Assembly (NCBI GenBank): GCA_023667045.1
Contig: JAMPAU010000002.1
Span: 248,001-312,000 of the forward strand
Source of the DNA: Ruminococcus flavefaciens
GTDB taxonomy: Bacteria; Bacillota; Clostridia; Oscillospirales; Ruminococcaceae
Direction: 5' to 3'
DNA length: 64,000 nt
In this document: positions 1 to 64,000 of the stretch, piece by piece
How the letters are laid out: every line of letters begins with the position of its first letter
Numbering within the stretch: position 1 is the stretch's first letter
Made by a program: the position numbers and the translations under genes
Notes under the pieces: generated by a model
What the model was told of the DNA's origin: nothing
Database searches by the model: none
What the model saw: the letters and a program-made list of their open reading frames with translations, nothing else

Positions 1-2
1 TG

Positions 3-494
3 CAGTACCTTGACCTGCATATGTGGATGTCTGGCGATATACTCCTAAAAGCCGACAAGATGAGCATGGCTAACTCCCTTGAATTACGTGTGCCTTTTCT
101 TGACAAGGAAATTATGAGCCTTGCCGAAAAAATACCTACACGGTTCAGAGTTACGCACGACAAGGGAACAGACGAAACAAAATATATCACCAAGTATGCT
201 ATGAGGCTCTCCGCTAAAAAAGACACTCCGCCACAAACCGCAAGCACATCAGCAAAAAAGAAACTCGGTTTTCCAGTGCCTATACGTGTATGGCTAAAAG
301 AAGAAAAATACTATAATATAGTTAAAAGTGCTTTTGAAAGTGCAGACGCTGAAAAGTTCTTCAACAGAGAACCCCTAATTAAACTGCTCGACGACCACAG
401 AGACGGAAAAGCCGACAACAGCCGTAAAATATGGACTGTTTTCATTTTCCTTGTGTGGTATGATGTTTATTTCAACAAAAACGGAGAATATTAA
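3..494 (+). CDS. asnB: Asparagine synthase (glutamine-hydrolysing), C-terminal part, cut by window edge
   Basis: This is the 3' end of an open frame that is already open at the first bases, so the start lies outside the window. The visible residues are typical of the synthetase domain of AsnB, which makes asparagine from aspartate, ATP and an amide donor. They include a GD-(I)-LLKADKMSMANSLE-type block and an ending GFPVPIRVWL...KIWTVFIFLVWY. It resembles the end of the second AsnB-like protein at 23.2-24.7 kb, so the two are probably paralogues. pyrB follows after 26 bp, suggesting co-transcription. Whether this copy keeps the N-terminal Cys glutaminase cannot be seen. Confidence 0.88.
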   Translation, partial: QYLDLHMWMSGDILLKADKMSMANSLELRVPFLDKEIMSLAEKIPTRFRVTHDKGTDETKYITKYAMRLSAKKDTPPQTASTSAKKKLGFPVPIRVWLKEEKYYNIVKSAFESADAEKFFNREPLIKLLDDHRDGKADNSRKIWTVFIFLVWYDVYFNKNGEY

Positions 495-520
495 AATACA
501 AAATCGGAGGTAAAAATTAT

Positions 521-1597
521 ATGGCACATCAGCATCTTATCGACCTAAGCGACTACCCTGTTTCATGGTGGAAAAAGGTTGTAGAACTCGGCGAAAAAAT
601 AAAAAACAATCCGGCAGAATACGCCCACGAGTGCGACGGCAAAATTATGGCTACTCTTTTCTATGAGCCGTCAACCCGTACACAGATGTCTTTTCAGACC
701 GCTATGATACGTCTCGGCGGTCAGATAATAGGCTTTGACAATCCTGCTAACTCGTCCGTATCAAAGGGCGAAACAATCAAGGACACTACAAAGATAGTCA
801 GCAGTTATGCAGACATTCTTGTAATCCGTCACCCCATAGCCGGAGCTTCAAAGGCTGCTGCACTTACTGCCGACTGTTCAGTAATCAATGCCGGAGACGG
901 CGGACATCTTCACCCCACACAGACCCTTACCGACCTACTCACCTTGAAAATTGAAAAGAAAAAACTGTCCGGTCTCACTATAGGTATGTGCGGTGACTTA
1001 ATAAACGGTCGTACTGTGCATTCTCTCTGCAAAGCCCTTAGTATGTTTGAGAATAATAAGTTTATATTCATCTCTACGCCGGAATTACGTATGCCGGCTT
1101 ACATAAAAGACATCATCAAGGCTAACGGAAGTACTTTCGAGGAAGTCGACACCCTCGAAGAAGCTATAGACAAACTTGATGTTCTTTATATGACACGCAT
1201 TCAGCAGGAACGTTTCGCAAGCGAAGAAGAATATTTAGCTCAGAAAAATACTTACGTCCTTGACCGCAGAAAAATGCAACTTGCTAAAAAAGACATGATT
1301 GTACTGCACCCGTTGCCGAGAGTAGACGAGATAACAGTTGACGTTGACGAGGACAGCCGTGCTATGTACTTCACACAAGCTAAATACGGCGTGTTTGCAC
1401 GTATGGCACTTATACTTACCATACTAAGTGAAGACAAGTCCACACAGCTTTTAAAGGGCAAAATCTACAACTCTGTAAAATGTGACAACCCACGTTGCAT
1501 AACAAACCATGAACACTATTTACCTAAGAGTTTCCGTTCAAGCGGTGATGAAACACTCCTTGAATGCGAGTTCTGCGACGAGAGAAAACTTATATAA
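521..1597 (+). CDS. pyrB: Aspartate carbamoyltransferase with C-terminal PyrI-like zinc tail
   Basis: The protein (358 aa) joins carbamoyl phosphate to aspartate, the committed step of pyrimidine synthesis. The carbamoyl-phosphate site YEPSTRTQ (about residues 48-55) and the HPLPR loop are intact. After the usual catalytic chain (about 310 residues) there is a short tail with C321-X4-C326-X22-C349-X2-C352. This spacing is close to the four-Cys zinc site of the regulatory chain PyrI, but the nucleotide-binding allosteric domain of PyrI is absent. A strong GGAGG lies upstream of the ATG, and a bidirectional terminator follows. The catalytic call is firm; the role of the tail is inferred. Confidence 0.95.
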   Translation: MAHQHLIDLSDYPVSWWKKVVELGEKIKNNPAEYAHECDGKIMATLFYEPSTRTQMSFQTAMIRLGGQIIGFDNPANSSVSKGETIKDTTKIVSSYADILVIRHPIAGASKAAALTADCSVINAGDGGHLHPTQTLTDLLTLKIEKKKLSGLTIGMCGDLINGRTVHSLCKALSMFENNKFIFISTPELRMPAYIKDIIKANGSTFEEVDTLEEAIDKLDVLYMTRIQQERFASEEEYLAQKNTYVLDRRKMQLAKKDMIVLHPLPRVDEITVDVDEDSRAMYFTQAKYGVFARMALILTILSEDKSTQLLKGKIYNSVKCDNPRCITNHEHYLPKSFRSSGDETLLECEFCDERKLI

Positions 1598-1604
1598 ATA
1601 AAAC

Positions 1605-1646
1605 AAACCTGCTCCCTTATGTATTAGTTACACGGAGCAGGTTTTT
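1605..1646. terminator. Bidirectional intrinsic terminator between pyrB and the convergent LRR gene
   Basis: A stem AACCTGCTCC / GGAGCAGGTT is followed by five T on the plus strand. On the minus strand the same stem is followed by TTTGTTTTA. It ends pyrB and the minus-strand operon coming from 3.9 kb. Confidence 0.85.
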
Positions 1647-1647
1647 A

Positions 1648-2409
1648 TTATTCGTATATGATATTGACATAAGGGGAGTTATATGTGCTTATATTTTCCG
1701 GAGTTCCGGAATGTACCGGAAGATATACCGCCATTAAATTCGGGTTATTGGCAACATATAGGTTTTCAAGGTATGAATTGACGTGGATTTCCCTTAGTGA
1801 ACTATCTGTTACTTCAAGGCTTCTGAGACTTTTGAACTTTTCAAGGTTAAGGACTGTTTCATTTTGTATTCCGGTAAGTTCTAATTTTGTAAGAGTAGCC
1901 GAAATATCCTGCAAACCGTCAAGGCTTTCAATTACAGGGTCAGGCTCAATCTCTGACGAAATACATAATTCCTTAAGGTTTTTCAGTCCGGAAAAGTCTT
2001 TCAGATTACGGAATGTACACTTTCCGGCAACCTCAAAATTTTTCAGCTTTTTGCAGTTGCTGAGATATGACCAGTCATCAATGCCAGTTTTATCAATGCC
2101 ATCAGAATTTTGTCTGATTATTATTAAATCTGTAAGGAAATTTTTATTTTCCAGAAAACTTACATCATTTGTAACGGCATTGTCTATATGAAGTTTTTTA
2201 AGAAAATAAAGTCCTCTGATATTATCAACATCTTTATCTGTGATTAAATCATCAAAATTCATATCTGTGACGAGTTTAGTAGTAAAACGGCAGACTATTC
2301 TTCCGGCTATAATGCAGTTTGAGAACAAAACCAGTACCAAAACACAAATAACAGCAATTATTTTTTTATGGTTGGTTTTGATTTTTTCTTTCATTTCAGA
2401 GAGACGCAT
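1648..2409 (-). CDS. Membrane-anchored leucine-rich-repeat protein
   Basis: The protein has 253 aa. A basic N-terminus (KEKIKTNHKK) is followed by one hydrophobic segment at about residues 16-36, which predicts an anchored extracellular protein. The rest has irregular leucine-rich repeats (for example LKNFEVAG, LKNLKELCISS, LKSLRSLEVTD), the kind of scaffold used for protein binding. It overlaps the end of the upstream FkbM methyltransferase by 14 bp, so translation is probably coupled. The chosen ATG has GGAG about 10 nt upstream. No enzymatic motif is visible; the binding partner is unknown. Confidence 0.7.
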   Translation of the reverse strand: MRLSEMKEKIKTNHKKIIAVICVLVLVLFSNCIIAGRIVCRFTTKLVTDMNFDDLITDKDVDNIRGLYFLKKLHIDNAVTNDVSFLENKNFLTDLIIIRQNSDGIDKTGIDDWSYLSNCKKLKNFEVAGKCTFRNLKDFSGLKNLKELCISSEIEPDPVIESLDGLQDISATLTKLELTGIQNETVLNLEKFKSLRSLEVTDSSLREIHVNSYLENLYVANNPNLMAVYLPVHSGTPENISTYNSPYVNIIYE

Positions 2410-3463
2410 ATAAATTGGTCTCCCATGCCGGAATATACAACTGATGTCTGATATACAGCTTGTACTGTGGATTCAATGTCATGATGAGCAGGGGGATTTC
2501 AAAAATATCTTCATTTCTATGGTACAGTGCTATCATGAGTTTAGGAGCGTCATGTGAAATGGTATTGGAAGCACCCCATATTGCCTCACGTTCAAAGCCC
2601 TCAACGTCCATTTTTATTATCGTCGCCGGACGGTTGCCGTTAACGATACTGTCCACTGCCCTTGCCGTAACCATAGTGGTGGCGTTTGCAGAAATAGCAG
2701 ACTGTCTGCCGGCTTTTGAAGCAAAAGGCAACTCGCCGTCTGTACTCCATGCGGCAGCATTATATGTGAAGACATTCGGCATATCACCGACATATTTCAC
2801 GAGTTTTTTATAGTTTTTTCTGTCCGGCTCTACAGCATATATTTCGGCGTATTTACCACGTGTAAATTCAAGAAGTTCACGTATTGTATCGCCGTTGTAA
2901 GCACCCAAATCAACGTACACTTCATTAAGACCGGGCTTTATTATCTTGCGGTAAATTTCGGATTTCGGAGTTGTCACCGCCGAAAGATATTCTATTTTTC
3001 CGCTTATCTTGAAATTTATAATATTAGCATAGACTTTTCTTGAATAGTCGTCGGCGAGACTGTCGTATACTTTCTGGATTTTCTCGGCATTCTGCACACA
3101 GTACTCGTAAGTAAACAGACCTTTGCCCACAACGGGAACGTCCGGCACATAAAGAGTATGCCGTGAAGCTATATTGTGTATCTTATCAACTATTTCTTGA
3201 TAGCCCGCCGCAAAGGCAAGTACTACTACAAAGTCATCAACCATTGATTCAACTTCCGAAAGCTTATGAACTTTGAAACCCTCAAATGAGTGACCCCTTA
3301 CAAAGTCGTCGCTTGCAAAAATTCCGGAAACAACTATATTTCTTTCTCTGAACACAGACATTATCTTTAAAGCACCGTCGCCCATGCCGTAAATAAAAAT
3401 AGGTCTTTTTTCGGCTGAGAGTCTATCCCAGCATGATTGTTTTTCTGTAATAAAGGAGAGCAT
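2396..3463 (-). CDS. FkbM-family SAM-dependent methyltransferase
   Basis: The protein has 355 aa. The C-terminal half has the FkbM methyltransferase pattern. This includes a SAM-binding VDLGAYNGDT motif, a YAVEPD acidic loop, and IIKMDVEGFEREA, the family's hallmark. The N-terminal about 130 residues form a Rossmann-like region beginning IFIYGMGDGALKI, as in NAD-dependent sugar or nucleotide-binding modules. FkbM enzymes O-methylate sugars or small molecules, often on surface glycans; the substrate here is unknown. A GGGGTG ribosome site precedes the ATG. It lies between the PH-like gene and the LRR gene in a three-gene operon. Confidence 0.85.
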   Translation of the reverse strand: MLSFITEKQSCWDRLSAEKRPIFIYGMGDGALKIMSVFRERNIVVSGIFASDDFVRGHSFEGFKVHKLSEVESMVDDFVVVLAFAAGYQEIVDKIHNIASRHTLYVPDVPVVGKGLFTYEYCVQNAEKIQKVYDSLADDYSRKVYANIINFKISGKIEYLSAVTTPKSEIYRKIIKPGLNEVYVDLGAYNGDTIRELLEFTRGKYAEIYAVEPDRKNYKKLVKYVGDMPNVFTYNAAAWSTDGELPFASKAGRQSAISANATTMVTARAVDSIVNGNRPATIIKMDVEGFEREAIWGASNTISHDAPKLMIALYHRNEDIFEIPLLIMTLNPQYKLYIRHQLYIPAWETNLYASL

Positions 3464-3478
3464 ACTTTCACCCCATGA

Positions 3479-3871
3479 TTAATAATTATCGTCGTTATTT
3501 TCATGACCGTCTATATTTATAAGGTCACGTCCTCTTATGCCATACTTGTCACGGACATCATTCAGATACTGGTCTATCATATCGGAGACTTTACGTGCAT
3601 TCTTTATGCTTTTTATCTCTTTTGTGGGCGTGTCACGGTCACGGCTATAGATTATGATAGTTCCGCACCCGAAAATCCTCTGACCAAATGAAAAAGTCAT
3701 TTTTTTGTCATCTATCTTATATATTTCCATTTCGTCTTCTTCGATATTGAAAAAACCTTTTCGTGTTATGATTTTATTTTCAGTAAGAAAATATCTCGTG
3801 AATGATAAGGGAAGTCCTAAAAAAGTACGTTTCTTATCTGTCCACACATATGGTATATCTTTTTTATTCAT
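3479..3871 (-). CDS. Small bacterial PH-like (YdbS/bPH-type) domain protein, tentative
   Basis: The open frame could start at 3937, but the ATG at 3871 is preferred. It has GGAG nine bases upstream, and the longer start would overlap the -35 box of the apparent promoter. The 130-aa product (MNKKDIPYVW...) has alternating beta-type segments (KIITRKGFFNIEEDEMEIYKI, then GCGTIIIYSRD) and ends with a helix KVSDMIDQYLNDVRDKY. These resemble the bacterial PH-like fold in which a strand motif 'iitrkG..' recurs. It has no transmembrane helix. It is first in the operon with the FkbM and LRR genes. The domain assignment is by eye only. Confidence 0.55.
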   Translation of the reverse strand: MNKKDIPYVWTDKKRTFLGLPLSFTRYFLTENKIITRKGFFNIEEDEMEIYKIDDKKMTFSFGQRIFGCGTIIIYSRDRDTPTKEIKSIKNARKVSDMIDQYLNDVRDKYGIRGRDLINIDGHENNDDNY

Positions 3872-3908
3872 ACCAGTCATCTCCAGTCGTCTTGAATATC
3901 TTCTTATT

Positions 3909-3937
3909 ATTTTACCACAAAATAACATATTAGTCAA
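3909..3937 (-). promoter_or_regulatory. Sigma-A-type promoter for the minus-strand bPH-FkbM-LRR operon
   Basis: On the minus strand, -35 TTGACT and -10 TAAAAT are separated by exactly 17 bp. It lies 38 bp upstream of the preferred start codon. Confidence 0.65.
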
Positions 3938-3988
3938 CTAAAAACTTCAATAAAATAGTATAAATTTGTTTTTATGCCATAGTGGCTA

Positions 3989-4017
3989 TTGAAATTACAC
4001 AAAACAGGGAGTATAAT
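3989..4017 (+). promoter_or_regulatory. Sigma-A-type promoter for the MATE gene
   Basis: -35 TTGAAA and -10 TATAAT have a 17-bp spacer, about 37 bp before the ATG. It is divergent from the promoter at 3909-3937. Confidence 0.75.
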
Positions 4018-4053
4018 ATTATATGAGAAATAATATGAAAAGAGGTACGATTT

Positions 4054-5448
4054 ATGAACGAAAAAAACAAAACAGAATCAAATCCTTTGCAGACAGAATC
4101 GGTCTTCAGGCTGATGATTAAGTTTGCAATACCAAGTATACTGGGTATGCTTGTATCGTCACTGTATAATATTGTTGACCAGTTATTTATCGGTCATGCA
4201 GTGGGCATTGACGGAAACTCAGCTACAAATGTTGCCTTTCCTTTCACAACGGCGTGTACTGCCCTTGCCTTGCTTTTCGGTATAGGCGGTGCTTCATGTT
4301 TCAATCTTACTATGGGCAGGGGAGACAAAAAACAAGCAGGTTACTTTGCCGGAAACTCTTTCGCTCTGCTCGCCGTAAGCGGTATTATACTTAGTGCAGT
4401 AACGCTCATTTTCCTTAATCCTTTACTTAATATTTTCGGAGCTCCGAAAGGAATAGTAATGCAGTATGCACATGATTACGTTAAAGTAACGGCTATAGGC
4501 TTTCCGTTCTTGGTTTTCACAACCGGTGGCGGTCATCTTATACGTGCCGACGGCAGTCCGCAAATGGCTATGACTTGCAATATTATAGGTGCTGTTATAA
4601 ATACCGGTCTTGACGCTCTCTTTGTAATGGTTTTCCACTGGGGCATGAAAGGTGCAGCGTGGGCTACCGTTATCGGACAAATTGTATCTGCTGTAATCGT
4701 ATTTGTATATGCAATGCACTACAAAACTGTACCGCTCGGAAAAGAACACATAAAGATTAAATTTTTTACCGCAAGACGTATAGCCTCCATAGGAATGGCT
4801 TCATTCTTCAATCAGATAGCTATTGCAATAGTACAGATAGTCCTAAATAATTCACTTAAGCATTACGGTTCATTATCAGTATACGGAGATTCAGAACCTA
4901 TCGCAGTATGCGGTATTGTAATGAAAGTCAATATGATAGTATTCGCTATAGTTATCGGACTTGCTCAGGGTACTCAGCCTATTGAGAGTTTCAATTACGG
5001 TGCAAGGCAATACGGACGTGTACGCAGTGCCTACAAACTTGCTGTAACAGTCGGTGCGGTCGTATCAGTTATTGCGTTTATACTTTTCCATTTATTTCCG
5101 AGACAGATTCTTTCGCTTTTTGGAAGCGGTACTGATACATATTACGAACTCGGCGAAAAGTTCTTCAAGATATTCCTTTTCTTTACATGGCTTAACTGTC
5201 TACAGCCGATAACTTCAACTTTCTTTACCTCAATCGGCAAACCTATAAAGGGCGTTTTCCTGTCTCTTACAAGGCAGATAATTTTCTTTATACCATTCCT
5301 GCTTATATTACCGCACTTTTTCCAGTCTGGGATTGACGGAATAGTCTACACAGGTCCTACAGCGGACTTCCTCTCAGCTATTGTTGCTATTGCTATGGCT
5401 TTCTATGAGTTTCGCAATATACGCAAGCTGGAGGCAGAGGGAAAATAA
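4054..5448 (+). CDS. MATE-family multidrug/Na+ (or H+) antiporter
   Basis: The protein has 464 aa and about twelve hydrophobic segments, the normal size for MATE exporters. The two halves show the expected internal repeat: FAIPSILGMLVSSLYNIVDQLFIGH near the N-terminus and a GMASFFNQIAIAIVQIVLNN block after the middle loop. A GQ/TQP motif (AQGTQPIESFNYGAR) typical of DinF/NorM-like proteins is present. It exports cationic drugs or metabolites; the substrate is not predictable. Its ATG follows GAGG. The next gene starts 2 bp after its stop. Confidence 0.92.
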   Translation: MNEKNKTESNPLQTESVFRLMIKFAIPSILGMLVSSLYNIVDQLFIGHAVGIDGNSATNVAFPFTTACTALALLFGIGGASCFNLTMGRGDKKQAGYFAGNSFALLAVSGIILSAVTLIFLNPLLNIFGAPKGIVMQYAHDYVKVTAIGFPFLVFTTGGGHLIRADGSPQMAMTCNIIGAVINTGLDALFVMVFHWGMKGAAWATVIGQIVSAVIVFVYAMHYKTVPLGKEHIKIKFFTARRIASIGMASFFNQIAIAIVQIVLNNSLKHYGSLSVYGDSEPIAVCGIVMKVNMIVFAIVIGLAQGTQPIESFNYGARQYGRVRSAYKLAVTVGAVVSVIAFILFHLFPRQILSLFGSGTDTYYELGEKFFKIFLFFTWLNCLQPITSTFFTSIGKPIKGVFLSLTRQIIFFIPFLLILPHFFQSGIDGIVYTGPTADFLSAIVAIAMAFYEFRNIRKLEAEGK

Positions 5449-5450
5449 TT

Positions 5451-5984
5451 ATGTATTCTGCAAATGAAATCATGAATAACACTTCATTCTGGTATTACTT
5501 TCTAAGCGTTAATTTCCCGAATGCTTACGACGAAACCACAGATACGGATATTTCCGAAATAATCGAAGAATACAGTCCCGACAATGACTGGATTGACGAA
5601 TTTGTACAGTATTCAGACGAAATATTCAACCAAAATGACGGGTACGTCGATAACCCGAACACAATTGAACTTAATCTTAACGGTCATGACTTTAAGATTG
5701 AATTTCATGCAGGAGATACTGTCTATTTCCTTGACGGTCAGCAAATCGGCTGTACAGGCGGTCATTTTATTCTCGGTAAAATTGACTTTCAGCTTTTTTC
5801 TGAACTTACTCACGGCATTGCAGACAAAAGGATTTTTCTGCTTGTCATGCCTATGGTCTCGCTGAAAGATACAGATATTCCAAATGCAAGGAATATTATA
5901 CGGTCTGCTCTTGGTTTGCTGAAACTGAAAAAAGAACACATAAACAAAATAACTGATATGATTACTGACGGTTTATCAATATGA
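5451..5984 (+). CDS. Hypothetical acidic protein downstream of the MATE gene
   Basis: A soluble 177-aa protein with many Asp/Glu/Asn residues in its first half (DETTDTDISEIIEEYSPDNDW). It then has a strand-rich middle with YFLDGQQIGCTGGHF, and a helical C-terminus. No signal peptide or membrane segment is seen. Size, acidity and composition resemble the immunity/SUKH-like proteins common in Firmicutes, but this is only an impression and no toxin gene is adjacent. It begins 2 bp after the MATE stop with GAGGG upstream, so it is co-transcribed. A strong terminator follows. Confidence 0.7.
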   Translation: MYSANEIMNNTSFWYYFLSVNFPNAYDETTDTDISEIIEEYSPDNDWIDEFVQYSDEIFNQNDGYVDNPNTIELNLNGHDFKIEFHAGDTVYFLDGQQIGCTGGHFILGKIDFQLFSELTHGIADKRIFLLVMPMVSLKDTDIPNARNIIRSALGLLKLKKEHINKITDMITDGLSI

Positions 5985-5989
5985 AACAA

Positions 5990-6023
5990 AAAGGGTCTTC
6001 CTATGTATCGGAAGACCTTTTTT
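5990..6023 (+). terminator. Intrinsic terminator of the MATE operon
   Basis: A stem GGTCTTCC / GGAAGACC with a short loop is followed by six T. Confidence 0.9.
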
Positions 6024-6046
6024 ATACATAATATTCTATAAAATAA

Positions 6047-6078
6047 AAAAGTCCTCTGAAAATATCAGAAGACTTTCA
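6047..6078 (-). terminator. Terminator of tRNA-Gln
   Basis: Read on the minus strand, AAAGTCTTCTGA pairs with TCAGAGGACTTT (one mismatch), followed by a T tract. It lies directly downstream of the tRNA. Confidence 0.75.
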
Positions 6079-6080
6079 AA

Positions 6081-6156
6081 TGGTTGGAGTAGCTGGATTC
6101 GAACCAGCGAGATGACAGAGTCAAAGTCTGTTGCCTTACCGCTTGGCTATACCCCA
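6081..6156 (-). tRNA. tRNA-Gln (anticodon UUG)
   Basis: The 76-nt minus-strand sequence folds as a cloverleaf. The acceptor TGGGGTA pairs with TACTCCA, the discriminator is A, and the CCA end is encoded. The T-arm is GCTGG-TTCGAAT-CCAGC. The anticodon stem-loop CAGAC-TTTGACT-CTG places TTG at the anticodon. It reads CAA and, by wobble, CAG codons. Confidence 0.95.
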
Positions 6157-6228
6157 ATGTTACTAAACTATTATATCAGATTATCCGGAAAAAATCAAGA
6201 GGGTGGAGATATATTTTCTTTTTTTAAC

Positions 6229-6260
6229 AAAAAATACCGGCGTTTTCACACCGGTATTTG
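6229..6260 (-). terminator. Terminator of the CobW-like operon
   Basis: On the minus strand AAATACCGG / CCGGTATTT is followed by a run of T. It lies just past the stop of the 319-aa GTPase-like gene. Confidence 0.85.
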
Positions 6261-6266
6261 ATATAA

Positions 6267-7226
6267 TCAATAAAAAGTTGCTACTTCCTTTTCCGGAGGT
6301 GCAGACGGTGTATAGTCTGTAACAAACAATACAGGTCCTTTTCCACGATACAGCTTATGACGCTGAACTTTTATCTTTGCAGTAAGCATTATCCAGCTTT
6401 TTTCCTTGATTTTTGATATATCATCAAACTGTCCAACGCACCAGCAGTACTGTATATCATCAACACAGCAGGTCATTATATGCCGTCCGACAGCAAGCGT
6501 ATTTTTCGGGAATTTCGGATTTCTTGCAACTAATGCACGGAATGTTATTGTTTTACCGTCATATTTTTCCGGTTCTTCCATGATGTCACGATACCACAGT
6601 GCATAGTCGTTGTCGTTAATGATGATATGCGGTGCTTCAATGTCAAAGGGCAGTGGGTCTTCAATGTCGTCATATGCAACAGTTCCGTCGGTATATTCAT
6701 AGGCAATCTCACAGCGACGGCTTACACCCCTTACTATCTGGTGAAACTGGTTCGGGTCATAGCTTCTTTCAAAGCGATTAAATACCACGAGTTCACAGAC
6801 ATTGAACTTATCAACAACAAGGCTTCTCATATTCGCATTATACTGTGCAAAGGAAGTTGAATCGACAAAACACATAATCTGATAAAAAGCCCAGCCGTCC
6901 GGAGCAGCGTCAAAAAGTTCCGTAACCTGCCACATACCATTATATTCTATAACGATACGTTCAGCACTGCACTCATCAACAAGTCTTTGGAGATTTTCCG
7001 GTGTCATGTCGGATTTATCATCAACTACACGCAGGAAAATATTATCTTTTTCAAAGTCTGTCGTGTCATATTCTTCTTCGCCCTCCTCAAAGACAAGCAG
7101 GAGAGTTCTTTCACCAGTATTGAAACGCTTGTCTCCGAGAGTTTCCTGAATGAACTTTGTCTTACCGGATTCAAGAAATCCTAAAAACAGATACACGGGT
7201 ATTGTTTCTTCTTCATTGTAAGGCAT
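6267..7226 (-). CDS. CobW/G3E-like P-loop protein fused to a DUF1980 (YcgQ/TIGR03943-type) domain
   Basis: The protein has 319 aa. Residues 11-23 carry a Walker A loop (GFLESGKT) like G3E metallochaperone GTPases, and VFNRFE at 148-153 sits where the NKxD base-recognition motif is expected. The CxCC metal motif of that family is missing. Residues about 208-310 instead resemble DUF1980: YDGKTITFRALV, then FPKNTLAVGRHIMTCC (251-254) and WIMLTAKIKV. That domain is usually a separate protein encoded beside a YcgR/YraQ-type permease. The gene starts 13 bp after the His-rich CobW gene, with AGGAGG upstream. Together these suggest metal trafficking. The fusion call rests on motif reading. Confidence 0.75.
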   Translation of the reverse strand: MPYNEEETIPVYLFLGFLESGKTKFIQETLGDKRFNTGERTLLLVFEEGEEEYDTTDFEKDNIFLRVVDDKSDMTPENLQRLVDECSAERIVIEYNGMWQVTELFDAAPDGWAFYQIMCFVDSTSFAQYNANMRSLVVDKFNVCELVVFNRFERSYDPNQFHQIVRGVSRRCEIAYEYTDGTVAYDDIEDPLPFDIEAPHIIINDNDYALWYRDIMEEPEKYDGKTITFRALVARNPKFPKNTLAVGRHIMTCCVDDIQYCWCVGQFDDISKIKEKSWIMLTAKIKVQRHKLYRGKGPVLFVTDYTPSAPPEKEVATFY

Positions 7227-7239
7227 TCAGCAAACCTCC

Positions 7240-8364
7240 TTATTCAGCACAGAAAAGCTCTGCAATCGCCTTTTCGTTAATCTTTGAACCGATTACACAC
7301 AGTCTGCCTGTAGTGCCTGCACTTCCTCTGCGTACATCAGGCATATCCGGCACATAGTCAAAGTGAATCCATTCGCCGTCGCTTGCCGGAACAATTCCTT
7401 TTGCACGGAGAATCATACCGTAAGTATCAGAATCAGAGAGTTTTTCGAGAGCATTTCTGATTTCTTCTTCTGTGTACGGTTTAGCAGTCTCAACACCCCA
7501 GCTTGTGAATACATCATCTGCATGGTGGTGATGATGTTCGTGGTCGTGACAGCCACAAGTGCAGTCTTCACCGTGTTCATGCTCATGGTGATGGTGTTCG
7601 TGTTCTTCATTGTCATGGTCGTGGTGATGGTCGTGGTCGTGACAGCCACAGGTGCAGTCTTCACCGTGTTCATGGTCATGATGATGGTGTTCATGTTCTT
7701 CTTCATCATGGTGGTGATGATGATGTTCGTGCTGTTCATGGAGCAGGTGCTTTAACTCGTCGTCGAGAGTATTTTTCTGTGTCATAGCCTCGACAAGCTG
7801 TAATCCTGTAAGCTGTTCCCACTCAGTAGTAACGATAGGTGCTGACGGGTTGCACTCACGGAGACGTTTTACGCAGTCATCAAGCTTATCCTGTGAAAGT
7901 CCGCCGGTATGGCTGAGTATCAGACAGCTTGCATATGTTATCTGATTATTGAAGAACTCGCCGAAATTCTTCTGATACATCTTGCATTTCTTAGCGTCAA
8001 CGACTGTGGTGAATCCGTCAAGCTCAACATCGTGTGCGTCGATATTCTGAACTGCCTTTATAACGTCGCTGAGTTTGCCAACGCCGGAAGGTTCGATTAG
8101 GATTCTGTCGGGGTGGTACTGCTCAATAACCTGCTCCAGAGCCTTTCCGAAATCTCCCACAAGGCTACAGCAGATACAGCCGGAATTCATCTCGGTGATT
8201 TCGATTCCTGCGTCCTGAAGAAATCCGCCGTCAATGCCTATCTGTCCGAACTCGTTTTCAATAAGGACAAGCTTTTCACCCTTATATCCCTCTGAAATGA
8301 GTTTCTTGATGAGCGTGGTTTTTCCTGCACCAAGAAAGCCGGAAAAAATTGTGATTTTTGTCAT
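7240..8364 (-). CDS. CobW/COG0523 GTPase with His/Cys-rich metal-binding insert (zinc chaperone-like)
   Basis: The protein has 374 aa from the ATG at 8364; a TTG two codons upstream is also possible. It is a G3E-family metallochaperone GTPase: Walker A GFLGAGKTT at residues 9-17, the metal motif CICC at 63-66, and IEPSGVG. Between about residues 207 and 287 lies a His/Glu/Asp-rich stretch containing two copies of HGEDCTCGCHDH. This insert could hold several zinc or other transition-metal ions. The family includes YciC/ZNG1-type zinc-allocation proteins, but nickel or cobalt cannot be excluded. It is first in a two-gene operon. No Zur box was recognised by eye. Confidence 0.92.
   Translation of the reverse strand: MTKITIFSGFLGAGKTTLIKKLISEGYKGEKLVLIENEFGQIGIDGGFLQDAGIEITEMNSGCICCSLVGDFGKALEQVIEQYHPDRILIEPSGVGKLSDVIKAVQNIDAHDVELDGFTTVVDAKKCKMYQKNFGEFFNNQITYASCLILSHTGGLSQDKLDDCVKRLRECNPSAPIVTTEWEQLTGLQLVEAMTQKNTLDDELKHLLHEQHEHHHHHHDEEEHEHHHHDHEHGEDCTCGCHDHDHHHDHDNEEHEHHHHEHEHGEDCTCGCHDHEHHHHHADDVFTSWGVETAKPYTEEEIRNALEKLSDSDTYGMILRAKGIVPASDGEWIHFDYVPDMPDVRRGSAGTTGRLCVIGSKINEKAIAELFCAE
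7538..7703. repeat. Tandem 93-bp repeat encoding the His/Cys-rich segments
   Basis: Two in-frame copies of a roughly 70-bp conserved core are offset by exactly 93 bp (31 codons). For example, AGCCACA starts at 7551 and again at 7644. They encode the two CTCGC-His blocks of the CobW protein and differ by a few substitutions, consistent with an internal duplication. Confidence 0.8.
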
Positions 8365-8418
8365 ATACAAACACTTCTTTACTTTATATACTATCCCATA
8401 TATACAGGACGTAATTTT

Positions 8419-8447
8419 ATTATAGCACTATTTTCTGGAAAATGCAA
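8419..8447 (-). promoter_or_regulatory. Promoter of the CobW operon
   Basis: On the minus strand, TTGCAT and TATAAT are 17 bp apart, about 55 bp before the start codon. Confidence 0.65.
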
Positions 8448-8540
8448 GACCCCATGCATAAGTGCAACAAATTATCATCTTTTTATCATAATGCCATTCC
8501 TTATTAATATGAAAGAAATATGAAAACTTAAAAAAATCTA

Positions 8541-8569
8541 TGGAAATTTTTTTGGAATTATGTTATAAT
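8541..8569 (+). promoter_or_regulatory. Promoter of the oxaloacetate decarboxylase operon (extended -10)
   Basis: A weak -35 TGGAAA sits 17 bp from the -10 TATAAT. The -10 is preceded by TG, making an extended -10 that could compensate for the poor -35. Confidence 0.6.
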
Positions 8570-8600
8570 AACTACGTGAATTTATAAAGGAGGAATGTAC

Positions 8601-10004
8601 ATGAAAAAAGTACAGATTACAGAAACCGTCCTGCGTGACGCTAATCAGTCACTCATGGCTACCCGTCTGCCGTATTCCGATTATGAAGATATTCTGCCGG
8701 ATATGGACAAAGCAGGCTACTACTCGATTGAATGCTGGGGCGGTGCGACTTTTGATTCCTGTCTTCGCTATCTCAATGAAGACCCGTGGGAACGTCTAAG
8801 AAATCTGAGAAGACTTCTCCCAAATAACAGATTGCAGATGCTATTGAGAGGGCAGAATCTTCTCGGCTACAAACACTATCATGATGATGTGGTGGAAAAG
8901 TTTATAGAACTTTCTATCAAGAACGGTATCGACATAATACGTATTTTTGACGCTCTTAATGATTTCCGAAATCTCGGCACTGCCCTTGACGCTACCATGA
9001 AATATGCTACCCCTAAGACTATCGCTTCCGGCTGTATATCATATACTCAAAGTCCGGTGCATACTGTAGACAAGTACATTGAAATGTGCCGTGAACTCAA
9101 AAGAATGGGTTTTCAGACTATATGCCTTAAAGATATGGCTGGCACTATGACACCCTATGAAGCAGAAAGTCTCATCAAGGGAATAAAGGACGCTGTAGGC
9201 GATATTCCGCTTATTCTTCATACTCACTGTACTACCGGCATGGCTTACATGACACTCACTAAAGCTATAGAATCCGGCATAGATGTTATTGACTGTGCTT
9301 CATCATGCTTTTCCGGCGGTACTTCTCAGCCGTCAACAGAGACTATGTTCTATGCTTTACAGCAGTACGGCATTGAAACAGGTCTTGACGAAAATATTAT
9401 CAACAAGGTCAACGACTACTTCAAACCTATAAAGCAGAAATACGTTGACAGCGGTCAGATTAACCCCAAAAGCCTTTCTACAGACGCACAGGCTCTTGTA
9501 TACAAAGTACCCGGCGGTATGCTCTCAAATATGATTGCTAATCTTACCGATATGCACGCTATGGACAAGTTTGACGAGGCTTTAAAGGAAATTCCGGAAG
9601 TAAGAAAAGACCTCGGCTATCCTCCTCTTGTTACACCCCTTTCACAAATGGTAGGAAATCAAGCCGTAACTAACGTTCTTGTCGGCGAAAGATACAAGAA
9701 CATATCAAAGGAAATCAAAAACTACATCAAAGGCGAATACGGCACTGCACCTGCTCCGGTAAGTCAGGAACTTATCACTAAGGTTATCGGTGAGGGCGGT
9801 AAGCCTGTTGACTGTCGTATTGAAGACCAAAAACGCACAGGCGAGGAATTTGAATCAGCCCGTGAGGCTCTCGGCGATTTGGCACGCTCTGAAGAAGACA
9901 TCATGAGCTACATATGCTATCCCGACCAGACTATGAAATTCCTACAGTCTCGCCGTGAAAAAGAAGAAAACGAGGCTGTATATACTATTGAAGCTATCGA
10001 CTAA
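8601..10004 (+). CDS. oadA: Oxaloacetate decarboxylase (Na+ pump) alpha subunit, carboxyltransferase only
   Basis: The protein has 467 aa from the ATG at 8601, which has AGGAGG seven bases upstream; an earlier ATG at 8595 is too close to that site. The carboxyltransferase barrel is clear: RDANQSLMATR near the N-terminus, the FDALND segment, the Lys motif CLKDMAGTM, and the metal-binding HTHCTTGMA. It moves the carboxyl group of oxaloacetate to biotin, releasing pyruvate. Unlike the classic alpha chain of about 590 aa, it has no C-terminal biotin domain. That domain is encoded separately at 10362-10757. It is first gene of the oad operon. Confidence 0.93.
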   Translation: MKKVQITETVLRDANQSLMATRLPYSDYEDILPDMDKAGYYSIECWGGATFDSCLRYLNEDPWERLRNLRRLLPNNRLQMLLRGQNLLGYKHYHDDVVEKFIELSIKNGIDIIRIFDALNDFRNLGTALDATMKYATPKTIASGCISYTQSPVHTVDKYIEMCRELKRMGFQTICLKDMAGTMTPYEAESLIKGIKDAVGDIPLILHTHCTTGMAYMTLTKAIESGIDVIDCASSCFSGGTSQPSTETMFYALQQYGIETGLDENIINKVNDYFKPIKQKYVDSGQINPKSLSTDAQALVYKVPGGMLSNMIANLTDMHAMDKFDEALKEIPEVRKDLGYPPLVTPLSQMVGNQAVTNVLVGERYKNISKEIKNYIKGEYGTAPAPVSQELITKVIGEGGKPVDCRIEDQKRTGEEFESAREALGDLARSEEDIMSYICYPDQTMKFLQSRREKEENEAVYTIEAID

Positions 10005-10016
10005 GGGGGTGTTTAT

Positions 10017-10358
10017 ATGAGTATAGCAGATGCAGGAATTACTGCAATATTCGGCTATGCGGTAGTATTTTCCGGACTGCTCATTCTTATGGCTGTAATC
10101 TCCATAATGGGTGCTTATTTTAAATCAAAGGAAAAAACAACTGAAAAATCTGCTGAACCAGCAAAACAGGAAACAGAACCAAATAAAATTCCTAAGCTTG
10201 TAAAGGTTAACAAGCCTGTGGCTAAAGGCTCTGCCGGACACGTAAAGCTATATGATGTTCCCGACAAGGAAGCCGCTATGATTATGGCTATTGTTGCCGA
10301 TACTATGCAGAAACCTATAAATGAACTGCATTTTATTTCCATTAAGGAGGTTAAATAA
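10017..10358 (+). CDS. OadG-like small membrane (gamma) subunit of the Na+-pumping decarboxylase
   Basis: The protein has 113 aa and a single N-terminal membrane segment (AIFGYAVVFSGLLILMAVISIMGAYF). A charged Lys/Glu-rich linker and a short soluble C-terminus follow, the plan of decarboxylase gamma chains that anchor the alpha subunit to the membrane-embedded beta pump. It lies 12 bp after oadA with GGGGGTG upstream of the ATG. Sequence similarity within this family is low, so the call leans on layout and position. Confidence 0.8.
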   Translation: MSIADAGITAIFGYAVVFSGLLILMAVISIMGAYFKSKEKTTEKSAEPAKQETEPNKIPKLVKVNKPVAKGSAGHVKLYDVPDKEAAMIMAIVADTMQKPINELHFISIKEVK

Positions 10359-10361
10359 TTT

Positions 10362-10757
10362 ATGAAGTACAAAGTTACACTTAACGGAAAAACCTATGAA
10401 GTAGAAGTGGAACACGGAAAGGCTGTTTTACTGGACGAATATGAGGCTCTCGCACCTGCTCCGGCGGCTGCCACTGCCCCTGCTGAGTCTGCACCGGTAC
10501 AGTCCACTCCTGCTCCTGCACCCGCTCCGGTAAGCCTTGCCGACGGCGAGACTATTTCCGCTCCTATGCCGGGAAATATAATCCGTGTGGACGTAAAAGA
10601 GGGCGATAAAGTTACTGCCGGACAGGTGCTTGTTATATTAGAAGCCATGAAAATGGAAAACGAAATAGTTTCTTCCAAAGACGGCACTGTAGCACAGGTG
10701 GTCACAAGCAAGGGTGCAGTCGTTGAAACAGGTTCACCGCTTGTCGTAATAGCATAA
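10362..10757 (+). CDS. Biotin carboxyl carrier protein of the decarboxylase
   Basis: The protein has 131 aa. An N-terminal beta segment is followed by an Ala/Pro-rich flexible linker (about residues 30-58) and a biotinyl domain with EAMKMEN. Its K97 is the residue expected to carry biotin. It shuttles the carboxyl group from the alpha carboxyltransferase to the membrane beta subunit. The gene follows the gamma gene by 3 bp with AAGGAGG upstream. The domain is normally fused to the alpha subunit in enterobacterial OadA; here it is free. Confidence 0.95.
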   Translation: MKYKVTLNGKTYEVEVEHGKAVLLDEYEALAPAPAAATAPAESAPVQSTPAPAPAPVSLADGETISAPMPGNIIRVDVKEGDKVTAGQVLVILEAMKMENEIVSSKDGTVAQVVTSKGAVVETGSPLVVIA

Positions 10758-10770
10758 AGGGGGTATTTGA

Positions 10771-11997
10771 ATGGATATTCTTGAAACCCTTAAAACCCTT
10801 GCTTCTGAATCCGGCTTTGCAGGATTTCTTTCAATAGACGGTCTGAAAAATCTTGTGATGATACTTGTTTCATTCTTTCTGCTCTATCTCGGCATTAAAA
10901 GAAAATTTGAACCGCTTTTACTTGTCGGAATAGCTTTCGGCTGTCTGCTTGTAAACGTATCAAACTTCTTTTCTGACGGAGTAAGTTCAGCAGAGGCACT
11001 CTATCACCCAGAACTATGGGACGCATTCCTTGACCCGAACAGTGAATTTTATCACAGCTACGGTCACATAATGTCCGCCGGAGGACTGCTTGATATTCTC
11101 TACATAGGCGTAAAATCCGGACTTTATCCATCGCTTATATTCTTAGGTGTCGGAGCAATGACAGATTTCGGACCTCTGCTTGCAAACCCTAAAAGTCTTC
11201 TGCTTGGTGCTGCTGCACAGATGGGCGTATTCCTTGCATTTTTCGGAGCTGTATGTCTTGGATTTACAGGTGAAGAAGCCGCCTCAATCGGTATTATCGG
11301 CGGTGCTGACGGTCCGACGGCTATATTCCTGACAACCCGTCTTGCTCCTCATCTTCTTGGTCCTATAGCTATAGCGGCATATTCATATATGGCTCTCATT
11401 CCTATGATTCAGCCACGTCTTATGAATCTGCTTACAACAGAAAAAGAACGCAAGGTAGTAATGGAACAAAGCCGTACAGTATCAAAAACAGAAAAAATAA
11501 TCTTTCCGATTGTAGTAGCAGTCTTTGTTATCCTGCTCCTGCCGTCAACTGCTCCGCTTATTGGCTGTCTCATGCTCGGCAACCTTTGGAAAGAATGCGG
11601 AGTTACTGAGAGACTTTCCGATACTGTACAGAATGCACTTATGAATATAGTAACTGTATTCCTCGGAATTTCAGTCGGTGCTACAACAGTAGCCTCACGC
11701 TTCCTTACACTTCAAACACTGGAAATAGTCGGTCTCGGACTTATCGCTTTCTGCTTCTCTACAGTCGGCGGTCTGCTTGTCGGAAAACTCATGTATAAAC
11801 TTTCCGGCGGTAAAATCAATCCCCTTATTGGTTCTGCCGGAGTTTCTGCCGTACCAATGGCTGCGAGAGTTTCACAGATTGAGGGACAAAAGGCTAACCC
11901 GAAAAACTTCCTGCTCATGCACGCTATGGGTCCTAACGTTGCCGGAGTTATCGGCTCTGCAATAGCTGCCGGATTCCTGCTTGCAGTATTCAAGTAA
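10771..11997 (+). CDS. oadB: Oxaloacetate decarboxylase beta subunit (Na+-translocating)
   Basis: The hydrophobic protein has 408 aa and many membrane segments. It carries the beta-subunit signature around IIGGADGPTAIFLTT, whose Asp is required for carboxybiotin decarboxylation and Na+ transport. Further conserved parts are MGAMTDFGPLLANP and, near the C-terminus, NPLIGSAGVSAVPMAARV and HAMGPNVAGVIGSAI. It decarboxylates carboxybiotin and exports Na+, storing fermentation energy as a sodium gradient. Last gene of the four-gene operon, ended by a strong terminator. Confidence 0.95.
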   Translation: MDILETLKTLASESGFAGFLSIDGLKNLVMILVSFFLLYLGIKRKFEPLLLVGIAFGCLLVNVSNFFSDGVSSAEALYHPELWDAFLDPNSEFYHSYGHIMSAGGLLDILYIGVKSGLYPSLIFLGVGAMTDFGPLLANPKSLLLGAAAQMGVFLAFFGAVCLGFTGEEAASIGIIGGADGPTAIFLTTRLAPHLLGPIAIAAYSYMALIPMIQPRLMNLLTTEKERKVVMEQSRTVSKTEKIIFPIVVAVFVILLLPSTAPLIGCLMLGNLWKECGVTERLSDTVQNALMNIVTVFLGISVGATTVASRFLTLQTLEIVGLGLIAFCFSTVGGLLVGKLMYKLSGGKINPLIGSAGVSAVPMAARVSQIEGQKANPKNFLLMHAMGPNVAGVIGSAIAAGFLLAVFK

Positions 11998-12002
11998 AAA
12001 CA

Positions 12003-12036
12003 AAAAGCTGTCGGATATTCTCCGGCAGTTTTTTTA
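12003..12036. terminator. Bidirectional terminator after oadB
   Basis: CTGTCGGA pairs with TCCGGCAG (one G-T pair), followed by seven T. A-rich sequence on the other side lets it also serve the convergent gene. Confidence 0.85.
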
Positions 12037-12465
12037 TTTATATATCATTATGCTTTTATTATATCTAAAGGCTTTATATATTATTTCTGATATATCGGGA
12101 TTTCCGGTATATTCTATGGTATAGTCTATTAGTTCGTCGTCGCCTTGCAGATAAATACTAAAACTATCCAGTCCGGAAACTCTTTTCAGAAACTTCATTA
12201 AAATATGGGATTCCAGTTTATCCGGACACCAGTATGCAGTGTTTCTTAAATCATATATCGCATTTGTGGTAAGCATAACAGGAGTATCAATATTTTCTGT
12301 GCTGTAGCTTGATGTTTCAAACTCTTTAAGTATCAGTGAATCTTCCGTTTCAAATTTTCGTGGAGTATGCGAATATTTTTCACCGCCCCAAAAAAATTTC
12401 ATCTCCTTTATTCCGGCAACTGAAAAATCTTTTTCAGATATTATTATATCAATATGGTAATCCAT
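12034..12465 (-). CDS. Hypothetical protein
   Basis: The product has 143 aa from the ATG at 12465. The open frame extends to a GTG at 12483, but that would leave almost no leader after the promoter at 12499-12527, and AAAGG fits the ATG better. It is soluble and strand-rich, beginning MDYHIDIIISEKDF and ending FRYNKSIMIYK, with FFWGGEKY and YWCPDKLES in between. No family was recognised. It is a single-gene unit convergent with the oad operon. Composition resembles other small unknown proteins scattered in this window. Confidence 0.65.
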   Translation of the reverse strand: MDYHIDIIISEKDFSVAGIKEMKFFWGGEKYSHTPRKFETEDSLILKEFETSSYSTENIDTPVMLTTNAIYDLRNTAYWCPDKLESHILMKFLKRVSGLDSFSIYLQGDDELIDYTIEYTGNPDISEIIYKAFRYNKSIMIYK

Positions 12466-12498
12466 AATATACCAGCCTTTCACTTTATGTCGGATATT

Positions 12499-12527
12499 AT
12501 TATATCATGGCTTTTCCAGAAAGTCAA
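12499..12527 (-). promoter_or_regulatory. Promoter of the hypothetical gene at 12034-12465
   Basis: On the minus strand TTGACT and TATAAT are separated by 17 bp. Confidence 0.65.
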
Positions 12528-12550
12528 TTCCTTAATTTTTTTCAGGGGGA

Positions 12551-12579
12551 TTGACATTTTATGCTTTTTGCATTATAAT
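12551..12579 (+). promoter_or_regulatory. Consensus sigma-A promoter of the DD-peptidase cluster
   Basis: A perfect TTGACA and a perfect TATAAT are separated by 17 bp, 31 bp before the ATG at 12611. This is one of the strongest promoters in the window. Confidence 0.8.
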
Positions 12580-12610
12580 AGAATGGTAGTTATTTATGCA
12601 GAGGTGCAAA

Positions 12611-13687
12611 ATGAAACAAGGACACAAAAAGAAAAAACAAATTTATTATCTGCAATCAGCTATATTCGTACTGTTACTGCTTATACTTATATATGGTATA
12701 CTGGTGGTTATTTCTTCTTGCAAGTCAGAAAAAAATAACATCACTGAAACTTCTGTACGCACAAGTACGGCGGTTCAGACACAGACGGAAACAACTACTG
12801 AATATACTGAAACTGTCACCGAAGCAACCGACGAACAGAAAAATATTTCTGCACGTCCTGAAAAAACTGATAAATCACAGCGTATAAGTCCGGATTATAA
12901 AGCCGGATACGCTTTACTTATGAACGCCGGTACGCATGAGGTTGCAGCATACAGAAATGCAAACGCCAGAATGTACCCTGCGTCTCTTACAAAGATAATG
13001 ACGCTTATTGTCGCCGTTGAGAATATTGAAGACCTTTCTGATACAGTTAAGATAACTGACGATATGGTCTTTCCTATGATAGAGCGTGACGCATCAAGAG
13101 CAGGTTTTCTGCCCGATGAAACACCCACGCTTGAAGACGCATTATACGGAATGATTCTCAGCTCCGGTGCAGATGCGGCACTCGCTGTCGCACAATATGT
13201 CGCAGGCTCTGAAGAGGCTTTCGTTGAACTTATGAACATGAAAGCCGGAGAGCTTGGGCTTAAAAGTACTCATTTCACTAATGTAGTTGGTCTCCATGAC
13301 AAGGAGCATTACAGCACAGCAACAGATATGGCGCTGATTCTGGAGTACGCAATTCAGAACGAAACCTGCCGGAAAATTATTTCTGCCTATGAGTACAAAG
13401 TCCCTCCTACAGAACAAAACCCTGAGGGGCTGACTTTTACGAGCATTTTTTTCAGCCGTATGTACGGCAATGAAATGCCCGATGTTACAATACAAGGAGG
13501 TAAAACCGGTTTTACTGTAAAAGCTAAAAACTGTATGGGTAGCTTTGCTGAAATCAATGGAGAAACATACATTCTTATTCTGTGCGGATATTCGGACAGG
13601 TGGAATGCTGTATATGATACTCTCAGCATTTACAGCGTATACGGAGCAGGCGGTGAAAAATACGTCTCCGAAAACAGTAAAAGCTGA
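12611..13687 (+). CDS. D-alanyl-D-alanine carboxypeptidase (S11, DacA/DacF family), membrane-anchored
   Basis: The protein has 358 aa from the ATG at 12611 (AGAGG upstream). A Lys-rich N-terminus precedes one membrane segment (about 13-36), and a Thr/Glu linker follows. The S11 peptidase domain keeps the nucleophile motif SLTK (S125, K128) and KTG (298-300). The second motif reads SGA (185-187) rather than the usual SxN. It trims the terminal D-Ala from peptidoglycan stem peptides and so limits cross-linking. It has its own consensus promoter and a terminator. Two degenerate peptidase homologues follow on the same strand. Confidence 0.9.
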   Translation: MKQGHKKKKQIYYLQSAIFVLLLLILIYGILVVISSCKSEKNNITETSVRTSTAVQTQTETTTEYTETVTEATDEQKNISARPEKTDKSQRISPDYKAGYALLMNAGTHEVAAYRNANARMYPASLTKIMTLIVAVENIEDLSDTVKITDDMVFPMIERDASRAGFLPDETPTLEDALYGMILSSGADAALAVAQYVAGSEEAFVELMNMKAGELGLKSTHFTNVVGLHDKEHYSTATDMALILEYAIQNETCRKIISAYEYKVPPTEQNPEGLTFTSIFFSRMYGNEMPDVTIQGGKTGFTVKAKNCMGSFAEINGETYILILCGYSDRWNAVYDTLSIYSVYGAGGEKYVSENSKS

Positions 13688-13702
13688 TGATTCCTAAACC
13701 GG

Positions 13703-13729
13703 TAATGAATAACTCGTTATTCATTTTTT
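13703..13729 (+). terminator. Intrinsic terminator after the first DD-carboxypeptidase
   Basis: AATGAATAA / TTATTCATT with a 4-nt loop is followed by T residues. Confidence 0.75.
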
Positions 13730-13766
13730 GCCTCCGGATAGTGCATAAAATTTCGGAGGAATTATA

Positions 13767-14714
13767 ATGGGAAAACCACGCCTCAGAAAAGGTCGCTTTA
13801 TTGCTTCAATATTTATAATGGTATTGGTTATCTTCGCTACAGACGGCATGAAAAGAGCCGTGCTTGAACATATGAATCTATATGGCTCTGACAGGGCTAT
13901 TGTTGTACGTCAGGAGGGAAGTATAAGAAAACCCGCTGAAATCAGCTATACAATAACCGGAAATGATGAAAGTCAGAACTCCGGATTTTCAGAGCTGAAT
14001 ATAGATTCGTCTAAGCTTGTTTCCGGTGAGCTTATAATGGTTAATAATAATCTGCCGTATGTATCGCCGGAAATACCAGCCACTGTTGACCTTATACATT
14101 ACAGAAATGATTACTACACACTTATAAATGAAACAGATTCCGTTATCCTTAATACAGAGGCAGCCAATGCCCTCAATCTTATGATGGCGGATTATTACAG
14201 TTCTACCGGACAGGCAAATTTCCTTGTTTACGGTACTACTGATACATACACCGGAGAGGGTTCTTACTGTCCGCAGTTCTTTCCGGAATCGGCAACAGGA
14301 AATACGGTGGATTTGGCGGTTAATGTCGGCAGTTCGGTTTTTACCTATGACGGCTGTGACGTTGAAAAATGGATTGTTGAAAACTGCCATAATTATGGGT
14401 ATATTATAAGGTTTCCGGCAAGAAAAGCCGAAATAACAGGCTCGGATTTCTGCCCGTGGCATCTCCGCTATGTCGGAAAAATTCACGCCACTGTAATGAA
14501 AAAGCTGAATTACTGCCTTGAAGAATATCTGAGTTTTCTTAGCGGATATACTTTTGACCACCCGCTTTCATACAATCTTGACGGTACTATGTACTCGATA
14601 TATACCGTGAAATCAACAGGTGAAACTACTCCTGTGCAAGTGCCGTCTTCCGGCAGTTATACAATTTCCGGCAACAATACTGACAGCTTTATTATAACGT
14701 CAGTCAAGTTTTAA
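13767..14714 (+). CDS. VanY-like D,D-peptidase homologue with substituted catalytic residues (probable pseudoenzyme)
   Basis: The protein has 315 aa with an N-terminal membrane/signal segment (residues 11-25). The C-terminal half matches the M15/VanY fold by its CPWHLRYVGK motif (229-238) and a strand TVDLAVNV (180-187). In active VanY/LdcB enzymes these blocks read SxHxxGxAxD and ExWH. Here the expected zinc His and Asp are N179 and N186, the catalytic Glu is C229, and only H232 survives. The protein is therefore unlikely to be a normal zinc carboxypeptidase. It may bind D-Ala-D-Ala or act as a regulator. It lies between two S11-type genes. The fold call is by motif only. Confidence 0.7.
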   Translation: MGKPRLRKGRFIASIFIMVLVIFATDGMKRAVLEHMNLYGSDRAIVVRQEGSIRKPAEISYTITGNDESQNSGFSELNIDSSKLVSGELIMVNNNLPYVSPEIPATVDLIHYRNDYYTLINETDSVILNTEAANALNLMMADYYSSTGQANFLVYGTTDTYTGEGSYCPQFFPESATGNTVDLAVNVGSSVFTYDGCDVEKWIVENCHNYGYIIRFPARKAEITGSDFCPWHLRYVGKIHATVMKKLNYCLEEYLSFLSGYTFDHPLSYNLDGTMYSIYTVKSTGETTPVQVPSSGSYTISGNNTDSFIITSVKF

Positions 14715-14778
14715 TCATTTTTTCCGTAATACCCGATACGCTTCCCTCATATATATTCAGAAAAGGGAGGCGGTACAT

Positions 14779-15930
14779 TTGAAAAATATTCTGAAAAAGA
14801 TAACGGCGGTGCTTACTGCACTGCTGATATCCGCACTGTTTATTTCTGCTGACAAGGCTGAAGATGCTCAGGAAAAATATTCGGCTCATATTCTGATAGA
14901 AGCACGCACAGGTGCTGTCCTTGATGAGTATAACGCTGATTTGCGTATGAATGCAGGCTACATGACCAAGCTGATGTCGCTGATTCTGATAGCGGAGGAT
15001 ATTGAGAAAGGCAAATACACAACAGGCACTGTTATGACAGCGTCGCAGGCTGTCGCCGGTACTGACGGTGCTGTGGTGTGGATTGAGCCGGACGAAAATA
15101 TTACCGTTGACGAACTGCTGAAGGCTGTGATTGTCGGCAATGCAAACGACGCAATGACGGTTCTTGCTGAATATTCCGAGCAATCTGTTGAGGATTTTGT
15201 TATGCGTATGAACAGTGAAGCTTTTGACCTCGGTCTGCGAAATACCGCTTTTTATTCGCCTTATGGGTATTATGATGAGCGGGAATACACAACCGCACAC
15301 GATTTGGCTATAATCTGTGCGAAACTCTCTGAGTATGATGCTTTAGAGCCATATTTCTGTCTCTGGCGTGACTTTGTCAGAGACGGAAAGGCAGAGCTTG
15401 TAAGCGAAAATACACTTTCACGTACTTACGACCGCCACATCGGCTTTAAAGCGTCACATTCTGAAAAATCCGGCTACTGCATTGCAGAGGGCGGAAGAAA
15501 CGACGAGGGAAATGTTTATATTTCTGTAGTTCTTGGTGCTGAAAATGACGATATATCAATGAGCAAGGCTAAGGAACTTATCAACAGGGGATTCAGCGGT
15601 TTTCATGTTATGGCTACTATGTTCCCCGATGAAATGCTTATGCCTGTAAAAGTAAAAAACGGCGTTGAGCTGGCTGTTGAAATATGTCTGAAAAACCAAA
15701 GCAATTTAGTTGTGCCGAAAAGCGTAAGCGAACTGAATACAGTAGTTGTACTGCCGGAATACCTTACAGCACCACTCAAAAAAGGGCAGGTGATAGGCTC
15801 GGCAGGATTCTACAGCGGTGATACGCTGGTGTGCGAAACTGACATTATTGTGAAAAATAACGTGAAAGCTCTTTCTTTCGGTTATTCTTTTAAGAAAATT
15901 TTGTCTAATATTATCAAAAAACAGGGTTGA
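14779..15930 (+). CDS. DacF-like (S11) secreted protein lacking all three active-site motifs (probable pseudoenzyme)
   Basis: The protein has 383 aa from a TTG start with GGGAGG eight bases upstream. A signal peptide covers about residues 1-24. The S11 domain aligns well along its length with the carboxypeptidase at 12.6 kb (for example LRMNAGYMTKLMS against ARMYPASLTKIMT). The nucleophile Ser is Y61 (YMTK), the SxN motif is NAN (121-123), and KTG is KAS (224-226). A C-terminal beta domain typical of DacF (residues about 290-345) and a final amphipathic helix (FKKILSNIIKK) for membrane attachment remain. Peptidase activity is not expected; a binding or scaffolding role is inferred. Confidence 0.8.
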   Translation: MKNILKKITAVLTALLISALFISADKAEDAQEKYSAHILIEARTGAVLDEYNADLRMNAGYMTKLMSLILIAEDIEKGKYTTGTVMTASQAVAGTDGAVVWIEPDENITVDELLKAVIVGNANDAMTVLAEYSEQSVEDFVMRMNSEAFDLGLRNTAFYSPYGYYDEREYTTAHDLAIICAKLSEYDALEPYFCLWRDFVRDGKAELVSENTLSRTYDRHIGFKASHSEKSGYCIAEGGRNDEGNVYISVVLGAENDDISMSKAKELINRGFSGFHVMATMFPDEMLMPVKVKNGVELAVEICLKNQSNLVVPKSVSELNTVVVLPEYLTAPLKKGQVIGSAGFYSGDTLVCETDIIVKNNVKALSFGYSFKKILSNIIKKQG

Positions 15931-15964
15931 ATATTATGAATTATGTCAAATATTCAAATTACTC

Positions 15965-15993
15965 TTGAAAAAAATCTGAAAATATAGTATTAT
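15965..15993 (+). promoter_or_regulatory. Promoter of pgi
   Basis: TTGAAA and TATTAT are separated by 17 bp, giving a leader of about 50 nt before the start codon. Confidence 0.6.
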
Positions 15994-16051
15994 AAATATG
16001 GTAAATTATATTTGTACGGGTTTTTCGCCGTGCAAACTGGAGGTAAGTAAA

Positions 16052-17386
16052 ATGTCTTTAAAACTCAATACAAAATATCTCGGCGATTTTATTAACTGTG
16101 ATGAACTCGCAGGCATAAAGGCTCAGGTTGAGGCTGCCGCTGATTCTCTCCACAAGAAAAACGGTCTCGGAAATGATTTTCTCGGCTGGGTTGAACTTCC
16201 TACAAATTACGACAAGGAAGAATTTGAAAGAATCAAGTCCGCTGCTGAAAAAATCAAGAATAATTCAGATATTCTTATCGTTATCGGTATCGGCGGTTCA
16301 TATCTCGGTGCAAGAGCAGCTATCGAACTCCTCAAATCGCCCCTTTACAATAACATGAAAAAAGATACCCCCGACATCTACTATGTCGGAAACAGCATTA
16401 ATCCTACATACCTTAATGAAATTATCGCACTCTGCAAGGATAAGGATTTCTCTGTAAACGTTATCTCAAAGTCCGGCACTACTACAGAACCTGCTCTCGC
16501 TTTCAGAATCTTCAAGAAAATGGTTGAAGAAAAGTACGGCAAGAAAGAAGCTAAAAACCGTATCTTTGCTACTACAGACAAGGCAAGAGGAACTCTCAAA
16601 AACCTCTCCGACGCTGAGGGCTATGAGACTTTCGTTATTCCTGACGATGTAGGCGGACGTTTTTCTGTTCTCACTGCTGTTGGTCTTCTCCCGATTGCTG
16701 TTGCCGGCTGTGATATTGATAAGCTCATGGCAGGTGCAAGAAAGGCTCAGAATGATTTCTGTGCAGATTTCGACAACAATGACTGCTACAAGTATGCAGC
16801 ACTCAGAAATATTCTCTACAGAAAGGGCAAGTCCGTTGAAATGCTCGTTTCTTATGACCCAAGCTTTGTTATGATGTCTGAATGGTACAAGCAACTTTTC
16901 GGCGAGAGCGAAGGCAAGGACAATAAGGGCATTTTCCCGTCTTCTGCTGTATTCTCAACAGACCTGCACTCTATGGGTCAGTATATTCAGGACGGTGCAA
17001 GAATCCTCTTTGAGACTGTTGTTGATATAAAGAATCCGAAGACCGACCTCTTCCTTGAACCAGATGCAGAAAACCTTGATGGTCTCAACTTCCTCACAAA
17101 TCAGAATATGTCTGTTGTAAACAGAAAGGCTTTCGAGGGTACTGTTCTTGCTCACACTGAGGGCGGAGTTCCGAATATTATTCTTGAACTTGACGATACT
17201 ACTGAAGAAAGCGTCGGCTATATGATTTATTTCTTTGAAAAAGCCTGTGCTGTTTCCGGATACGTTCTTGGCGTTAATCCGTTCAATCAGCCCGGTGTTG
17301 AGAGCTATAAGTCAAATATGTTCGCACTTCTTGGCAAACCCGGCTATGAGGGTGCAAAGGCTGAACTTGAGGCAAAGCTCGGCTGA
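16052..17386 (+). CDS. pgi: Glucose-6-phosphate isomerase
   Basis: The protein has 444 aa from the ATG at 16052 (GGAGG eight bases upstream). The open frame extends 18 codons further up, but without a ribosome site. It interconverts glucose 6-phosphate and fructose 6-phosphate in glycolysis. The sugar-phosphate motifs are clear: [29 protein letters not shown], and the catalytic region [14 protein letters not shown]. The length is that of the short Firmicutes enzyme. It is monocistronic, with its own promoter. Confidence 0.97.
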
Positions 17387-17400
17387 TTTCACTGAAAAAC

Positions 17401-17429
17401 TTGACATAACTGTCATGATAAAGTATAAT
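17401..17429 (+). promoter_or_regulatory. Consensus promoter of the P-loop gene
   Basis: TTGACA and TATAAT are both perfect, with a 17-bp spacer. It starts only 15 bp after pgi ends. Confidence 0.75.
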
Positions 17430-17432
17430 TAA

Positions 17433-17490
17433 TATATGCTCTCCGTTTTTTCGGCGGAGGCATATATATTACGAAAATGCCGTAAGGCAT
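17433..17490 (+). promoter_or_regulatory. Structured 5' leader with two hairpins
   Basis: The first hairpin pairs ATATATGC(T)CTCCG with CGGAGGCATATAT and sits at the predicted 5' end of the transcript. The second, ATGCC-GTAA-GGCAT, has a GNRA-type tetraloop and lies right before the GGAAGGAG ribosome site. Neither is followed by a T tract, so they are not ordinary terminators. They may stabilise the mRNA or modulate initiation. It does not match a riboswitch I recognise. Confidence 0.5.
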
Positions 17491-17506
17491 CGGAAGGAGT
17501 AAACTT

Positions 17507-17914
17507 ATGATTAAACTGATTACCGGAAAAAAAGGTACAGGCAAAACAAAGGTTCTTATCGACCAGATTAATGAATCTGTAAAATCCACAAACGGCAGTG
17601 TCGTATGTGTTGAAAAAGGCTCAACTGTAAGATATTCTATCAGCCGTAAGGCAAGATGGTGCGATACAGAATACTACAACGTTGAGGGCTATGAGGCTTT
17701 CTATGGCTTTATCGCTGGTCTTCTTGCAAGCAACTACGATATTACCGACATATACGTTGACGGTATCTTCAAAATCGGCGGTCGTGATTACGAGACTTTC
17801 GGCAAAATGCTTGAAAAGATTGACAAGCTCACCGGCGAAGACGTTTCCGTTGTATTCACCGTTTCTGCTGACGTTGAAGAACTCTCTGAAAACGTAAAGC
17901 AGTTTATCAAGTAA
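17507..17914 (+). CDS. Small P-loop protein of unknown role
   Basis: The protein has 135 aa and begins MIKLITGKKGTGKTKVLID, a clear Walker A loop (GKKGTGKT, residues 7-14). The rest has the alternating strand/helix pattern of a small nucleotide-binding fold, including SVVCVEKGS, ITDIYVDGIFKI and VSVVFTVSAD, where Walker-B-like acidic residues follow hydrophobic strands. It is too short for most known NTPase families and has no partner domain. It is monocistronic with a strong promoter and a structured leader, which suggests substantial expression. The function is unknown. Confidence 0.8.
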   Translation: MIKLITGKKGTGKTKVLIDQINESVKSTNGSVVCVEKGSTVRYSISRKARWCDTEYYNVEGYEAFYGFIAGLLASNYDITDIYVDGIFKIGGRDYETFGKMLEKIDKLTGEDVSVVFTVSADVEELSENVKQFIK

Positions 17915-17941
17915 TTCTGAAATAAAATTTTACTTTTTTTC
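17909..17941 (+). terminator. Weak terminator after the P-loop gene
   Basis: AAGTAA and TTACTT flank a 15-nt loop and are followed by a run of T. The stem is short and overlaps the stop codon. Confidence 0.35.
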
Positions 17942-17952
17942 GGAAACACCTA

Positions 17953-17981
17953 TTGACATATCTTGTAAATTGGTGTATAAT
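17953..17981 (+). promoter_or_regulatory. Consensus promoter of the yceD-rpmF operon
   Basis: TTGACA and TATAAT with a 17-bp spacer, about 32 bp upstream of the start codon. Confidence 0.75.
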
Positions 17982-18013
17982 ATATTTTATGATGCTCTGA
18001 AGGGTTTTTGCGT

Positions 18014-18469
18014 ATGAAAATTAATTTAAAACAACTTTTCAATATTGTAGGGGAATCCAAAGATATATGCTATTCTATAGGCGAGGACGAGCTTTCTGTC
18101 ATTCACGGCTACAGCTTTTCTTCTCCGGTAAAGGTAAAAGGAAAAATTTTTAACCGTGCCGGAATTGTCTACCTTGAATACGCTGTTGATTTTTCCCTCT
18201 CTGTTACCTGTGACAGATGTCTCAAAGAATTTGAAAGGGAATATTCCTTTGATTTCTCTCATATTGTCGTCCCCTCTGTAAGCAATGATAACGATGAGTA
18301 TATTGTTGCCGACAGTGAGAGCATTGAACTAAATGAAATTGCTTTTACTGACCTGCTGTTACAGCTTCCGTCAAAGAATCTTTGCAAAGATGACTGCAAG
18401 GGTCTATGTATGGTCTGTGGCTGTGACCTCAATGTCTCTGATTGCAATTGTCTCAATTCTGAGCTGTGA
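18014..18469 (+). CDS. YceD/DUF177 family protein, ribosome-associated
   Basis: The protein has 151 aa from the ATG at 18014 (AGGG nine bases upstream; a TTG six bases earlier is too close). It shows the YceD pattern: VTCDRCLKEFEREYSFDF in the middle, and near the end DLLLQLPSKNLCKDDCKGLCMVCGCDLN, a Cys-rich block. Proteins of this family sit upstream of rpmF in most bacteria and are linked to 23S rRNA maturation or ribosome assembly. The downstream gene here is indeed rpmF, 27 bp away. Confidence 0.9.
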   Translation: MKINLKQLFNIVGESKDICYSIGEDELSVIHGYSFSSPVKVKGKIFNRAGIVYLEYAVDFSLSVTCDRCLKEFEREYSFDFSHIVVPSVSNDNDEYIVADSESIELNEIAFTDLLLQLPSKNLCKDDCKGLCMVCGCDLNVSDCNCLNSEL

Positions 18470-18496
18470 AGCTCTTTTGTAAGGAGGTAGAGAAAA

Positions 18497-18679
18497 ATGG
18501 CTGTACCAAAGAGAAAAACTTCCAAGGCAAGACGTGATAAGAGACGTTCTGCTGTATGGAAGCTTGACGTGCCGGCTATGTCCAAATGCGACAACTGCGG
18601 TGCATATAAAGCTCCGCACAAGGTTTGCAAGAACTGCGGTTTCTATAAGGGCGTTGAGGTTATTAAAATCGACGCTTAA
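18497..18679 (+). CDS. rpmF: 50S ribosomal protein L32 (zinc-binding form)
   Basis: The basic protein has 60 aa and begins [18 protein letters not shown], the L32 signature. Two CxxC pairs (CDNCG and CKNCG) mark the zinc-binding C+ form, which depends on zinc supply. AAGGAGG precedes the ATG, and a terminator follows the gene. Co-transcribed with yceD. Confidence 0.97.
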
Positions 18680-18701
18680 TCGGCTTAATCCGATACATGA
18701 G

Positions 18702-18738
18702 AAGGAGAGGAGGAGTTAAGTCCTGCTCTCCTTTTTTT
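18702..18738 (+). terminator. Terminator of the yceD-rpmF operon
   Basis: AAGGAGAG pairs with CTCTCCTT, extended inside by GGA/TCC, and is followed by seven T. Confidence 0.85.
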
Positions 18739-18761
18739 GAATTATCTGACAGGAGGCTTGT

Positions 18762-20063
18762 ATGGTTAAAATCAAGAGCATAATTCATGGTTCTCCTGCT
18801 GAACGTATGGGCGTTCTGCCGGAAGATACCCTGTTTTCTATAAACGGTCAGGAAATTCATGACGTGCTTGATTATATGTTTTATGCCGCAGAAACTTCCG
18901 TTTCTCTCGAAATTATCCGAAATGACGAAAAATTTTCAGTCCCTATCGAAAAAGATGAATACGACGACATTGGTCTTGAATTTGATACTTTCCTAATGGA
19001 CTCAAAACAGTCTTGCCGTAATAAGTGCGTTTTCTGCTTTATCGACCAAATGCCACCTAATATGCGTGAAACTCTCTACTTTAAGGACGACGACGCTCGT
19101 CTCTCTTTCCTGCAAGGAAATTATGTCACTCTCACTAATCTTGAACAGTCTGACATTGACAGAATTATTAAAATGAAACTTAATATAAACGTCTCCGTGC
19201 ATACTACAAATCCGGAACTGCGTGTCAAGATGATGCATAACCGCTTTGCCGGCGAAAAGCTTAAATACATCTATCAGCTTGCCGAAAACGGTATACAGCT
19301 GAACTGTCAGATTGTATGCTGTCCGAATCTCAACGACGGCGACGAGCTAAGGCGTTCACTGACAGATTTAGGCGGACTTATGCCGAATATATCAAGCATG
19401 GCTGTTGTACCTGTCGGTCTTACAAAATTCCGTAAAGGTCTGTTTCCGCTGACAACGTTCACTCCGGAAAAAGCAGGAGAGACTATTGATATAATAGCAG
19501 AGTTTCAGGAAATTTTTCTGGAAAAATACGGCACGAGAACTGTTTTTCCGTCAGACGAGTTCTTTCTTATTGCAGAGCGTGAACTTCCGCCTATGGAATA
19601 CTATGAAGATTTTCCGCAGTATGAAAACGGCGTGGGTATGATGCGTTCGCTTATTGACGAATTTGAAAAGGCTCTGGAAATAGCTGAATGGGAGGGCAGA
19701 AAACGTCACGTCTCGATAGCTACAGGATATTCAGCTTATCCGGTGATAAAATCTCTTGCGGAAAAGGCTGAAAAATATTTCCCTATGCTTAAATGCGATA
19801 TTTACCGGATAAGAAACGACTTTTTCGGGGAGACTATTACTGTTACCGGACTTATTACCGCTCAGGATTTAATAGCACAGCTTAAAGACAAAAATCTCGG
19901 CGATAATCTTCTCATCTCGTCTTCCATGCTTATGCGTGACAATGAAATTTTTCTTGATGACCTTACAGTAACAGACGTTGAAAACGCTCTGGGCGTAAAA
20001 ATAAGGCACACCCCTAATGACGGATATGAACTTCTTGACGCAATTATGGGAATTACTTACTGA
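18762..20063 (+). CDS. PDZ plus radical-SAM protein with DUF512 domain
   Basis: The protein has 433 aa. Residues 1-70 form a PDZ-like module (SIIHGSPAERMGVLPEDTLFSINGQEI). A radical SAM cluster motif follows, CRNKCVFC with the FIDQMP extension, then the DUF512 C-terminal part (for example FPSDEFFLIAERELPP and the CDIYRIRNDFFGETITVTGLIT region). The family is widespread in Firmicutes and usually sits upstream of der, exactly as here (der starts 23 bp later). Its substrate is not established. AGGAGG supports the start. Confidence 0.9.
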   Translation: MVKIKSIIHGSPAERMGVLPEDTLFSINGQEIHDVLDYMFYAAETSVSLEIIRNDEKFSVPIEKDEYDDIGLEFDTFLMDSKQSCRNKCVFCFIDQMPPNMRETLYFKDDDARLSFLQGNYVTLTNLEQSDIDRIIKMKLNINVSVHTTNPELRVKMMHNRFAGEKLKYIYQLAENGIQLNCQIVCCPNLNDGDELRRSLTDLGGLMPNISSMAVVPVGLTKFRKGLFPLTTFTPEKAGETIDIIAEFQEIFLEKYGTRTVFPSDEFFLIAERELPPMEYYEDFPQYENGVGMMRSLIDEFEKALEIAEWEGRKRHVSIATGYSAYPVIKSLAEKAEKYFPMLKCDIYRIRNDFFGETITVTGLITAQDLIAQLKDKNLGDNLLISSSMLMRDNEIFLDDLTVTDVENALGVKIRHTPNDGYELLDAIMGITY

Positions 20064-20086
20064 AAATATGAAAGGAGTGCGATAAA

Positions 20087-21415
20087 ATGTCAATACCAAT
20101 TGTTGCAGTTGTCGGCAGACCAAATGTGGGCAAGTCAACACTTTTCAATAAAATTATCGGACAGAGGCTTTCAATAGTTGAAGATACACCCGGAGTTACC
20201 CGTGACCGTATTTACTCTAAATGCGAATGGCGTAACAAGCAGTTTATGGTGGTTGATACCGGAGGTATAGAACCCGACAGCGACGACGTTATACTTGCTC
20301 AGATGAGGAGACAGTCAGAGCTTGCCATTGAAAAAGCCGACGTTATTGTGTTTGTAACAGATATACGTTGCGGAGTAACTGCTGATGACTATGCGGTTGC
20401 TGAAATGCTGATAAAAAGCGGAAAGCCTATAATACTTGCTGTAAATAAATGCGATACTCTCGGCGAACCGCCTATGGAAATATATGAATTTTATAATCTC
20501 GGTCTCGGCGACCCCTACCCCGTATCTTCCGTACATGGTCACGGAACAGGCGATATGCTTGACGCTGTATATGAATATCTTCCGGATTCAGATGAAGAAG
20601 AATACGACGAGGAGTATATAAAGGTTGCTGTAATAGGCAAACCAAATGCCGGAAAGTCTTCACTTATAAACAAGATAGCTGGAGAAGAACGTGTGATAGT
20701 TTCAGATATTGCAGGAACTACAAGAGATTCAACCGATACGGTAATTGAAAATGAGTACGGAAAGTTTGTATTCATTGATACCGCAGGAATACGCAAAAAA
20801 TCAAAGGTTACGGAGAGAGTGGAGCATTACAGCGTACTGAGGGCTTACATGGCGGTAGACCGTGCAGACGTATGCGTTATAATGATTGACGCTTCTGAGG
20901 GATTCACTGAGCAGGATTCAAAGGTTGCCGGTTATGCACATGAACAGGGTAAAGCCTGTGTTGTTGCTGTGAACAAATGGGACTTAATCGAAAAGAACGA
21001 CAAGACAATGCAGGAATACCGCACAAAGCTTGAAAATGATTTCAGCTTTATGTCTTATGTGCCTTTTGTATTTATTTCCGCAAAGACAGGTCAGCGTATA
21101 AATAAGCTGTATGAACTGATAAAATATACCTTTGAACAGAACAGCATGAGAATATCAACCGGTATGCTGAATGACGTTCTCGCCTATGCTACCACAAGGG
21201 TACAGCCACCGTCAGACAAGGGCAGAAGACTGAAAATATATTACATGACCCAGCCATCAACCAAACCGCCTACCTTTGTTACCTTTGTCAACAGAGCAGA
21301 CCTGTTTCATTTTTCTTACAGAAGATATATCGAAAATCAGATACGCTCAACATTCGGACTTGAGGGAACACCTGTGCGTTTTATAGTCCGTGAAAGAGGA
21401 GGAAACGACAAATGA
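20087..21415 (+). CDS. der: Ribosome-assembly GTPase Der (EngA)
   Basis: The protein has 442 aa with two consecutive GTPase domains. The first has GRPNVGKSTLFN, DTGG and NKCD; the second has GKPNAGKSSLIN, DTAG and NKWD. A C-terminal KH-like domain includes TKPPTFVTFVNRADLFHFSYRRYIEN. It is an essential 50S-subunit maturation factor. The plsY start overlaps its stop by 4 bp, so the two are translationally coupled. Confidence 0.97.
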   Translation: MSIPIVAVVGRPNVGKSTLFNKIIGQRLSIVEDTPGVTRDRIYSKCEWRNKQFMVVDTGGIEPDSDDVILAQMRRQSELAIEKADVIVFVTDIRCGVTADDYAVAEMLIKSGKPIILAVNKCDTLGEPPMEIYEFYNLGLGDPYPVSSVHGHGTGDMLDAVYEYLPDSDEEEYDEEYIKVAVIGKPNAGKSSLINKIAGEERVIVSDIAGTTRDSTDTVIENEYGKFVFIDTAGIRKKSKVTERVEHYSVLRAYMAVDRADVCVIMIDASEGFTEQDSKVAGYAHEQGKACVVAVNKWDLIEKNDKTMQEYRTKLENDFSFMSYVPFVFISAKTGQRINKLYELIKYTFEQNSMRISTGMLNDVLAYATTRVQPPSDKGRRLKIYYMTQPSTKPPTFVTFVNRADLFHFSYRRYIENQIRSTFGLEGTPVRFIVRERGGNDK

Positions 21416-22092
21416 AATTTTTACTTGCTGTTATTATTTCCATTGCACTGGGCTATCTTCTGGGAAGCTGTAACTTTTCAATTATAATAGTAAAAATCAT
21501 GACCGGAAAGGATATACGTGAGCTTGGCAGTAAAAATGCCGGACTCACGAATACATACAGATGTGCAGGAAAAACCTGTGCATTGCTTACCCTTGCCGGA
21601 GACCTGCTCAAAGGTGTGCTTGCCGTTGCATTCTCAATGATGTTTGCAACTATGCTGAAAGCAGGTTTAAAGCCCGACAATGACACGCTGTACATAGGCT
21701 ATATCGCCGGAATTTCCGCTATAATGGGACATATCTTCCCTCTGTACTATGGATTCAGAGGCGGAAAAGGCGTACTTGTTGCCGCTGCATCTTTCCTTAT
21801 GATTGACCCGAAAGTATTCATTGCTATTTTTTCAATTTTTGTTGTTATTCTTGCAATATCAAAATATGTTTCGCTTGCCTCGATATTTTCAGCAACATAC
21901 TGCCCTATAGCTGTATTCTGTATGTCATTTATTGTAGAGAATCAGACAATAGGTGCAAGTATTCTGTATACGCTCCTTTCCGCTGTAATGGCTGTTACTG
22001 TGGTATGGAAACACAAGCCGAATATTGACAGGCTTATTGCCGGAAATGAAAATAAATTCTCATTCAAGTCCGGCAGTCTTACAAAAAAATAA
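21412..22092 (+). CDS. plsY: Acyl-phosphate glycerol-3-phosphate acyltransferase
   Basis: The membrane protein has 226 aa. PlsY motifs are present: GSCNFSIIIVKIMTGKDIRELGSKNAGLTNTYR near the N-terminus, and GHIFPLYYGFRGGKGVLV. It transfers an acyl group from acyl phosphate to sn-glycerol 3-phosphate, starting membrane phospholipid synthesis. It is coupled to der upstream and followed by gpsA, which makes its glycerol-3-phosphate substrate. Confidence 0.95.
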   Translation: MKFLLAVIISIALGYLLGSCNFSIIIVKIMTGKDIRELGSKNAGLTNTYRCAGKTCALLTLAGDLLKGVLAVAFSMMFATMLKAGLKPDNDTLYIGYIAGISAIMGHIFPLYYGFRGGKGVLVAAASFLMIDPKVFIAIFSIFVVILAISKYVSLASIFSATYCPIAVFCMSFIVENQTIGASILYTLLSAVMAVTVVWKHKPNIDRLIAGNENKFSFKSGSLTKK

Positions 22093-22098
22093 ATAATA

Positions 22099-22133
22099 AA
22101 ATGAGCATATCTGTAAGCCGGATATGCTCATTT
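22099..22133 (+). terminator. Intercistronic 13-bp perfect hairpin between plsY and gpsA
   Basis: AAATGAGCATATC pairs perfectly with GATATGCTCATTT around a 9-nt loop. Only three T follow, so it is a weak terminator at best. It may attenuate or process the plsY-gpsA transcript, since the gpsA ATG lies 16 nt downstream. Confidence 0.55.
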
Positions 22134-22148
22134 GACAGGGGATTGTTT

Positions 22149-23141
22149 ATGGCAGATATAGTTATACTGGGAGCAGGAAGTTTTGGTCTCAGCCTTGCAG
22201 TAACCGCCGAATACTGCGGCAAACATAATGTAACGGTCTGGTCTAAATTTCAGGAAGAAATTGACGGAATCAGAGCAAACGGCGAAAATACCGGCAAACT
22301 TCCGGACGTGAAGATTTCTGAAAATATCGCCCTCACAAGCGATATTTCATGCGTAAAAAACTGTGATATTCTTATCTTTGCTGTGCCGACTGTTTTCGTA
22401 AGGGAAACTGCACGGCTTGTCTCTCCTTATACAGACAGCAGAATGATTATTGTAAATACCGGAAAAGGCATTGAAAGCGGAAGTCTCAAAATGATGAGCG
22501 ATGTAATAGGAGAGGAGATTAAAACAGAAAGAATAGCGGTTCTTTCCGGACCGTCGCACGCTGAAGAACTGGCAAGGCATATTCCTACTGCTGTGGTTGT
22601 TGCATCAAAAAATGCCGACTGTGCTGAATACGTTCAGAAAGTCTTTTCAAATGATTATCTGAAAGTGTATCTGAGCAGTGACGTGACAGGCTGTGAAATA
22701 GGCGGTGCTTTGAAAAATGTTATTGCTCTGTGCGTCGGAATATGCGACGGTATGGGTTACGGAGACAATACAAAATCTGCACTGATGACAAGAGGAATCT
22801 ATGAAACGACACGTCTTGGAATGGCTCTCGGAGCTGACGAAAAAACATTCAGCGGTCTGACGGGAATAGGCGATTTGATAGTAACCTGCACAAGCCGTCA
22901 CGGCAGAAACAGACAGGCTGGTTTACTTATCGGTCAAGGACTATCGCCGGCAGAAGCAGTTGAAAAAACAGGCACTGTAGAGGGTTATTCAAGCTGTAAA
23001 AATGCCTTTCAACTCGCACGGAAACTCAACATTGAAATGCCCATAACTGAACAGCTTTACATGGTGCTTTTTAATGACAAAGACGTAAAATCAGCAGTTG
23101 ACGAACTTATGAAACGTCCGGCTTATTATGAGGCATTATAA
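22149..23141 (+). CDS. gpsA: Glycerol-3-phosphate dehydrogenase [NAD(P)+]
   Basis: The protein has 330 aa from the ATG at 22149 (AGGGG upstream). A longer open frame to 22101 would translate through the hairpin and is rejected. The Rossmann motif is ILGAGSFGLSLA, and the catalytic region includes GGALKNVIALCVGICDGMGYGDN and the conserved TGIGDLIVTCTSRHGRNRQAG. It reduces dihydroxyacetone phosphate to glycerol 3-phosphate for PlsY. Confidence 0.97.
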   Translation: MADIVILGAGSFGLSLAVTAEYCGKHNVTVWSKFQEEIDGIRANGENTGKLPDVKISENIALTSDISCVKNCDILIFAVPTVFVRETARLVSPYTDSRMIIVNTGKGIESGSLKMMSDVIGEEIKTERIAVLSGPSHAEELARHIPTAVVVASKNADCAEYVQKVFSNDYLKVYLSSDVTGCEIGGALKNVIALCVGICDGMGYGDNTKSALMTRGIYETTRLGMALGADEKTFSGLTGIGDLIVTCTSRHGRNRQAGLLIGQGLSPAEAVEKTGTVEGYSSCKNAFQLARKLNIEMPITEQLYMVLFNDKDVKSAVDELMKRPAYYEAL

Positions 23142-23180
23142 AAAATTTTATAACATATATATTGATGAGGTGATTTTTTT

Positions 23181-24710
23181 ATGATAAAAATTCTTGAATA
23201 CAGAGGTCATGTAAGAAACTGGAAAGACCTTTGCGGAGAACTCGGCATAGAACCGCTCACTCGTGACGAGCGTGAAAAAAAGATAATAGAAAAGGCTTAT
23301 GAAAAATGGGGTCACGGTATGGCAGACCACATTTACGGAATGTTTGCATTTGCACTCGAAGATGACGGAAAAATTTTCTGTATGCGTGACCAATTCGGCA
23401 CTAAACCTTTCTACTACTATCAGACAGATGACGGAAAACTCCTTTTCGGTACAAATATACACAGAATCATGGAGCAGGACGGTTTTATAAAAGAAGTAAA
23501 TACCGATATGCTACAGATTTATATGTCGCTGACTTACGTTGCCGGAGAAGATACTTTCTTTAAGGGTGTAAAAAAATTAATGCCGGGTCACTGGCTTGAA
23601 TTTGCTGACGGAAAACTTACCGTTGAACGCTACTGGACACCGACTTTCAAGCCCGATAATTCAAAGTCCCTTGACGAATGGGCAGACGAAATTCACACCA
23701 CAATACAGAAGATTTTTCCGGAAGTTAAGGAAGACGGCGAAACTGCTGAATCTTTCCTTTCCGGCGGTGTTGATTCTTCATACGTTCTTGCCATGTCAGA
23801 CGCTAAAGTTACTGATTCCTGCGGTTACGATGATGAACGCTTTGACGAATCCGGTCTTGCAAAACAGACTGCTGATATTCTCGGACGTGAAAATAACCGC
23901 TGTCTGATTACTCCGGAGCAGTATTTTGACATTGTGCCGTATGTTATGTACAACATGGAACAGCCACTCGGCGACGCATCGGCTATAGTTTTCGCTATCG
24001 CTTGCAAGGCTACTGCCGAACATACTAAACTTTGCTATTCCGGCGAGGGTGCTGACGAATTTTTCGGCGGTTACAATATGTACCGCAATGCCGAAAGATA
24101 CGGCGATAATCTGAAAAACTTCTACGTCGGCAATACCAACATTATGAAAGAAGACGAAAAACAGAAAATTCTGAAAAGCTATAATCCGGAAGTTCTGCCG
24201 ATTAATCTTGTAAAGCACATATACGAGGAAACAGAGGGTCTTGACCCGCTCACAAAGATGTCCGACGTTGATATACAGATATGGCTTGAAGGTGATATTT
24301 ACCTCAATGTAGATAAGATGAGTACCTGTGCAGGTCTTGAAATACGTATGCCACTTACCGATATGAGAGTTTTTGACATAGCTTCAAGAATGCCGTCTGA
24401 ATACAAGGTAAACGACGAAATGAACAAAGTCGCTTTCAGAACTTCTGCCTCAAAGGTTCTTCCGGACGAAATAGCTTTCAGAAAGAAACTCGGCTTTATA
24501 GTTCCTATAAGAATATGGCTCGCCGATAACCGCTACAACGGTGATGTGAGAGCAAAATTCAACAGCGATATTGCTGAAAAGTTCTTTAATGTAGATGAGA
24601 TAAATGAAATCTTCAATGAATATATCGGCGGTAACTCTGACACCTGGCGTAAAATCTGGACTATATATACTTTCCTTGTATGGTATGAGGAGTACTTTGT
24701 AAAAAGATAA
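23181..24710 (+). CDS. AsnB-like asparagine synthase lacking the N-terminal glutaminase Cys
   Basis: The protein has 509 aa. It starts MIKILEYRGHVRNWKDL, which corresponds to about residue 65 of a normal AsnB. The MCGI start with its Cys2 nucleophile and the first glutaminase strands are missing. GAGGTGAT right before the ATG and stops upstream show that this is the true start. The rest is intact, including MRDQFGTKPFYY, the ATP loop SGGVDSS and the C-terminal GFIVPIRIWL...KIWTIYTFLVWY. It should be unable to use glutamine by itself, so it may use free ammonia, borrow a glutaminase, or make another amide. It is paralogous to the gene at the window start. Confidence 0.88.
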   Translation: MIKILEYRGHVRNWKDLCGELGIEPLTRDEREKKIIEKAYEKWGHGMADHIYGMFAFALEDDGKIFCMRDQFGTKPFYYYQTDDGKLLFGTNIHRIMEQDGFIKEVNTDMLQIYMSLTYVAGEDTFFKGVKKLMPGHWLEFADGKLTVERYWTPTFKPDNSKSLDEWADEIHTTIQKIFPEVKEDGETAESFLSGGVDSSYVLAMSDAKVTDSCGYDDERFDESGLAKQTADILGRENNRCLITPEQYFDIVPYVMYNMEQPLGDASAIVFAIACKATAEHTKLCYSGEGADEFFGGYNMYRNAERYGDNLKNFYVGNTNIMKEDEKQKILKSYNPEVLPINLVKHIYEETEGLDPLTKMSDVDIQIWLEGDIYLNVDKMSTCAGLEIRMPLTDMRVFDIASRMPSEYKVNDEMNKVAFRTSASKVLPDEIAFRKKLGFIVPIRIWLADNRYNGDVRAKFNSDIAEKFFNVDEINEIFNEYIGGNSDTWRKIWTIYTFLVWYEEYFVKR

Positions 24711-24760
24711 TGCTCCAGATATGATACGCTGGATTCAACAGATAATAAAACACTGAATAA

Positions 24761-24798
24761 AAAAACTCCCTCTGAATTTTATCCGGAGGGAGTTTTTA
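24761..24798. terminator. Bidirectional terminator between asnB-like gene and the convergent unknown gene
   Basis: ACTCCCTC pairs with GAGGGAGT, flanked by A and T runs so that it works on both strands. Confidence 0.85.
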
Positions 24799-24810
24799 TT
24801 TATTATTCAT

Positions 24811-25425
24811 TTAATATGAATCAACAAAACGGAATTTCCATTCATAAGCCTGTGGATTTTTTTTGTAATTTCTTAGGTCGTCTATATCTGTAATATATCT
24901 GTCAGGCAAAGGAATATTTCCATATTCCTCCAGACCGTCAGCACGGCTTGCAGGTAGGGGAGTATATTTATTTTCATAATGGATTCTGTCCAGTTCGCAG
25001 ATAAACTCACGCAGACGTAATGCTTTCCGCAAAAAATTTTCTTCATTGTCTTGAATATCGTCCCATTCAATCCAGTAAAACCTTTCAGATTTCTGTTTAT
25101 ATGGAATATCATTTATTTTTCCTCTGTTTTCAACGTCCCAGAATCCTTTTATCGTTGAATATTCATGGCGGACACTTTCCGGAATCATTGCATAACTGAA
25201 CAGACAGCTTGCCATTTCTCTTAGTGCTGTCTGAGGAAAAACGACTTCATATTCTGTCGCAAGGGAGCTTGTATCAACATATTTGCTTAATATTTTAGTC
25301 CATGCACGTGCAGTTTCTACAGCAGTATCATGACAGTCCCAGTATACAGTAAACCATTCCTCAGAAATTCTTCTGCCTGTAGATTTTTCATATATAGTTG
25401 CCTCAATATATGTATCCTGTCCCAT
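24811..25425 (-). CDS. Hypothetical protein
   Basis: The soluble protein has 204 aa and no signal peptide. It has an aromatic-rich, strand-containing N-terminus (DTYIEATIYEKSTGRRISEEWFTVYWD) and a mostly helical middle (LRKALRLREFICELDRIHYEN). The family is not recognised. It starts 3 bp after the stop of the LUD gene, so the two are probably co-transcribed, though the ribosome site is weak (GAGGA about 17 nt upstream). It could be an unrelated accessory gene picked up at the operon end. Confidence 0.65.
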   Translation of the reverse strand: MGQDTYIEATIYEKSTGRRISEEWFTVYWDCHDTAVETARAWTKILSKYVDTSSLATEYEVVFPQTALREMASCLFSYAMIPESVRHEYSTIKGFWDVENRGKINDIPYKQKSERFYWIEWDDIQDNEENFLRKALRLREFICELDRIHYENKYTPLPASRADGLEEYGNIPLPDRYITDIDDLRNYKKNPQAYEWKFRFVDSY

Positions 25426-25427
25426 TA

Positions 25428-26096
25428 TTAATAGCCGAGTTCCTCACCTACAAGTATAACCTTTATACGTCCCTTGTGTCTTTGCTGTGCAGAGATAAGA
25501 TAGTTACAGCATATACGACCGTCACCGGAACAGCCGTCGGTCATCTGCCTGTCTGCCTTTGAGAGTGAAATGCATTCGCCTGTTTTACCGCATGGGGTGG
25601 GGCAGTCAAGGCGTATACAGTTAGGCGGTGCAGATTCTTTCTTCACACGGATTTCAGCTTCTTCAAGATTTCTGACAATCTTATTATATCCGGCGATTAT
25701 AATAACAGACTTAGGACCATAGGCGATAGCAGAAATCCTGTTGCTGTTGCCGTCCACATTGTATAAAACGCCGTCTTCGGTTATTGCGTTTGAACTGGAA
25801 ATATATACGTCTGCCGAAAAAGCTTTTATATATATTTCTTCGACTTCCTCACGGGATTTTCCTGTGCGGTCTAGATATGTATAATCCGGAGAGGTGAGCA
25901 GGTCGGAAAGACCGCATTCAGCCATAGTTACAGTACCTCCGTTTGTGATAACATCGCCTTTTTTCAAGAGTGATTCAACAATAGGGCGTACGTCGTCTTT
26001 AGTTTCGGCATAGTAAAACTCCATGTTATTTTTTACAAGGTTTTCGCCTGTTTTCTTAATGCATTTTTCAATCACAGCTTTTTTATTGTTATCCAT
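25428..26096 (-). CDS. LUD-domain (LutC/YkgG-type, DUF162) protein
   Basis: The protein has 222 aa from the ATG at 26096, with AAAGGA nine bases upstream. The frame is open to 26132, but that part overlaps the hpf terminator. LUD features are present: DVRPIVESLLKKGDVITNGGTVTMAECGL, VYISSSNAITEDGVLYNVDGNSNRISAIAYGPKSVIIIAGYNKIV, and a Cys-containing C-terminal PPNCIRLDCPTPCGKTGEC. LUD proteins are linked to lactate oxidation (LutABC), but no lutA or lutB is in this window. Single-gene versions of unknown role are common in Clostridia. Confidence 0.88.
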   Translation of the reverse strand: MDNNKKAVIEKCIKKTGENLVKNNMEFYYAETKDDVRPIVESLLKKGDVITNGGTVTMAECGLSDLLTSPDYTYLDRTGKSREEVEEIYIKAFSADVYISSSNAITEDGVLYNVDGNSNRISAIAYGPKSVIIIAGYNKIVRNLEEAEIRVKKESAPPNCIRLDCPTPCGKTGECISLSKADRQMTDGCSGDGRICCNYLISAQQRHKGRIKVILVGEELGY

Positions 26097-26112
26097 AAAA
26101 AAATATCCTTTC

Positions 26113-26144
26113 AAAAAACCGACGGCTCTCATGAACCGCCGGTT
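26113..26144 (-). terminator. Terminator of hpf
   Basis: On the minus strand ACCGGCGG and CCGTCGGT form the stem, with one mismatch, and six T follow. Confidence 0.8.
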
Positions 26145-26150
26145 AATATT

Positions 26151-26678
26151 TTATTCGTTGTCAGGTTCGAGAACGGCATAATTGCCCTCAGAACGCTTGT
26201 ACACTACATTTATTTCACCGCTTTCAGCGTTTGTGAACATAAAGAAGTTATGACCGAGCATATTCATCTGAAGAATAGCCTCGTCGATGTCCATAGGACG
26301 CATTTTGAATCTTTTGTGCTTGATAACCTCATAGTCGGCAGTTTCGGGAACAGTTTCCACGAATGCTTCCTTGAAAGCGTTATCTTTGAGACGTTTTTCA
26401 ATTTTTGTCTTGTTTCTGCGTATTTGTCTGATGATTTTGTCGATAGCATCATCGAGTGCAACGAATTTATCTTCAGCGGTACGCTCTGCACGGAAGATAA
26501 TGCTGTTGTACTTTACAGTAAGCTCGATAACGATATTGTTTCTGATTTCCGAGATAACGATTTTAGCGTCAGCCTCGTCGCCGAAAAACTTGCTGAGTTT
26601 CGTGTTGATTTTTGACTCTGCATACTCCGTGAAATTCTGCGGAATCTGCATTTTCTTAGCAGTGATAGTTGTTTTCAT
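26151..26678 (-). CDS. hpf: Long-form ribosome hibernation promoting factor
   Basis: The protein has 175 aa. The N-terminal S30AE domain (to about residue 100) includes KIVISEIRNNIVIELTVKYN and DDAIDKIIRQIRRNKTKIEKR. The C-terminal domain has KHKRFKMRPMDIDEAILQMNMLGHNFFMFTNAESGEINVVYKR, the dimerisation module that makes 100S ribosomes. It stores inactive ribosomes in slow growth. AAGGAGG precedes the ATG; promoter and terminator flank it as a single unit. Confidence 0.96.
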   Translation of the reverse strand: MKTTITAKKMQIPQNFTEYAESKINTKLSKFFGDEADAKIVISEIRNNIVIELTVKYNSIIFRAERTAEDKFVALDDAIDKIIRQIRRNKTKIEKRLKDNAFKEAFVETVPETADYEVIKHKRFKMRPMDIDEAILQMNMLGHNFFMFTNAESGEINVVYKRSEGNYAVLEPDNE

Positions 26679-26733
26679 TTTAGTCCTCCTTTAGACACCA
26701 GCCGTAAAACTGATGTATAAATTTTATAGGTAT

Positions 26734-26762
26734 ATTATAACATAAGTTTCCGGAAATTACAA
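26734..26762 (-). promoter_or_regulatory. Promoter of hpf (extended -10)
   Basis: On the minus strand TTGTAA is 17 bp from TATAAT, which is preceded by TG. Confidence 0.65.
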
Positions 26763-26826
26763 TAGATTTTTGGCAATTTCGTGAGATGATACAAAATGAG
26801 CGGAAATATTTGTGCATTTCAGACAA

Positions 26827-28182
26827 TCACTGTAAATTAATCGAATCAAGCATAATCTGTGCTATCTGCTCGGTAGTGGCAAAGCCAGCGTTTTTATCCT
26901 CAATAAGTATGCAGAATGCTATCGGCTTATTCGGGTCATCAACAAATCCGACAAGCAGTGAATTTTCCTTTTCGCCTTCCTCAACCTGTGCCGTACCGCT
27001 CTTTACGCCGAGAGTATAACCGCTTATCGTGTAGGCATAGTGGTTTGCACCGTTGGTAAGAAGAATCTGTCTGACAGTATTTGCTGTATCTGGTGAAAAA
27101 ATCTGTTTGCTGAACTTTGTCTTTGCGGTTTCTGTTATATCGCCGTCAACGTCTGTCACATGGTCTATAAGGTGAGGCATTGTCATTTTACCTGTGCCGT
27201 TGGCTATTGCACTCTGCCACATCATAAGCTGTATTGGGCTTACCATTGTATCGCCCTGACCGATACAGCCCCACTGCGTTCTGAACTCATGTTTATCCAC
27301 AAGTGTAGTAGAAGCAGTTTCGCACTGTATTCCGTCAATGTCTATGTATTCCATTTCATCATCATTGACAGCATAGCCGAGTTTTCTGTACTTCTTGATT
27401 ATATCATTCAGGTCAAGCTCCTCATCTTCAACAAGCTGTGCAAAGAAAGGATTACAGCTGTTTTCCACTGCCTGCTGTATGTTCTGCTCGCCGTGACCGC
27501 TCCAGTTATGGCAGTCAATAGTATCGCCGTTCATGTTGGTATAGTGACCGGCACAGCTATACATCTTTGAAAAAAGTTTATCTGCACCGAGTATTTCGAG
27601 TACGGAAACAACCGTTGATACTTTCTGTGTAGAGCCGGGTACTGTACGGTACATATTTTTGGAAATAAGCGTACCGCTTTCAAAATATTCTATACCGTCA
27701 TAACCCTTTGTCACGTCAAGCGACGGCAGACTTGTGCAGACGAGTATTTCACCGGTTTTGTAATTGTATGCTACAGCACAGCCTTTCTGAAAACCATAAG
27801 CATTGTATACCGCACGGTTGGCGTTATGGTCAAGAGTAGTATAGATAGCAGATTTTCCGTCTTCGATAGAGCCGGAAGAAAAACTGTAGTTGCTGAGTTT
27901 TTCAAGATTCTGGGCAACGAGGGTATTTGTCATCTGACCTTTATTGTCGCCTATGAGATTTCCGACATCAACAAAGAAATTATCTTCATACCAGCCTTTT
28001 CCCGTGCCGTCAAAAAGCACACCGCCGTTACGGTCATAAACCATACCGAGAGACTGGTTTTCAGAATTTGATACATAGAACCTCGCTTCCGTCCGGATTT
28101 TTATTGTAAGCACAGCCATTGCTATTATAAAGAAAAGTATAAAAAGGCTTATCATATACTGTGAGCGTCTTATGCCTTTCAT
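26827..28182 (-). CDS. Penicillin-binding protein (class B-type transpeptidase, PbpA-like)
   Basis: The protein has 451 aa. One N-terminal membrane segment (about residues 8-27) precedes a transpeptidase domain with the three active-site motifs STQK, SCN and KSG (VKSGTAQVEE). It cross-links peptidoglycan stem peptides outside the membrane. It is short for a class B PBP, like the mycobacterial PbpA. It overlaps the upstream RodA/FtsW gene by 4 bp (ATGA), so translation is coupled. Last gene of the FHA-RodA-PBP operon. Confidence 0.94.
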   Translation of the reverse strand: MKGIRRSQYMISLFILFFIIAMAVLTIKIRTEARFYVSNSENQSLGMVYDRNGGVLFDGTGKGWYEDNFFVDVGNLIGDNKGQMTNTLVAQNLEKLSNYSFSSGSIEDGKSAIYTTLDHNANRAVYNAYGFQKGCAVAYNYKTGEILVCTSLPSLDVTKGYDGIEYFESGTLISKNMYRTVPGSTQKVSTVVSVLEILGADKLFSKMYSCAGHYTNMNGDTIDCHNWSGHGEQNIQQAVENSCNPFFAQLVEDEELDLNDIIKKYRKLGYAVNDDEMEYIDIDGIQCETASTTLVDKHEFRTQWGCIGQGDTMVSPIQLMMWQSAIANGTGKMTMPHLIDHVTDVDGDITETAKTKFSKQIFSPDTANTVRQILLTNGANHYAYTISGYTLGVKSGTAQVEEGEKENSLLVGFVDDPNKPIAFCILIEDKNAGFATTEQIAQIMLDSINLQ

Positions 28183-29447
28183 GCCGACCGCCTCCTTGCA
28201 ACAGGATTTTTTATTTCCGGCGACTGCGATGCCATAAGCATACCTGCCATAAGTCCGCTCGCTATCATTGAACTACCTCCGGCTGATATAAACGGAATTG
28301 TTACGCCAGTAAATGGAATGAGATTACATGAACCGAAAATATTAAGAGCCATCTGCATTATAAAGTATGCACATACGCCGGAAGTCATTGTGGCATGGTA
28401 GTATGAACAAGGCGGATTAAAAAGAGGTGTGGCAATAAGTATAATTATTGCAAAAATTAATAAGAGTGCAAATATAAGTCCCCATTCCTCGCTTATCGTG
28501 GCAAATACTATATCGCTTTCATAGGCGAATACCTCGCACAGGCTGCCTTTTCCTGCTCCCTTTCCGAACCAGCCACCCTCTGCTATTGCTATAAGTGCGT
28601 GGGACTGTTGCCAGCCGTTTCCGCTCCTGTCGTTCCATATATCAGCGTGGAGACGTTGCTGAACATATTCCGGAGCAAATTTAAGGGCTATTATTACGGC
28701 TATCAGAAGAATGACACCTGCCGTTATCAGAGTTTTTCTGGAAAATTTCGCTTTTGGGTAGCATATTCTAAGAAAGAATCCGCTGATGAATATTCCCATA
28801 AAGGTAGGCAGACTGCCTAAATCTCTGCACCACCATTGGAGCAGGCATATTGTGAGGGTAAGTCCATAAAGGGCGAAGTTTTCATATACCACAAAGAAAC
28901 AGGCAACCTTACGCTTGTTCTGCTGTTCTGCTACTGTGGTGGCACAGGCAAGCACAAACAACGGCTTTATAAATTCTGACGGCTGTATAGATATAGAGTC
29001 GCCTATCTCTATCCACATACTTCTTGAACCGGTAAGAGTAAGTATTATTACCATAAGTATGCCTATACCGATATATACGTATTTTTTCTGCATCTGCAAC
29101 CATTTGTAGTTACGGCAGAGAACAAAACCGACCTTTGAGGCGATAAGCGAAACTATACAGGTTATGTAATGCTTTATTGAAAGATTTACTCCGCCGAAAC
29201 ACGACTGGAAAATAACACTCATATTCAGAATCAGTATAAGCATGAAGTCAACAGCAAAACTCCGCTGTCTGAACATCTTCATCACAATAAACCATGTAAG
29301 GTCAAGCAACAATACAGCCACTGCAAGAATTATGACATTTGTTGCACTTTCATAACTGCCGTTTACGTATACATTCAAAAGCATAGCTGAATGTGTCAGC
29401 AGAACAAAAAGGCATGATATAAGATAAAGGAAGATATTAACGTACAT
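28179..29447 (-). CDS. SEDS-family glycan polymerase (RodA/FtsW/SpoVE)
   Basis: The protein has 422 aa with about ten membrane segments. SEDS motifs are present: GDSISIQPSEFIKPLFVL, RDLGSLPTFMGIFISGFFLR, WQQSHALIAIAEGGWFGKGAGKG, and the C-terminal LIPFTGVTIPFISAGGSSMIASGLM. It polymerises lipid II into glycan strands together with its cognate PBP, which follows immediately. The start overlaps the FHA gene by 11 bp and has GGAGGG upstream. Confidence 0.95.
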   Translation of the reverse strand: MYVNIFLYLISCLFVLLTHSAMLLNVYVNGSYESATNVIILAVAVLLLDLTWFIVMKMFRQRSFAVDFMLILILNMSVIFQSCFGGVNLSIKHYITCIVSLIASKVGFVLCRNYKWLQMQKKYVYIGIGILMVIILTLTGSRSMWIEIGDSISIQPSEFIKPLFVLACATTVAEQQNKRKVACFFVVYENFALYGLTLTICLLQWWCRDLGSLPTFMGIFISGFFLRICYPKAKFSRKTLITAGVILLIAVIIALKFAPEYVQQRLHADIWNDRSGNGWQQSHALIAIAEGGWFGKGAGKGSLCEVFAYESDIVFATISEEWGLIFALLLIFAIIILIATPLFNPPCSYYHATMTSGVCAYFIMQMALNIFGSCNLIPFTGVTIPFISAGGSSMIASGLMAGMLMASQSPEIKNPVARRRSA

Positions 29448-29868
29448 TGTTCACCCTCCTGCGTCTGAAAACAAGTCTTCTGTTGCCGAGATTGATAACG
29501 TCATTTTCGTAAAGAATGCACTGTCTTACAAGATTGCCGTTAACGAAAACGCCGGACTTTGAGCCGATGTCGGTAATAGTCCATATGCCGTCGGCAACAG
29601 TCATTATTGCATGATAGCGTGATACTGACAAATCCGGCAGACGTATGTCAGCAGAAGCGTGTCTGCCTATAAGTATTTCGTCACAGTTAAGGGGATATGA
29701 GATATTCGGCTCTGAAAGCTCCATAAAGCCCGAAACTGCATTCCAGTACTGGCGTGCGTGTTTTCTTTCATTGTGCGATACAAGAAAAAGTATAGATATG
29801 CACAAGACAAGAATAAAAGCTGAAATTAAACACAGAGAATAATAGGGCATATCATTTAAGAAATCCAT
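29437..29868 (-). CDS. FHA-domain membrane protein
   Basis: The protein has 143 aa. One N-terminal membrane segment (about residues 9-30) is followed by a cytoplasmic FHA domain: ILIGRHASADIRLPDLSVSRYHAIM, then IGSKSGVFVNGNLV. FHA domains bind phosphothreonine. Placement ahead of rodA and a PBP suggests that a Ser/Thr kinase controls this cell-wall synthase, as known for the actinobacterial FhaB-RodA-PbpA cluster. No kinase gene lies in this window. Confidence 0.93.
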   Translation of the reverse strand: MDFLNDMPYYSLCLISAFILVLCISILFLVSHNERKHARQYWNAVSGFMELSEPNISYPLNCDEILIGRHASADIRLPDLSVSRYHAIMTVADGIWTITDIGSKSGVFVNGNLVRQCILYENDVINLGNRRLVFRRRRVNNVR

Positions 29869-29915
29869 AAAACACCTCCATAGCGTTGAGAATTTTTCTT
29901 GCAGGACTATAGAAT

Positions 29916-29944
29916 ATTATATCACATACTGCCGGATTTTTCAA
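29916..29944 (-). promoter_or_regulatory. Promoter of the FHA-RodA-PBP operon
   Basis: On the minus strand TTGAAA and TATAAT are separated by 17 bp. Confidence 0.7.
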
Positions 29945-29988
29945 TATCCGTTACTGATATGTATATATAATGTGACCATTCTGTAAAT

Positions 29989-30029
29989 AAAAAAGGAAGA
30001 CGGAGTATCAAAACCCCGTACTTCCTTTG
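29989..30029 (-). terminator. Terminator of the SleB-like gene
   Basis: On the minus strand AAGGAAG pairs with CTTCCTT, with further pairing inside (ACGG/CCGT), and six T follow. Confidence 0.8.
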
Positions 30030-30048
30030 AAAACGTATGTACAATTAT

Positions 30049-31044
30049 TTACTGACTTACTGAAAAATAATTCTGGTAGCCGTCGCCGAAGAAATACAGA
30101 TAACCCTGAGAGAATGAATAGGGGTCGCTGAAATAGAGGTCAACGGCAGAAATTACGCTGTCGGTAACTTCATAGGAGTAACCGCCGAGATAGGTATATG
30201 TTTCAGAGCCTTCAAACTGATAAGGCTGTGTGAGAACTTCATATACTGTATTCGGAAACAGCGGGCTGTATACTCTGTTCATAATAACTTCAACTACATT
30301 AGCCTTGCTGTAAATATCAATCCAGTCCGAGCCAGCCTCATGAGCGACAGCATTGCATAAAAGAATGTAATCGCTTTCAGATATGTAGTTAAGACCGGAT
30401 ACATAAGTATCAACAACTTCCGGCTCTGTATAGACAGATTCTTCCACTATATATTCTTCTACTGCCGGTTCTTCGTATACTGGTTCTTCATATGCTAATG
30501 CTGTAGTTGTTTCCATATAAAACCACTCAGCAGGCTCTGTAAACTCTGTTGTAGTGGTTGTGGTTGTTGTTTCTGTGGTGGTGGTAGTGGTGGTTGTAGT
30601 TGTTATGGCAACTGCTGTTGTTGTAACAATTTCTTCTGCTTCTTCTGCCACAGCAGGAGAATTTTCTGTATCTGTATAAGATACATCTGAGACAACTGAT
30701 GTCACAGCCTCTTGTGTAAGGACTGTTTCTGTAGTGTTTACTTCTGTATAGATTGTTGTAAGCTCTTTTGTCATTACATCGACAATGCATTCTTGATTCA
30801 TTGCCGGTACTTCTTCTGTATAATATTCTGTATCTGCTGTGATAAATTCTGTGTTTTCACCTATGGGCTCGGTGAAAGTCGGCATAGTATTTGCGAGCTT
30901 TTGGTTCTCGAAACCGAAAACCTCTTGATTATTCATTTTTCCTACCATGTTTCCTGATACTGCACAATCTGCAATAAGGACACAGCCTGTAATGCATGAA
31001 GCAACCATTGCACAAACACAAACTGCCGTTTTACCTTTACTCAT
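30049..31044 (-). CDS. SleB/CwlJ-type cell wall hydrolase with Thr-rich linker
   Basis: The protein has 331 aa. A hydrophobic N-terminal segment (about 6-30, Cys-rich) acts as signal or anchor. Residues about 30-215 are low-complexity Thr/Glu/Val sequence with poly-Thr runs (about residues 145-166), probably a wall-spanning, possibly glycosylated stalk. The C-terminal about 105 residues match the hydrolase_2 (SleB) domain: LCNAVAHEAGSDWIDIYSKANVVEVIMNRV and PYQFEG. The Glu in AHEAG is the expected catalytic residue. It probably cleaves peptidoglycan glycan strands. Single gene with promoter and terminator. Confidence 0.85.
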   Translation of the reverse strand: MSKGKTAVCVCAMVASCITGCVLIADCAVSGNMVGKMNNQEVFGFENQKLANTMPTFTEPIGENTEFITADTEYYTEEVPAMNQECIVDVMTKELTTIYTEVNTTETVLTQEAVTSVVSDVSYTDTENSPAVAEEAEEIVTTTAVAITTTTTTTTTTETTTTTTTTEFTEPAEWFYMETTTALAYEEPVYEEPAVEEYIVEESVYTEPEVVDTYVSGLNYISESDYILLCNAVAHEAGSDWIDIYSKANVVEVIMNRVYSPLFPNTVYEVLTQPYQFEGSETYTYLGGYSYEVTDSVISAVDLYFSDPYSFSQGYLYFFGDGYQNYFSVSQ

Positions 31045-31098
31045 CGACTCAATCCTTTCCCCGAAAATTTTTTCGGACGCTCTTTCTGAGCTGAGATA

Positions 31099-31127
31099 AT
31101 AATAGCATATATCGCATGAAATGGCAA
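31099..31127 (-). promoter_or_regulatory. Promoter of the SleB-like gene
   Basis: On the minus strand TTGCCA and TATTAT are separated by 17 bp, with about 55 nt of leader. The leader holds a small CCGAAAA/TTTTCGG hairpin just before the ribosome site. Confidence 0.6.
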
Positions 31128-31222
31128 TACTTTTTGAAATTTTTCCATTTTACGCCCAAAAAGAGACAGTTAAAAAAAGCATTATCGGGTAAAATGATAC
31201 AAAAAAGGTTAATAAATTATGT

Positions 31223-31306
31223 ATGAAAAATTTATTTGATATGAATAAAACAAAAAATATATCTGTAAATGGTTACAGAAATGTTACAAGAGATACAAAA
31301 CAGTGA
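31223..31306 (+). CDS. Possible 27-aa leader ORF
   Basis: ATG AAA AAT ... CAG TGA encodes 27 residues (MKNLFDMNKTKNISV...). AAGG lies 14 nt upstream, which is far. It sits in the roughly 500-bp gap between the SleB-like gene and ligA. Its stop codon overlaps the GTG start of the next small frame (GTGA). It may be chance in this AT-rich stretch. Confidence 0.2.
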   Translation: MKNLFDMNKTKNISVNGYRNVTRDTKQ

Positions 31307-31473
31307 AACAGCAGATAAAACAGAAATATGTAAATTACAGGAAAAATAATATTATTCACCTTGTTTTATGGGGATTTATGGCTTTATTCATTTTTGTAAC
31401 AATATTGTTAATGATTACAGATTGTAACCGAAAAATGTCGCTTGTCCGCATTAAGTCTGTTATATCTGCATAA
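31303..31473 (+). CDS. Possible 56-aa single-pass membrane protein
   Basis: A GTG-initiated frame of 56 codons has a basic N-terminus (VKQQIKQKYVNYRKNN), one clear hydrophobic helix (LVLWGFMALFIFVTILLMI) and a short basic tail. No in-frame ATG exists upstream before a stop. The ribosome site is weak (AAGAGA). It ends about 85 bp before ligA. The basic-hydrophobic-basic plan is that of a real small membrane protein, but without conservation data it could be chance. Nothing else was seen in the rest of the 31045-31557 gap besides promoters. Confidence 0.3.
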   Translation: MKQQIKQKYVNYRKNNIIHLVLWGFMALFIFVTILLMITDCNRKMSLVRIKSVISA

Positions 31474-31491
31474 AAATACACGGTATGACAT

Positions 31492-33540
<2,049 letters not shown>

Positions 33541-33561
33541 AACAAGGAGAACGTTACAGAA

Positions 33562-33909
33562 ATGAAAAATGATGATAATTTACCACGTTTTTTCAGGACA
33601 AAGCAATTAGATGATAAAGCACCGGAAATTGAATCTGTCCGGAAAAAAGTAATTGCTTTTTCACAGAAACAAGCCAACGCAACTATTGAAGAAATTCCGG
33701 ACGGTTTCATAATCAAAACTGATACGTACAAAATCTGTGCCTTTGACAGAACTATATGCATAAATTACTATAATCCGTCAGACAAAGAAGTGCTTTATTC
33801 TGCTGATATTAACATGGAATCCGGTTTAATCACAACTAATATTCCAACAGATTATGAGGACTTTTCAGAATTATTAGATGATACATTAGCAATTATTGGT
33901 GATGTATAA
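33562..33909 (+). CDS. Hypothetical protein paired with a macrodomain gene
   Basis: The acidic, soluble protein has 115 aa and no signal. The N-terminal helix-forming part (IESVRKKVIAFSQKQAN) is followed by beta-like segments (ATIEEIPDGFIIKTDTYKICAFDRTICINYYN). No family was recognised. Its stop overlaps the start of the macrodomain gene by one base (TAATG), so the two are translationally coupled and possibly partners. Confidence 0.75.
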   Translation: MKNDDNLPRFFRTKQLDDKAPEIESVRKKVIAFSQKQANATIEEIPDGFIIKTDTYKICAFDRTICINYYNPSDKEVLYSADINMESGLITTNIPTDYEDFSELLDDTLAIIGDV

Positions 33910-34319
33910 TGATTTACACAGAAGAAAAACGTGACCTCTTTTCAGTGCCAGAAGATTATTATTTAGTTCATTGTGTAAGTGCTGATTTTGTTTTAGGCAA
34001 GGGCATAGCAATGGAGTTTAAAAAGCGTTTCGATATGAAAAACAAACTCAGAAATTCCGGACAATCCGGAAAGTGCATACTCATTGACAGGGTATTCAAT
34101 CTTGTCACCAAAGAAACCTGGAGACGTAAGCCCACTATGGACAGCGTGAAAGAATGTCTTCACGAACTGCATAAACAGGTTACAGAAAAAAATATAAAAA
34201 AACTCGCTATGCCACTTATTGCCTGTGGTCTCGACGGCATGAAATGGGAAGAAGTCTCTGAGCAGGTGAGGGATATTTTCAGCGGTACTGACGTTGAAAT
34301 ACTCGTCTGCTATATGTAA
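33909..34319 (+). CDS. Macrodomain protein (OARD1/TARG1- or Poa1-like)
   Basis: The protein is a 136-aa stand-alone macrodomain. The ADP-ribose-binding features are YLVHCVSADFVLGKGIAMEFKKRF near the N-terminus and LAMPLIACGLDGMKWEEVSEQVRDIF near the C-terminus. This version often removes ADP-ribose from acidic side chains or binds ADP-ribose metabolites. It is coupled to the preceding unknown gene and lies behind ligA, an enzyme that releases NMN and AMP from NAD+. No ADP-ribosyltransferase toxin was recognised nearby. Confidence 0.9.
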   Translation: MIYTEEKRDLFSVPEDYYLVHCVSADFVLGKGIAMEFKKRFDMKNKLRNSGQSGKCILIDRVFNLVTKETWRRKPTMDSVKECLHELHKQVTEKNIKKLAMPLIACGLDGMKWEEVSEQVRDIFSGTDVEILVCYM

Positions 34320-34332
34320 GGAGGTGAAAACT

Positions 34333-34683
34333 ATGCTGTATGTATGTTATCCAAAATGCACAACCTGTAAAAAGGCTCAGAAATGGCTTGACGGCAAGGG
34401 CTTTGAATACACTATGAGAGACATAAAAGAAAATAATCCGTCATACGACGAGCTGAAAGAATGGCACAGTAAAAGCGGTCTGCCTTTAAAGAGTTTTTTC
34501 AATACAAGCGGAAATTTATATAAATCCATGAACCTTAAAGAAAGACTTCCCGAAATGTCAGACGATGAACAGTTAAAACTGCTTGCGACTGACGGAATGT
34601 TAGTCAAAAGACCTATTCTTGTTACAGAAAATACCGTGCTTGTCGGATTTAAAGAAAAAGAATGGGAAGAAATCATTAAATAA
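34333..34683 (+). CDS. ArsC/Spx-family thioredoxin-fold protein
   Basis: The protein has 116 aa from the ATG at 34333 (AAGGAGG upstream); the frame extends further up without a ribosome site. It begins MLYVCYPKCTTCKKAQKWLDGKG, with the CxxC redox pair of ArsC-like/Spx-like proteins, and ends with the family motif MLVKRPILVTENTVLVGFKEKEWEE. It may be a thiol-dependent reductase; arsenate activity is not shown because the Arg triad cannot be judged by eye. Last gene of the ligA unit, followed by a terminator. Confidence 0.9.
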   Translation: MLYVCYPKCTTCKKAQKWLDGKGFEYTMRDIKENNPSYDELKEWHSKSGLPLKSFFNTSGNLYKSMNLKERLPEMSDDEQLKLLATDGMLVKRPILVTENTVLVGFKEKEWEEIIK

Positions 34684-34688
34684 CAGAC

Positions 34689-34725
34689 AAACCGGAGAGC
34701 AGGAGAGTTTCTCCGGTTTTTTGTT
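34689..34725 (+). terminator. Terminator of the ligA operon
   Basis: AACCGGAGA pairs with TCTCCGGTT, followed by T residues. Confidence 0.88.
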
Positions 34726-34826
34726 TTATTAATAAAACTGCTGTTACAGTTAGGCAGAGTTAATAATTGCCTGTTTTTTCTCCGGATATGATATAATAAG
34801 TACATAAAATAAAAGGAGGAATTTAA

Positions 34827-37334
34827 TTGAAACAATTCAATGTTACAGGCATGAGCTGTGCGGCGTGTTCGGCGAGGGTGGAAAAAGCCGTGAATGCTGT
34901 AAACGGTGTAACATCATGTTCCGTGAGCCTGCTCACCAACTCTATGGGCGTTGAGGGAACGGCAAACGACAGCGATATAATAAATGCCGTAAAAAATGCC
35001 GGTTACGGTGCAACGCTGAAAGGCGGTTCAGATACTGCACAGTCTACAGCCGATGAAGATTCTCTGGCAGACCACGAAACACCAGTACTGAAAAAAAGGC
35101 TTTTCACGTCTGTAGGATTTCTTATTCTGCTTATGTATATCTCTATGGGTTATAGTATGTGGGGATTTCCTCTGCCGTCTTTCATGGACGGAAACTATAT
35201 AATGATTGGCATTATAGAAATGTTGCTTGCCGGTATAATAATGATTATAAATCAGAAGTTTTTCATAAGCGGATTCAAGAGCCTTTTTCACAGGTCGCCG
35301 AATATGGACACGCTCGTTGCACTGGGTTCGGGAGCGTCTTTCGGCTACAGCCTGTACCAACTGCTTGCAATGACCGACGCACAGTTAAAAGGTCTTGAAA
35401 CAATGCACTATATGCATGAGTTTTATTTTGAGTCTGCTGGAACTATCCTCACTCTTATAACGGTTGGAAAAATGCTTGAAGCACGTTCAAAAGGCAAGAC
35501 TACCGACGCACTCAAAAGCCTTATGAGACTTGCCCCGAAAACTGCTGTTATAATTGAAGATGGCATAGAGAAGACTATTCCGGCAGAACAGGTAAAGAAA
35601 GGCAATATATTTGTTGTAAGACCTGGTGAAAGTATTCCTGTTGATGCAGTGATAACAGAGGGCGAAAGTGCCGTTAACGAATCTGCACTTACTGGTGAGA
35701 GCATTCCGGTGGACAAGACAGCAGGGGACAGCGTTTCCGGCGGAACACTCAACCAGTCCGGCTTTATAAAGTGCGAAGCAACAAGAGTGGGCGAAGATAC
35801 GACCCTTTCACAGATAATAAAAATGGTAAGCGAAGCCTCAGCCACAAAAGCACCTATCGCCAAAACTGCCGATAAAGTTTCCGGTGTATTTGTTCCTGCT
35901 GTAATATGCATAGCGATAATTACTCTTATAGTGTGGCTGGCGGTCGGTCAGACTGTGGGATATTCTCTTGCAAGGGCTATATCCGTGCTTGTAATAAGCT
36001 GTCCTTGTGCATTGGGTCTTGCTACACCTGTGGCTATAATGGTGGGCAACGGCGTGGGAGCTAAAAACGGAATACTTTTCAAGACGGCTGTCTCACTGGA
36101 AGAAACCGGAAAGGTTAATGTAGTGGCACTTGACAAGACAGGCACGATAACTTCTGGAGAACCGAGAGTTACGGATATAATTACGGCTGACGGCTATGAC
36201 GGAAATTATCTTCTTTCACTGGCGTATTCCCTTGAAAGAAAAAGCGAACACCCTTTAGCAAAGGCTGTTTTAATAAAGGCTGAACAGGAAAATATATCGG
36301 CGGACGAGGTGACAGGCTTTCAGGCATTATCCGGCAACGGTCTTACAGCTGAAAGAAACGGCGTGAAGATTTCCGGCGGTAACTATAAATTCATAAGCAC
36401 TGTGGCAGACATTCCGGAAAATATAAAAGAGAGTTCAGAAAAACTTTCAGAGGACGGAAAAACCCCTTTATTCTTTGCAGAGGGAAAAAAACTCGCTGGT
36501 ATAATAGCGGTTGCCGACGTTATCAGAGAAGACAGCACACAGGCGGTAAAAGATTTGCAGAATATGGGCATTCATGTTGTTATGATTACCGGAGACAATG
36601 AACGCACTGCAAAAGCTGTCGGCAGACAGGCAGGTGTTGACGAGGTAATAGCAGGAGTACTTCCAGACGGTAAGGAAAGTGCTGTACGCAGTCTGAAAAG
36701 CAGAGGACGTGTGGCAATGGTCGGTGACGGTATAAACGACGCTCCGGCTCTCACCAGTGCCGATACCGGAATAGCTATCGGAGCAGGTGCAGATGTGGCG
36801 ATTGATTCGGCTGATGTGGTACTCATGAAAAGCCGTCTGAGTGATGTGCCGTCAGCAATAAGACTTAGCCGTGCCGTATTAAGAAATATCCGTCAGAATC
36901 TTTTCTGGGCATTTATATATAACGTTATCGGAATACCTCTCGCCTGCGGAGTATATATAAAGATTTTCGGGTGGCAGTTAAACCCAATGTTTGGGGCTAT
37001 GGCTATGAGCTTGTCGAGTTTCTGTGTGGTAACAAACGCTCTGAGACTTAACCTTGTAAAGATACACGATTCAAGCCATGACAGAAAGGTTAAGGAGCAT
37101 ACAAAAAATAATGACAGCGTTTCCGGCGGTACTCTTACAATAAGCATAAAAGGAATGATGTGCGGTAACTGCGAGGCTCATGTCAGAAAAGCTCTGGAAG
37201 AAATGGGCGTAACCGTTACAGAGGTAAGCCACGAAAAAGGCACAGCTGTTATTGAGGTCGGCGAAAATATAAGCCGTGAAAGTATGAAAAAGGCAATAGA
37301 AAATGAGGGCTATAAAGTAAAGAAATTCATATAA
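34827..37334 (+). CDS. copA: Copper-translocating P1B-type ATPase with HMA domains at both ends
   Basis: The protein has 835 aa from a TTG start with AGGAGG seven bases upstream. The N-terminal heavy-metal domain has GMSCAACSARVEKAV. Membrane helices include the ion motif SCPCALG, then the phosphorylation site DKTGT and the hinge MVGDGINDAPAL. After the last helix, residues about 765-835 form a second heavy-metal domain (GMMCGNCEAHVRKAL) reached by a charged linker. It pumps Cu+ out of the cytoplasm. The C-terminal domain is less usual; it may be a fused CopZ-like chaperone. No copY or csoR regulator is adjacent. Confidence 0.95.
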   Translation: MKQFNVTGMSCAACSARVEKAVNAVNGVTSCSVSLLTNSMGVEGTANDSDIINAVKNAGYGATLKGGSDTAQSTADEDSLADHETPVLKKRLFTSVGFLILLMYISMGYSMWGFPLPSFMDGNYIMIGIIEMLLAGIIMIINQKFFISGFKSLFHRSPNMDTLVALGSGASFGYSLYQLLAMTDAQLKGLETMHYMHEFYFESAGTILTLITVGKMLEARSKGKTTDALKSLMRLAPKTAVIIEDGIEKTIPAEQVKKGNIFVVRPGESIPVDAVITEGESAVNESALTGESIPVDKTAGDSVSGGTLNQSGFIKCEATRVGEDTTLSQIIKMVSEASATKAPIAKTADKVSGVFVPAVICIAIITLIVWLAVGQTVGYSLARAISVLVISCPCALGLATPVAIMVGNGVGAKNGILFKTAVSLEETGKVNVVALDKTGTITSGEPRVTDIITADGYDGNYLLSLAYSLERKSEHPLAKAVLIKAEQENISADEVTGFQALSGNGLTAERNGVKISGGNYKFISTVADIPENIKESSEKLSEDGKTPLFFAEGKKLAGIIAVADVIREDSTQAVKDLQNMGIHVVMITGDNERTAKAVGRQAGVDEVIAGVLPDGKESAVRSLKSRGRVAMVGDGINDAPALTSADTGIAIGAGADVAIDSADVVLMKSRLSDVPSAIRLSRAVLRNIRQNLFWAFIYNVIGIPLACGVYIKIFGWQLNPMFGAMAMSLSSFCVVTNALRLNLVKIHDSSHDRKVKEHTKNNDSVSGGTLTISIKGMMCGNCEAHVRKALEEMGVTVTEVSHEKGTAVIEVGENISRESMKKAIENEGYKVKKFI

Positions 37335-37338
37335 TAAA

Positions 37339-37367
37339 AATCCGGAGTGCTATGCTCCAGATTTTTT
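37339..37367 (+). terminator. Terminator of copA
   Basis: AATCCGGAG pairs with CTCCAGATT (one mismatch), and six T follow. Confidence 0.8.
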
Positions 37368-37385
37368 ACTTTTGGGGACGATAAT

Positions 37386-37745
<360 letters not shown>

Positions 37746-37778
37746 AATGAGCGGTTGCAATTAATAATTATAAACGTT

Positions 37779-38768
37779 TTATGATTTGTTTTTCTTGCTG
37801 AAATCAACATCTGAAAGGGGGTTGCTTTCAACTGCTCCCCGTACCTGTTCGCTGTCAAGGTGTGTATAGATTTCAGTTGTGGAGATACTGGAGTGTCCAA
37901 GCAGTTCTTTGAGCGTAAGTATATCTGCTTTTCCGTACTGATACATAAGTGTTGCGGAAGTATGGCGTAGTTTATGGGTGGTTATGCCTTTTCCGTCGAG
38001 TTCGGCACGGCGTACAGTATTCTCGACAATCTGCTGTACACGGCGTTTTGATATGCGTTTGTTCTGATTGCTTATAAAGAGAGCGGATTCATTGGTTGCT
38101 TTAGGGTTTTCATTTCTTACAGCGAGGTAGTTTTTCAGAGAGGAAATACAGGCGTTATTCAGATAAATCATGCGTTCTTTTCTGCCTTTTCCGACAATTC
38201 TTATGCGGTTTTCATTGAAGTCAATATCCTTTGTGTTAATGCTTATAAGTTCGCTGAGACGCATACCGCAGTTGAGCAGGAGAGTAATAATGCAGTAATC
38301 ACGGAGAGAATCGCCGTTACTGGAAGTTTCAAGGAGTTTCATGCTTTCATCAAGTGAAAGGAACTTCGGGAGGGCGGTTTTAGGGGATGGCATATCAATA
38401 TCTACAGTGGGATTTTTTTCAAGGATATGCTCTGTCTTGGTAAGGTATTTAAAAAAGCTTTTAAGTGAGGATAATTTTCTGTAACGTGTCCGCTGACTGT
38501 TGCTTCTTTCATCGGCGACATAAAATATAAAGTTATATACATCGGAGACGGAAATTTCTGAAAGTTCGTCTGTAGTCATGCCGGATATATCAGTATCTTC
38601 CTGTGTGTTTTCAGAATCAGTATTATTTCTGTGTATATATTTAAGAAAAAGACGTATATCAAGATAATATTCATTTATTGTACGCTCTGAAAGCATTCTT
38701 ACTACTTTCAGATGCACCAGATAATTATTAAGAAATTCCGGATTGCTTTCATTGTTGTAGTTTTTCAT
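37779..38768 (-). CDS. Tyrosine recombinase (XerC/XerD-like)
   Basis: The protein has 329 aa. The N-terminal SAM-like DNA-binding domain (LNNYLVHLKVVRMLSERTINEYYLDIRLFLKYI) is followed by the catalytic domain with all conserved residues: Arg in NCGMRLSELI, Lys in GKGRKER, HKLRHTSAT, LGHSSISTT, and the Tyr in EIYTHL. It is the size of Xer-type recombinases and is normally for dimer resolution or element integration. An Asp/Glu/Thr-rich insert (NTDSENTQEDTDISG) in the N-domain is unusual. It has its own promoter, no accessory genes, and ends at the repeat array. Confidence 0.93.
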   Translation of the reverse strand: MKNYNNESNPEFLNNYLVHLKVVRMLSERTINEYYLDIRLFLKYIHRNNTDSENTQEDTDISGMTTDELSEISVSDVYNFIFYVADERSNSQRTRYRKLSSLKSFFKYLTKTEHILEKNPTVDIDMPSPKTALPKFLSLDESMKLLETSSNGDSLRDYCIITLLLNCGMRLSELISINTKDIDFNENRIRIVGKGRKERMIYLNNACISSLKNYLAVRNENPKATNESALFISNQNKRISKRRVQQIVENTVRRAELDGKGITTHKLRHTSATLMYQYGKADILTLKELLGHSSISTTEIYTHLDSEQVRGAVESNPLSDVDFSKKNKS

Positions 38769-38792
38769 ATCTGTTTACCTCGTTTTTTATTT

Positions 38793-38821
38793 ATTATAAC
38801 AGCATTTTTCATGTATGTCAA
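38793..38821 (-). promoter_or_regulatory. Consensus promoter of the tyrosine recombinase
   Basis: On the minus strand TTGACA and TATAAT are both perfect, 17 bp apart, about 25 bp before the ATG. Confidence 0.78.
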
Positions 38822-39178
38822 ATTTTTCCGGAATATAAAAAACTCCACCATTAAGACGGAGCAGATTATATTATTTTCTGAATAAATCGCTGTAAGTGCC
38901 AAAGTAAGCACAAAAATATTATATTCTCAAAGTAAAAACAGTGAAGTCCGTGCTGAGAAAGTTTCACCAACGTTTGAACTATACACACAGCTAAAGTCTG
39001 ATACTTAGGGGACTGTTTCCGAAAAGAACACTCTTGAACAGATTTTAGACCATGGGGAGTATATTTTTATATTGCAGTCGTTTCGTGTCATATTTTAGTA
39101 TAAATTTTAAAACTTAAAGACTAAAATCTTATTCTTTTGAGATGAATCTATTTATTTTCAAATTATATGAAACATAAA
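38822..39178. other. Gene-free AT-rich stretch
   Basis: No reading frame, RNA gene or repeat convincing enough to name was seen between the recombinase promoter and the tRNA-Ser terminator. A short CTCC/GGAG inverted repeat near 38850 is too weak to call. Confidence 0.5.
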
Positions 39179-39216
39179 GAAAACCGCCGTATACTACAAA
39201 AAGCAATATACAGCGA
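39179..39216 (-). terminator. Terminator of the tRNA-Ser pair
   Basis: On the minus strand CGCTGTATA pairs with TATACGGCG (one mismatch), then TTTTC. It lies downstream of the tRNA-Ser genes. Confidence 0.65.
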
Positions 39217-39228
39217 TTCAAACAATAA

Positions 39229-39315
39229 CGCGGATTGAGAGATTTGAACTCTCGCGCCGGTTTCCCGACCTACTCCCTTAGCAGGGGAGCCCCTTCACCA
39301 CTTGGGTAAATCCGC
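39229..39315 (-). tRNA. tRNA-Ser (anticodon GCU)
   Basis: An 87-nt minus-strand cloverleaf with a long variable arm. The acceptor GCGGATT pairs perfectly with AATCCGC and the discriminator is G. The anticodon loop in CTCCC-CTGCTAA-GGGAG gives GCT. CCA is not encoded, unlike the neighbouring tRNA, so the CCA-adding enzyme must finish it. It reads AGC/AGU codons. Confidence 0.93.
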
Positions 39316-39321
39316 ATAATA

Positions 39322-39410
39322 TGGCGGAGAGGGTGGGATTCGAACCCACGTGACCGTTAAGTCAAACGGTTTTCAAGACCGCCTCGTTATGACCGCTTCG
39401 ATACCTCTCC
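39322..39410 (-). tRNA. tRNA-Ser (anticodon UGA)
   Basis: An 89-nt minus-strand cloverleaf with a long variable arm. The acceptor GGAGAGG pairs with CCTCTCC, the discriminator is G, and CCA is encoded. The anticodon loop CGGT-CTTGAAA-ACCG gives TGA. It reads UCA and other UCN codons. It is transcribed ahead of tRNA-Ser(GCU). Confidence 0.95.
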
Positions 39411-39448
39411 GTGTTTTGTTTATTTGTTCTGTGCCTTACGACTATTAT

Positions 39449-39477
39449 ATTATAGCACAGCTTTTCAAAAAAGTCAA
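39449..39477 (-). promoter_or_regulatory. Promoter of the tRNA-Ser pair
   Basis: On the minus strand TTGACT and TATAAT are separated by 17 bp, about 40 bp before the mature tRNA 5' end. Confidence 0.7.
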
Positions 39478-39594
39478 GCATTTTTTGTGACGAAAAACAA
39501 GAATTTTTTTCTTTTATTTTTGTATAATATTACCAAACAATTGTGTCTGAAATGAAAAAATTTCAAAAAACAGGATTTTTTTCAGCAAATAACC

Positions 39595-39623
39595 TTTACA
39601 GAATGGTTTTTTTAGTGTAAAAT
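39595..39623 (+). promoter_or_regulatory. Promoter of the pyrH-frr-uppS-cdsA operon
   Basis: TTTACA and TAAAAT are separated by 17 bp, about 32 bp before the pyrH ATG. Confidence 0.5.
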
Positions 39624-39655
39624 ATACATATATAATTTTTTTGTGAGGTGCTAAT

Positions 39656-40363
39656 ATGAACCCAAAGTATAAAAGAATATTATTAAAGTTAAGCGGTGAG
39701 GCTCTGGCAGGCGACAAAAAAACCGGTCTGAACTTCGACATTATCACTGACATATGCAAAAGCATAAAGAAGTGTGTTGACGAGGGCGTACAGGTTGCTG
39801 TTGTAGTCGGAGGAGGAAACTTCTGGCGTGGTCGTTCTTCCGGTGCTATGGACAGAACACGTGCCGACCACATAGGCATGATTGCTACCGCCATGAATGC
39901 TCTCGCCCTTGCAGACGTTCTTGAATCTCTCGGCTGTGTCGTAAGAGTTCAGACGGCTATCACTATGCAACAGGTAGCAGAGCCTTATATCAGAAACAAG
40001 GCAGTCAATCACCTTAATAAAGGCAGAGTGGTTATTTTCGGCTGTGGTACTGGTAATCCGTTCTTCTCAACGGATACTGCCGCCTCTCTCCGTGCCGCTG
40101 AAATAGAGGCTGACATATGTCTCAAAGCTACACTTGTTGACGGTGTTTACGACAAAGACCCACATAAGTTTGAAGACGCTAAAAAATATGATACTCTTAC
40201 TTTCAGTCAAGTACTCAGCGACGAACTCGCCGTTATGGACAGTACAGCCGCTACTATGTGCCGTGACAATAAAGTGAAAATGCTTGTCTTCGACCTCTCA
40301 CGTCCCGACAATATATATGACGCTGTTATGGGAAAAGATGTCGGAACAATTGTCTCTGTATGA
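39656..40363 (+). CDS. pyrH: UMP kinase
   Basis: The protein has 235 aa of the amino-acid-kinase fold: [12 protein letters not shown] at the N-terminus, [13 protein letters not shown], and the C-terminal part with [21 protein letters not shown]. It phosphorylates UMP to UDP with ATP. GAGGTG precedes the ATG. It starts the conserved pyrH-frr-uppS-cdsA series; frr follows by 24 bp. Confidence 0.97.
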
Positions 40364-40387
40364 TTTTTAATGAAAGGAATTACTATA

Positions 40388-40942
40388 ATGAAAGAACAGA
40401 TTAACAATGCTAAAGAAAAAATGAACAAGAGCCTTAACGCTCTCGGCAATGAATTTGCCTCAATCCGTGCAGGTCGTGCAAATCCTGCCGTACTCGACAA
40501 GGTGCTTGTTGACTACTACGGAGCTCCCACACCTGTAAACCAGATGGCTGCCGTTTCCGTTGCTGAGGCAAGGATACTCGTTATTCAGCCATGGGACAGG
40601 TCAACCCTCAAACTCATTGAAAAGGCTATACTTGCTTCCGACATCGGCATTAATCCGACAAATGACGGCACTGTTATCCGCCTTGTTTTCCCTCAGCTCA
40701 CAGGCGACAGACGTAAGGAACTCTGCAAAGACATAAAGAAGTACGGCGAGGAATGCAAGGTTACTATCCGCTCTATCAGACGTGACACTATGGACAAGTT
40801 CAAGGCTATGAAGAAAAATTCCGAAATCACAGAAGACGACCTCAAAGACTGCGAAAAGAAAGTACAGGATTTAACTGACAAGTTCTGTGCAGAAGTAGAC
40901 AAGGCTGTTTCTGCTAAGGAAAAAGAAATCATGACTGTCTGA
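40388..40942 (+). CDS. frr: Ribosome recycling factor
   Basis: The protein has 184 aa from the ATG at 40388 (AAAGGA upstream). The frame extends six codons further, but the ribosome site lies inside that stretch. RRF signatures: KMNKSLNALGNEFASIRAGRANPAVLDKV, PWDRSTLKLIEKAI and LTGDRRKELCKDIKK. It splits post-termination ribosomes with EF-G. Confidence 0.97.
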   Translation: MKEQINNAKEKMNKSLNALGNEFASIRAGRANPAVLDKVLVDYYGAPTPVNQMAAVSVAEARILVIQPWDRSTLKLIEKAILASDIGINPTNDGTVIRLVFPQLTGDRRKELCKDIKKYGEECKVTIRSIRRDTMDKFKAMKKNSEITEDDLKDCEKKVQDLTDKFCAEVDKAVSAKEKEIMTV

Positions 40943-40952
40943 TAGGAGAACT

Positions 40953-41696
40953 ATGGCGTTATTTGGTAAAAAAGAAAACAAGGAAGAACAGTCACTGCCG
41001 GCTGTTCTTCCACAGCACGTCGGATTCATAATGGACGGCAACGGTCGCTGGGCTAAAAAAAGAGGTCTGCCACGCTCTTTCGGTCATCGTGAGGGTGCTA
41101 AGAATTTCAAGAAGATAGTCCGCTACTGCAAGGATATAGGACTTAAAAATATTTCTTTCTATGCATTCTCGACTGAAAACTGGCAGAGACCGACCGATGA
41201 GGTTAATACTATCATGGAGCTTTTCCGTGATTATATCGTTGATGTAAGAAACTTCCTCAGCGAAAATACCCGTATGGTTTTTTTAGGCGACAAGTCGGCA
41301 TTTGATGATGATTTGCGTGAAAAAATGATAAAGCTCGAACAGGACACCGCCCACTATACTGAAATGACTTTGATGATGGCGGTTAATTACGGCGGTCGTG
41401 ATGAGATAGCACATTCTGCACGTATACTTGCACAGCAGGCTATTGACGGCAAAATAAAACCCGAAGACATAACTGAACAGTCCATAGCAGATAATCTGTA
41501 TACGGCAGGTTTTCCGGACGTTGATTTACTTATCCGTCCGAGCGGTGAACTCAGACTATCCAACTATTTAATATGGCAGTGTGCCTATGCAGAATACTAC
41601 TTTACGGACGTTCTATGGCCGGACTTCTCCCCGAAAGACCTTGACAAAGCATTGATTGAATTTAACAACAGAAACAGACGTTTCGGAGGTGTATAA
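40953..41696 (+). CDS. uppS: Isoprenyl transferase (undecaprenyl diphosphate synthase)
   Basis: The protein has 247 aa. The catalytic motif is HVGFIMDGNGRWAKKRGLPRSFGHREGAKN, later LLIRPSGELRLSNYLIWQCAYAEYYFTDVLWPDF. It makes the C55 lipid carrier for cell-wall precursors from isoprenoid units supplied through dxr and ispG downstream. Its stop overlaps the cdsA start (TAATG). Confidence 0.97.
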   Translation: MALFGKKENKEEQSLPAVLPQHVGFIMDGNGRWAKKRGLPRSFGHREGAKNFKKIVRYCKDIGLKNISFYAFSTENWQRPTDEVNTIMELFRDYIVDVRNFLSENTRMVFLGDKSAFDDDLREKMIKLEQDTAHYTEMTLMMAVNYGGRDEIAHSARILAQQAIDGKIKPEDITEQSIADNLYTAGFPDVDLLIRPSGELRLSNYLIWQCAYAEYYFTDVLWPDFSPKDLDKALIEFNNRNRRFGGV

Positions 41697-42574
41697 TGCT
41701 TACAAGAATTATTTCGGGTGCGGTAGGCGTTCTGATACTGGCGGTGATACTGTACTTTCATAATACAATAGTACTGCCCATAGCCGTTGCGGTGATAATC
41801 GCAATAATGCTTTACGAACTTTTAAGAGCAGTTAATATGCATAAGTGCGTGCCTGTTCTGATAGCGTCGGAAGTGTGCGGTATAGTTACGCCCTTAATAG
41901 CAAATGTCACCAAAACAAGCTATAACGACTATCAGGGCGGAGCAAAGTTTTCACCTGATTCAATGCCGTCTGAATTTTTTTCTGTTATTCAGTTTGCGGT
42001 TACGCTTTTATGTGCGTTTGTGATATTCGTGACATGGCTGAAGAAGCATAAGGAAATCCGCTATGAACAGGTATTCTTTGTGCTTGCCGTCATGGTGCTT
42101 GTACCGCAGGCTATGTCAACTATGGTACGCATAAATAACTTTCACGAAAAGGAAGGTCTTTTCTTTCTGATAATGGGACTTTGCGGTGCGTGGATTGCGG
42201 ACACAGGAGCGTATTTTTCGGGAGTTGCACTCGGCAAGCACAAACTCTGTCCGGAAATTAGCCCTAAAAAAACCATAGAGGGATTTATAGGCGGTATTCT
42301 CACAACGGGTATTGTTTACGCTGTGGCATTCTGTGTGCATTACGGCGGATTTGATATAAGAATGGCTGTTTTTGCGTTTATCATGGGTGCAGTATGTGCA
42401 GTTATCGGAACGGTAGGGGACTTGTCCGCTTCTATGGTCAAGAGACAGATAGGCTTTAAAGATTACGGCAAAATCATGCCCGGTCACGGCGGTCTTATGG
42501 ACAGATTCGACAGCGTGCTTTTTGTACTGCCTACTTTTTATGCATTTATGGCAATGGCTTTTACACTATTATAA
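41696..42574 (+). CDS. cdsA: Phosphatidate cytidylyltransferase
   Basis: The membrane protein has 292 aa and many helices. The CdsA signature is present: KKTIEGFIGG, later GDLSASMVKRQIGFKDYGKIMPGHGGLMDRFDS. It forms CDP-diacylglycerol, the branch point of phospholipid synthesis. Translation is coupled to uppS. A hairpin terminator follows, so the downstream genes may be separately transcribed. Confidence 0.96.
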   Translation: MLTRIISGAVGVLILAVILYFHNTIVLPIAVAVIIAIMLYELLRAVNMHKCVPVLIASEVCGIVTPLIANVTKTSYNDYQGGAKFSPDSMPSEFFSVIQFAVTLLCAFVIFVTWLKKHKEIRYEQVFFVLAVMVLVPQAMSTMVRINNFHEKEGLFFLIMGLCGAWIADTGAYFSGVALGKHKLCPEISPKKTIEGFIGGILTTGIVYAVAFCVHYGGFDIRMAVFAFIMGAVCAVIGTVGDLSASMVKRQIGFKDYGKIMPGHGGLMDRFDSVLFVLPTFYAFMAMAFTLL

Positions 42575-42579
42575 TCACG

Positions 42580-42624
42580 AAAGGAGACTAAACGTTTTTT
42601 ATTACAAGGCGGATAGTCTCTTTT
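42580..42624 (+). terminator. Possible terminator after cdsA
   Basis: GAGACTA and TAGTCTC flank a 23-nt loop and are followed by TTTT. The stem is 7 bp, so termination may be partial. Confidence 0.5.
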
Positions 42625-42641
42625 GCCATAAGGAGATATAA

Positions 42642-43148
42642 ATGAATGGATTTATATTGGCACATATTCCGGAAATACTGTTATTTATCACAATATTATA
42701 TACTTTTCTTACAATATCATCTATCAAGAAATATATGCGTGAACACAAAACGATAAAAGAACTTGTCAACAGATGCATTGAATGCATGGCAACCGTCATA
42801 AACCCTGTTGTATTAGATAACAATTATGCAGAGGGCGGACTGCGACAAGTCTCTAAAATTCTCGCTGGTTTTCAGAATGTTTCTAATTTTCCCCTCGAAT
42901 ATACCTGTACAGAAGTTTGTTTTAGTGTAAATGGAGAAAAGATACAAACTATGATTCTTCGACGAATGTCTATACAAAATCCTAAATGCTATGATGATAT
43001 TAAAATTTACTATGACCCGTACAATCCTGAACAGGCATTTGCTAAGGATATGAAAGGTATTTTATTACATAACCCCCTAAGAGACTGCATAATTTACGGC
43101 ATTGTAGCGGTTGTATGTGCCTTGACGTTTATTTTTATATCAATCTGA
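42642..43148 (+). CDS. Membrane protein with DUF3592-like core
   Basis: The protein has 168 aa. A hydrophobic segment near the N-terminus (LAHIPEILLFITILYTFLTI) and another at the C-terminus (CIIYGIVAVVCALTFIFISI) enclose a soluble part. That part ends DIKIYYDPYNPEQAFAKD, reminiscent of DUF3592, where a 'YdP.nP..af' motif precedes the last helix. The role is unknown. It lies between cdsA and dxr, which are directly adjacent in many Firmicutes, so it is probably an insertion into this block. Confidence 0.65.
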   Translation: MNGFILAHIPEILLFITILYTFLTISSIKKYMREHKTIKELVNRCIECMATVINPVVLDNNYAEGGLRQVSKILAGFQNVSNFPLEYTCTEVCFSVNGEKIQTMILRRMSIQNPKCYDDIKIYYDPYNPEQAFAKDMKGILLHNPLRDCIIYGIVAVVCALTFIFISI

Positions 43149-43256
43149 ATTAAGAATTAAAATTGGATTTTATGGGAAAAATTCACTATTGGATAAATGA
43201 AAAATGTGGTGTTTGTGGTGCTTAATTTTTTATCCACCACACGAAAAATAATTCAG
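43145..43256. repeat. AT-rich intergenic element with imperfect terminal inverted repeats
   Basis: CTGAATTA at 43145 is matched by TAATTCAG at 43249. Inside, TGGATAAA/TTTATCCA-like and GTGGTG/CACCAC pairs can form nested hairpins. A TTCAGCA tandem and ATGAATTATGCAT follow. It looks like a small miniature-repeat remnant; no copy elsewhere in the window was noticed. Confidence 0.35.
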
Positions 43257-43329
43257 CATTCAGCATTATGAATTATGCATTGAAAAATAATTACACAAAA
43301 GTTTTCATATAATAAAGGAGATGACGCAA

Positions 43330-44478
43330 TTGAAAAAGACAGTTTCTGTTTTAGGCTCTACTGGTTCTATCGGTACACAGTCGCTAGAAGTCTGTGAAAA
43401 GCACGGCTTTAAGATAGCCGGACTTTCCGCCAACAACAACGTTGACCTGCTCGAACATCAGACAAGAAAATTCAGTCCGGAATACGTCTGCATATACAGC
43501 GAAAAAAATTATTCTGAATTGAAAAAACGCCTTGCCGATACGGGCGTTAAAGTACTGTGCGGAATGGACGGTCTCTGTGAGATAGCCTCATTACAGCAGA
43601 ATGACATTGTATTAAATTCAGTAGTCGGCATGGTGGGACTTCTGCCGACTTTAACAGCTATTAACGCTGGAAAAGATTTGGCACTCGCCAACAAGGAAAC
43701 ACTCGTGGCAGGCGGTGAAATAGTAATGTCTTCCGCAAAGGCAAAGGGCGTGACTATCTATCCGGTGGACAGCGAACATTCAGCTATTTTCCAGTGTTTA
43801 CAGGGAAACAAGAGGGAACAGTTAAGTAAGATTATTCTTACGGCTTCCGGCGGACCTTTCTTTAAAAAGTCTTACGAGGACTTGAAAAAAGTCACAAAAG
43901 CCGACGCACTAAATCACCCTAACTGGAGCATGGGAAACAAGATTACCATAGATTCTGCTACCCTCATGAATAAGGGTCTTGAATTTATAGAGGCTAAATG
44001 GCTTTTCGACCTTACGCCCGAACAGATTGAAATAGTAGTCCACAGACAGAGCGTAGTGCATTCGGCGGTGGAATACAACGACTATTCAGTTATCGCACAG
44101 TTAGGTGTACCGGACATGAAAATACCGATTCAGTATGCCTTGTTATATCCGGACAGAATGGAATGCCCTACACGTCGGTTGTCGCTTACGGATTATGGCA
44201 TGCTGACTTTTGAAAAGCCAGATTATAAGACATTCAAGTGTCTGTCAACGGCAATAAAGGCGATAAAAGCCGGCGGTGCATATCCGTGCCTTGTGAACTC
44301 CGCAAATGAGGAAGCTGTAAAGGCATTCCTTAATGACGAGATACCATTTATAGAGATAGGCGAAATAGTATCGTCTGTCATGGAAAAATTCTCGCCTGCT
44401 CAGATAAACTGCTATGAAGACGTTGTAAAAGCTGATATTTCCGCAAGAGAATACGTCCGTAATATTATAGAAAAATAA
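43330..44478 (+). CDS. dxr: 1-deoxy-D-xylulose 5-phosphate reductoisomerase
   Basis: The protein has 382 aa from the TTG at 43330, nine bases after AAGGAG. The ATG at 43321 touches the ribosome site and is rejected. The NADPH loop is VLGSTGSIGTQSLEV; NKETLVAGGE, PVDSEHSAIFQCL and ASGGPF mark the active site. It performs the second step of the MEP isoprenoid pathway, feeding uppS; ispG of the same pathway is 1.1 kb downstream. Confidence 0.96.
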   Translation: MKKTVSVLGSTGSIGTQSLEVCEKHGFKIAGLSANNNVDLLEHQTRKFSPEYVCIYSEKNYSELKKRLADTGVKVLCGMDGLCEIASLQQNDIVLNSVVGMVGLLPTLTAINAGKDLALANKETLVAGGEIVMSSAKAKGVTIYPVDSEHSAIFQCLQGNKREQLSKIILTASGGPFFKKSYEDLKKVTKADALNHPNWSMGNKITIDSATLMNKGLEFIEAKWLFDLTPEQIEIVVHRQSVVHSAVEYNDYSVIAQLGVPDMKIPIQYALLYPDRMECPTRRLSLTDYGMLTFEKPDYKTFKCLSTAIKAIKAGGAYPCLVNSANEEAVKAFLNDEIPFIEIGEIVSSVMEKFSPAQINCYEDVVKADISAREYVRNIIEK

Positions 44479-44505
44479 TTATCATGAAAGGAGACTGATA
44501 TTACA

Positions 44506-45564
44506 ATGGGCATAATTATTGCGATAATCATTTTCGGGCTTATAGTCATGGTGCATGAGTTCGGGCATTTTATCTGTGCAAAGTTAAGCGGTGTAAGAGT
44601 ACTGGAGTTTTCCATAGGTATGGGAATGAAATTATTCCAGAAACAGATAGGCGAAACAAAATATTCGCTCCGTCTTCTGCCACTCGGTGGTTACTGTGCT
44701 ATGGAGGGAGAAGACGAAGACTCAGACGACCCGCACAGTTTCCGGAGTGCTAAACTATGGAAACGCATGATAATACTTGTTGCCGGAGCAGGCATGAATT
44801 TTGTTCTCGGATTCGTGGCAATAGTAATCATGATGTCAATGCTTTCTTCCGTGCCTACCACTCAGATAGAGGGATTCAGTGCGATACAGCTTGAAGACGG
44901 CACTCTTGAAAGACAGTCGGGAAGTTATGACAGCGGACTGAGACATGAAGATATTTTCTATGAAATAGACGATACAAGGATATACAGTATGCTTGACTTG
45001 AATTATATTCTCTCGTCGTCGCCAACAAATGTCCATGACGTTACAGTTATCCGTAACGGCGAAAAGATTGAATTTGACGACGTTAATTTTCAAAGTCCGA
45101 GTGGCAGTGCTGTGGATTTCGGACTTGTGCAGAAAGAAAAGAATCCGTTTACAATTCTAAAGGGTTCGGGACAGATGTTCATGTCAATGGGTCATATCGT
45201 GGGAATGTCACTTAAACAGCTTGTTTCCGGACAGGCAAAAAAAGAAGACGTTTCCGGTCCTGTCGGGGTTGTTACGGCTATCAATGAAACAACTCAGGAA
45301 AGCGAAGATATAAAAGATACTATATTCCAGTTAGTATATATGACGGCACTGATTACCATAAATATAGGTATATTTAATCTTCTGCCCATTCCAGGACTTG
45401 ACGGCGGTCGCCTTATTTTCTGCTTTATCGAACTTATCCGCCGTAAGCCCGTTAAGCCGGAGCATGAGGGATATGTACACCTCGCCGGAATGGTTCTGCT
45501 TTTCGGCATAATGATTTTTGCAACATACAATGATATAGTACGTCTTATTACAGGCGGTGTTTAA
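44506..45564 (+). CDS. rseP: Site-2-type zinc metalloprotease RseP
   Basis: The protein has 352 aa. The zinc motif HEFGH lies in the first membrane helix, a PDZ domain lies in the middle (about residues 115-200), and NLLPIPGLDGGRL supplies the third metal ligand. It cuts transmembrane segments in regulated proteolysis, for example of anti-sigma factors or signal peptides. AAGGAG precedes the ATG. It sits between dxr and ispG as in many Firmicutes. Confidence 0.96.
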   Translation: MGIIIAIIIFGLIVMVHEFGHFICAKLSGVRVLEFSIGMGMKLFQKQIGETKYSLRLLPLGGYCAMEGEDEDSDDPHSFRSAKLWKRMIILVAGAGMNFVLGFVAIVIMMSMLSSVPTTQIEGFSAIQLEDGTLERQSGSYDSGLRHEDIFYEIDDTRIYSMLDLNYILSSSPTNVHDVTVIRNGEKIEFDDVNFQSPSGSAVDFGLVQKEKNPFTILKGSGQMFMSMGHIVGMSLKQLVSGQAKKEDVSGPVGVVTAINETTQESEDIKDTIFQLVYMTALITINIGIFNLLPIPGLDGGRLIFCFIELIRRKPVKPEHEGYVHLAGMVLLFGIMIFATYNDIVRLITGGV

Positions 45565-45567
45565 TGA

Positions 45568-45600
45568 AAAAGGCAGGAGAATATTATTTTTCCTGCCTTA
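45568..45600 (+). terminator. Hairpin between rseP and ispG
   Basis: AAGGCAGGA pairs with TCCTGCCTT around a 12-nt loop. The T tract is short (TTAT), so it may only attenuate. Confidence 0.5.
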
Positions 45601-45621
45601 TCTGAAACGGAGGAATTTTAA

Positions 45622-46659
45622 ATGAGAAACGTAAAACCAGTAAAAGTCGGGGACTGTGTTCTTGACGGAAAACATATATACATACAGTCTATGCTCAATG
45701 CACGCTCGGACGATATTGACGGAAACGTAAAACAGGCAATAGAACTTGAAAAAGCCGGCTGTGAGATTATCAGAACAGCTATTCCGGATATGGAGGCGGT
45801 AAAGCTCATTCCGGCTATAAAGTCTGCCGTGAATATACCGCTTGTTGCAGATATACATTTTGATTATAAGCTAGCCCTTGAATCAGCCCATGCAGGAGTT
45901 GACAAAATACGTATAAATCCCGGAAACATAGGCAGTAATGACCGCATAAAAAAAGTTGTTGACGTGTGCCGTGAAAAGAATATCCCGATAAGAATAGGCG
46001 TTAACTCCGGTTCTCTTGAAAAGGAACTGCTTGCTAAATATGGCTCTCCCACGCCGGAAGCACTCGTGGAAAGTGCATTGAATCACGCAAGACTCCTGGA
46101 GCAGTTTGACTTTGATGATATTGTCATTTCAATAAAGTCTTCCGACGTAAACAAAATGATTGCGTCATACCGTCTTGCCTCAGAAAAGTGTAATTATCCG
46201 TTGCACTTAGGAGTGACAGAAGCTGGTACTGAACGCATGGGCTTAATAAAATCAGCCGTCGGAATAGGTTCACTGCTGTGCGACGGCATAGGCGAGACTA
46301 TCCGTGTATCGCTTACCGCCGACCCCGTACAAGAAATCTATGCCGGACAGGATATTTTAAAATGCATAGGAAAAAAGAAAAGCGTAAGACTTGTTTCATG
46401 TCCCACCTGCGGACGTACAAGAATAGACCTCGTGAAAGTCGCTCATATCGTCGAGGAAGCAGTAAAGAACATGGATAAGGATATAACGGTTGCCGTAATG
46501 GGCTGTATCGTAAACGGTCCGGGAGAAGCCCGTGAGGCAGACGTTGGAATTGCCGGAGGAAACGGCTGTGCTGTTATATTCCGCAAAGACGGCTCTCAGA
46601 GGAAAATAAAAGAGGAGGATATTGTCAGAGAACTCATGGCAGAGATTGACAAGCTTTGA
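45622..46659 (+). CDS. ispG: 4-hydroxy-3-methylbut-2-enyl diphosphate synthase
   Basis: The protein has 345 aa and the short bacterial form. It starts with the barrel signature VKVGDCVLDGKHIYIQSMLNA. The [4Fe-4S] Cys residues are in SCPTCGRTRIDL and VMGCIVNGPGEAREADVGIAGG. It catalyses the penultimate MEP-pathway step. CGGAGG precedes the ATG. The polC start follows at once. Confidence 0.97.
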   Translation: MRNVKPVKVGDCVLDGKHIYIQSMLNARSDDIDGNVKQAIELEKAGCEIIRTAIPDMEAVKLIPAIKSAVNIPLVADIHFDYKLALESAHAGVDKIRINPGNIGSNDRIKKVVDVCREKNIPIRIGVNSGSLEKELLAKYGSPTPEALVESALNHARLLEQFDFDDIVISIKSSDVNKMIASYRLASEKCNYPLHLGVTEAGTERMGLIKSAVGIGSLLCDGIGETIRVSLTADPVQEIYAGQDILKCIGKKKSVRLVSCPTCGRTRIDLVKVAHIVEEAVKNMDKDITVAVMGCIVNGPGEAREADVGIAGGNGCAVIFRKDGSQRKIKEEDIVRELMAEIDKL

Positions 46660-46660
46660 T

Positions 46661-49600
46661 ATGAATATAAATTTAGCTGAATTTTTAAAGGATTATACTG
46701 AAATCCCCGAAAGCACAAGGAGCGGTGAAGTCTTCCGGCTTACGTACTCCGAAAAAATGGACAAGATGACATTCTTTGCACTCTTTGAAAAGCTTGTGCC
46801 GAGTGATGATATTTTTGCATTTGAAAAAGCCGTTGAAAATGCACTGAAAGTAGACCGCATACGTATTGTCTGCCGATATCCGTCGGAGCTTTTCAGTATT
46901 GACTGCTGTGATGAACTTATCAAGCTACTCAGACGTGACATATCCGTGATAAATGGTTTTCTTGACGGTGCTGACATACGTCTGAATGAAAATACACTTG
47001 CAATAAAAATCTTTCACGGCGGTCGGGAAATACTTGAAAAATACCATTTTTGCCAGAACTTTTCACAGCTTATCTATAATCAGTTTGGTACAGAAATATC
47101 CGTTACTCTTGACGGCGGAGAGTTCTCCTCACAGGAATACAATGAGATGATTGAAAAACTTTCTGCCGGACTTCCGGATTACAGCAGTCAGTTTGCTCCG
47201 GAAATACCGGAAGAAATGCCGGAAATCGTTGTACCGGACAAGCCGATTGATATAGATTCGCTTGATACTGATTTTGATGCTGAATCCGCTGAAATAGTTT
47301 TCGGAAAGGCTATCCGTGACAAGCCTGTACCGATTTCTGAAGCTGTACAGCTTTTAGGAAAAAAACTCGTCATTGTCGGAGATGTTTTCGCAGTTGAATT
47401 TAAGGAACTCAGAAACGAAAAGACAGTAGTAACATTTGATATAACAGATTACAGCGGTTCTTTGAGGGTAAAGGTCTTTGCGAAGAATGAAGATATAGAA
47501 GAAATGAAATTAACGTCCGTGAAGAAAGGCTGTACTATTCTTGTACACGGAAAGACCGATTTCGACAAGTTCGCAAATGATATAACCATATCGCCCGATT
47601 CGGTCATAAAGGTGAAAAGGATTCCGAAAATGGATAACTACCCCGAAAAGCGTGTTGAACTGCACTGTCACACTAATATGTCTGCAATGGACGCTGTAAC
47701 TCCACCTGCCACCCTCATAAAGCGTGCTGCATCATGGGGTCATCAGGCTATGGCAATAACAGACCACGGAGCAGTACAGGCTTTTCCGGAATGTATGTAC
47801 AATATGCCGGATAATTTCAAGGTGATATATGGCTGTGAGGCTTACGTCGTCAATGACCTCGACAAGCAGACTATACTTAAAAATCCCGACAGCAGAAGTA
47901 TAAACGACGAAGTAATTATATTTGACGTTGAAACTACCGGATTGAGTTTTTCAGCGGACAGGCTCACGGAAATAGGTGCAGTAAAACTCAAAAATATGCA
48001 GGTTATTGATACTTTCAATACAAAGGTAAACCCTATGAGACATATTCCCGAAAAAATCACAGAACTTACCGGCATATCAGACGATGACGTTAAAGACGCT
48101 CCGCAAGAAAAAGAAGCTATACGGCAGTTTATGGAGTTCTGCGGTGAAAATCCCGTACTTGTCGCACATAATGCAAACTTCGATACTACATTCATAGATG
48201 AGGCGTGCAGACGTAATGATATAGAGTTTAAATATAACTGGATTGATACGCTGATACTGTGTCAGATAATGTTACCGGAAATGTCACGCCACAAGCTGAA
48301 CTATGTAGCAAAAAAGTTAAAGCTCGGAAAATTTGAACATCACAGAGCTTCTGATGATGCATTCATGCTTGCTAAAATCTACATAGAACTCGTCGGAAGA
48401 CTAATAAGCGATAAGGGCGTTAAAACTCTTGATGACCTCAATTCAAAAGCAGGAGACATTGATGTAAAGAAACTTAAATCATATCATCAGATTATTCTCG
48501 TACGCAATCAAGCAGGACTTAAAAACCTTTACAAGCTTGTTTCATACAGCAACCTCGATTACTTCTATAAAAAACCTCTTATTCCTAAGTCCGTTCTGCA
48601 ATCTCACCGTGAGGGGCTTATCTTCGGAAGTGCCTGCGAGGCTGGCGAACTTTTTCAGGCTATGCTCAACAAAAGGTCTGAAGAAGAAATAGAACGCCTT
48701 GCAAGTTTCTATGATTATCTCGAAATCCAGCCCACCTGCAACAATGAGTTTATGATTCGTGAGGGTACTGCCGAAAACATTGAAGAACTCCGTGACTATA
48801 CACGCCGTATTGTCGCACTCGGCGAAAAGCTCAATATTCCGGTATGTGCTACCTGCGACGTTCATTTCATAGACCCTAAGGACGCTATATACAGAAAGAT
48901 TATTCTTGCAAGCATGGGTTTCAAGGACGTTGAAAACCAAGCACCTTTGTATTTCAGAACAACAGAGGAAATGCTTGCGGAATTTGAGTTTTTAGGCGAG
49001 GAAAAGGCAAAGGAAGTAGTCATCACAAATACAAACATGATAGCCGATATGGTTGAAGTGGTAAGACCTATACCAAAGGGTACTTTTACCCCAACAATAG
49101 ACGGTGCTGAAGAAGAACTGAAAAAAATCACTCACGACAAGGCTTATGAGATTTACGGCAATCCTCTGCCCGAAATTGTTGAAAAACGTCTTGACAGAGA
49201 ACTTTCATCAATCATAAAACATGGCTTTTCCGTATTGTATATAATAGCACAGAAACTTGTCTGGAACTCCGTCGAAAACGGCTACCTGGTAGGTTCTCGT
49301 GGCTCTGTTGGTTCTTCATTTGTAGCATCAATGGCAGGAATATCAGAAGTAAACCCTCTGCCTCCGCACTATATCTGTCCGGAATGCAAGCACAGCGAAT
49401 TTATTACAGACGGCTCATACGGTTCAGGCTTTGACCTTCCGCCGAAAAAATGTCCACACTGCAATGCCGATATGATACGTGAGGGACATGATATACCTTT
49501 TGAGACGTTTTTAGGATTCGACGGCGACAAAGCCCCCGATATAGACCTTAACTTTTCCGGTGAGTATCAGTTTTATGCACACAGATATACAGAAAAACTT

Positions 49601-50965
49601 TTCGGCAAATCAAACGTTTTCAAGGCAGGTACTATTTCGGCGGTAGCTGACAAAACGGCTTTCGGCTATGTCAAGAAATACTGTGAGGAAAACGGCATAA
49701 CTCTTAACAATGCAGAAATGAACCGTCTATCCATAGGCTGTACAGGAATTAAAAGAACTACCGGACAGCACCCCGGCGGAATGGTTGTTGTGCCGTCTGA
49801 CTATGAAGTATACGACTTTACACCCGTACAACACCCTGCCGATTCTGCCGGCTCGGAAGTTATAACCACTCACTTTGACTTCAATTCACTGCACGATACA
49901 ATATTAAAACTTGACGAACTCGGTCACGTTGTGCCGACATTATACAAGCACCTCGAAGACCTAACCGGAATGAAAATAAAGGACGTGCCGACATCAGACC
50001 CCGACGTTATAAAGATGTGTACAGACTGTAGCGTTTTAGGTGTTACTCCGGAAGAAATATACTGCAAAACCGGCAGTCTTGGTATTCCCGAAATGGGTAC
50101 GAATTTCACGATACAAATGCTTATTGACGCACAGCCTACAAAGTTCAGCGACTTTTTACAGATTTCCGGACTTTCACACGGTACTGACGTATGGTTAGGA
50201 AACGCAAAAGACCTCATAGACCAGAAAATATGCACTATCTCTGATGTTATCGGTACTCGTGACAGTATCATGACTTATCTGCTGTATAAGGGCGTAGAGC
50301 CTAAAAGTGCATTTCAGATTATGGAGTGGACACGTAAGGGCAAAGCTCCGAAAAACTTTACGCCGGAAATTATTCAGATGCTGAAAGACCATGACGTGCC
50401 GGACTGGTACATTGAAAGTTGTCTCAAAATAAAGTATATGTTCCCGAAAGCACACGCAGCCGCTTACGTTATAGCCGCTATAAAGTTAGGCTGGTTTAAA
50501 CTGCATATGCCTTTGGAATACTATTCTACTTATTTTTCAGTAAGGGGAGACGACTTTGACGCTGAACTAGCAATACAAGGAAAAGAAACTGTCCGCCGGA
50601 AAATAGAAGAACTCAAGGAAATGGGCAACAGCCGTTCCAAAAAAGACAACGACCTGTACGATATTCTGCTTATCACCAATGAAATGCTTTCAAGGGGATA
50701 TGAATTTCTGCCAATAGATATTTTTAAATCCCATGCAGTTGACTATCTTGTTGAAGACGGAAAACTCAGAATACCTTTTTCAGCTATGAACGGCGTAGGT
50801 GCCACCGCAGCTATGGGTATTTATGAGACGGCACAGCAGGGCGGTTTTATTTCAATAGATGAATTTCAGCAGATGAGTGGTGCGTCAAAAACAACAATAG
50901 ATATGCTGAAAAGTGCAGGGGCTTTTGGTGATTTACCCGAATCTGCACAGCTGTCATTCTTTTGA
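46661..50965 (+). CDS. polC: DNA polymerase III PolC (Gram-positive replicase)
   Basis: The protein has 1434 aa from the ATG at 46661, one base after the ispG stop; the ribosome site is poor. Order: N-terminal domain; an OB fold (VVTFDITDYSGSLRVKVFA); a PHP domain (ELHCHTNMSAMDAVTPP) interrupted by a DnaQ-like exonuclease (IIFDVETTGLSF and HNANFDTTFID); then the polymerase palm. The palm carries the catalytic APDIDLNFSG, a zinc-binding CPECKH...CPHC segment before it, and GSRGSVGSSF. It copies the chromosome with built-in proofreading. The size matches the family. Confidence 0.98.
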   Translation: MNINLAEFLKDYTEIPESTRSGEVFRLTYSEKMDKMTFFALFEKLVPSDDIFAFEKAVENALKVDRIRIVCRYPSELFSIDCCDELIKLLRRDISVINGFLDGADIRLNENTLAIKIFHGGREILEKYHFCQNFSQLIYNQFGTEISVTLDGGEFSSQEYNEMIEKLSAGLPDYSSQFAPEIPEEMPEIVVPDKPIDIDSLDTDFDAESAEIVFGKAIRDKPVPISEAVQLLGKKLVIVGDVFAVEFKELRNEKTVVTFDITDYSGSLRVKVFAKNEDIEEMKLTSVKKGCTILVHGKTDFDKFANDITISPDSVIKVKRIPKMDNYPEKRVELHCHTNMSAMDAVTPPATLIKRAASWGHQAMAITDHGAVQAFPECMYNMPDNFKVIYGCEAYVVNDLDKQTILKNPDSRSINDEVIIFDVETTGLSFSADRLTEIGAVKLKNMQVIDTFNTKVNPMRHIPEKITELTGISDDDVKDAPQEKEAIRQFMEFCGENPVLVAHNANFDTTFIDEACRRNDIEFKYNWIDTLILCQIMLPEMSRHKLNYVAKKLKLGKFEHHRASDDAFMLAKIYIELVGRLISDKGVKTLDDLNSKAGDIDVKKLKSYHQIILVRNQAGLKNLYKLVSYSNLDYFYKKPLIPKSVLQSHREGLIFGSACEAGELFQAMLNKRSEEEIERLASFYDYLEIQPTCNNEFMIREGTAENIEELRDYTRRIVALGEKLNIPVCATCDVHFIDPKDAIYRKIILASMGFKDVENQAPLYFRTTEEMLAEFEFLGEEKAKEVVITNTNMIADMVEVVRPIPKGTFTPTIDGAEEELKKITHDKAYEIYGNPLPEIVEKRLDRELSSIIKHGFSVLYIIAQKLVWNSVENGYLVGSRGSVGSSFVASMAGISEVNPLPPHYICPECKHSEFITDGSYGSGFDLPPKKCPHCNADMIREGHDIPFETFLGFDGDKAPDIDLNFSGEYQFYAHRYTEKLFGKSNVFKAGTISAVADKTAFGYVKKYCEENGITLNNAEMNRLSIGCTGIKRTTGQHPGGMVVVPSDYEVYDFTPVQHPADSAGSEVITTHFDFNSLHDTILKLDELGHVVPTLYKHLEDLTGMKIKDVPTSDPDVIKMCTDCSVLGVTPEEIYCKTGSLGIPEMGTNFTIQMLIDAQPTKFSDFLQISGLSHGTDVWLGNAKDLIDQKICTISDVIGTRDSIMTYLLYKGVEPKSAFQIMEWTRKGKAPKNFTPEIIQMLKDHDVPDWYIESCLKIKYMFPKAHAAAYVIAAIKLGWFKLHMPLEYYSTYFSVRGDDFDAELAIQGKETVRRKIEELKEMGNSRSKKDNDLYDILLITNEMLSRGYEFLPIDIFKSHAVDYLVEDGKLRIPFSAMNGVGATAAMGIYETAQQGGFISIDEFQQMSGASKTTIDMLKSAGAFGDLPESAQLSFF

Positions 50966-50966
50966 C

Positions 50967-50995
50967 TTGACTTTTAATTAGTAATGTGTTATCAT
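50967..50995 (+). promoter_or_regulatory. hisZp: Promoter of the his operon
   Basis: TTGACT and TATCAT are separated by 17 bp, about 40 bp before the hisZ ATG. Confidence 0.65.
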
Positions 50996-51011
50996 ATTAT
51001 CATGTTAACAC
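50986..51011. promoter_or_regulatory. Palindromic operator overlapping the his promoter
   Basis: GTGTTA at 50986-50991 and TAACAC at 51006-51011 form an inverted repeat covering the -10 box and the likely start site. TTAG/CTAA flank it further out. A repressor bound here would block transcription. The leader is too short for a T-box. A histidine-responsive TrpR-like (YerC/HisR-type) regulator is a plausible but unproven candidate. Confidence 0.5.
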
Positions 51012-51034
51012 GCTAAAGTGATTGGAGGACTTAA

Positions 51035-52228
51035 ATGAAAAATTACGACCTTATTACTCCGGAGGGTACTAAAGATTATCTTTTCGGTGAATGCATAGTG
51101 ATACGTGACGTAGAGAATACTCTCGTTGAATTATTCAAAAGCTGTGGCTACAGCGAAATAATTACTCCCGGACTTGAATTTTATGACGTTTTCAATCTTA
51201 ATTCAAGATATTTTCCTCAGGAAAATTTATACAAGCTCACTGACAGCAAGGGAAGACTTCTTGTTATGAGACCAGACACGACAATGCCTGTTGCAAGGGT
51301 TGTTGCCACACGTCTGAGAGACGCTATACTCCCTCTTAAACTTTTCTACAATCAGACGGTATACCGCACTGAACCCGCTCTCAAGGGAAGAAGCGACGAG
51401 ATTGTACAGACAGGCATAGAACTTATCGGCTCACAGCTTAAAAAGTCAGACCTCGAAGTAATATCTACTGCTGTCGCCTCGCTGAAGTCTTTCGGCATGG
51501 AGTTCTCGCTTGAAATAGGTCATATAGGCATTTTCAAGGAACTTGTCAGCAAGCTGGAAGTTACAGACAGGATAAAGGAAAAAATACGCCGTCTTATCGA
51601 AACTAAAAACTTTCCTGCACTCAATGACCTACTCGATTCTCTCGGAAACAACAGCATTACATATGCACTGAAAAAACTGCCTGCACTTTTCGGCGGTGAG
51701 GAAGTCTTTGAAAAGGCAGAGGAAATAATGCCGGACGAAAACATAAAACGTCTGCTTGATGAACTCCGTGAAGTATACTGCAATACCGCTGAACTCTGCG
51801 GACAGGACGGCACAATAACAGTTGATTTAGGTCTTGTAAACAAAACAGACTACTACACGGGAATTATTATCAAGGGCTATTTACAGGGTCACGGCGAGGA
51901 AGTACTTTCCGGCGGACGTTATGATAAGCTTATATCAGAGTTCGGATATGATGTTCCGGCTGTGGGATTTGCCGTAAATGTCAATGCTGTTGCAAAGCTC
52001 ATAGAAAAAAACGGAGTTATTCCGTCAATGCCTAAAATAGACGCAATAGTTTATGCGGAAGAAGGATTTGAAGTTACTGCAATAAAAACAGCGCAGGCAC
52101 TTCGTGAGCAGGGTCTTGTCGTGGAAAACGCACTTTTTGACGACCTCGAAACAGTAAGACATTATGCTATGGAAAAGAAAATCCCGAAAGTTGTTGTAGT
52201 AAACAGCGACGTTATGGAGGTTGAATAA
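51035..52228 (+). CDS. hisZ: ATP phosphoribosyltransferase regulatory subunit
   Basis: The protein has 397 aa, a HisRS-like paralogue: TPEGTKDYLFGECIVIRDVENTLVELF, motif-2-like RPDTTMPVARVVATRL, and VLSGGRYDKLISEFG. It lacks aminoacylation ability in known cases and activates the short HisG, which follows with a TAATG overlap. First gene of the histidine operon, GGAGG upstream. Confidence 0.95.
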   Translation: MKNYDLITPEGTKDYLFGECIVIRDVENTLVELFKSCGYSEIITPGLEFYDVFNLNSRYFPQENLYKLTDSKGRLLVMRPDTTMPVARVVATRLRDAILPLKLFYNQTVYRTEPALKGRSDEIVQTGIELIGSQLKKSDLEVISTAVASLKSFGMEFSLEIGHIGIFKELVSKLEVTDRIKEKIRRLIETKNFPALNDLLDSLGNNSITYALKKLPALFGGEEVFEKAEEIMPDENIKRLLDELREVYCNTAELCGQDGTITVDLGLVNKTDYYTGIIIKGYLQGHGEEVLSGGRYDKLISEFGYDVPAVGFAVNVNAVAKLIEKNGVIPSMPKIDAIVYAEEGFEVTAIKTAQALREQGLVVENALFDDLETVRHYAMEKKIPKVVVVNSDVMEVE

Positions 52229-52857
52229 TGAAAAAACCAATAAGAATAGCTCTCACTAAGGGCAGACTTGAAAAAGATACTATCGGTCTTTTCGACAAGC
52301 TCGGATTTGACTGCACAGCCGTTCACGAAAAAGGTAGAAAATTAATTCTGCCTATTCCGGACGCTAATATAGAGGTAGTGCTTGCAAAGGCAAACGATGT
52401 TATCACATATGTTGAACACGGCGTTTGCGATATGGGCGTTGTCGGCAAAGACACTATCATGGAAATGAGAGGAAAGTTTTTTGAACTCGTTGATTTGGGA
52501 TTCGGTCGCTGTAAGTTTGCACTGGCAACCAAAAAGGGTTACGATTTTTACAGCGGTTACGGCGTGAAGACTATCGCCACAAAGTACCCCAATGTCGCAA
52601 GAAACTTTTTCGAGAAGAAAGGCATGGACACGGAGATTATCAAGATTGAAGGCTCTGTTGAACTTGCACCTCTCCTTGAACTTGCCGACGGCATTGTTGA
52701 TATTGTAGAAACAGGCACTACACTAAAAGAAAACGGTCTGGAAGTAATCGAAGACGTTGCACCTATTTCCGCCCGTCTTATCGCTAACACCGTAAGCCTT
52801 AAACTCAGAAAGAACGAAATTGACAGGCTTATAACACTTATAGAGGAGAATTTATAA
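52228..52857 (+). CDS. hisG: ATP phosphoribosyltransferase, short form
   Basis: The protein has 209 aa, the short HisG that needs HisZ. It begins IRIALTKGRLEKDTIGLFDKLGFD; the PRPP-binding region is DGIVDIVETGTTLKENGL. It couples ATP and PRPP, the first and feedback-controlled step of histidine synthesis. Its stop overlaps the hisD start. Confidence 0.97.
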   Translation: MKKPIRIALTKGRLEKDTIGLFDKLGFDCTAVHEKGRKLILPIPDANIEVVLAKANDVITYVEHGVCDMGVVGKDTIMEMRGKFFELVDLGFGRCKFALATKKGYDFYSGYGVKTIATKYPNVARNFFEKKGMDTEIIKIEGSVELAPLLELADGIVDIVETGTTLKENGLEVIEDVAPISARLIANTVSLKLRKNEIDRLITLIEENL

Positions 52858-54140
52858 TGAAAAAAATTTATGCAGACGGCAAGGCAGAAGTTGAGTTCCT
52901 CAGCGAACTCGGCAGACGTGCCGGCGAAACAAACAAGGAAGTTACTGAGATTGTTTCAGCTATCATAGAAGACGTAAAAAACAACGGCGATTCAGCTATA
53001 AACAAATACACAATGAAGTTTGACGGCAAGCTTCCCGAATACTATGAAGTGCCAAGAGAAGTCATAAACGATGCAATGACAGAGGCAGACCCCGAATTTG
53101 TCAACGCACTCCTTGACGCTCAGGAAAATATAGCAGACTTCCACAACAGACAGGTTGAACAGGGCTTTATCAATGCCAAGGAAAACGGCGTTATTCTTGG
53201 ACAGCGTATCAGAGGTCTTGCAAGAGTAGGTCTGTATGTTCCGGGAGGAACAGCCGCATATCCGTCAAGCGTACTCATGAACGCCATACCGGCAAAAATC
53301 GCAGGAGTAAAAGAGTTGATTATGGTTACTCCTCCGCTCAAAGACGGCACGCCAAACAAGGATATACTTGTTGCTGCTGCTATATGCGGAGTTGACAGGG
53401 TATTCCTCGCCGGAGGTTCACAGGCTATAGCCGGACTTGCTTATGGTACAGAGACAATCCCGAAGTGCGACAAAATTGTAGGACCGGGAAATATTTTCGT
53501 TGCTACCGCTAAGAAACTTCTTTACGGCGTTGTTGACATTGACATGATAGCAGGACCAAGTGAAATTCTTGTACTTGCAGATGAAACTGCTAATCCGAAG
53601 TTCGCCGCTGCTGACCTTATGTCACAGGCAGAACACGATAAATTAGCCTCTGCAATAATGGTTACGACAAGCGAAAAACTCGCCGATGAGACTATCGCAG
53701 AAATAAACCGTCAGAAAGAATACCTGTCAAGAAAAGAAATCATTGAAAAATCGCTTGAAGATTACGGTGCAGTTATTATCACGGACAGCCGTGCAAAAGC
53801 CGTTGAGATTGCAAACGCAATAGCTCCGGAACACCTTGAAGTACTCATGGATAACCCTATGGAATTACTCGGCAGTCTCGACAATGCCGGCTCTGTATTC
53901 CTCGGACACTATGCAAGCGAACCACTCGGCGACTATTTTGCAGGTCCTAACCACGTACTCCCCACAAGCGGTACAGCAAGATTCTTCTCTCCGCTCGGAG
54001 TGGCAAGCTTTACAAAGCGTTCAAGTTACATCTACTACACTCGTGAGGCTCTCGAAGAAGCTAAAGACGATATTGTACTTATCGCTGAAAAGGAAGGTCT
54101 CACGGCTCACGCCAACGCTATCAAGGTACGTTTTGAATAA
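52857..54140 (+). CDS. hisD: Histidinol dehydrogenase
   Basis: The protein has 427 aa. Signatures: LYVPGGTAAYPSSVLMNAIPAKIAGV, IVGPGNIFVATAKK, and the zinc/catalytic region DLMSQAEHDK and NHVLPTSGTARF. It oxidises histidinol to histidine in two NAD+-linked steps, the last of the pathway. Confidence 0.98.
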   Translation: MKKIYADGKAEVEFLSELGRRAGETNKEVTEIVSAIIEDVKNNGDSAINKYTMKFDGKLPEYYEVPREVINDAMTEADPEFVNALLDAQENIADFHNRQVEQGFINAKENGVILGQRIRGLARVGLYVPGGTAAYPSSVLMNAIPAKIAGVKELIMVTPPLKDGTPNKDILVAAAICGVDRVFLAGGSQAIAGLAYGTETIPKCDKIVGPGNIFVATAKKLLYGVVDIDMIAGPSEILVLADETANPKFAAADLMSQAEHDKLASAIMVTTSEKLADETIAEINRQKEYLSRKEIIEKSLEDYGAVIITDSRAKAVEIANAIAPEHLEVLMDNPMELLGSLDNAGSVFLGHYASEPLGDYFAGPNHVLPTSGTARFFSPLGVASFTKRSSYIYYTREALEEAKDDIVLIAEKEGLTAHANAIKVRFE

Positions 54141-54160
54141 TTGAAAGGCAGTTGTTTCAG

Positions 54161-55222
54161 ATGATAAATAAATGGGAGGAAAATGTACGTCGGGTAGTGC
54201 CTTACACGCCCGGCGAACAGCCGAAAGACAAAAACATTATAAAACTAAATACCAACGAAAACCCTTATCCGCCTGCTCCGGCAGTGCGTGAAATTCTTGA
54301 TAATTTCGACGTTGCAAATATGCGTCTGTATCCTAATCCGGATTCTGAAATTTTAGTAAATGCACTTGCTGAAAGATATAATTTAAAACCCTCACAGGTG
54401 TTTGTGGGAGTAGGTTCTGACGACGTTATCTCAATGGCTTTCATGACTTTCTTTAACTCAGACAAGCCGGTACTTTTTCCGGACGTGACATACTCTTTCT
54501 ATGATGTATGGGCAGACGTTTATAAAATACCATACAAGACCTGTCCGCTCCGTGAGGACTTCACTATAAATCCCGACGACTACAAAAAGCAAAACGGCGG
54601 TATTATTTTCCCTAATCCGAATGCCCCCACAGGCGTGCTTGAAAGTCTTGATATGATTGAAGATATTGTCAAATCGAATCCGGATTCTGTAGTTATGATT
54701 GATGAGGCATATATAGATTTCGGCGGAAAAAGCTGTCTGCCGTTGATTGAAAAATACGACAATCTGCTTGTCATACAGACTTTTTCAAAATCTCGCTCAA
54801 TGGCAGGTATGCGTATAGGTTTTGCAATGGGCAGTGAAAAACTTATAAAATACATGAATGATGTTAAGTTTTCTGTCAACTCATACACCATGAACAGTGT
54901 TACACAGTTATGCGGTGCTGAGACTGTCCGTGACGAAAAATACTTCAATGATACTGTAAATAAAATTATTTCCACCCGTGAATACTCAAAGAAAAAACTC
55001 GCTGAACTGGGTTTCACTTTCACCGACTCAATGAGCAACTTTATCTTTGCAAGTCACATGGAAAAGAACGCCGGATATATCTTTGAGGAACTTAAAAAGC
55101 GTAAGATTTTCGTGCGTTACTGGAACAAGCCACGCATAAACAATTACATGAGAATTACAGTAGGCACTGACGAAGAAATGAACGCTCTGTTTAAGGCACT
55201 GGAGGAAATTCTTCATGAATGA
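54161..55222 (+). CDS. hisC: Histidinol-phosphate aminotransferase
   Basis: The protein has 353 aa from the ATG at 54161; a TTG at 54152 is only three bases after AAAGG. It is a fold-type I PLP enzyme: KLNTNENPYPPAP near the N-terminus, PNPNAPTG, IDEAYIDFGG, and the PLP Lys in TFSKSRSMAGMRIGFA. It converts imidazole-acetol phosphate to histidinol phosphate. hisB overlaps its end by 8 bp. Confidence 0.96.
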   Translation: MINKWEENVRRVVPYTPGEQPKDKNIIKLNTNENPYPPAPAVREILDNFDVANMRLYPNPDSEILVNALAERYNLKPSQVFVGVGSDDVISMAFMTFFNSDKPVLFPDVTYSFYDVWADVYKIPYKTCPLREDFTINPDDYKKQNGGIIFPNPNAPTGVLESLDMIEDIVKSNPDSVVMIDEAYIDFGGKSCLPLIEKYDNLLVIQTFSKSRSMAGMRIGFAMGSEKLIKYMNDVKFSVNSYTMNSVTQLCGAETVRDEKYFNDTVNKIISTREYSKKKLAELGFTFTDSMSNFIFASHMEKNAGYIFEELKKRKIFVRYWNKPRINNYMRITVGTDEEMNALFKALEEILHE

Positions 55223-55808
55223 TTTTACAAGAAAAGGAACAGTCACACGCACCACTAAAGAAACTGATATAAATATTTCAGTAACTCTTGACGGCATGGG
55301 AAAGGCTGATATTTCCACCGGAATAGGTTTTTTTGACCATATGCTCACGGCACTTTCCGTACACAGCGGTATAAGCATGACCGTAAAGGTGAAAGGCGAT
55401 TTGCACGTTGACTGTCACCACACTATAGAAGATACAGGAATAGCACTCGGACAGGCTCTCGGAATAGCACTTGGTAACAAGTCCGGAATAGTCCGCTATG
55501 GTACGGCATATATCCCTATGGACGAATCTTTAGCTATGGCAAGTCTCGACCTCAGCAACAGACCGTTTTTAGTTTTCAACTGTGATTTTACTAATCAGTC
55601 TTGCGGTGAGTACGATTTGTGCATGACAGAAGAATTTTTCCGTGCTTTTGCCTTTAATTCCGGAATGACTTTGCACATCAATCTGCTTTACGGCAGTAAC
55701 GACCACCACAAAGCAGAAGCCATATACAAGGCTGTCGCACACGCACTTAAGACAGCCGTTGCCAAAAACGCCGACGGTACTGTACTTTCAACAAAGGGGG
55801 TATTATAA
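55215..55808 (+). CDS. hisB: Imidazoleglycerol-phosphate dehydratase
   Basis: The protein is a 197-aa dehydratase domain only, with no N-terminal phosphatase as in E. coli. Metal-binding motifs: GFFDHMLTALSVHSG, DCHHTIEDTGIALGQA and NDHHKAEAIYKAVAHAL. The histidinol-phosphate phosphatase the pathway also needs was not found in this window. Confidence 0.97.
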   Translation: MNDFTRKGTVTRTTKETDINISVTLDGMGKADISTGIGFFDHMLTALSVHSGISMTVKVKGDLHVDCHHTIEDTGIALGQALGIALGNKSGIVRYGTAYIPMDESLAMASLDLSNRPFLVFNCDFTNQSCGEYDLCMTEEFFRAFAFNSGMTLHINLLYGSNDHHKAEAIYKAVAHALKTAVAKNADGTVLSTKGVL

Positions 55809-56411
55809 ATGATTGCGATTATCGACTACGGAGCAGGTAATATTTTCAGCGTGAAAAACGCCCTTGACTATCTCAGACTTGAAAGCCGTCTTGTTTCTGA
55901 CAGCGATTCAATTAAAAATGCCGACGCTGTAATTCTGCCCGGCGTGGGAGCATTTCCGTCAGCTATGAAAATGCTTGAAAACTCCGGACTTATAGACACA
56001 ATCAAGGAACAGGCAAAAATAAAGCCATTTCTGGGAATATGTCTCGGAATGCAGTTGATTTTTGAAAAGGGTTATGAATTTGAGGAATGCGACGGTCTCG
56101 GACTGATAAAAGGCTCTGTTCGCAAAATGGAAAACACAGATTTAATAATCCCGCACATGGGCTGGAATAAGCTTGAAAAGCTGAATGACTGCAAACTCCT
56201 TGACGGTATCGGCGACAATGAGTATGTATATTTCGTTCACTCGTATAAAGCAGAATGCGACGACAAGGATATTTCTGCATACTGCGAGTACGGCGGACGT
56301 GTTCCAGCACTCGTACACGACGGAAAATATGTTTACGGAGCACAGTTCCACCCCGAAAAAAGTGGTGAGACTGGTTTGAAAATACTGAAAAATTTCGGAG
56401 GTCTGATATGA
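55809..56411 (+). CDS. hisH: Imidazole glycerol phosphate synthase, glutamine amidotransferase subunit
   Basis: The protein has 200 aa, a class I glutaminase: the nucleophile Cys in FLGICLGMQLIFE, the His/Glu pair in QFHPEKSG. It supplies ammonia to HisF, whose gene is 2 kb downstream. AGGGGG precedes the ATG; hisA overlaps by 4 bp. Confidence 0.97.
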   Translation: MIAIIDYGAGNIFSVKNALDYLRLESRLVSDSDSIKNADAVILPGVGAFPSAMKMLENSGLIDTIKEQAKIKPFLGICLGMQLIFEKGYEFEECDGLGLIKGSVRKMENTDLIIPHMGWNKLEKLNDCKLLDGIGDNEYVYFVHSYKAECDDKDISAYCEYGGRVPALVHDGKYVYGAQFHPEKSGETGLKILKNFGGLI

Positions 56412-57136
56412 TTATTTTACCTGCTATCGACATAAAAGACGGCAACTGTGTAAGGCTTTTCAAGGGGGATTTTTCAACCGTTGAAAAAGTAGCCTCCGAC
56501 TATCTCGAAACGGCAAAAAGCTTTGAAAATGCCGGTGCTGAATGGATTCACATGGTTGACCTCGACGGTGCAAAAGAGGGCAGACCAGTAAACACAAAAA
56601 TATACACAGACGTTGCCGAAAAAACTAACCTCAAAGTAGAGTTAGGCGGAGGTATCAGAAGTCTTGAAACGATTCAGGAATACTTGGATATGGGTATTTC
56701 AAGGGTAATTCTCGGCTCTGTGGCACTCAAAAATCCTAAACTCGTCCGTGACGCTGTTGAAAAATTCGGCAGTGAAAAAATAGTAGTCGGAATTGACGCT
56801 ATGAACGGCATGGTAGCTACTGAGGGCTGGCTTGAAACTTCCAACGTTAACTATATCGACCTCGCAAATCAGATGATAAAGTCCGGTGTTAAATATTTTA
56901 TCTTCACGGACATCTCAAAGGACGGTACGCTTTCCGGCGTGAACAAGGAACAGTTACAGGCACTCGCCGACGGTACAGAAAACTGCAATATCATTGCAAG
57001 CGGTGGCGTTCATACAATGGACGACATAAAGGCTTGTAAAGCTATGGGACTTTATGGCACTATCTGCGGAAAGTCAATCTACAAAGGCACTCTTGACTTA
57101 AAGCAGGCTATTGAATATGCTGAAAAAAATTCTTAA
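56408..57136 (+). CDS. hisA: ProFAR isomerase
   Basis: The protein is a 242-aa beta/alpha barrel: ILPAIDIKDGNCVRLFKGDF with the first catalytic Asp, VDLDGAKEGRPVN, ELGGGIRS, and the second half with FIFTDISKDGTLSG. It performs the Amadori rearrangement of ProFAR. Coupled to hisH. The next small gene begins inside its 3' end. Confidence 0.97.
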   Translation: MIILPAIDIKDGNCVRLFKGDFSTVEKVASDYLETAKSFENAGAEWIHMVDLDGAKEGRPVNTKIYTDVAEKTNLKVELGGGIRSLETIQEYLDMGISRVILGSVALKNPKLVRDAVEKFGSEKIVVGIDAMNGMVATEGWLETSNVNYIDLANQMIKSGVKYFIFTDISKDGTLSGVNKEQLQALADGTENCNIIASGGVHTMDDIKACKAMGLYGTICGKSIYKGTLDLKQAIEYAEKNS

Positions 57137-57347
57137 AATATTTTTAGTTATTTTGAGTTTGTGGCTGTGTATCGGAATAACTGACTATATACTTGTTGCG
57201 GTTATGAACAAAAAACCTGTTTTCTGTTCGACGGACGAATGCTGTCATTATTCCGGTATCGGCTATGGATTTGAGATTTATACAAATGAATATGTATTCT
57301 ATATTTTCGGTCATTGCATAGACTGTAATTTTACTAACGGAGCATAA
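57117..57347 (+). CDS. Small Cys-rich secreted or anchored protein
   Basis: The protein has 76 aa from the ATG at 57117, overlapping the hisA end by 20 bp. MLKKILKIFLVILSLWLCIGITDYILV is a signal or anchor; the short exported part has five Cys (FCSTDECCHY, GHCIDC). No family was recognised. First of four small genes set between hisA and hisF. Confidence 0.6.
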   Translation: MLKKILKIFLVILSLWLCIGITDYILVAVMNKKPVFCSTDECCHYSGIGYGFEIYTNEYVFYIFGHCIDCNFTNGA

Positions 57348-57348
57348 C

Positions 57349-57789
57349 ATGGAAATAAAAAGACTCCTCACAGAAATAAAATATGAAAAGTCATATGACG
57401 AAATAAAAGCATTGATTTCCGAAATGACTAATCCGGTACTTCTGCATATGACAGCGGTTAATTACAACTGGGACGACGGCTTCGATATTCCGGAGTGCAT
57501 TATTCAGAATAAACACTGCGATTTAGGTACGGCACTCATGATTTTTGATTTTGCTGACGGTTATTCATTTCTGTTTGACAATGAAGAAATCACAGACACA
57601 GACTGGAAAAATTTCATTGAAAAATTAAAGCTTGAAATACAGAATGGAAAGTTTAAAACGCATAAAATAAAATATCTGCCCGAATTGTCACGTACCGGCA
57701 AGCTAAGAATAAAAAAGTTATATCCGGATTTGGACGGCGTATTTTTAGAGGGAACTTCCGGCAAAGAAATAGAGCTGATAATTGTATAG
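57349..57789 (+). CDS. DUF4274-like protein
   Basis: The soluble protein has 146 aa. The middle part NYNWDDGFDIPECIIQNKHCDLGTALMIFDFADGY fits DUF4274, where a 'NWD.G...P..i......CdlgtaL..F' pattern is characteristic. DUF4274 has no established function. GGAG lies upstream, and it starts one base after the stop of the preceding gene. Inside the his operon. Confidence 0.8.
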   Translation: MEIKRLLTEIKYEKSYDEIKALISEMTNPVLLHMTAVNYNWDDGFDIPECIIQNKHCDLGTALMIFDFADGYSFLFDNEEITDTDWKNFIEKLKLEIQNGKFKTHKIKYLPELSRTGKLRIKKLYPDLDGVFLEGTSGKEIELIIV

Positions 57790-57803
57790 AGGGCTGTTAT
57801 GGA

Positions 57804-58001
57804 ATGATAATCAGAAAAATTATATTATTAAAATGGTTGATTCTGCCTGTCATTCTATGTTTACGATTAGTAACTGTTGAGGTTTCGGGACTGATTTTCT
57901 GTATTCCTTTCTGTGATGTATTTTGCTTTTATGAAAATTATCATGAATCAGACAATAAAAGAAATACAATTGTAGATTGTAAAGTGCGCATGAATAATTA
58001 A
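57804..58001 (+). CDS. Small membrane protein, hypothetical
   Basis: The protein has 65 aa. A hydrophobic N-terminal half (IILLKWLILPVILCLRLVTVEVSGLIFCIPF) is followed by a short polar tail ending CKVRMNN. GAGGG lies about 10 bases upstream of the ATG. It resembles the other Cys-containing small gene at 57117 in plan, though not clearly in sequence. Confidence 0.45.
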   Translation: MIIRKIILLKWLILPVILCLRLVTVEVSGLIFCIPFCDVFCFYENYHESDNKRNTIVDCKVRMNN

Positions 58002-58003
58002 AT

Positions 58004-58035
58004 CCTTTCTGCAAATATTTTTTGCAGAAAGGAGG
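58004..58035 (+). promoter_or_regulatory. Hairpin occluding the ribosome site of the next gene
   Basis: CCTTTCTGCAAA pairs perfectly with TTTGCAGAAAGG (12 bp, 5-nt loop). The right arm runs into the AAAGGAGGG ribosome site of the gene at 58039, so folding would partly hide it. No T tract follows, so it is not a terminator on this strand. Confidence 0.55.
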
Positions 58036-58038
58036 GTT

Positions 58039-58419
58039 ATGATGTTTGAACAAGACTATATCATGAGACAAATACATCAGATTATAGAAGTACTGGTTAA
58101 ACTATTATTTAATGTTGAAAATCAATATCTGTCTATAAATCTGATAAAAGATACAGAAACAAAAGAATCGGCAGATTATATGCTGAAAAATATAGACATA
58201 GGAAATATCCATGAAGCTGAAAATAAACTGTTTGAAATGACAGAAAACAGAACTATGGACAGTCTTTTAGCAGGACTTATTTTCTACTCACATCTTAATG
58301 AAAAAGATGATGATTATCTGGAAATAAGTGGTTTTAGCCGTGATGAAGTTGAAAACGGCATAAAGCGTTTGCTTTCAGAATATGGATTGGAGACTATGGC
58401 AGATTTATTTTTCTATTAA
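58039..58419 (+). CDS. DUF6483-like helical protein
   Basis: The protein has 126 aa, or 125 from a second ATG. It starts MMFEQDYIMRQIHQIIEVLVKLLF, the kind of start seen in DUF6483 proteins of Clostridia, and continues as helical repeats (a TPR-like region around ADYMLKNIDIGNIHEAENKLFEM). It is cytoplasmic; the function is unknown. Preceded by the ribosome-site hairpin and followed by a hairpin before hisF. Confidence 0.7.
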   Translation: MMFEQDYIMRQIHQIIEVLVKLLFNVENQYLSINLIKDTETKESADYMLKNIDIGNIHEAENKLFEMTENRTMDSLLAGLIFYSHLNEKDDDYLEISGFSRDEVENGIKRLLSEYGLETMADLFFY

Positions 58420-58430
58420 TTGATTAAGAG

Positions 58431-58474
58431 AGCCTGTTCAGTATCTGTACATAAAATACACTGAGCAGGTTCTC
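58431..58474 (+). terminator. Possible attenuator/terminator before hisF
   Basis: CCTGTTCAGT pairs with ACTGAGCAGG (one G-T) around a 17-nt loop. Only TTCT follows, so termination would be partial. Confidence 0.45.
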
Positions 58475-58499
58475 GAAAAATATAAAGGAGGCTGAAAAA

Positions 58500-59255
58500 A
58501 TGCTTGCAAAAAGAATAATCCCGTGTCTTGATGTACGCAACGGCAAGGTAGTAAAGGGCGTTAATTTTGAGGGAGTGCGTGACGTTGGCGACCCTGTGGA
58601 GTGTGCCGAAGAATACAACAGACAGGGTGCTGATGAGATTGTATTCTATGATATAACCGCATCTTTCGAGGGACGTGGCGTATTTCTCGACGTTGTAAGG
58701 GAAACCGCTAAAAAAGTATTCGTACCGCTCACTGTCGGCGGTGGCATAAAGACAGTTGATGACATACGTGAAACACTCCGTGCAGGTGCGGATAAAGTTT
58801 CTGTGAACTCGCAAGCCGTAAAGAATCCTCAGCTTATACATGACGGTGCGGACATATTCGGCAGTCAGTGCATATGCGTTGGAATAGACGCTAAAAAAAT
58901 TGCCGACCACAAGTGGACAGTCTACATTAACGGCGGTCGTGTTGATATGGGTCTTGATTTGATAGACTGGGTTCACCAGATTGAAAAGCTCGGAGCAGGT
59001 GAAATCTGTCTGAACTCCATTGACGCTGACGGCACTAAAAATGGTTTTGACATCGAGATGCTGAAAGCTGTATGCGACAATTGCAGTATTCCGGTTATCG
59101 CAAGCGGTGGTGCAGGAAAGATAAACGACTTTGTGGAAGTCTTTGAAAAAACAGGTGCAACAGCAGCACTTGCCGCTTCGCTATTCCATTTCAGAGAACT
59201 TACCGTACAGGAAGTAAAATCATACTGCCATGACAGAAACATTACAGTAAGGTGA
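58500..59255 (+). CDS. hisF: Imidazole glycerol phosphate synthase, cyclase subunit
   Basis: The protein is a 251-aa barrel starting [25 protein letters not shown]; phosphate-binding LTVGGGIK and [16 protein letters not shown] follow, and the catalytic Asp lie in CLD and DADG. It uses HisH ammonia to form imidazole glycerol phosphate and AICAR. AAGGAGG precedes the ATG. Confidence 0.98.
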
Positions 59256-59584
59256 AAACGCTGAATAAAATCTATCCGCTGATTTATGGTTTTTTCGGCA
59301 GTCTCGGATTTATATGCTGTATAAATATTCTGCTTAACTTTGACTATAAAGTTTCGGCACACCCATATGCACATCCATTCTGTCTGATAGCCGGAAGTCT
59401 TTCGCTTTTTATATGTATGGCGGTATTCTGTATTGACGTGACGGCTTTTATAGACGAGGAAAGAAAAATACGTCGTTTTATGCGGACAATTGGCATAACT
59501 TTAATATCATTCATAGGCTGTGCATTTATGTGGTCGGAATTATGGTCGGCGGTAAGCAGATTTTTACAGTACAAAGGGTGGTGA
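59252..59584 (+). CDS. Three-helix membrane protein, hypothetical
   Basis: The protein has 110 aa from a GTG that overlaps the hisF stop by 4 bases. Three hydrophobic segments ([43 protein letters not shown] and [19 protein letters not shown]) lie in a short chain. No family was recognised. Its position within the his operon suggests co-expression, not a known pathway step. Confidence 0.6.
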
Positions 59585-59588
59585 TAGT

Positions 59589-59993
59589 TTGGACATAGTC
59601 TACAAAGACACTCACGATTTCAGCCGTGAACAGCTTAAAGATTTATTCCTGTCTGTTGAATGGTCTTCGGGGCATTATCCCGACAAACTCGTGACGGCAA
59701 TGAAAAACTTTGAGACTGTATTTTCCGCATGGGACGGCGATAAGCTTATAGGCATGATATGTGCCATGGACGACGGAATTATGACAGCATATATTCACTA
59801 TCTGCTTGTAAATCCCGAATATCAAAACAAAAAAATAGGCAGGGAGCTTGTCAGAATGGCAAAGGAAAAATATGCTGACTATCTGAGAATCGTCGTGGTT
59901 GCATATGATTCTGAACTTGCTTTTTATGAAAAATGCGGTTTTAAAAAATCAGATAATGCAAGTCCGATGTTTATAACGTCATTATGGACTTAG
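59589..59993 (+). CDS. GNAT-family N-acetyltransferase
   Basis: The protein has 134 aa from a TTG start with GGTGGTGAT upstream. The acetyl-CoA site is in [24 protein letters not shown], and the last strand/helix has [17 protein letters not shown]. The substrate is unknown. It is 13 bp ahead of hisI, so it is transcribed with the his genes. Confidence 0.9.
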
Positions 59994-60006
59994 AAAGGAG
60001 ATTGAA

Positions 60007-60354
60007 ATGATAAAAGTTAACTTAAACGACCTTGATAAATTTTTTGTCAAGGGTGAACTCATTCCGACTATCTGCTATGAAGTGAACACTAAAACCGTTC
60101 TTATGCTTGCATACATGAACAAGGAGAGCCTTAAAAAGACCCTTGAAACAGGCTATACATGGTTCTGGAGCAGGTCGAGGCAGGAATACTGGAACAAAGG
60201 TGCTACTTCCGGACATCTACAGAAAGTAATTTCCATTTACGGCGACTGCGACAATGACACGCTTTTAGTCAATGTCGAGCAGACGGGTGTTGCTTGCCAT
60301 ACCGGAAGCTATAGCTGTTTCTTTAATGAAATCTACAATAACAAGGAGAATTAA
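60007..60354 (+). CDS. hisI: Phosphoribosyl-AMP cyclohydrolase
   Basis: The protein has 115 aa and is the separate cyclohydrolase. Signatures: [37 protein letters not shown], and the zinc part [26 protein letters not shown]. It opens the purine ring of phosphoribosyl-AMP. hisE begins 2 bases later. Confidence 0.98.
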
Positions 60355-60355
60355 T

Positions 60356-60694
60356 ATGACTGTTTATGAAGAAATTTTTGAAGTAATCAAGGAAAGAAAA
60401 AAGCAGTACGAAAACGGTACATCTGCTGAAAATTCGTATACCTGCTATCTTTTTGACAAGGGCGTTGACAAGATATGCAAGAAAGTAGGCGAGGAAGCAA
60501 CAGAAACTGTAATCGCTGCAAAAAACGGAGACAACGACGAGTTGATGAACGAAATCAACGACTTACTGTATCATGTCATGGTACTCTGTGCAAATCAAGG
60601 TCTTGAATGGTCTGACGTTGAAAAGGTTCTTGATGAAAGAAACGAAAAAATCGGCAACCTTAAAAAATTCCATGAGGTTGACAAAAACACGTGA
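60356..60694 (+). CDS. hisE: Phosphoribosyl-ATP pyrophosphatase
   Basis: The protein has 112 aa from the ATG at 60356 (AAGGAG upstream); a longer frame overlaps hisI and is rejected. An all-alpha MazG-like fold: YTCYLFDKGVDKICKKVGEEATETVIAAKN and ELMNEINDLLYHVMVLC. It removes pyrophosphate from phosphoribosyl-ATP, before HisI. Confidence 0.97.
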   Translation: MTVYEEIFEVIKERKKQYENGTSAENSYTCYLFDKGVDKICKKVGEEATETVIAAKNGDNDELMNEINDLLYHVMVLCANQGLEWSDVEKVLDERNEKIGNLKKFHEVDKNT

Positions 60695-61173
60695 TTTACA
60701 GGATTTCAAAGTACAATCCTAAAAGTTATTCTGACGAATGGACTTCAGTTACAGATGTCGGCGATAAGCGTTATAATCTGACTATCGGTGAGTACTTAAG
60801 ATATGAAGAACTATACATACAAAGTCTTATGACGGTAATCAATGACGATATAAAAAGTATTGTCAGAATAGAGAATTTTGAAGAAATCCAAAAACGGACA
60901 GGAAGTTTTGCAGATAAATCCGTGATGAATATATATGAAAAAGACTATCAGAGCGGTATATATAAATCACTTTACAACGGTGTACATGAGTTTGAATACA
61001 GCGATATTCTGGCACTTGTGAAAATTATGCTGAGGGAAGAAGCATGGTTTGTGATTGTTACTGACCGATATAAAATTGATGTCGGATATGATTACTATAT
61101 TCATATACATACAGAGGGATTTTTAAAGCCGGATAATCTGCCGGAAGGTATTTTCTTTGAAAGACAACTATAA
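60691..61173 (+). CDS. Hypothetical protein at the end of the his operon
   Basis: The protein has 160 aa from a GTG overlapping the hisE stop by 4 bases, with GAGG 12 bases upstream. It is soluble, with many aromatics (YISKYNPKSYSDEW-type start, VGYDYYIHIHTEGF near the end). Size and composition are like small immunity-type proteins, but no family is certain. A terminator follows directly, so it is the last gene of the operon. Confidence 0.7.
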   Translation: MIYRISKYNPKSYSDEWTSVTDVGDKRYNLTIGEYLRYEELYIQSLMTVINDDIKSIVRIENFEEIQKRTGSFADKSVMNIYEKDYQSGIYKSLYNGVHEFEYSDILALVKIMLREEAWFVIVTDRYKIDVGYDYYIHIHTEGFLKPDNLPEGIFFERQL

Positions 61174-61178
61174 AAATA

Positions 61179-61213
61179 TTGAGCGGGATTTTTTACGTCC
61201 TGCTCATTTTTTG
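61179..61213 (+). terminator. Terminator of the his operon
   Basis: GAGCGGGA pairs with TCCTGCTC (one G-T), followed by A and six T. Confidence 0.85.
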
Positions 61214-61249
61214 TACCATTAATGTTTTAGGCTGTATAAATAAAAAAAC

Positions 61250-61278
61250 TTGATTTTGTTGTTATTTTCTGTTATAAT
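61250..61278 (+). promoter_or_regulatory. Promoter of the pectate lyase gene
   Basis: TTGATT and TATAAT are separated by 17 bp, about 33 bp before the ATG. Confidence 0.65.
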
Positions 61279-61311
61279 ATCAGTATAATAAATATCGGGA
61301 GGTTATTAATT

Positions 61312-63843
61312 ATGAATCTGAAAAAAATAATAGCCGGAGTAATGGCTGTTTGTTCGCTTGGCGTGGCAGTTCCGGCGGTAAGTTCTGCACCTGATGTAAA
61401 TGCGGTCGGTAACGTCCTTGCATTTCCCGGAGCGGTCGGTGGCGGAAAGTATGCTACAGGCGGACGAGGCGGTGAAGTTTATCACGTCACCAACCTTAAC
61501 GACAGCGGAGCAGGTTCATTCCGTGACGCTGTAAGCAAATCGGGGCGTATAGTTGTATTTGACGTAAGCGGTACTATCGAGCTGAAAAGTAACATTCTCT
61601 GCCAGAGCAACATCACCATTGCCGGACAGACAGCCCCTGGCGGTTCGGGAATAACTCTTAAAAACTATAAAATGGGTATGTCCGGCGATAATATAATATG
61701 CCGTTATATAAGTTCACGACCCGGACCGTATACTGCGACGAGTTCCGGCAACGATGCGTGGGGCGGTTCTAACGGTTCAAACTCAATAATTGACCACTGC
61801 TCAATGGGTTGGACAACCGACGAACAGTGGGGGCTTTATTCAAACAATATGAACTATACCGTACAGTATTCCGTGCTTGGTCCTGCTGATTCTTGGGGCG
61901 GTCACAAAAAGGGACTTCACGGTTTCGGAATGATGATGGGCAAGGGCAACCTCACCTTTGACCACAACCTCATAATACACAACGTTTCAAGAAATTTCAG
62001 GGGAAAAGTCGAGGGTACAAATACAGCGGATTTTACAAACAACGTCATCTATGACTGGGGCTATCAGACAGCTTACGGCACTATCGGACATCTTAATTAT
62101 GTAAACAATACTCTTAAAATGGGCAACTCCACAACAGGCGGAAAACACTATGTAAATGTTGATAGTTCCACAAAACCGGAAAACTTCAAAATTTACATTG
62201 ACGGAAACAGGATTCTCAATAAAGACAATTCGGTTTATGAGACTCCCACAAATGACAACTGGGCAGGCGTTGACGTTAAAGAATCTATCGGAATCACTAA
62301 AGACCAGCTTGTTTCAGATTCGCCTTTTCAGACTTTGATAAACGGTGAAAATGTATCGTCTGTACAGGACGTTGAAAGTGCGGAAGATTCATATAATCAC
62401 GTTATAAGCTATGCCGGAAACGGTATATCACCCGAAAAACGTACAGCTATAGACCTACAGTGTGCAGAAGAAACACTTAACGGCACAGGCTCATGTAGCG
62501 GTACAGCCTCGTATGATGACGCTACTGACGCTAACAAGGAAAATATTGACAAGTATCAGATTCAGTGCGGAGTGGTTTATGAATATCCGTCGGCAGTTCT
62601 CACAAAGGAAATAACAGACAGCGACAATGACGGTATGCCGGACGAATGGGAACTTGCAAGAGGTCTCGACCCGAATGACGCAAGCGACTATAAAGGCGAT
62701 TACTGCGGACAGGGTTATATGAACATAGAATACTACATAAATGATCTTACTGTTAATTCTTTTCCGGAGGGCGTTGTAACTCTCTCGCCCAAAACAACTA
62801 TTGTAGAGCCAGTCCCTGCAAAGTCGGCATTTGAGACTATTGAGGCGGAAAGTTATACATCGCAAGACGGCATAAAAACTGAAGATTTATCAACGGGCGG
62901 ACAGAATATAGGCTTTATTGAAAACGGCGATTATGCAGTATATAATAAGCTTGATTTCGGTGATGGTGCTAAGTCATTCGGCGGAAAGATTTCCGGCAAT
63001 GCCTGTGCTATGGAGCTTTACCTTGACAACATGAACGGCAGTCCGGTTGCAACGGTAAATTTCAAAGGCACTTCCGGATTTTCTGACTATCAGGACGTTA
63101 TGTTTAATATACCCGAAATTACAGATACTCACAATCTGTATATAAAGTTCACAGGCGGTGACGGCTACCTCATGAACGCCGACAGCTTTATTTTCGGCAA
63201 GGAAAGCGTATCTCTTAACGGTAAATATTTCACTCATGCTTCCGTACTGGAATCAGCTAATCCTAATTCATGGGAAATAGCAGAAAACGCACAGGTCGGC
63301 TCTCTGATTTTCGGTGACCGTGATTTTACTATTGCGACAATTCCGGAATGCCTGAAAGGTGCTGAGATAATGAAAACTGCCTGTGACGCAAAAAGCGTTA
63401 CACAGAGAAATACTCTTGTATTCACGACAGGAGCAGACGCTGATATATACGTTGGTGTTGATACAAGAGTAGAAAAAACTCCAGAGTTCCTTGACGGCTG
63501 GACAAAGACAGACGAAACATTTACATCTTCAAATGATGTTACTTTCGTGCTTTACAAAAGAACTTTCCAGAAAATGAAATCTGTAGTAATCGGCTATAAC
63601 GGACAGTCTGCAAACTGCGTGAACTTTACATTATTCGCACAGCCTCATACGGCAACAGAACAGCTTAAAGGCGACATTAACTCAGACGGCAAGGTAAACG
63701 TTGCTGATTTGGTGCTTTTAAATAAACACATACTTGCCATAGATTCACTTACGGCAGAGCAGTGCAAAACAGCCGATTTGGCAGAGGACGGCAGAATTGA
63801 TTCTTTTGATATGATCGAACTCAGAAAACTAGTATTAAATTAA
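61312..63843 (+). CDS. Secreted dockerin-bearing pectate lyase (PL1-like)
   Basis: The protein has 843 aa. A signal peptide (about 1-31) is followed by a parallel beta-helix pectate-lyase region starting AFPGAVGGGKYATGGRGGEVYHVTNLND, with NIICRYISSRPGP and IIDHCSMGW. Next come a DSDNDGMPDEWE calcium motif (about 441), a CBM6-like module (FETIEAESY to about residue 627), an unrecognised beta domain (about 630-775), and a type I dockerin (785-843). The dockerin has two calcium loops, DINSDGKVNVADL and DLAEDGRIDSFDM, for binding a cohesin scaffold. It cleaves pectin backbones outside the cell. GGGAGG precedes the ATG. Confidence 0.93.
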   Translation: MNLKKIIAGVMAVCSLGVAVPAVSSAPDVNAVGNVLAFPGAVGGGKYATGGRGGEVYHVTNLNDSGAGSFRDAVSKSGRIVVFDVSGTIELKSNILCQSNITIAGQTAPGGSGITLKNYKMGMSGDNIICRYISSRPGPYTATSSGNDAWGGSNGSNSIIDHCSMGWTTDEQWGLYSNNMNYTVQYSVLGPADSWGGHKKGLHGFGMMMGKGNLTFDHNLIIHNVSRNFRGKVEGTNTADFTNNVIYDWGYQTAYGTIGHLNYVNNTLKMGNSTTGGKHYVNVDSSTKPENFKIYIDGNRILNKDNSVYETPTNDNWAGVDVKESIGITKDQLVSDSPFQTLINGENVSSVQDVESAEDSYNHVISYAGNGISPEKRTAIDLQCAEETLNGTGSCSGTASYDDATDANKENIDKYQIQCGVVYEYPSAVLTKEITDSDNDGMPDEWELARGLDPNDASDYKGDYCGQGYMNIEYYINDLTVNSFPEGVVTLSPKTTIVEPVPAKSAFETIEAESYTSQDGIKTEDLSTGGQNIGFIENGDYAVYNKLDFGDGAKSFGGKISGNACAMELYLDNMNGSPVATVNFKGTSGFSDYQDVMFNIPEITDTHNLYIKFTGGDGYLMNADSFIFGKESVSLNGKYFTHASVLESANPNSWEIAENAQVGSLIFGDRDFTIATIPECLKGAEIMKTACDAKSVTQRNTLVFTTGADADIYVGVDTRVEKTPEFLDGWTKTDETFTSSNDVTFVLYKRTFQKMKSVVIGYNGQSANCVNFTLFAQPHTATEQLKGDINSDGKVNVADLVLLNKHILAIDSLTAEQCKTADLAEDGRIDSFDMIELRKLVLN

Positions 63844-63946
63844 AAATAAAAGAATATTACAGTATATTTTTTAATGGTCTTTGAATTATTTATTTCTTTT
63901 TTAACAGAAAATTTATCATATTTTTACTACTTTTTTCTGTTAACTA

Positions 63947-63975
63947 TTGACTTTTTTTGTTGAATAGTGTATAAT
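63947..63975 (+). promoter_or_regulatory. Promoter of a gene beyond the window
   Basis: TTGACT and TATAAT are separated by 17 bp. The gene it serves starts after position 64000. Nothing else was seen in 63844-64000. Confidence 0.65.
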
Positions 63976-64000
63976 AATGTTAAAGAAATTTCAATAAAGA

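What the first reader, a model, noticed from the sequence alone, without database searches (positions are those of the whole stretch)
12611..15930. DD-peptidase cluster with two catalytically dead homologues next to one active-looking enzyme
Three secreted peptidoglycan-peptidase-like proteins lie in a row. The first keeps SLTK and KTG. The second (VanY-like) has Asn, Asn and Cys where zinc His, zinc Asp and catalytic Glu are expected. The third (DacF-like) has YMTK for SxxK, NAN for SxN and KAS for KTG. Both frames are full length, with good starts and export signals, so decay to pseudogenes is unlikely. Two unrelated peptidase folds losing their active sites side by side suggests a selected non-catalytic role. 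Possible roles are sensing D-Ala-D-Ala termini, holding or activating the first enzyme, or antibiotic/lipid II binding.
Basis: partly seen in the sequence, partly recalled or inferred. Interest (0 to 1): 0.72.

Follow-up and report, generated by a model that had tools for sequence, protein, structure and literature searches.

The report
Conserved dead cell-wall peptidases in Ruminococcus
Ruminococcus and other genera of its family keep, in a fixed place in the genome, a cell-wall enzyme look-alike that lost its cutting site once long ago and was preserved anyway; in Ruminococcus a second dead cell-wall enzyme of unrelated fold usually sits next door, which suggests that these proteins bind the wall or a partner instead of cutting it.

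Summary
Gene 1 (12611-13687) keeps SLTK and KTG (SGA for SxN). Gene 2 (13767-14714, VanY/VanXY-G fold) has Ser for the zinc His and Cys for the catalytic Glu, but keeps the zinc Asp and second zinc His (not Asn/Asn/Cys). Gene 3 (14779-15930, PBP5/DacF fold) has YMTK, NAN, KAS. Decay is unlikely: homologues are full-length single frames; median dN/dS is 0.11 (gene 3), 0.26 (gene 2), 0.19 (gene 1).

New here: gene 3 is the positional orthologue of a live DacF (22 of 22 other families read have intact motifs; pgi follows in 7). It lost its site once (100/99 support) in an ancestor of at least 26 genera of one family; the nucleophile position drifts, both pocket lysines stay. Gene 2-type dead VanY proteins occur in five other such genera, but beside dacF only in Ruminococcus among 70 family loci read. 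Gene 1 is absent from 38 of 70 assessable loci. Two further dead families (S11, VanY) sit elsewhere in the genus. Best reading: a membrane-tethered, non-acylating peptidoglycan reader/adaptor in the style of EnvC/NlpD/DipM. Dead and conserved is well supported; ligand and partner are inferred.

The parts
12551..12579 (+). perfect sigma-70-type promoter, TTGACA - 17 nt - TATAAT, just upstream of gene 1
   Evidence: 12 of 12 hexamer matches (the scan's total of 11 sites is no more than its shuffles give, mean 10.6; the perfect score and the position single this one out)
12611..13687 (+). gene 1: Peptidase_S11 with SLTK, SGA, KTG; lipobox-like VISSC (by eye); likely live; present in only part of the loci
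   Evidence: Pfam PF00768 1.5e-46; motif counts 33 of 33; start ATG 12611 after GAGGTG (sequence); absent from 38 of 70 assessable loci
13767..14714 (+). gene 2: VanY/VanXY-G-fold pseudoenzyme with an N-terminal hydrophobic helix
   Evidence: PF02557 3.1e-9; NF000472 3.8e-34 but far below its cut-off; 4f78 by sequence and fold; model helix 8-38; 65 homologues
14268..14270 (+). Cys168 codon of gene 2, conserved in 62 of 65
14289..14291 (+). Ser175 codon of gene 2, where the first zinc His is expected; non-His in 65 of 65
14310..14312 (+). Asp182 codon of gene 2, zinc Asp kept in 65 of 65
14451..14453 (+). Cys229 codon of gene 2, where the catalytic Glu is expected; Cys in 62 of 65
14460..14462 (+). 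His232 codon of gene 2, second zinc His kept in 65 of 65
14779..15930 (+). gene 3: DacF/PBP5-fold pseudoenzyme with N-terminal hydrophobic segment, S11 domain, PBP5_C domain and C-terminal helix; TTG start
   Evidence: PF00768 1.3e-35 and PF07943 1.6e-10; AF2 pLDDT 88.3, best fold match PBP6 3it9
14959..14970 (+). YMTK in place of SxxK
   Evidence: position 61 is T/S/H/Y/A/M/V in 54 NAN-type rows, Lys64 54 of 54
15139..15147 (+). NAN in place of SxN
   Evidence: 27 of 27 genus proteins read; SxN kept in 22 of 22 other families read. Asn121 and Ala122 define the NAN label used
15448..15456 (+). KAS in place of KTG
   Evidence: Lys 54 of 54, Ala 48 of 54 NAN-type rows; KTG in 22 of 22 other families read
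16052..17386 (+). pgi, glucose-6-phosphate isomerase: synteny anchor directly downstream of gene 3
   Evidence: NF010697 4.9e-209; within 600 bases of gene 3 in 76 of 80 named loci, other 4 at contig ends
17507..17914 (+). synteny anchor of unknown family (P-loop-like start, recalled)
   Evidence: no Pfam or NCBIfam hit; recurrent position
18008..18469 (+). yceD (PF02620): synteny anchor
   Evidence: 9.2e-18
18762..20063 (+). PDZ / radical SAM-like / DUF512 protein: synteny anchor
   Evidence: PF04459 3.9e-77

Best explanation
Gene 3 is the direct, in-place descendant of a live DacF-type D-Ala-D-Ala carboxypeptidase of the order (supported by position and tree). It lost the catalytic motifs once in an ancestor of at least 26 genera and was kept (supported by sequence). 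It now works as a membrane-tethered, non-acylating protein whose remodelled pocket (both lysines and Asn121 fixed; nucleophile position free) binds a peptidoglycan stem peptide or a protein partner without cutting it (inferred). In Ruminococcus a second dead peptidase of unrelated fold, gene 2, came to lie next to it, and the two act together (inferred from clustering) as a wall-reading adaptor that recruits, shields or tunes live wall enzymes, of which gene 1 is one optional member. This is the principle of the dead LytM-domain regulators EnvC, NlpD and DipM, carried out with DD-peptidase folds.
For: Positional orthology: of 24 other families of the order searched, DacF stretches were read from 22; 22 of 22 have intact SxxK, S[AG]N and KTG, and pgi follows directly in 7; pgi follows gene 3 in 76 of 80 named loci, the other 4 ending at contig edges. 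Single loss: 54 NAN-type rows form one side of a branch, 100/99, 100% of 200 bootstrap trees, against 43 live and 2 intermediate rows. Constraint: NAN-type rows keep Lys64 54/54, Lys224 54/54, Ala225 48/54, while position 61 is T19 S12 H10 Y9 A2 M1 V1. Purifying selection on 21 common pairs: median dN/dS gene 3 0.110, gene 2 0.257, gene 1 0.190, pgi 0.033; gene 3 below gene 1 in 20 of 21. Integrity: the 30 gene-2 and 27 gene-3 genus matches given as loci all show no stop inside. Folds: gene 3 model pLDDT 88.3, best match PBP6; gene 2 model 86.2, best match VanXYg, TM by target length 0.80. Clustering: gene 2-type dead proteins in five other NAN-type genera (98/92), but a gene-2 match near dacF only in the 2 Ruminococcus stretches among 70 family stretches. 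Precedents: DipM (PMC10336132, abstract); Sonic Hedgehog as an M15 pseudopeptidase (PMC11266112, passages).
Against: No binding, localisation or phenotype data exist here. In E. coli a PBP5 S44G mutant is more evenly dispersed and seldom at septa (PMC2909392, abstract and passages), so losing the serine alone need not leave a useful wall binder. 12 of 54 NAN-type rows keep Ser and 19 have Thr at position 61, so residual chemistry in other genera is not excluded, nor a replacement nucleophile (model coordinates could not be inspected). Gene 2 is not always beside gene 3: of 80 loci it was not found in 10 with more than 2,500 bases upstream, distant or divergent in 4, not assessable in 6; in G024, G027 and G028 genes 1 and 2 are together and gene 3 is on another contig, in G015 no close gene 3 was found, and in G001 genes 2 and 3 are on different contigs. 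In G036, of another family, a live-looking VanY lies about 1.8 kb from a live DacF on the other strand, so the neighbourhood may recur by chance or for other reasons. Gene 2 is the least constrained of the three. Gene 2 keeps Asp182 and His232 and gains Cys229, so it may still bind a metal.
Confidence: 0.48

Rival explanations
1. The dead proteins, gene 2 above all, are dedicated partners or chaperones of gene 1, the live-looking DD-carboxypeptidase in front of them.
For: Same strand, short gaps, one perfect promoter before gene 1; trio complete in the same order in 30 of 80 loci, plus 2 with genes 1 and 2 divergent from gene 3; genes 1 and 2 adjacent while gene 3 is elsewhere or not found in G015, G024, G027 and G028.
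Against: Gene 1 is absent from 38 of 70 assessable loci, 27 of which keep gene 2 close before gene 3; only distant S11 matches to gene 1 in whole genomes such as G007 and G034. Gene 3's dead form is older than the trio.
Confidence: 0.2
2. Gene 3 (and perhaps gene 2) is catalytic by other means: another nucleophile in the S11 pocket, or a Cys/Asp/His metal site in gene 2.
For: Lys64, Asn121, Asn123 and Lys224 of gene 3 are kept in 81 of 81 (partly circular for the asparagines); Ser or Thr at position 61 in 31 of 54 NAN-type rows; gene 2 keeps Asp182 and His232 in 65 of 65 and Cys229 in 62 of 65.
Against: Position 61 is also His, Tyr, Ala, Met or Val (23 of 54), and SxN and KTG are altered as well; gene 2 lost both the first zinc His and the catalytic Glu, and its GYRS loop became YGTT with a gap.
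Confidence: 0.12
3. Binding proteins for an antibiotic (beta-lactam or glycopeptide decoys or sensors) rather than for the bacterium's own wall.
For: Both folds belong to families that handle D-Ala-D-Ala and its mimics.
Against: The serine that traps beta-lactams is gone from gene 3 in the window; gene 3's locus holds housekeeping genes (pgi, yceD) across the family sample; none of the seven neighbouring frames scanned matches a regulator family.
Confidence: 0.08
4. Slowly decaying relics kept by chance.
For: Gene 2 evolves faster than the others; gene 3 has a long stem branch (1.35).
Against: Full-length frames, dN/dS 0.11 and 0.26, invariant pocket lysines, preserved order.
Confidence: 0.02

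Closest known systems
DacF / PBP5-type low-molecular-mass PBPs (Peptidase_S11, PF00768 + PBP5_C, PF07943)
   Same: Two-domain fold and C-terminal helix; best solved matches E. coli PBP6 and PBP5; same chromosomal place as live DacF in 7 of 22 families read
   Different: All three catalytic motifs changed in gene 3; it should not be acylated by penicillin (inference)
VanXY-G / VanY-A,F,M type M15 carboxypeptidases
   Same: Fold including the C-terminal beta part
   Different: First zinc His and catalytic Glu lost; GYRS substrate loop replaced; score far below the curated cut-off (118.2 against 425 bits)
Degenerate LytM regulators (DipM; EnvC and NlpD recalled)
   Same: Dead wall peptidases kept as regulators of live wall hydrolases (DipM abstract, PMC10336132)
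   Different: Different fold (LytM); partners known there, unknown here
Sonic Hedgehog N-domain
   Same: M15-type fold whose signalling does not need the putative catalytic residues (passages of PMC11266112; weak Foldseek hits, E about 0.1)
   Different: Animal signalling protein that keeps the full His-Asp-His zinc site; gene 2 has lost one zinc ligand

Membership tests
Live DacF/PBP5 DD-carboxypeptidase (S11) | S11 domain plus PBP5_C domain | tested here: met
   PF00768 1.3e-35, PF07943 1.6e-10; fold
Live DacF/PBP5 DD-carboxypeptidase (S11) | SxxK, SxN and KTG catalytic motifs | tested here: not met
   YMTK, NAN, KAS; 81 sequences
Live DacF/PBP5 DD-carboxypeptidase (S11) | Positional orthology with live DacF of the order | tested here: met
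Live DacF/PBP5 DD-carboxypeptidase (S11) | Penicillin acylation and D-Ala release | not testable with these tools
   needs protein
VanY/VanXY M15 metallo-carboxypeptidase (gene 2) | M15 fold with C-terminal part | tested here: met
VanY/VanXY M15 metallo-carboxypeptidase (gene 2) | His-Asp-His zinc ligands | tested here: not met
   first His absent in 65 of 65; Asp and second His kept
VanY/VanXY M15 metallo-carboxypeptidase (gene 2) | Catalytic Glu before the second zinc His | tested here: not met
   Cys in 62 of 65, Tyr 2, Ala 1
Dead-peptidase wall regulator (EnvC/NlpD/DipM principle) | Degenerate active site in a conserved wall-peptidase fold | tested here: met
Dead-peptidase wall regulator (EnvC/NlpD/DipM principle) | Binds and stimulates a live wall hydrolase | not testable with these tools
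   no partner known
Dead-peptidase wall regulator (EnvC/NlpD/DipM principle) | LytM domain | tested here: not met
   domains and folds are S11 and VanY/M15

The most novel reading that the evidence does not exclude
Ruminococcus and its relatives run a standing layer of non-cutting wall readers built from DD-peptidase folds: a DacF that died once and stayed in place through at least 26 genera, a dead VanY brought beside it, and in Ruminococcus a second dead S11 and a second dead VanY family elsewhere (at least three separate losses). Together they read D-Ala-D-Ala stem peptides or crosslink state and so steer live wall enzymes, a reader module beside the known writers and erasers of the wall.
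Probability: 0.25. Interest if true: 0.85.

Novelty: new variant of a known kind. Interest (0 to 1): 0.7.

Why it matters
Dead LytM-fold regulators are an established theme in wall biology. A dead low-molecular-mass PBP kept across 26 genera of one family, in the place of a live enzyme, did not turn up in the listings of seven paper searches (lists capped, open-licence papers only). Annotation by fold would probably count these proteins as carboxypeptidases, and gene 2 as VanY-like, so wall-enzyme and resistance surveys may miscount them (inference). Live and dead forms at one locus within one family make a natural experiment on how an enzyme becomes a binding protein.

Tried and rejected
Pseudogene decay: rejected as unlikely. 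Gene 1 as obligate partner: weakened, not excluded. Inactivation specific to Ruminococcus: my own first view after the genus and order searches, rejected once the family was sampled. A disulphide between Cys168 and Cys229 of gene 2: not supported, since each is lost without the other (Cys/Cys 60, Tyr/Cys 2, Cys/Tyr 2, Ile/Ala 1 of 65). Gene 2 and the second dead VanY family as sisters: one tree joins them (86/81), a second separates them; left open. A first dN/dS run for pgi was out of register and was repeated (then 82). The promoter scan finds no more sites than shuffles overall.

Limits and dropped rows. The 80 named loci are the best 80 of 204, found with two peptide patterns one of which contains GNANDA, so the NAN count in that set is partly circular. 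The frames counted were cut at stops and kept above a score (500 bits gene 3, 300 genes 1 and 2); no gene-2 or gene-3 hit fell below it, two gene-1 hits did (L163, L175). That no stop lies inside them is so by construction; the integrity argument is that they span nearly the whole profile, save one cut by a contig end (L141). In one search two of the genus gene-3 matches (G231, G339) are flagged with one stop inside; I did not read them. The family sample (47 of 70 stretches NAN-type, 21 live, 2 other) was drawn from the better matches. NAN and LIVE are labels defined by the motifs, so Asn121 and Ala122 in NAN rows, and Ser/Ser/KTG in live rows, hold by definition. Two of 24 other families (G039, G054; weak matches) were not read; some outgroup stretches end near the contig edge. 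Family adjacency was read as the order of tblastn hits within stretches of about 5-13 kb; genes in between were not excluded. The GNANDA pattern rings in 142 of 396 family genomes and its reversed control in 19 by my count; the places were not all checked against the dacF locus. Co-occurrence of gene 2-type proteins with NAN-type DacF rests on 16 loci read of the best matches, no full presence/absence test.
Full report
Check of the observation. The three frames are where the finding puts them. Gene 1 starts at ATG 12611 behind GAGGTG, gene 2 at 13767 behind GGAGG, gene 3 at TTG 14779 behind GGGAGG (sequence), and a perfect TTGACA-17-TATAAT promoter lies at 12551-12579. Gene 1 is Peptidase_S11, gene 2 VanY, gene 3 Peptidase_S11 plus PBP5_C. 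Gene 3 has YMTK, NAN and KAS. Gene 1 keeps SLTK and KTG and has SGA in place of SxN, in 33 of 33 sequences (one position of SLTK, the Thr, varies in 3); a same-order homologue (G058) also has SGA, so I take it as the normal state of that branch.

Conservation in the genus. Among 36 same-genus genomes, 30 have a close gene 2 (E up to 1e-45) and 27 a close gene 3. Of the nine without a full gene 3, seven are 64-83% complete (G016 among them with a fragment at a contig end); G010 (96%, gene 2 at a contig end) and G015 (91%) are the exceptions. In the 27 gene-3 proteins read, position 61 is Tyr in 25 and Phe in 2, NAND is present in 27 and K-A in 26. A scan of named genomes returned 80 loci, 72 titled Ruminococcus by my count, among them several R. 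flavefaciens strains. With the window, gene 3 lacks the SxN Ser and the KTG motif in 81 of 81 and the SxxK Ser in 80 of 81, while both lysines are kept in 81; gene 2 lacks the zinc His in 65 of 65, has Cys for Glu in 62, and keeps Asp and the second His in 65. That scan used a pattern containing GNANDA, so its NAN count is partly circular.

Gene order. In the 80 loci, pgi lies within 600 bases downstream of gene 3 in 76 (the other 4 end at the contig edge). Gene 2 is close upstream on the same strand in 60, elsewhere in the stretch in 4, not found in 10 and not assessable in 6. Gene 1 is present in 32, absent in 38 and not assessable in 10. Gene 3-pgi is thus the most stable bond, gene 2-gene 3 common, gene 1 an option in this set; whole-genome search gave only distant S11 matches to gene 1 in near-complete genomes such as G007 and G034. 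Against a simple pair: in G024, G027 and G028 genes 1 and 2 are together while gene 3 is on another contig, in G015 they are together and no close gene 3 was found, and in G001 genes 2 and 3 are on different contigs.

Where gene 3 comes from. One genome from each of 24 other families of the order was searched and the DacF stretch of 22 was read; SxxK, S[AG]N and KTG are intact in 22 of 22, and pgi follows directly in 7. G058 and G043 share dacF, pgi, the 17507 gene, yceD and the DUF512 gene with the window. Gene 3 therefore sits in the place of a live enzyme. A search of 396 genomes of the window's own family and 70 stretches read from it give 47 NAN-type, 21 live and 2 intermediate proteins; pgi is the next hit downstream in 41 of the 47 (divergent in 3, not seen in 3) and in 14 of the 21 live ones. 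A tree of 99 rows makes the 54 NAN-type rows one side of a branch (100/99, 100% of 200 bootstrap trees), spanning 26 genera. The strict GNANDA pattern occurs in 142 of 396 family genomes, its reversed control in 19 by my count. In NAN-type rows position 61 is T19, S12, H10, Y9, A2, M1, V1, while Lys64 and Lys224 are 54 of 54 and Ala225 48 of 54. That is what loss of chemistry with a kept pocket looks like.

Where gene 2 comes from. Gene 2-type dead VanY proteins form a clade (98/92; 7 rows from Ruminococcus, 7 from g29, g46, g47, g76 and g125, all NAN-type genera), yet no gene-2 match was seen near dacF in the 68 family stretches outside Ruminococcus. Two proteins that were apart in the relatives read are usually neighbours in Ruminococcus, the best sequence argument for a shared task. 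Its strength is limited: 16 loci of the best matches were read, and in G036, of another family, a live-looking VanY lies about 1.8 kb from a live DacF on the other strand.

Selection. On 21 pairs among 7 genomes with all genes, median dN/dS is 0.110 (gene 3), 0.257 (gene 2), 0.190 (gene 1) and 0.033 (pgi); gene 3 is lower than gene 1 in 20 of 21 pairs. Synonymous distances are high (medians 0.77-1.23), so the values are rough. The dead DacF is more constrained than the live-looking enzyme beside it.

Structure. AlphaFold2 models are good (gene 3 pLDDT 88.3; gene 2 86.2). Gene 3 matches PBP6 and PBP5 over most of its length; gene 2 matches VanXYg (TM by target length 0.80, by query 0.65) and, weakly, Hedgehog domains.

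Two more dead families in the genus. A second S11 protein has lost the Ser and Lys of SxxK and the Asn of SxN in 25 of 25 read (KTG kept in 4), from 30 genus genomes searched. A second VanY family has Tyr for the first zinc His and neither the catalytic Glu nor the second zinc His in 27 of 27 read, from 30 genus genomes searched. A live-looking VanXY-G-like paralogue (SEHESG, YEPWH) and two live-looking S11 proteins besides gene 1 remain in the window's genome.

Mechanism. Supported: orthology, single loss in gene 3, retained fold, retained pocket lysines, purifying selection, frequent clustering of two dead folds. Inferred: the pocket binds a stem peptide or partner; the pair acts as an adaptor for live wall enzymes. 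Precedents are DipM (PMC10336132, abstract and section list seen) and Sonic Hedgehog (PMC11266112, passages seen). A caution is PBP5 S44G, which is seldom found at septa (PMC2909392, abstract and passages seen). The listings of the paper searches (one search was for Hedgehog) showed nothing that describes these proteins; several lists were capped and most subscription papers are not in that library.

Verdict. New variant of a known kind, interest 0.7.

Noticed in passing
G000:C24:1360140-1361348 (L233); L233-L257: A second dead S11 family in Ruminococcus: SxxK Ser and Lys lost and SxN Asn lost in 25 of 25 read, KTG kept in 4; the window genome's copy ends in a hydrophobic segment and keeps similar neighbours in G000 and G034.
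   Followed up: partly
G000:C24:909592-910374 (L263); L263-L289: A second dead VanY family in Ruminococcus that mostly keeps a GYRS-like loop but lost the first zinc His, the second zinc His and the catalytic Glu in 27 of 27 read.
   Followed up: partly
L351 (G142), L404 (G066): Possible half-way states at the dacF-pgi locus: ASLNK/SAND/KYG and GSLTK/TSAND/KTA; both group with live proteins in the tree.
   Followed up: no
L112, L119 (and G033 C60): Genes 1 and 2 on the strand opposite to gene 3, divergent from it: an alternative arrangement of the trio.
   Followed up: no
L301 (G036) 5069-8660: In another family a live-looking VanY gene lies about 1.8 kb from a live DacF, on opposite strands.
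   Followed up: no
window 17507-17914: A small conserved gene between pgi and yceD with no Pfam or NCBIfam match that recurs there in other families of the order.
   Followed up: no
window 12034-12483, minus strand: A 149-aa frame divergent from gene 1 with no Pfam match.
   Followed up: no
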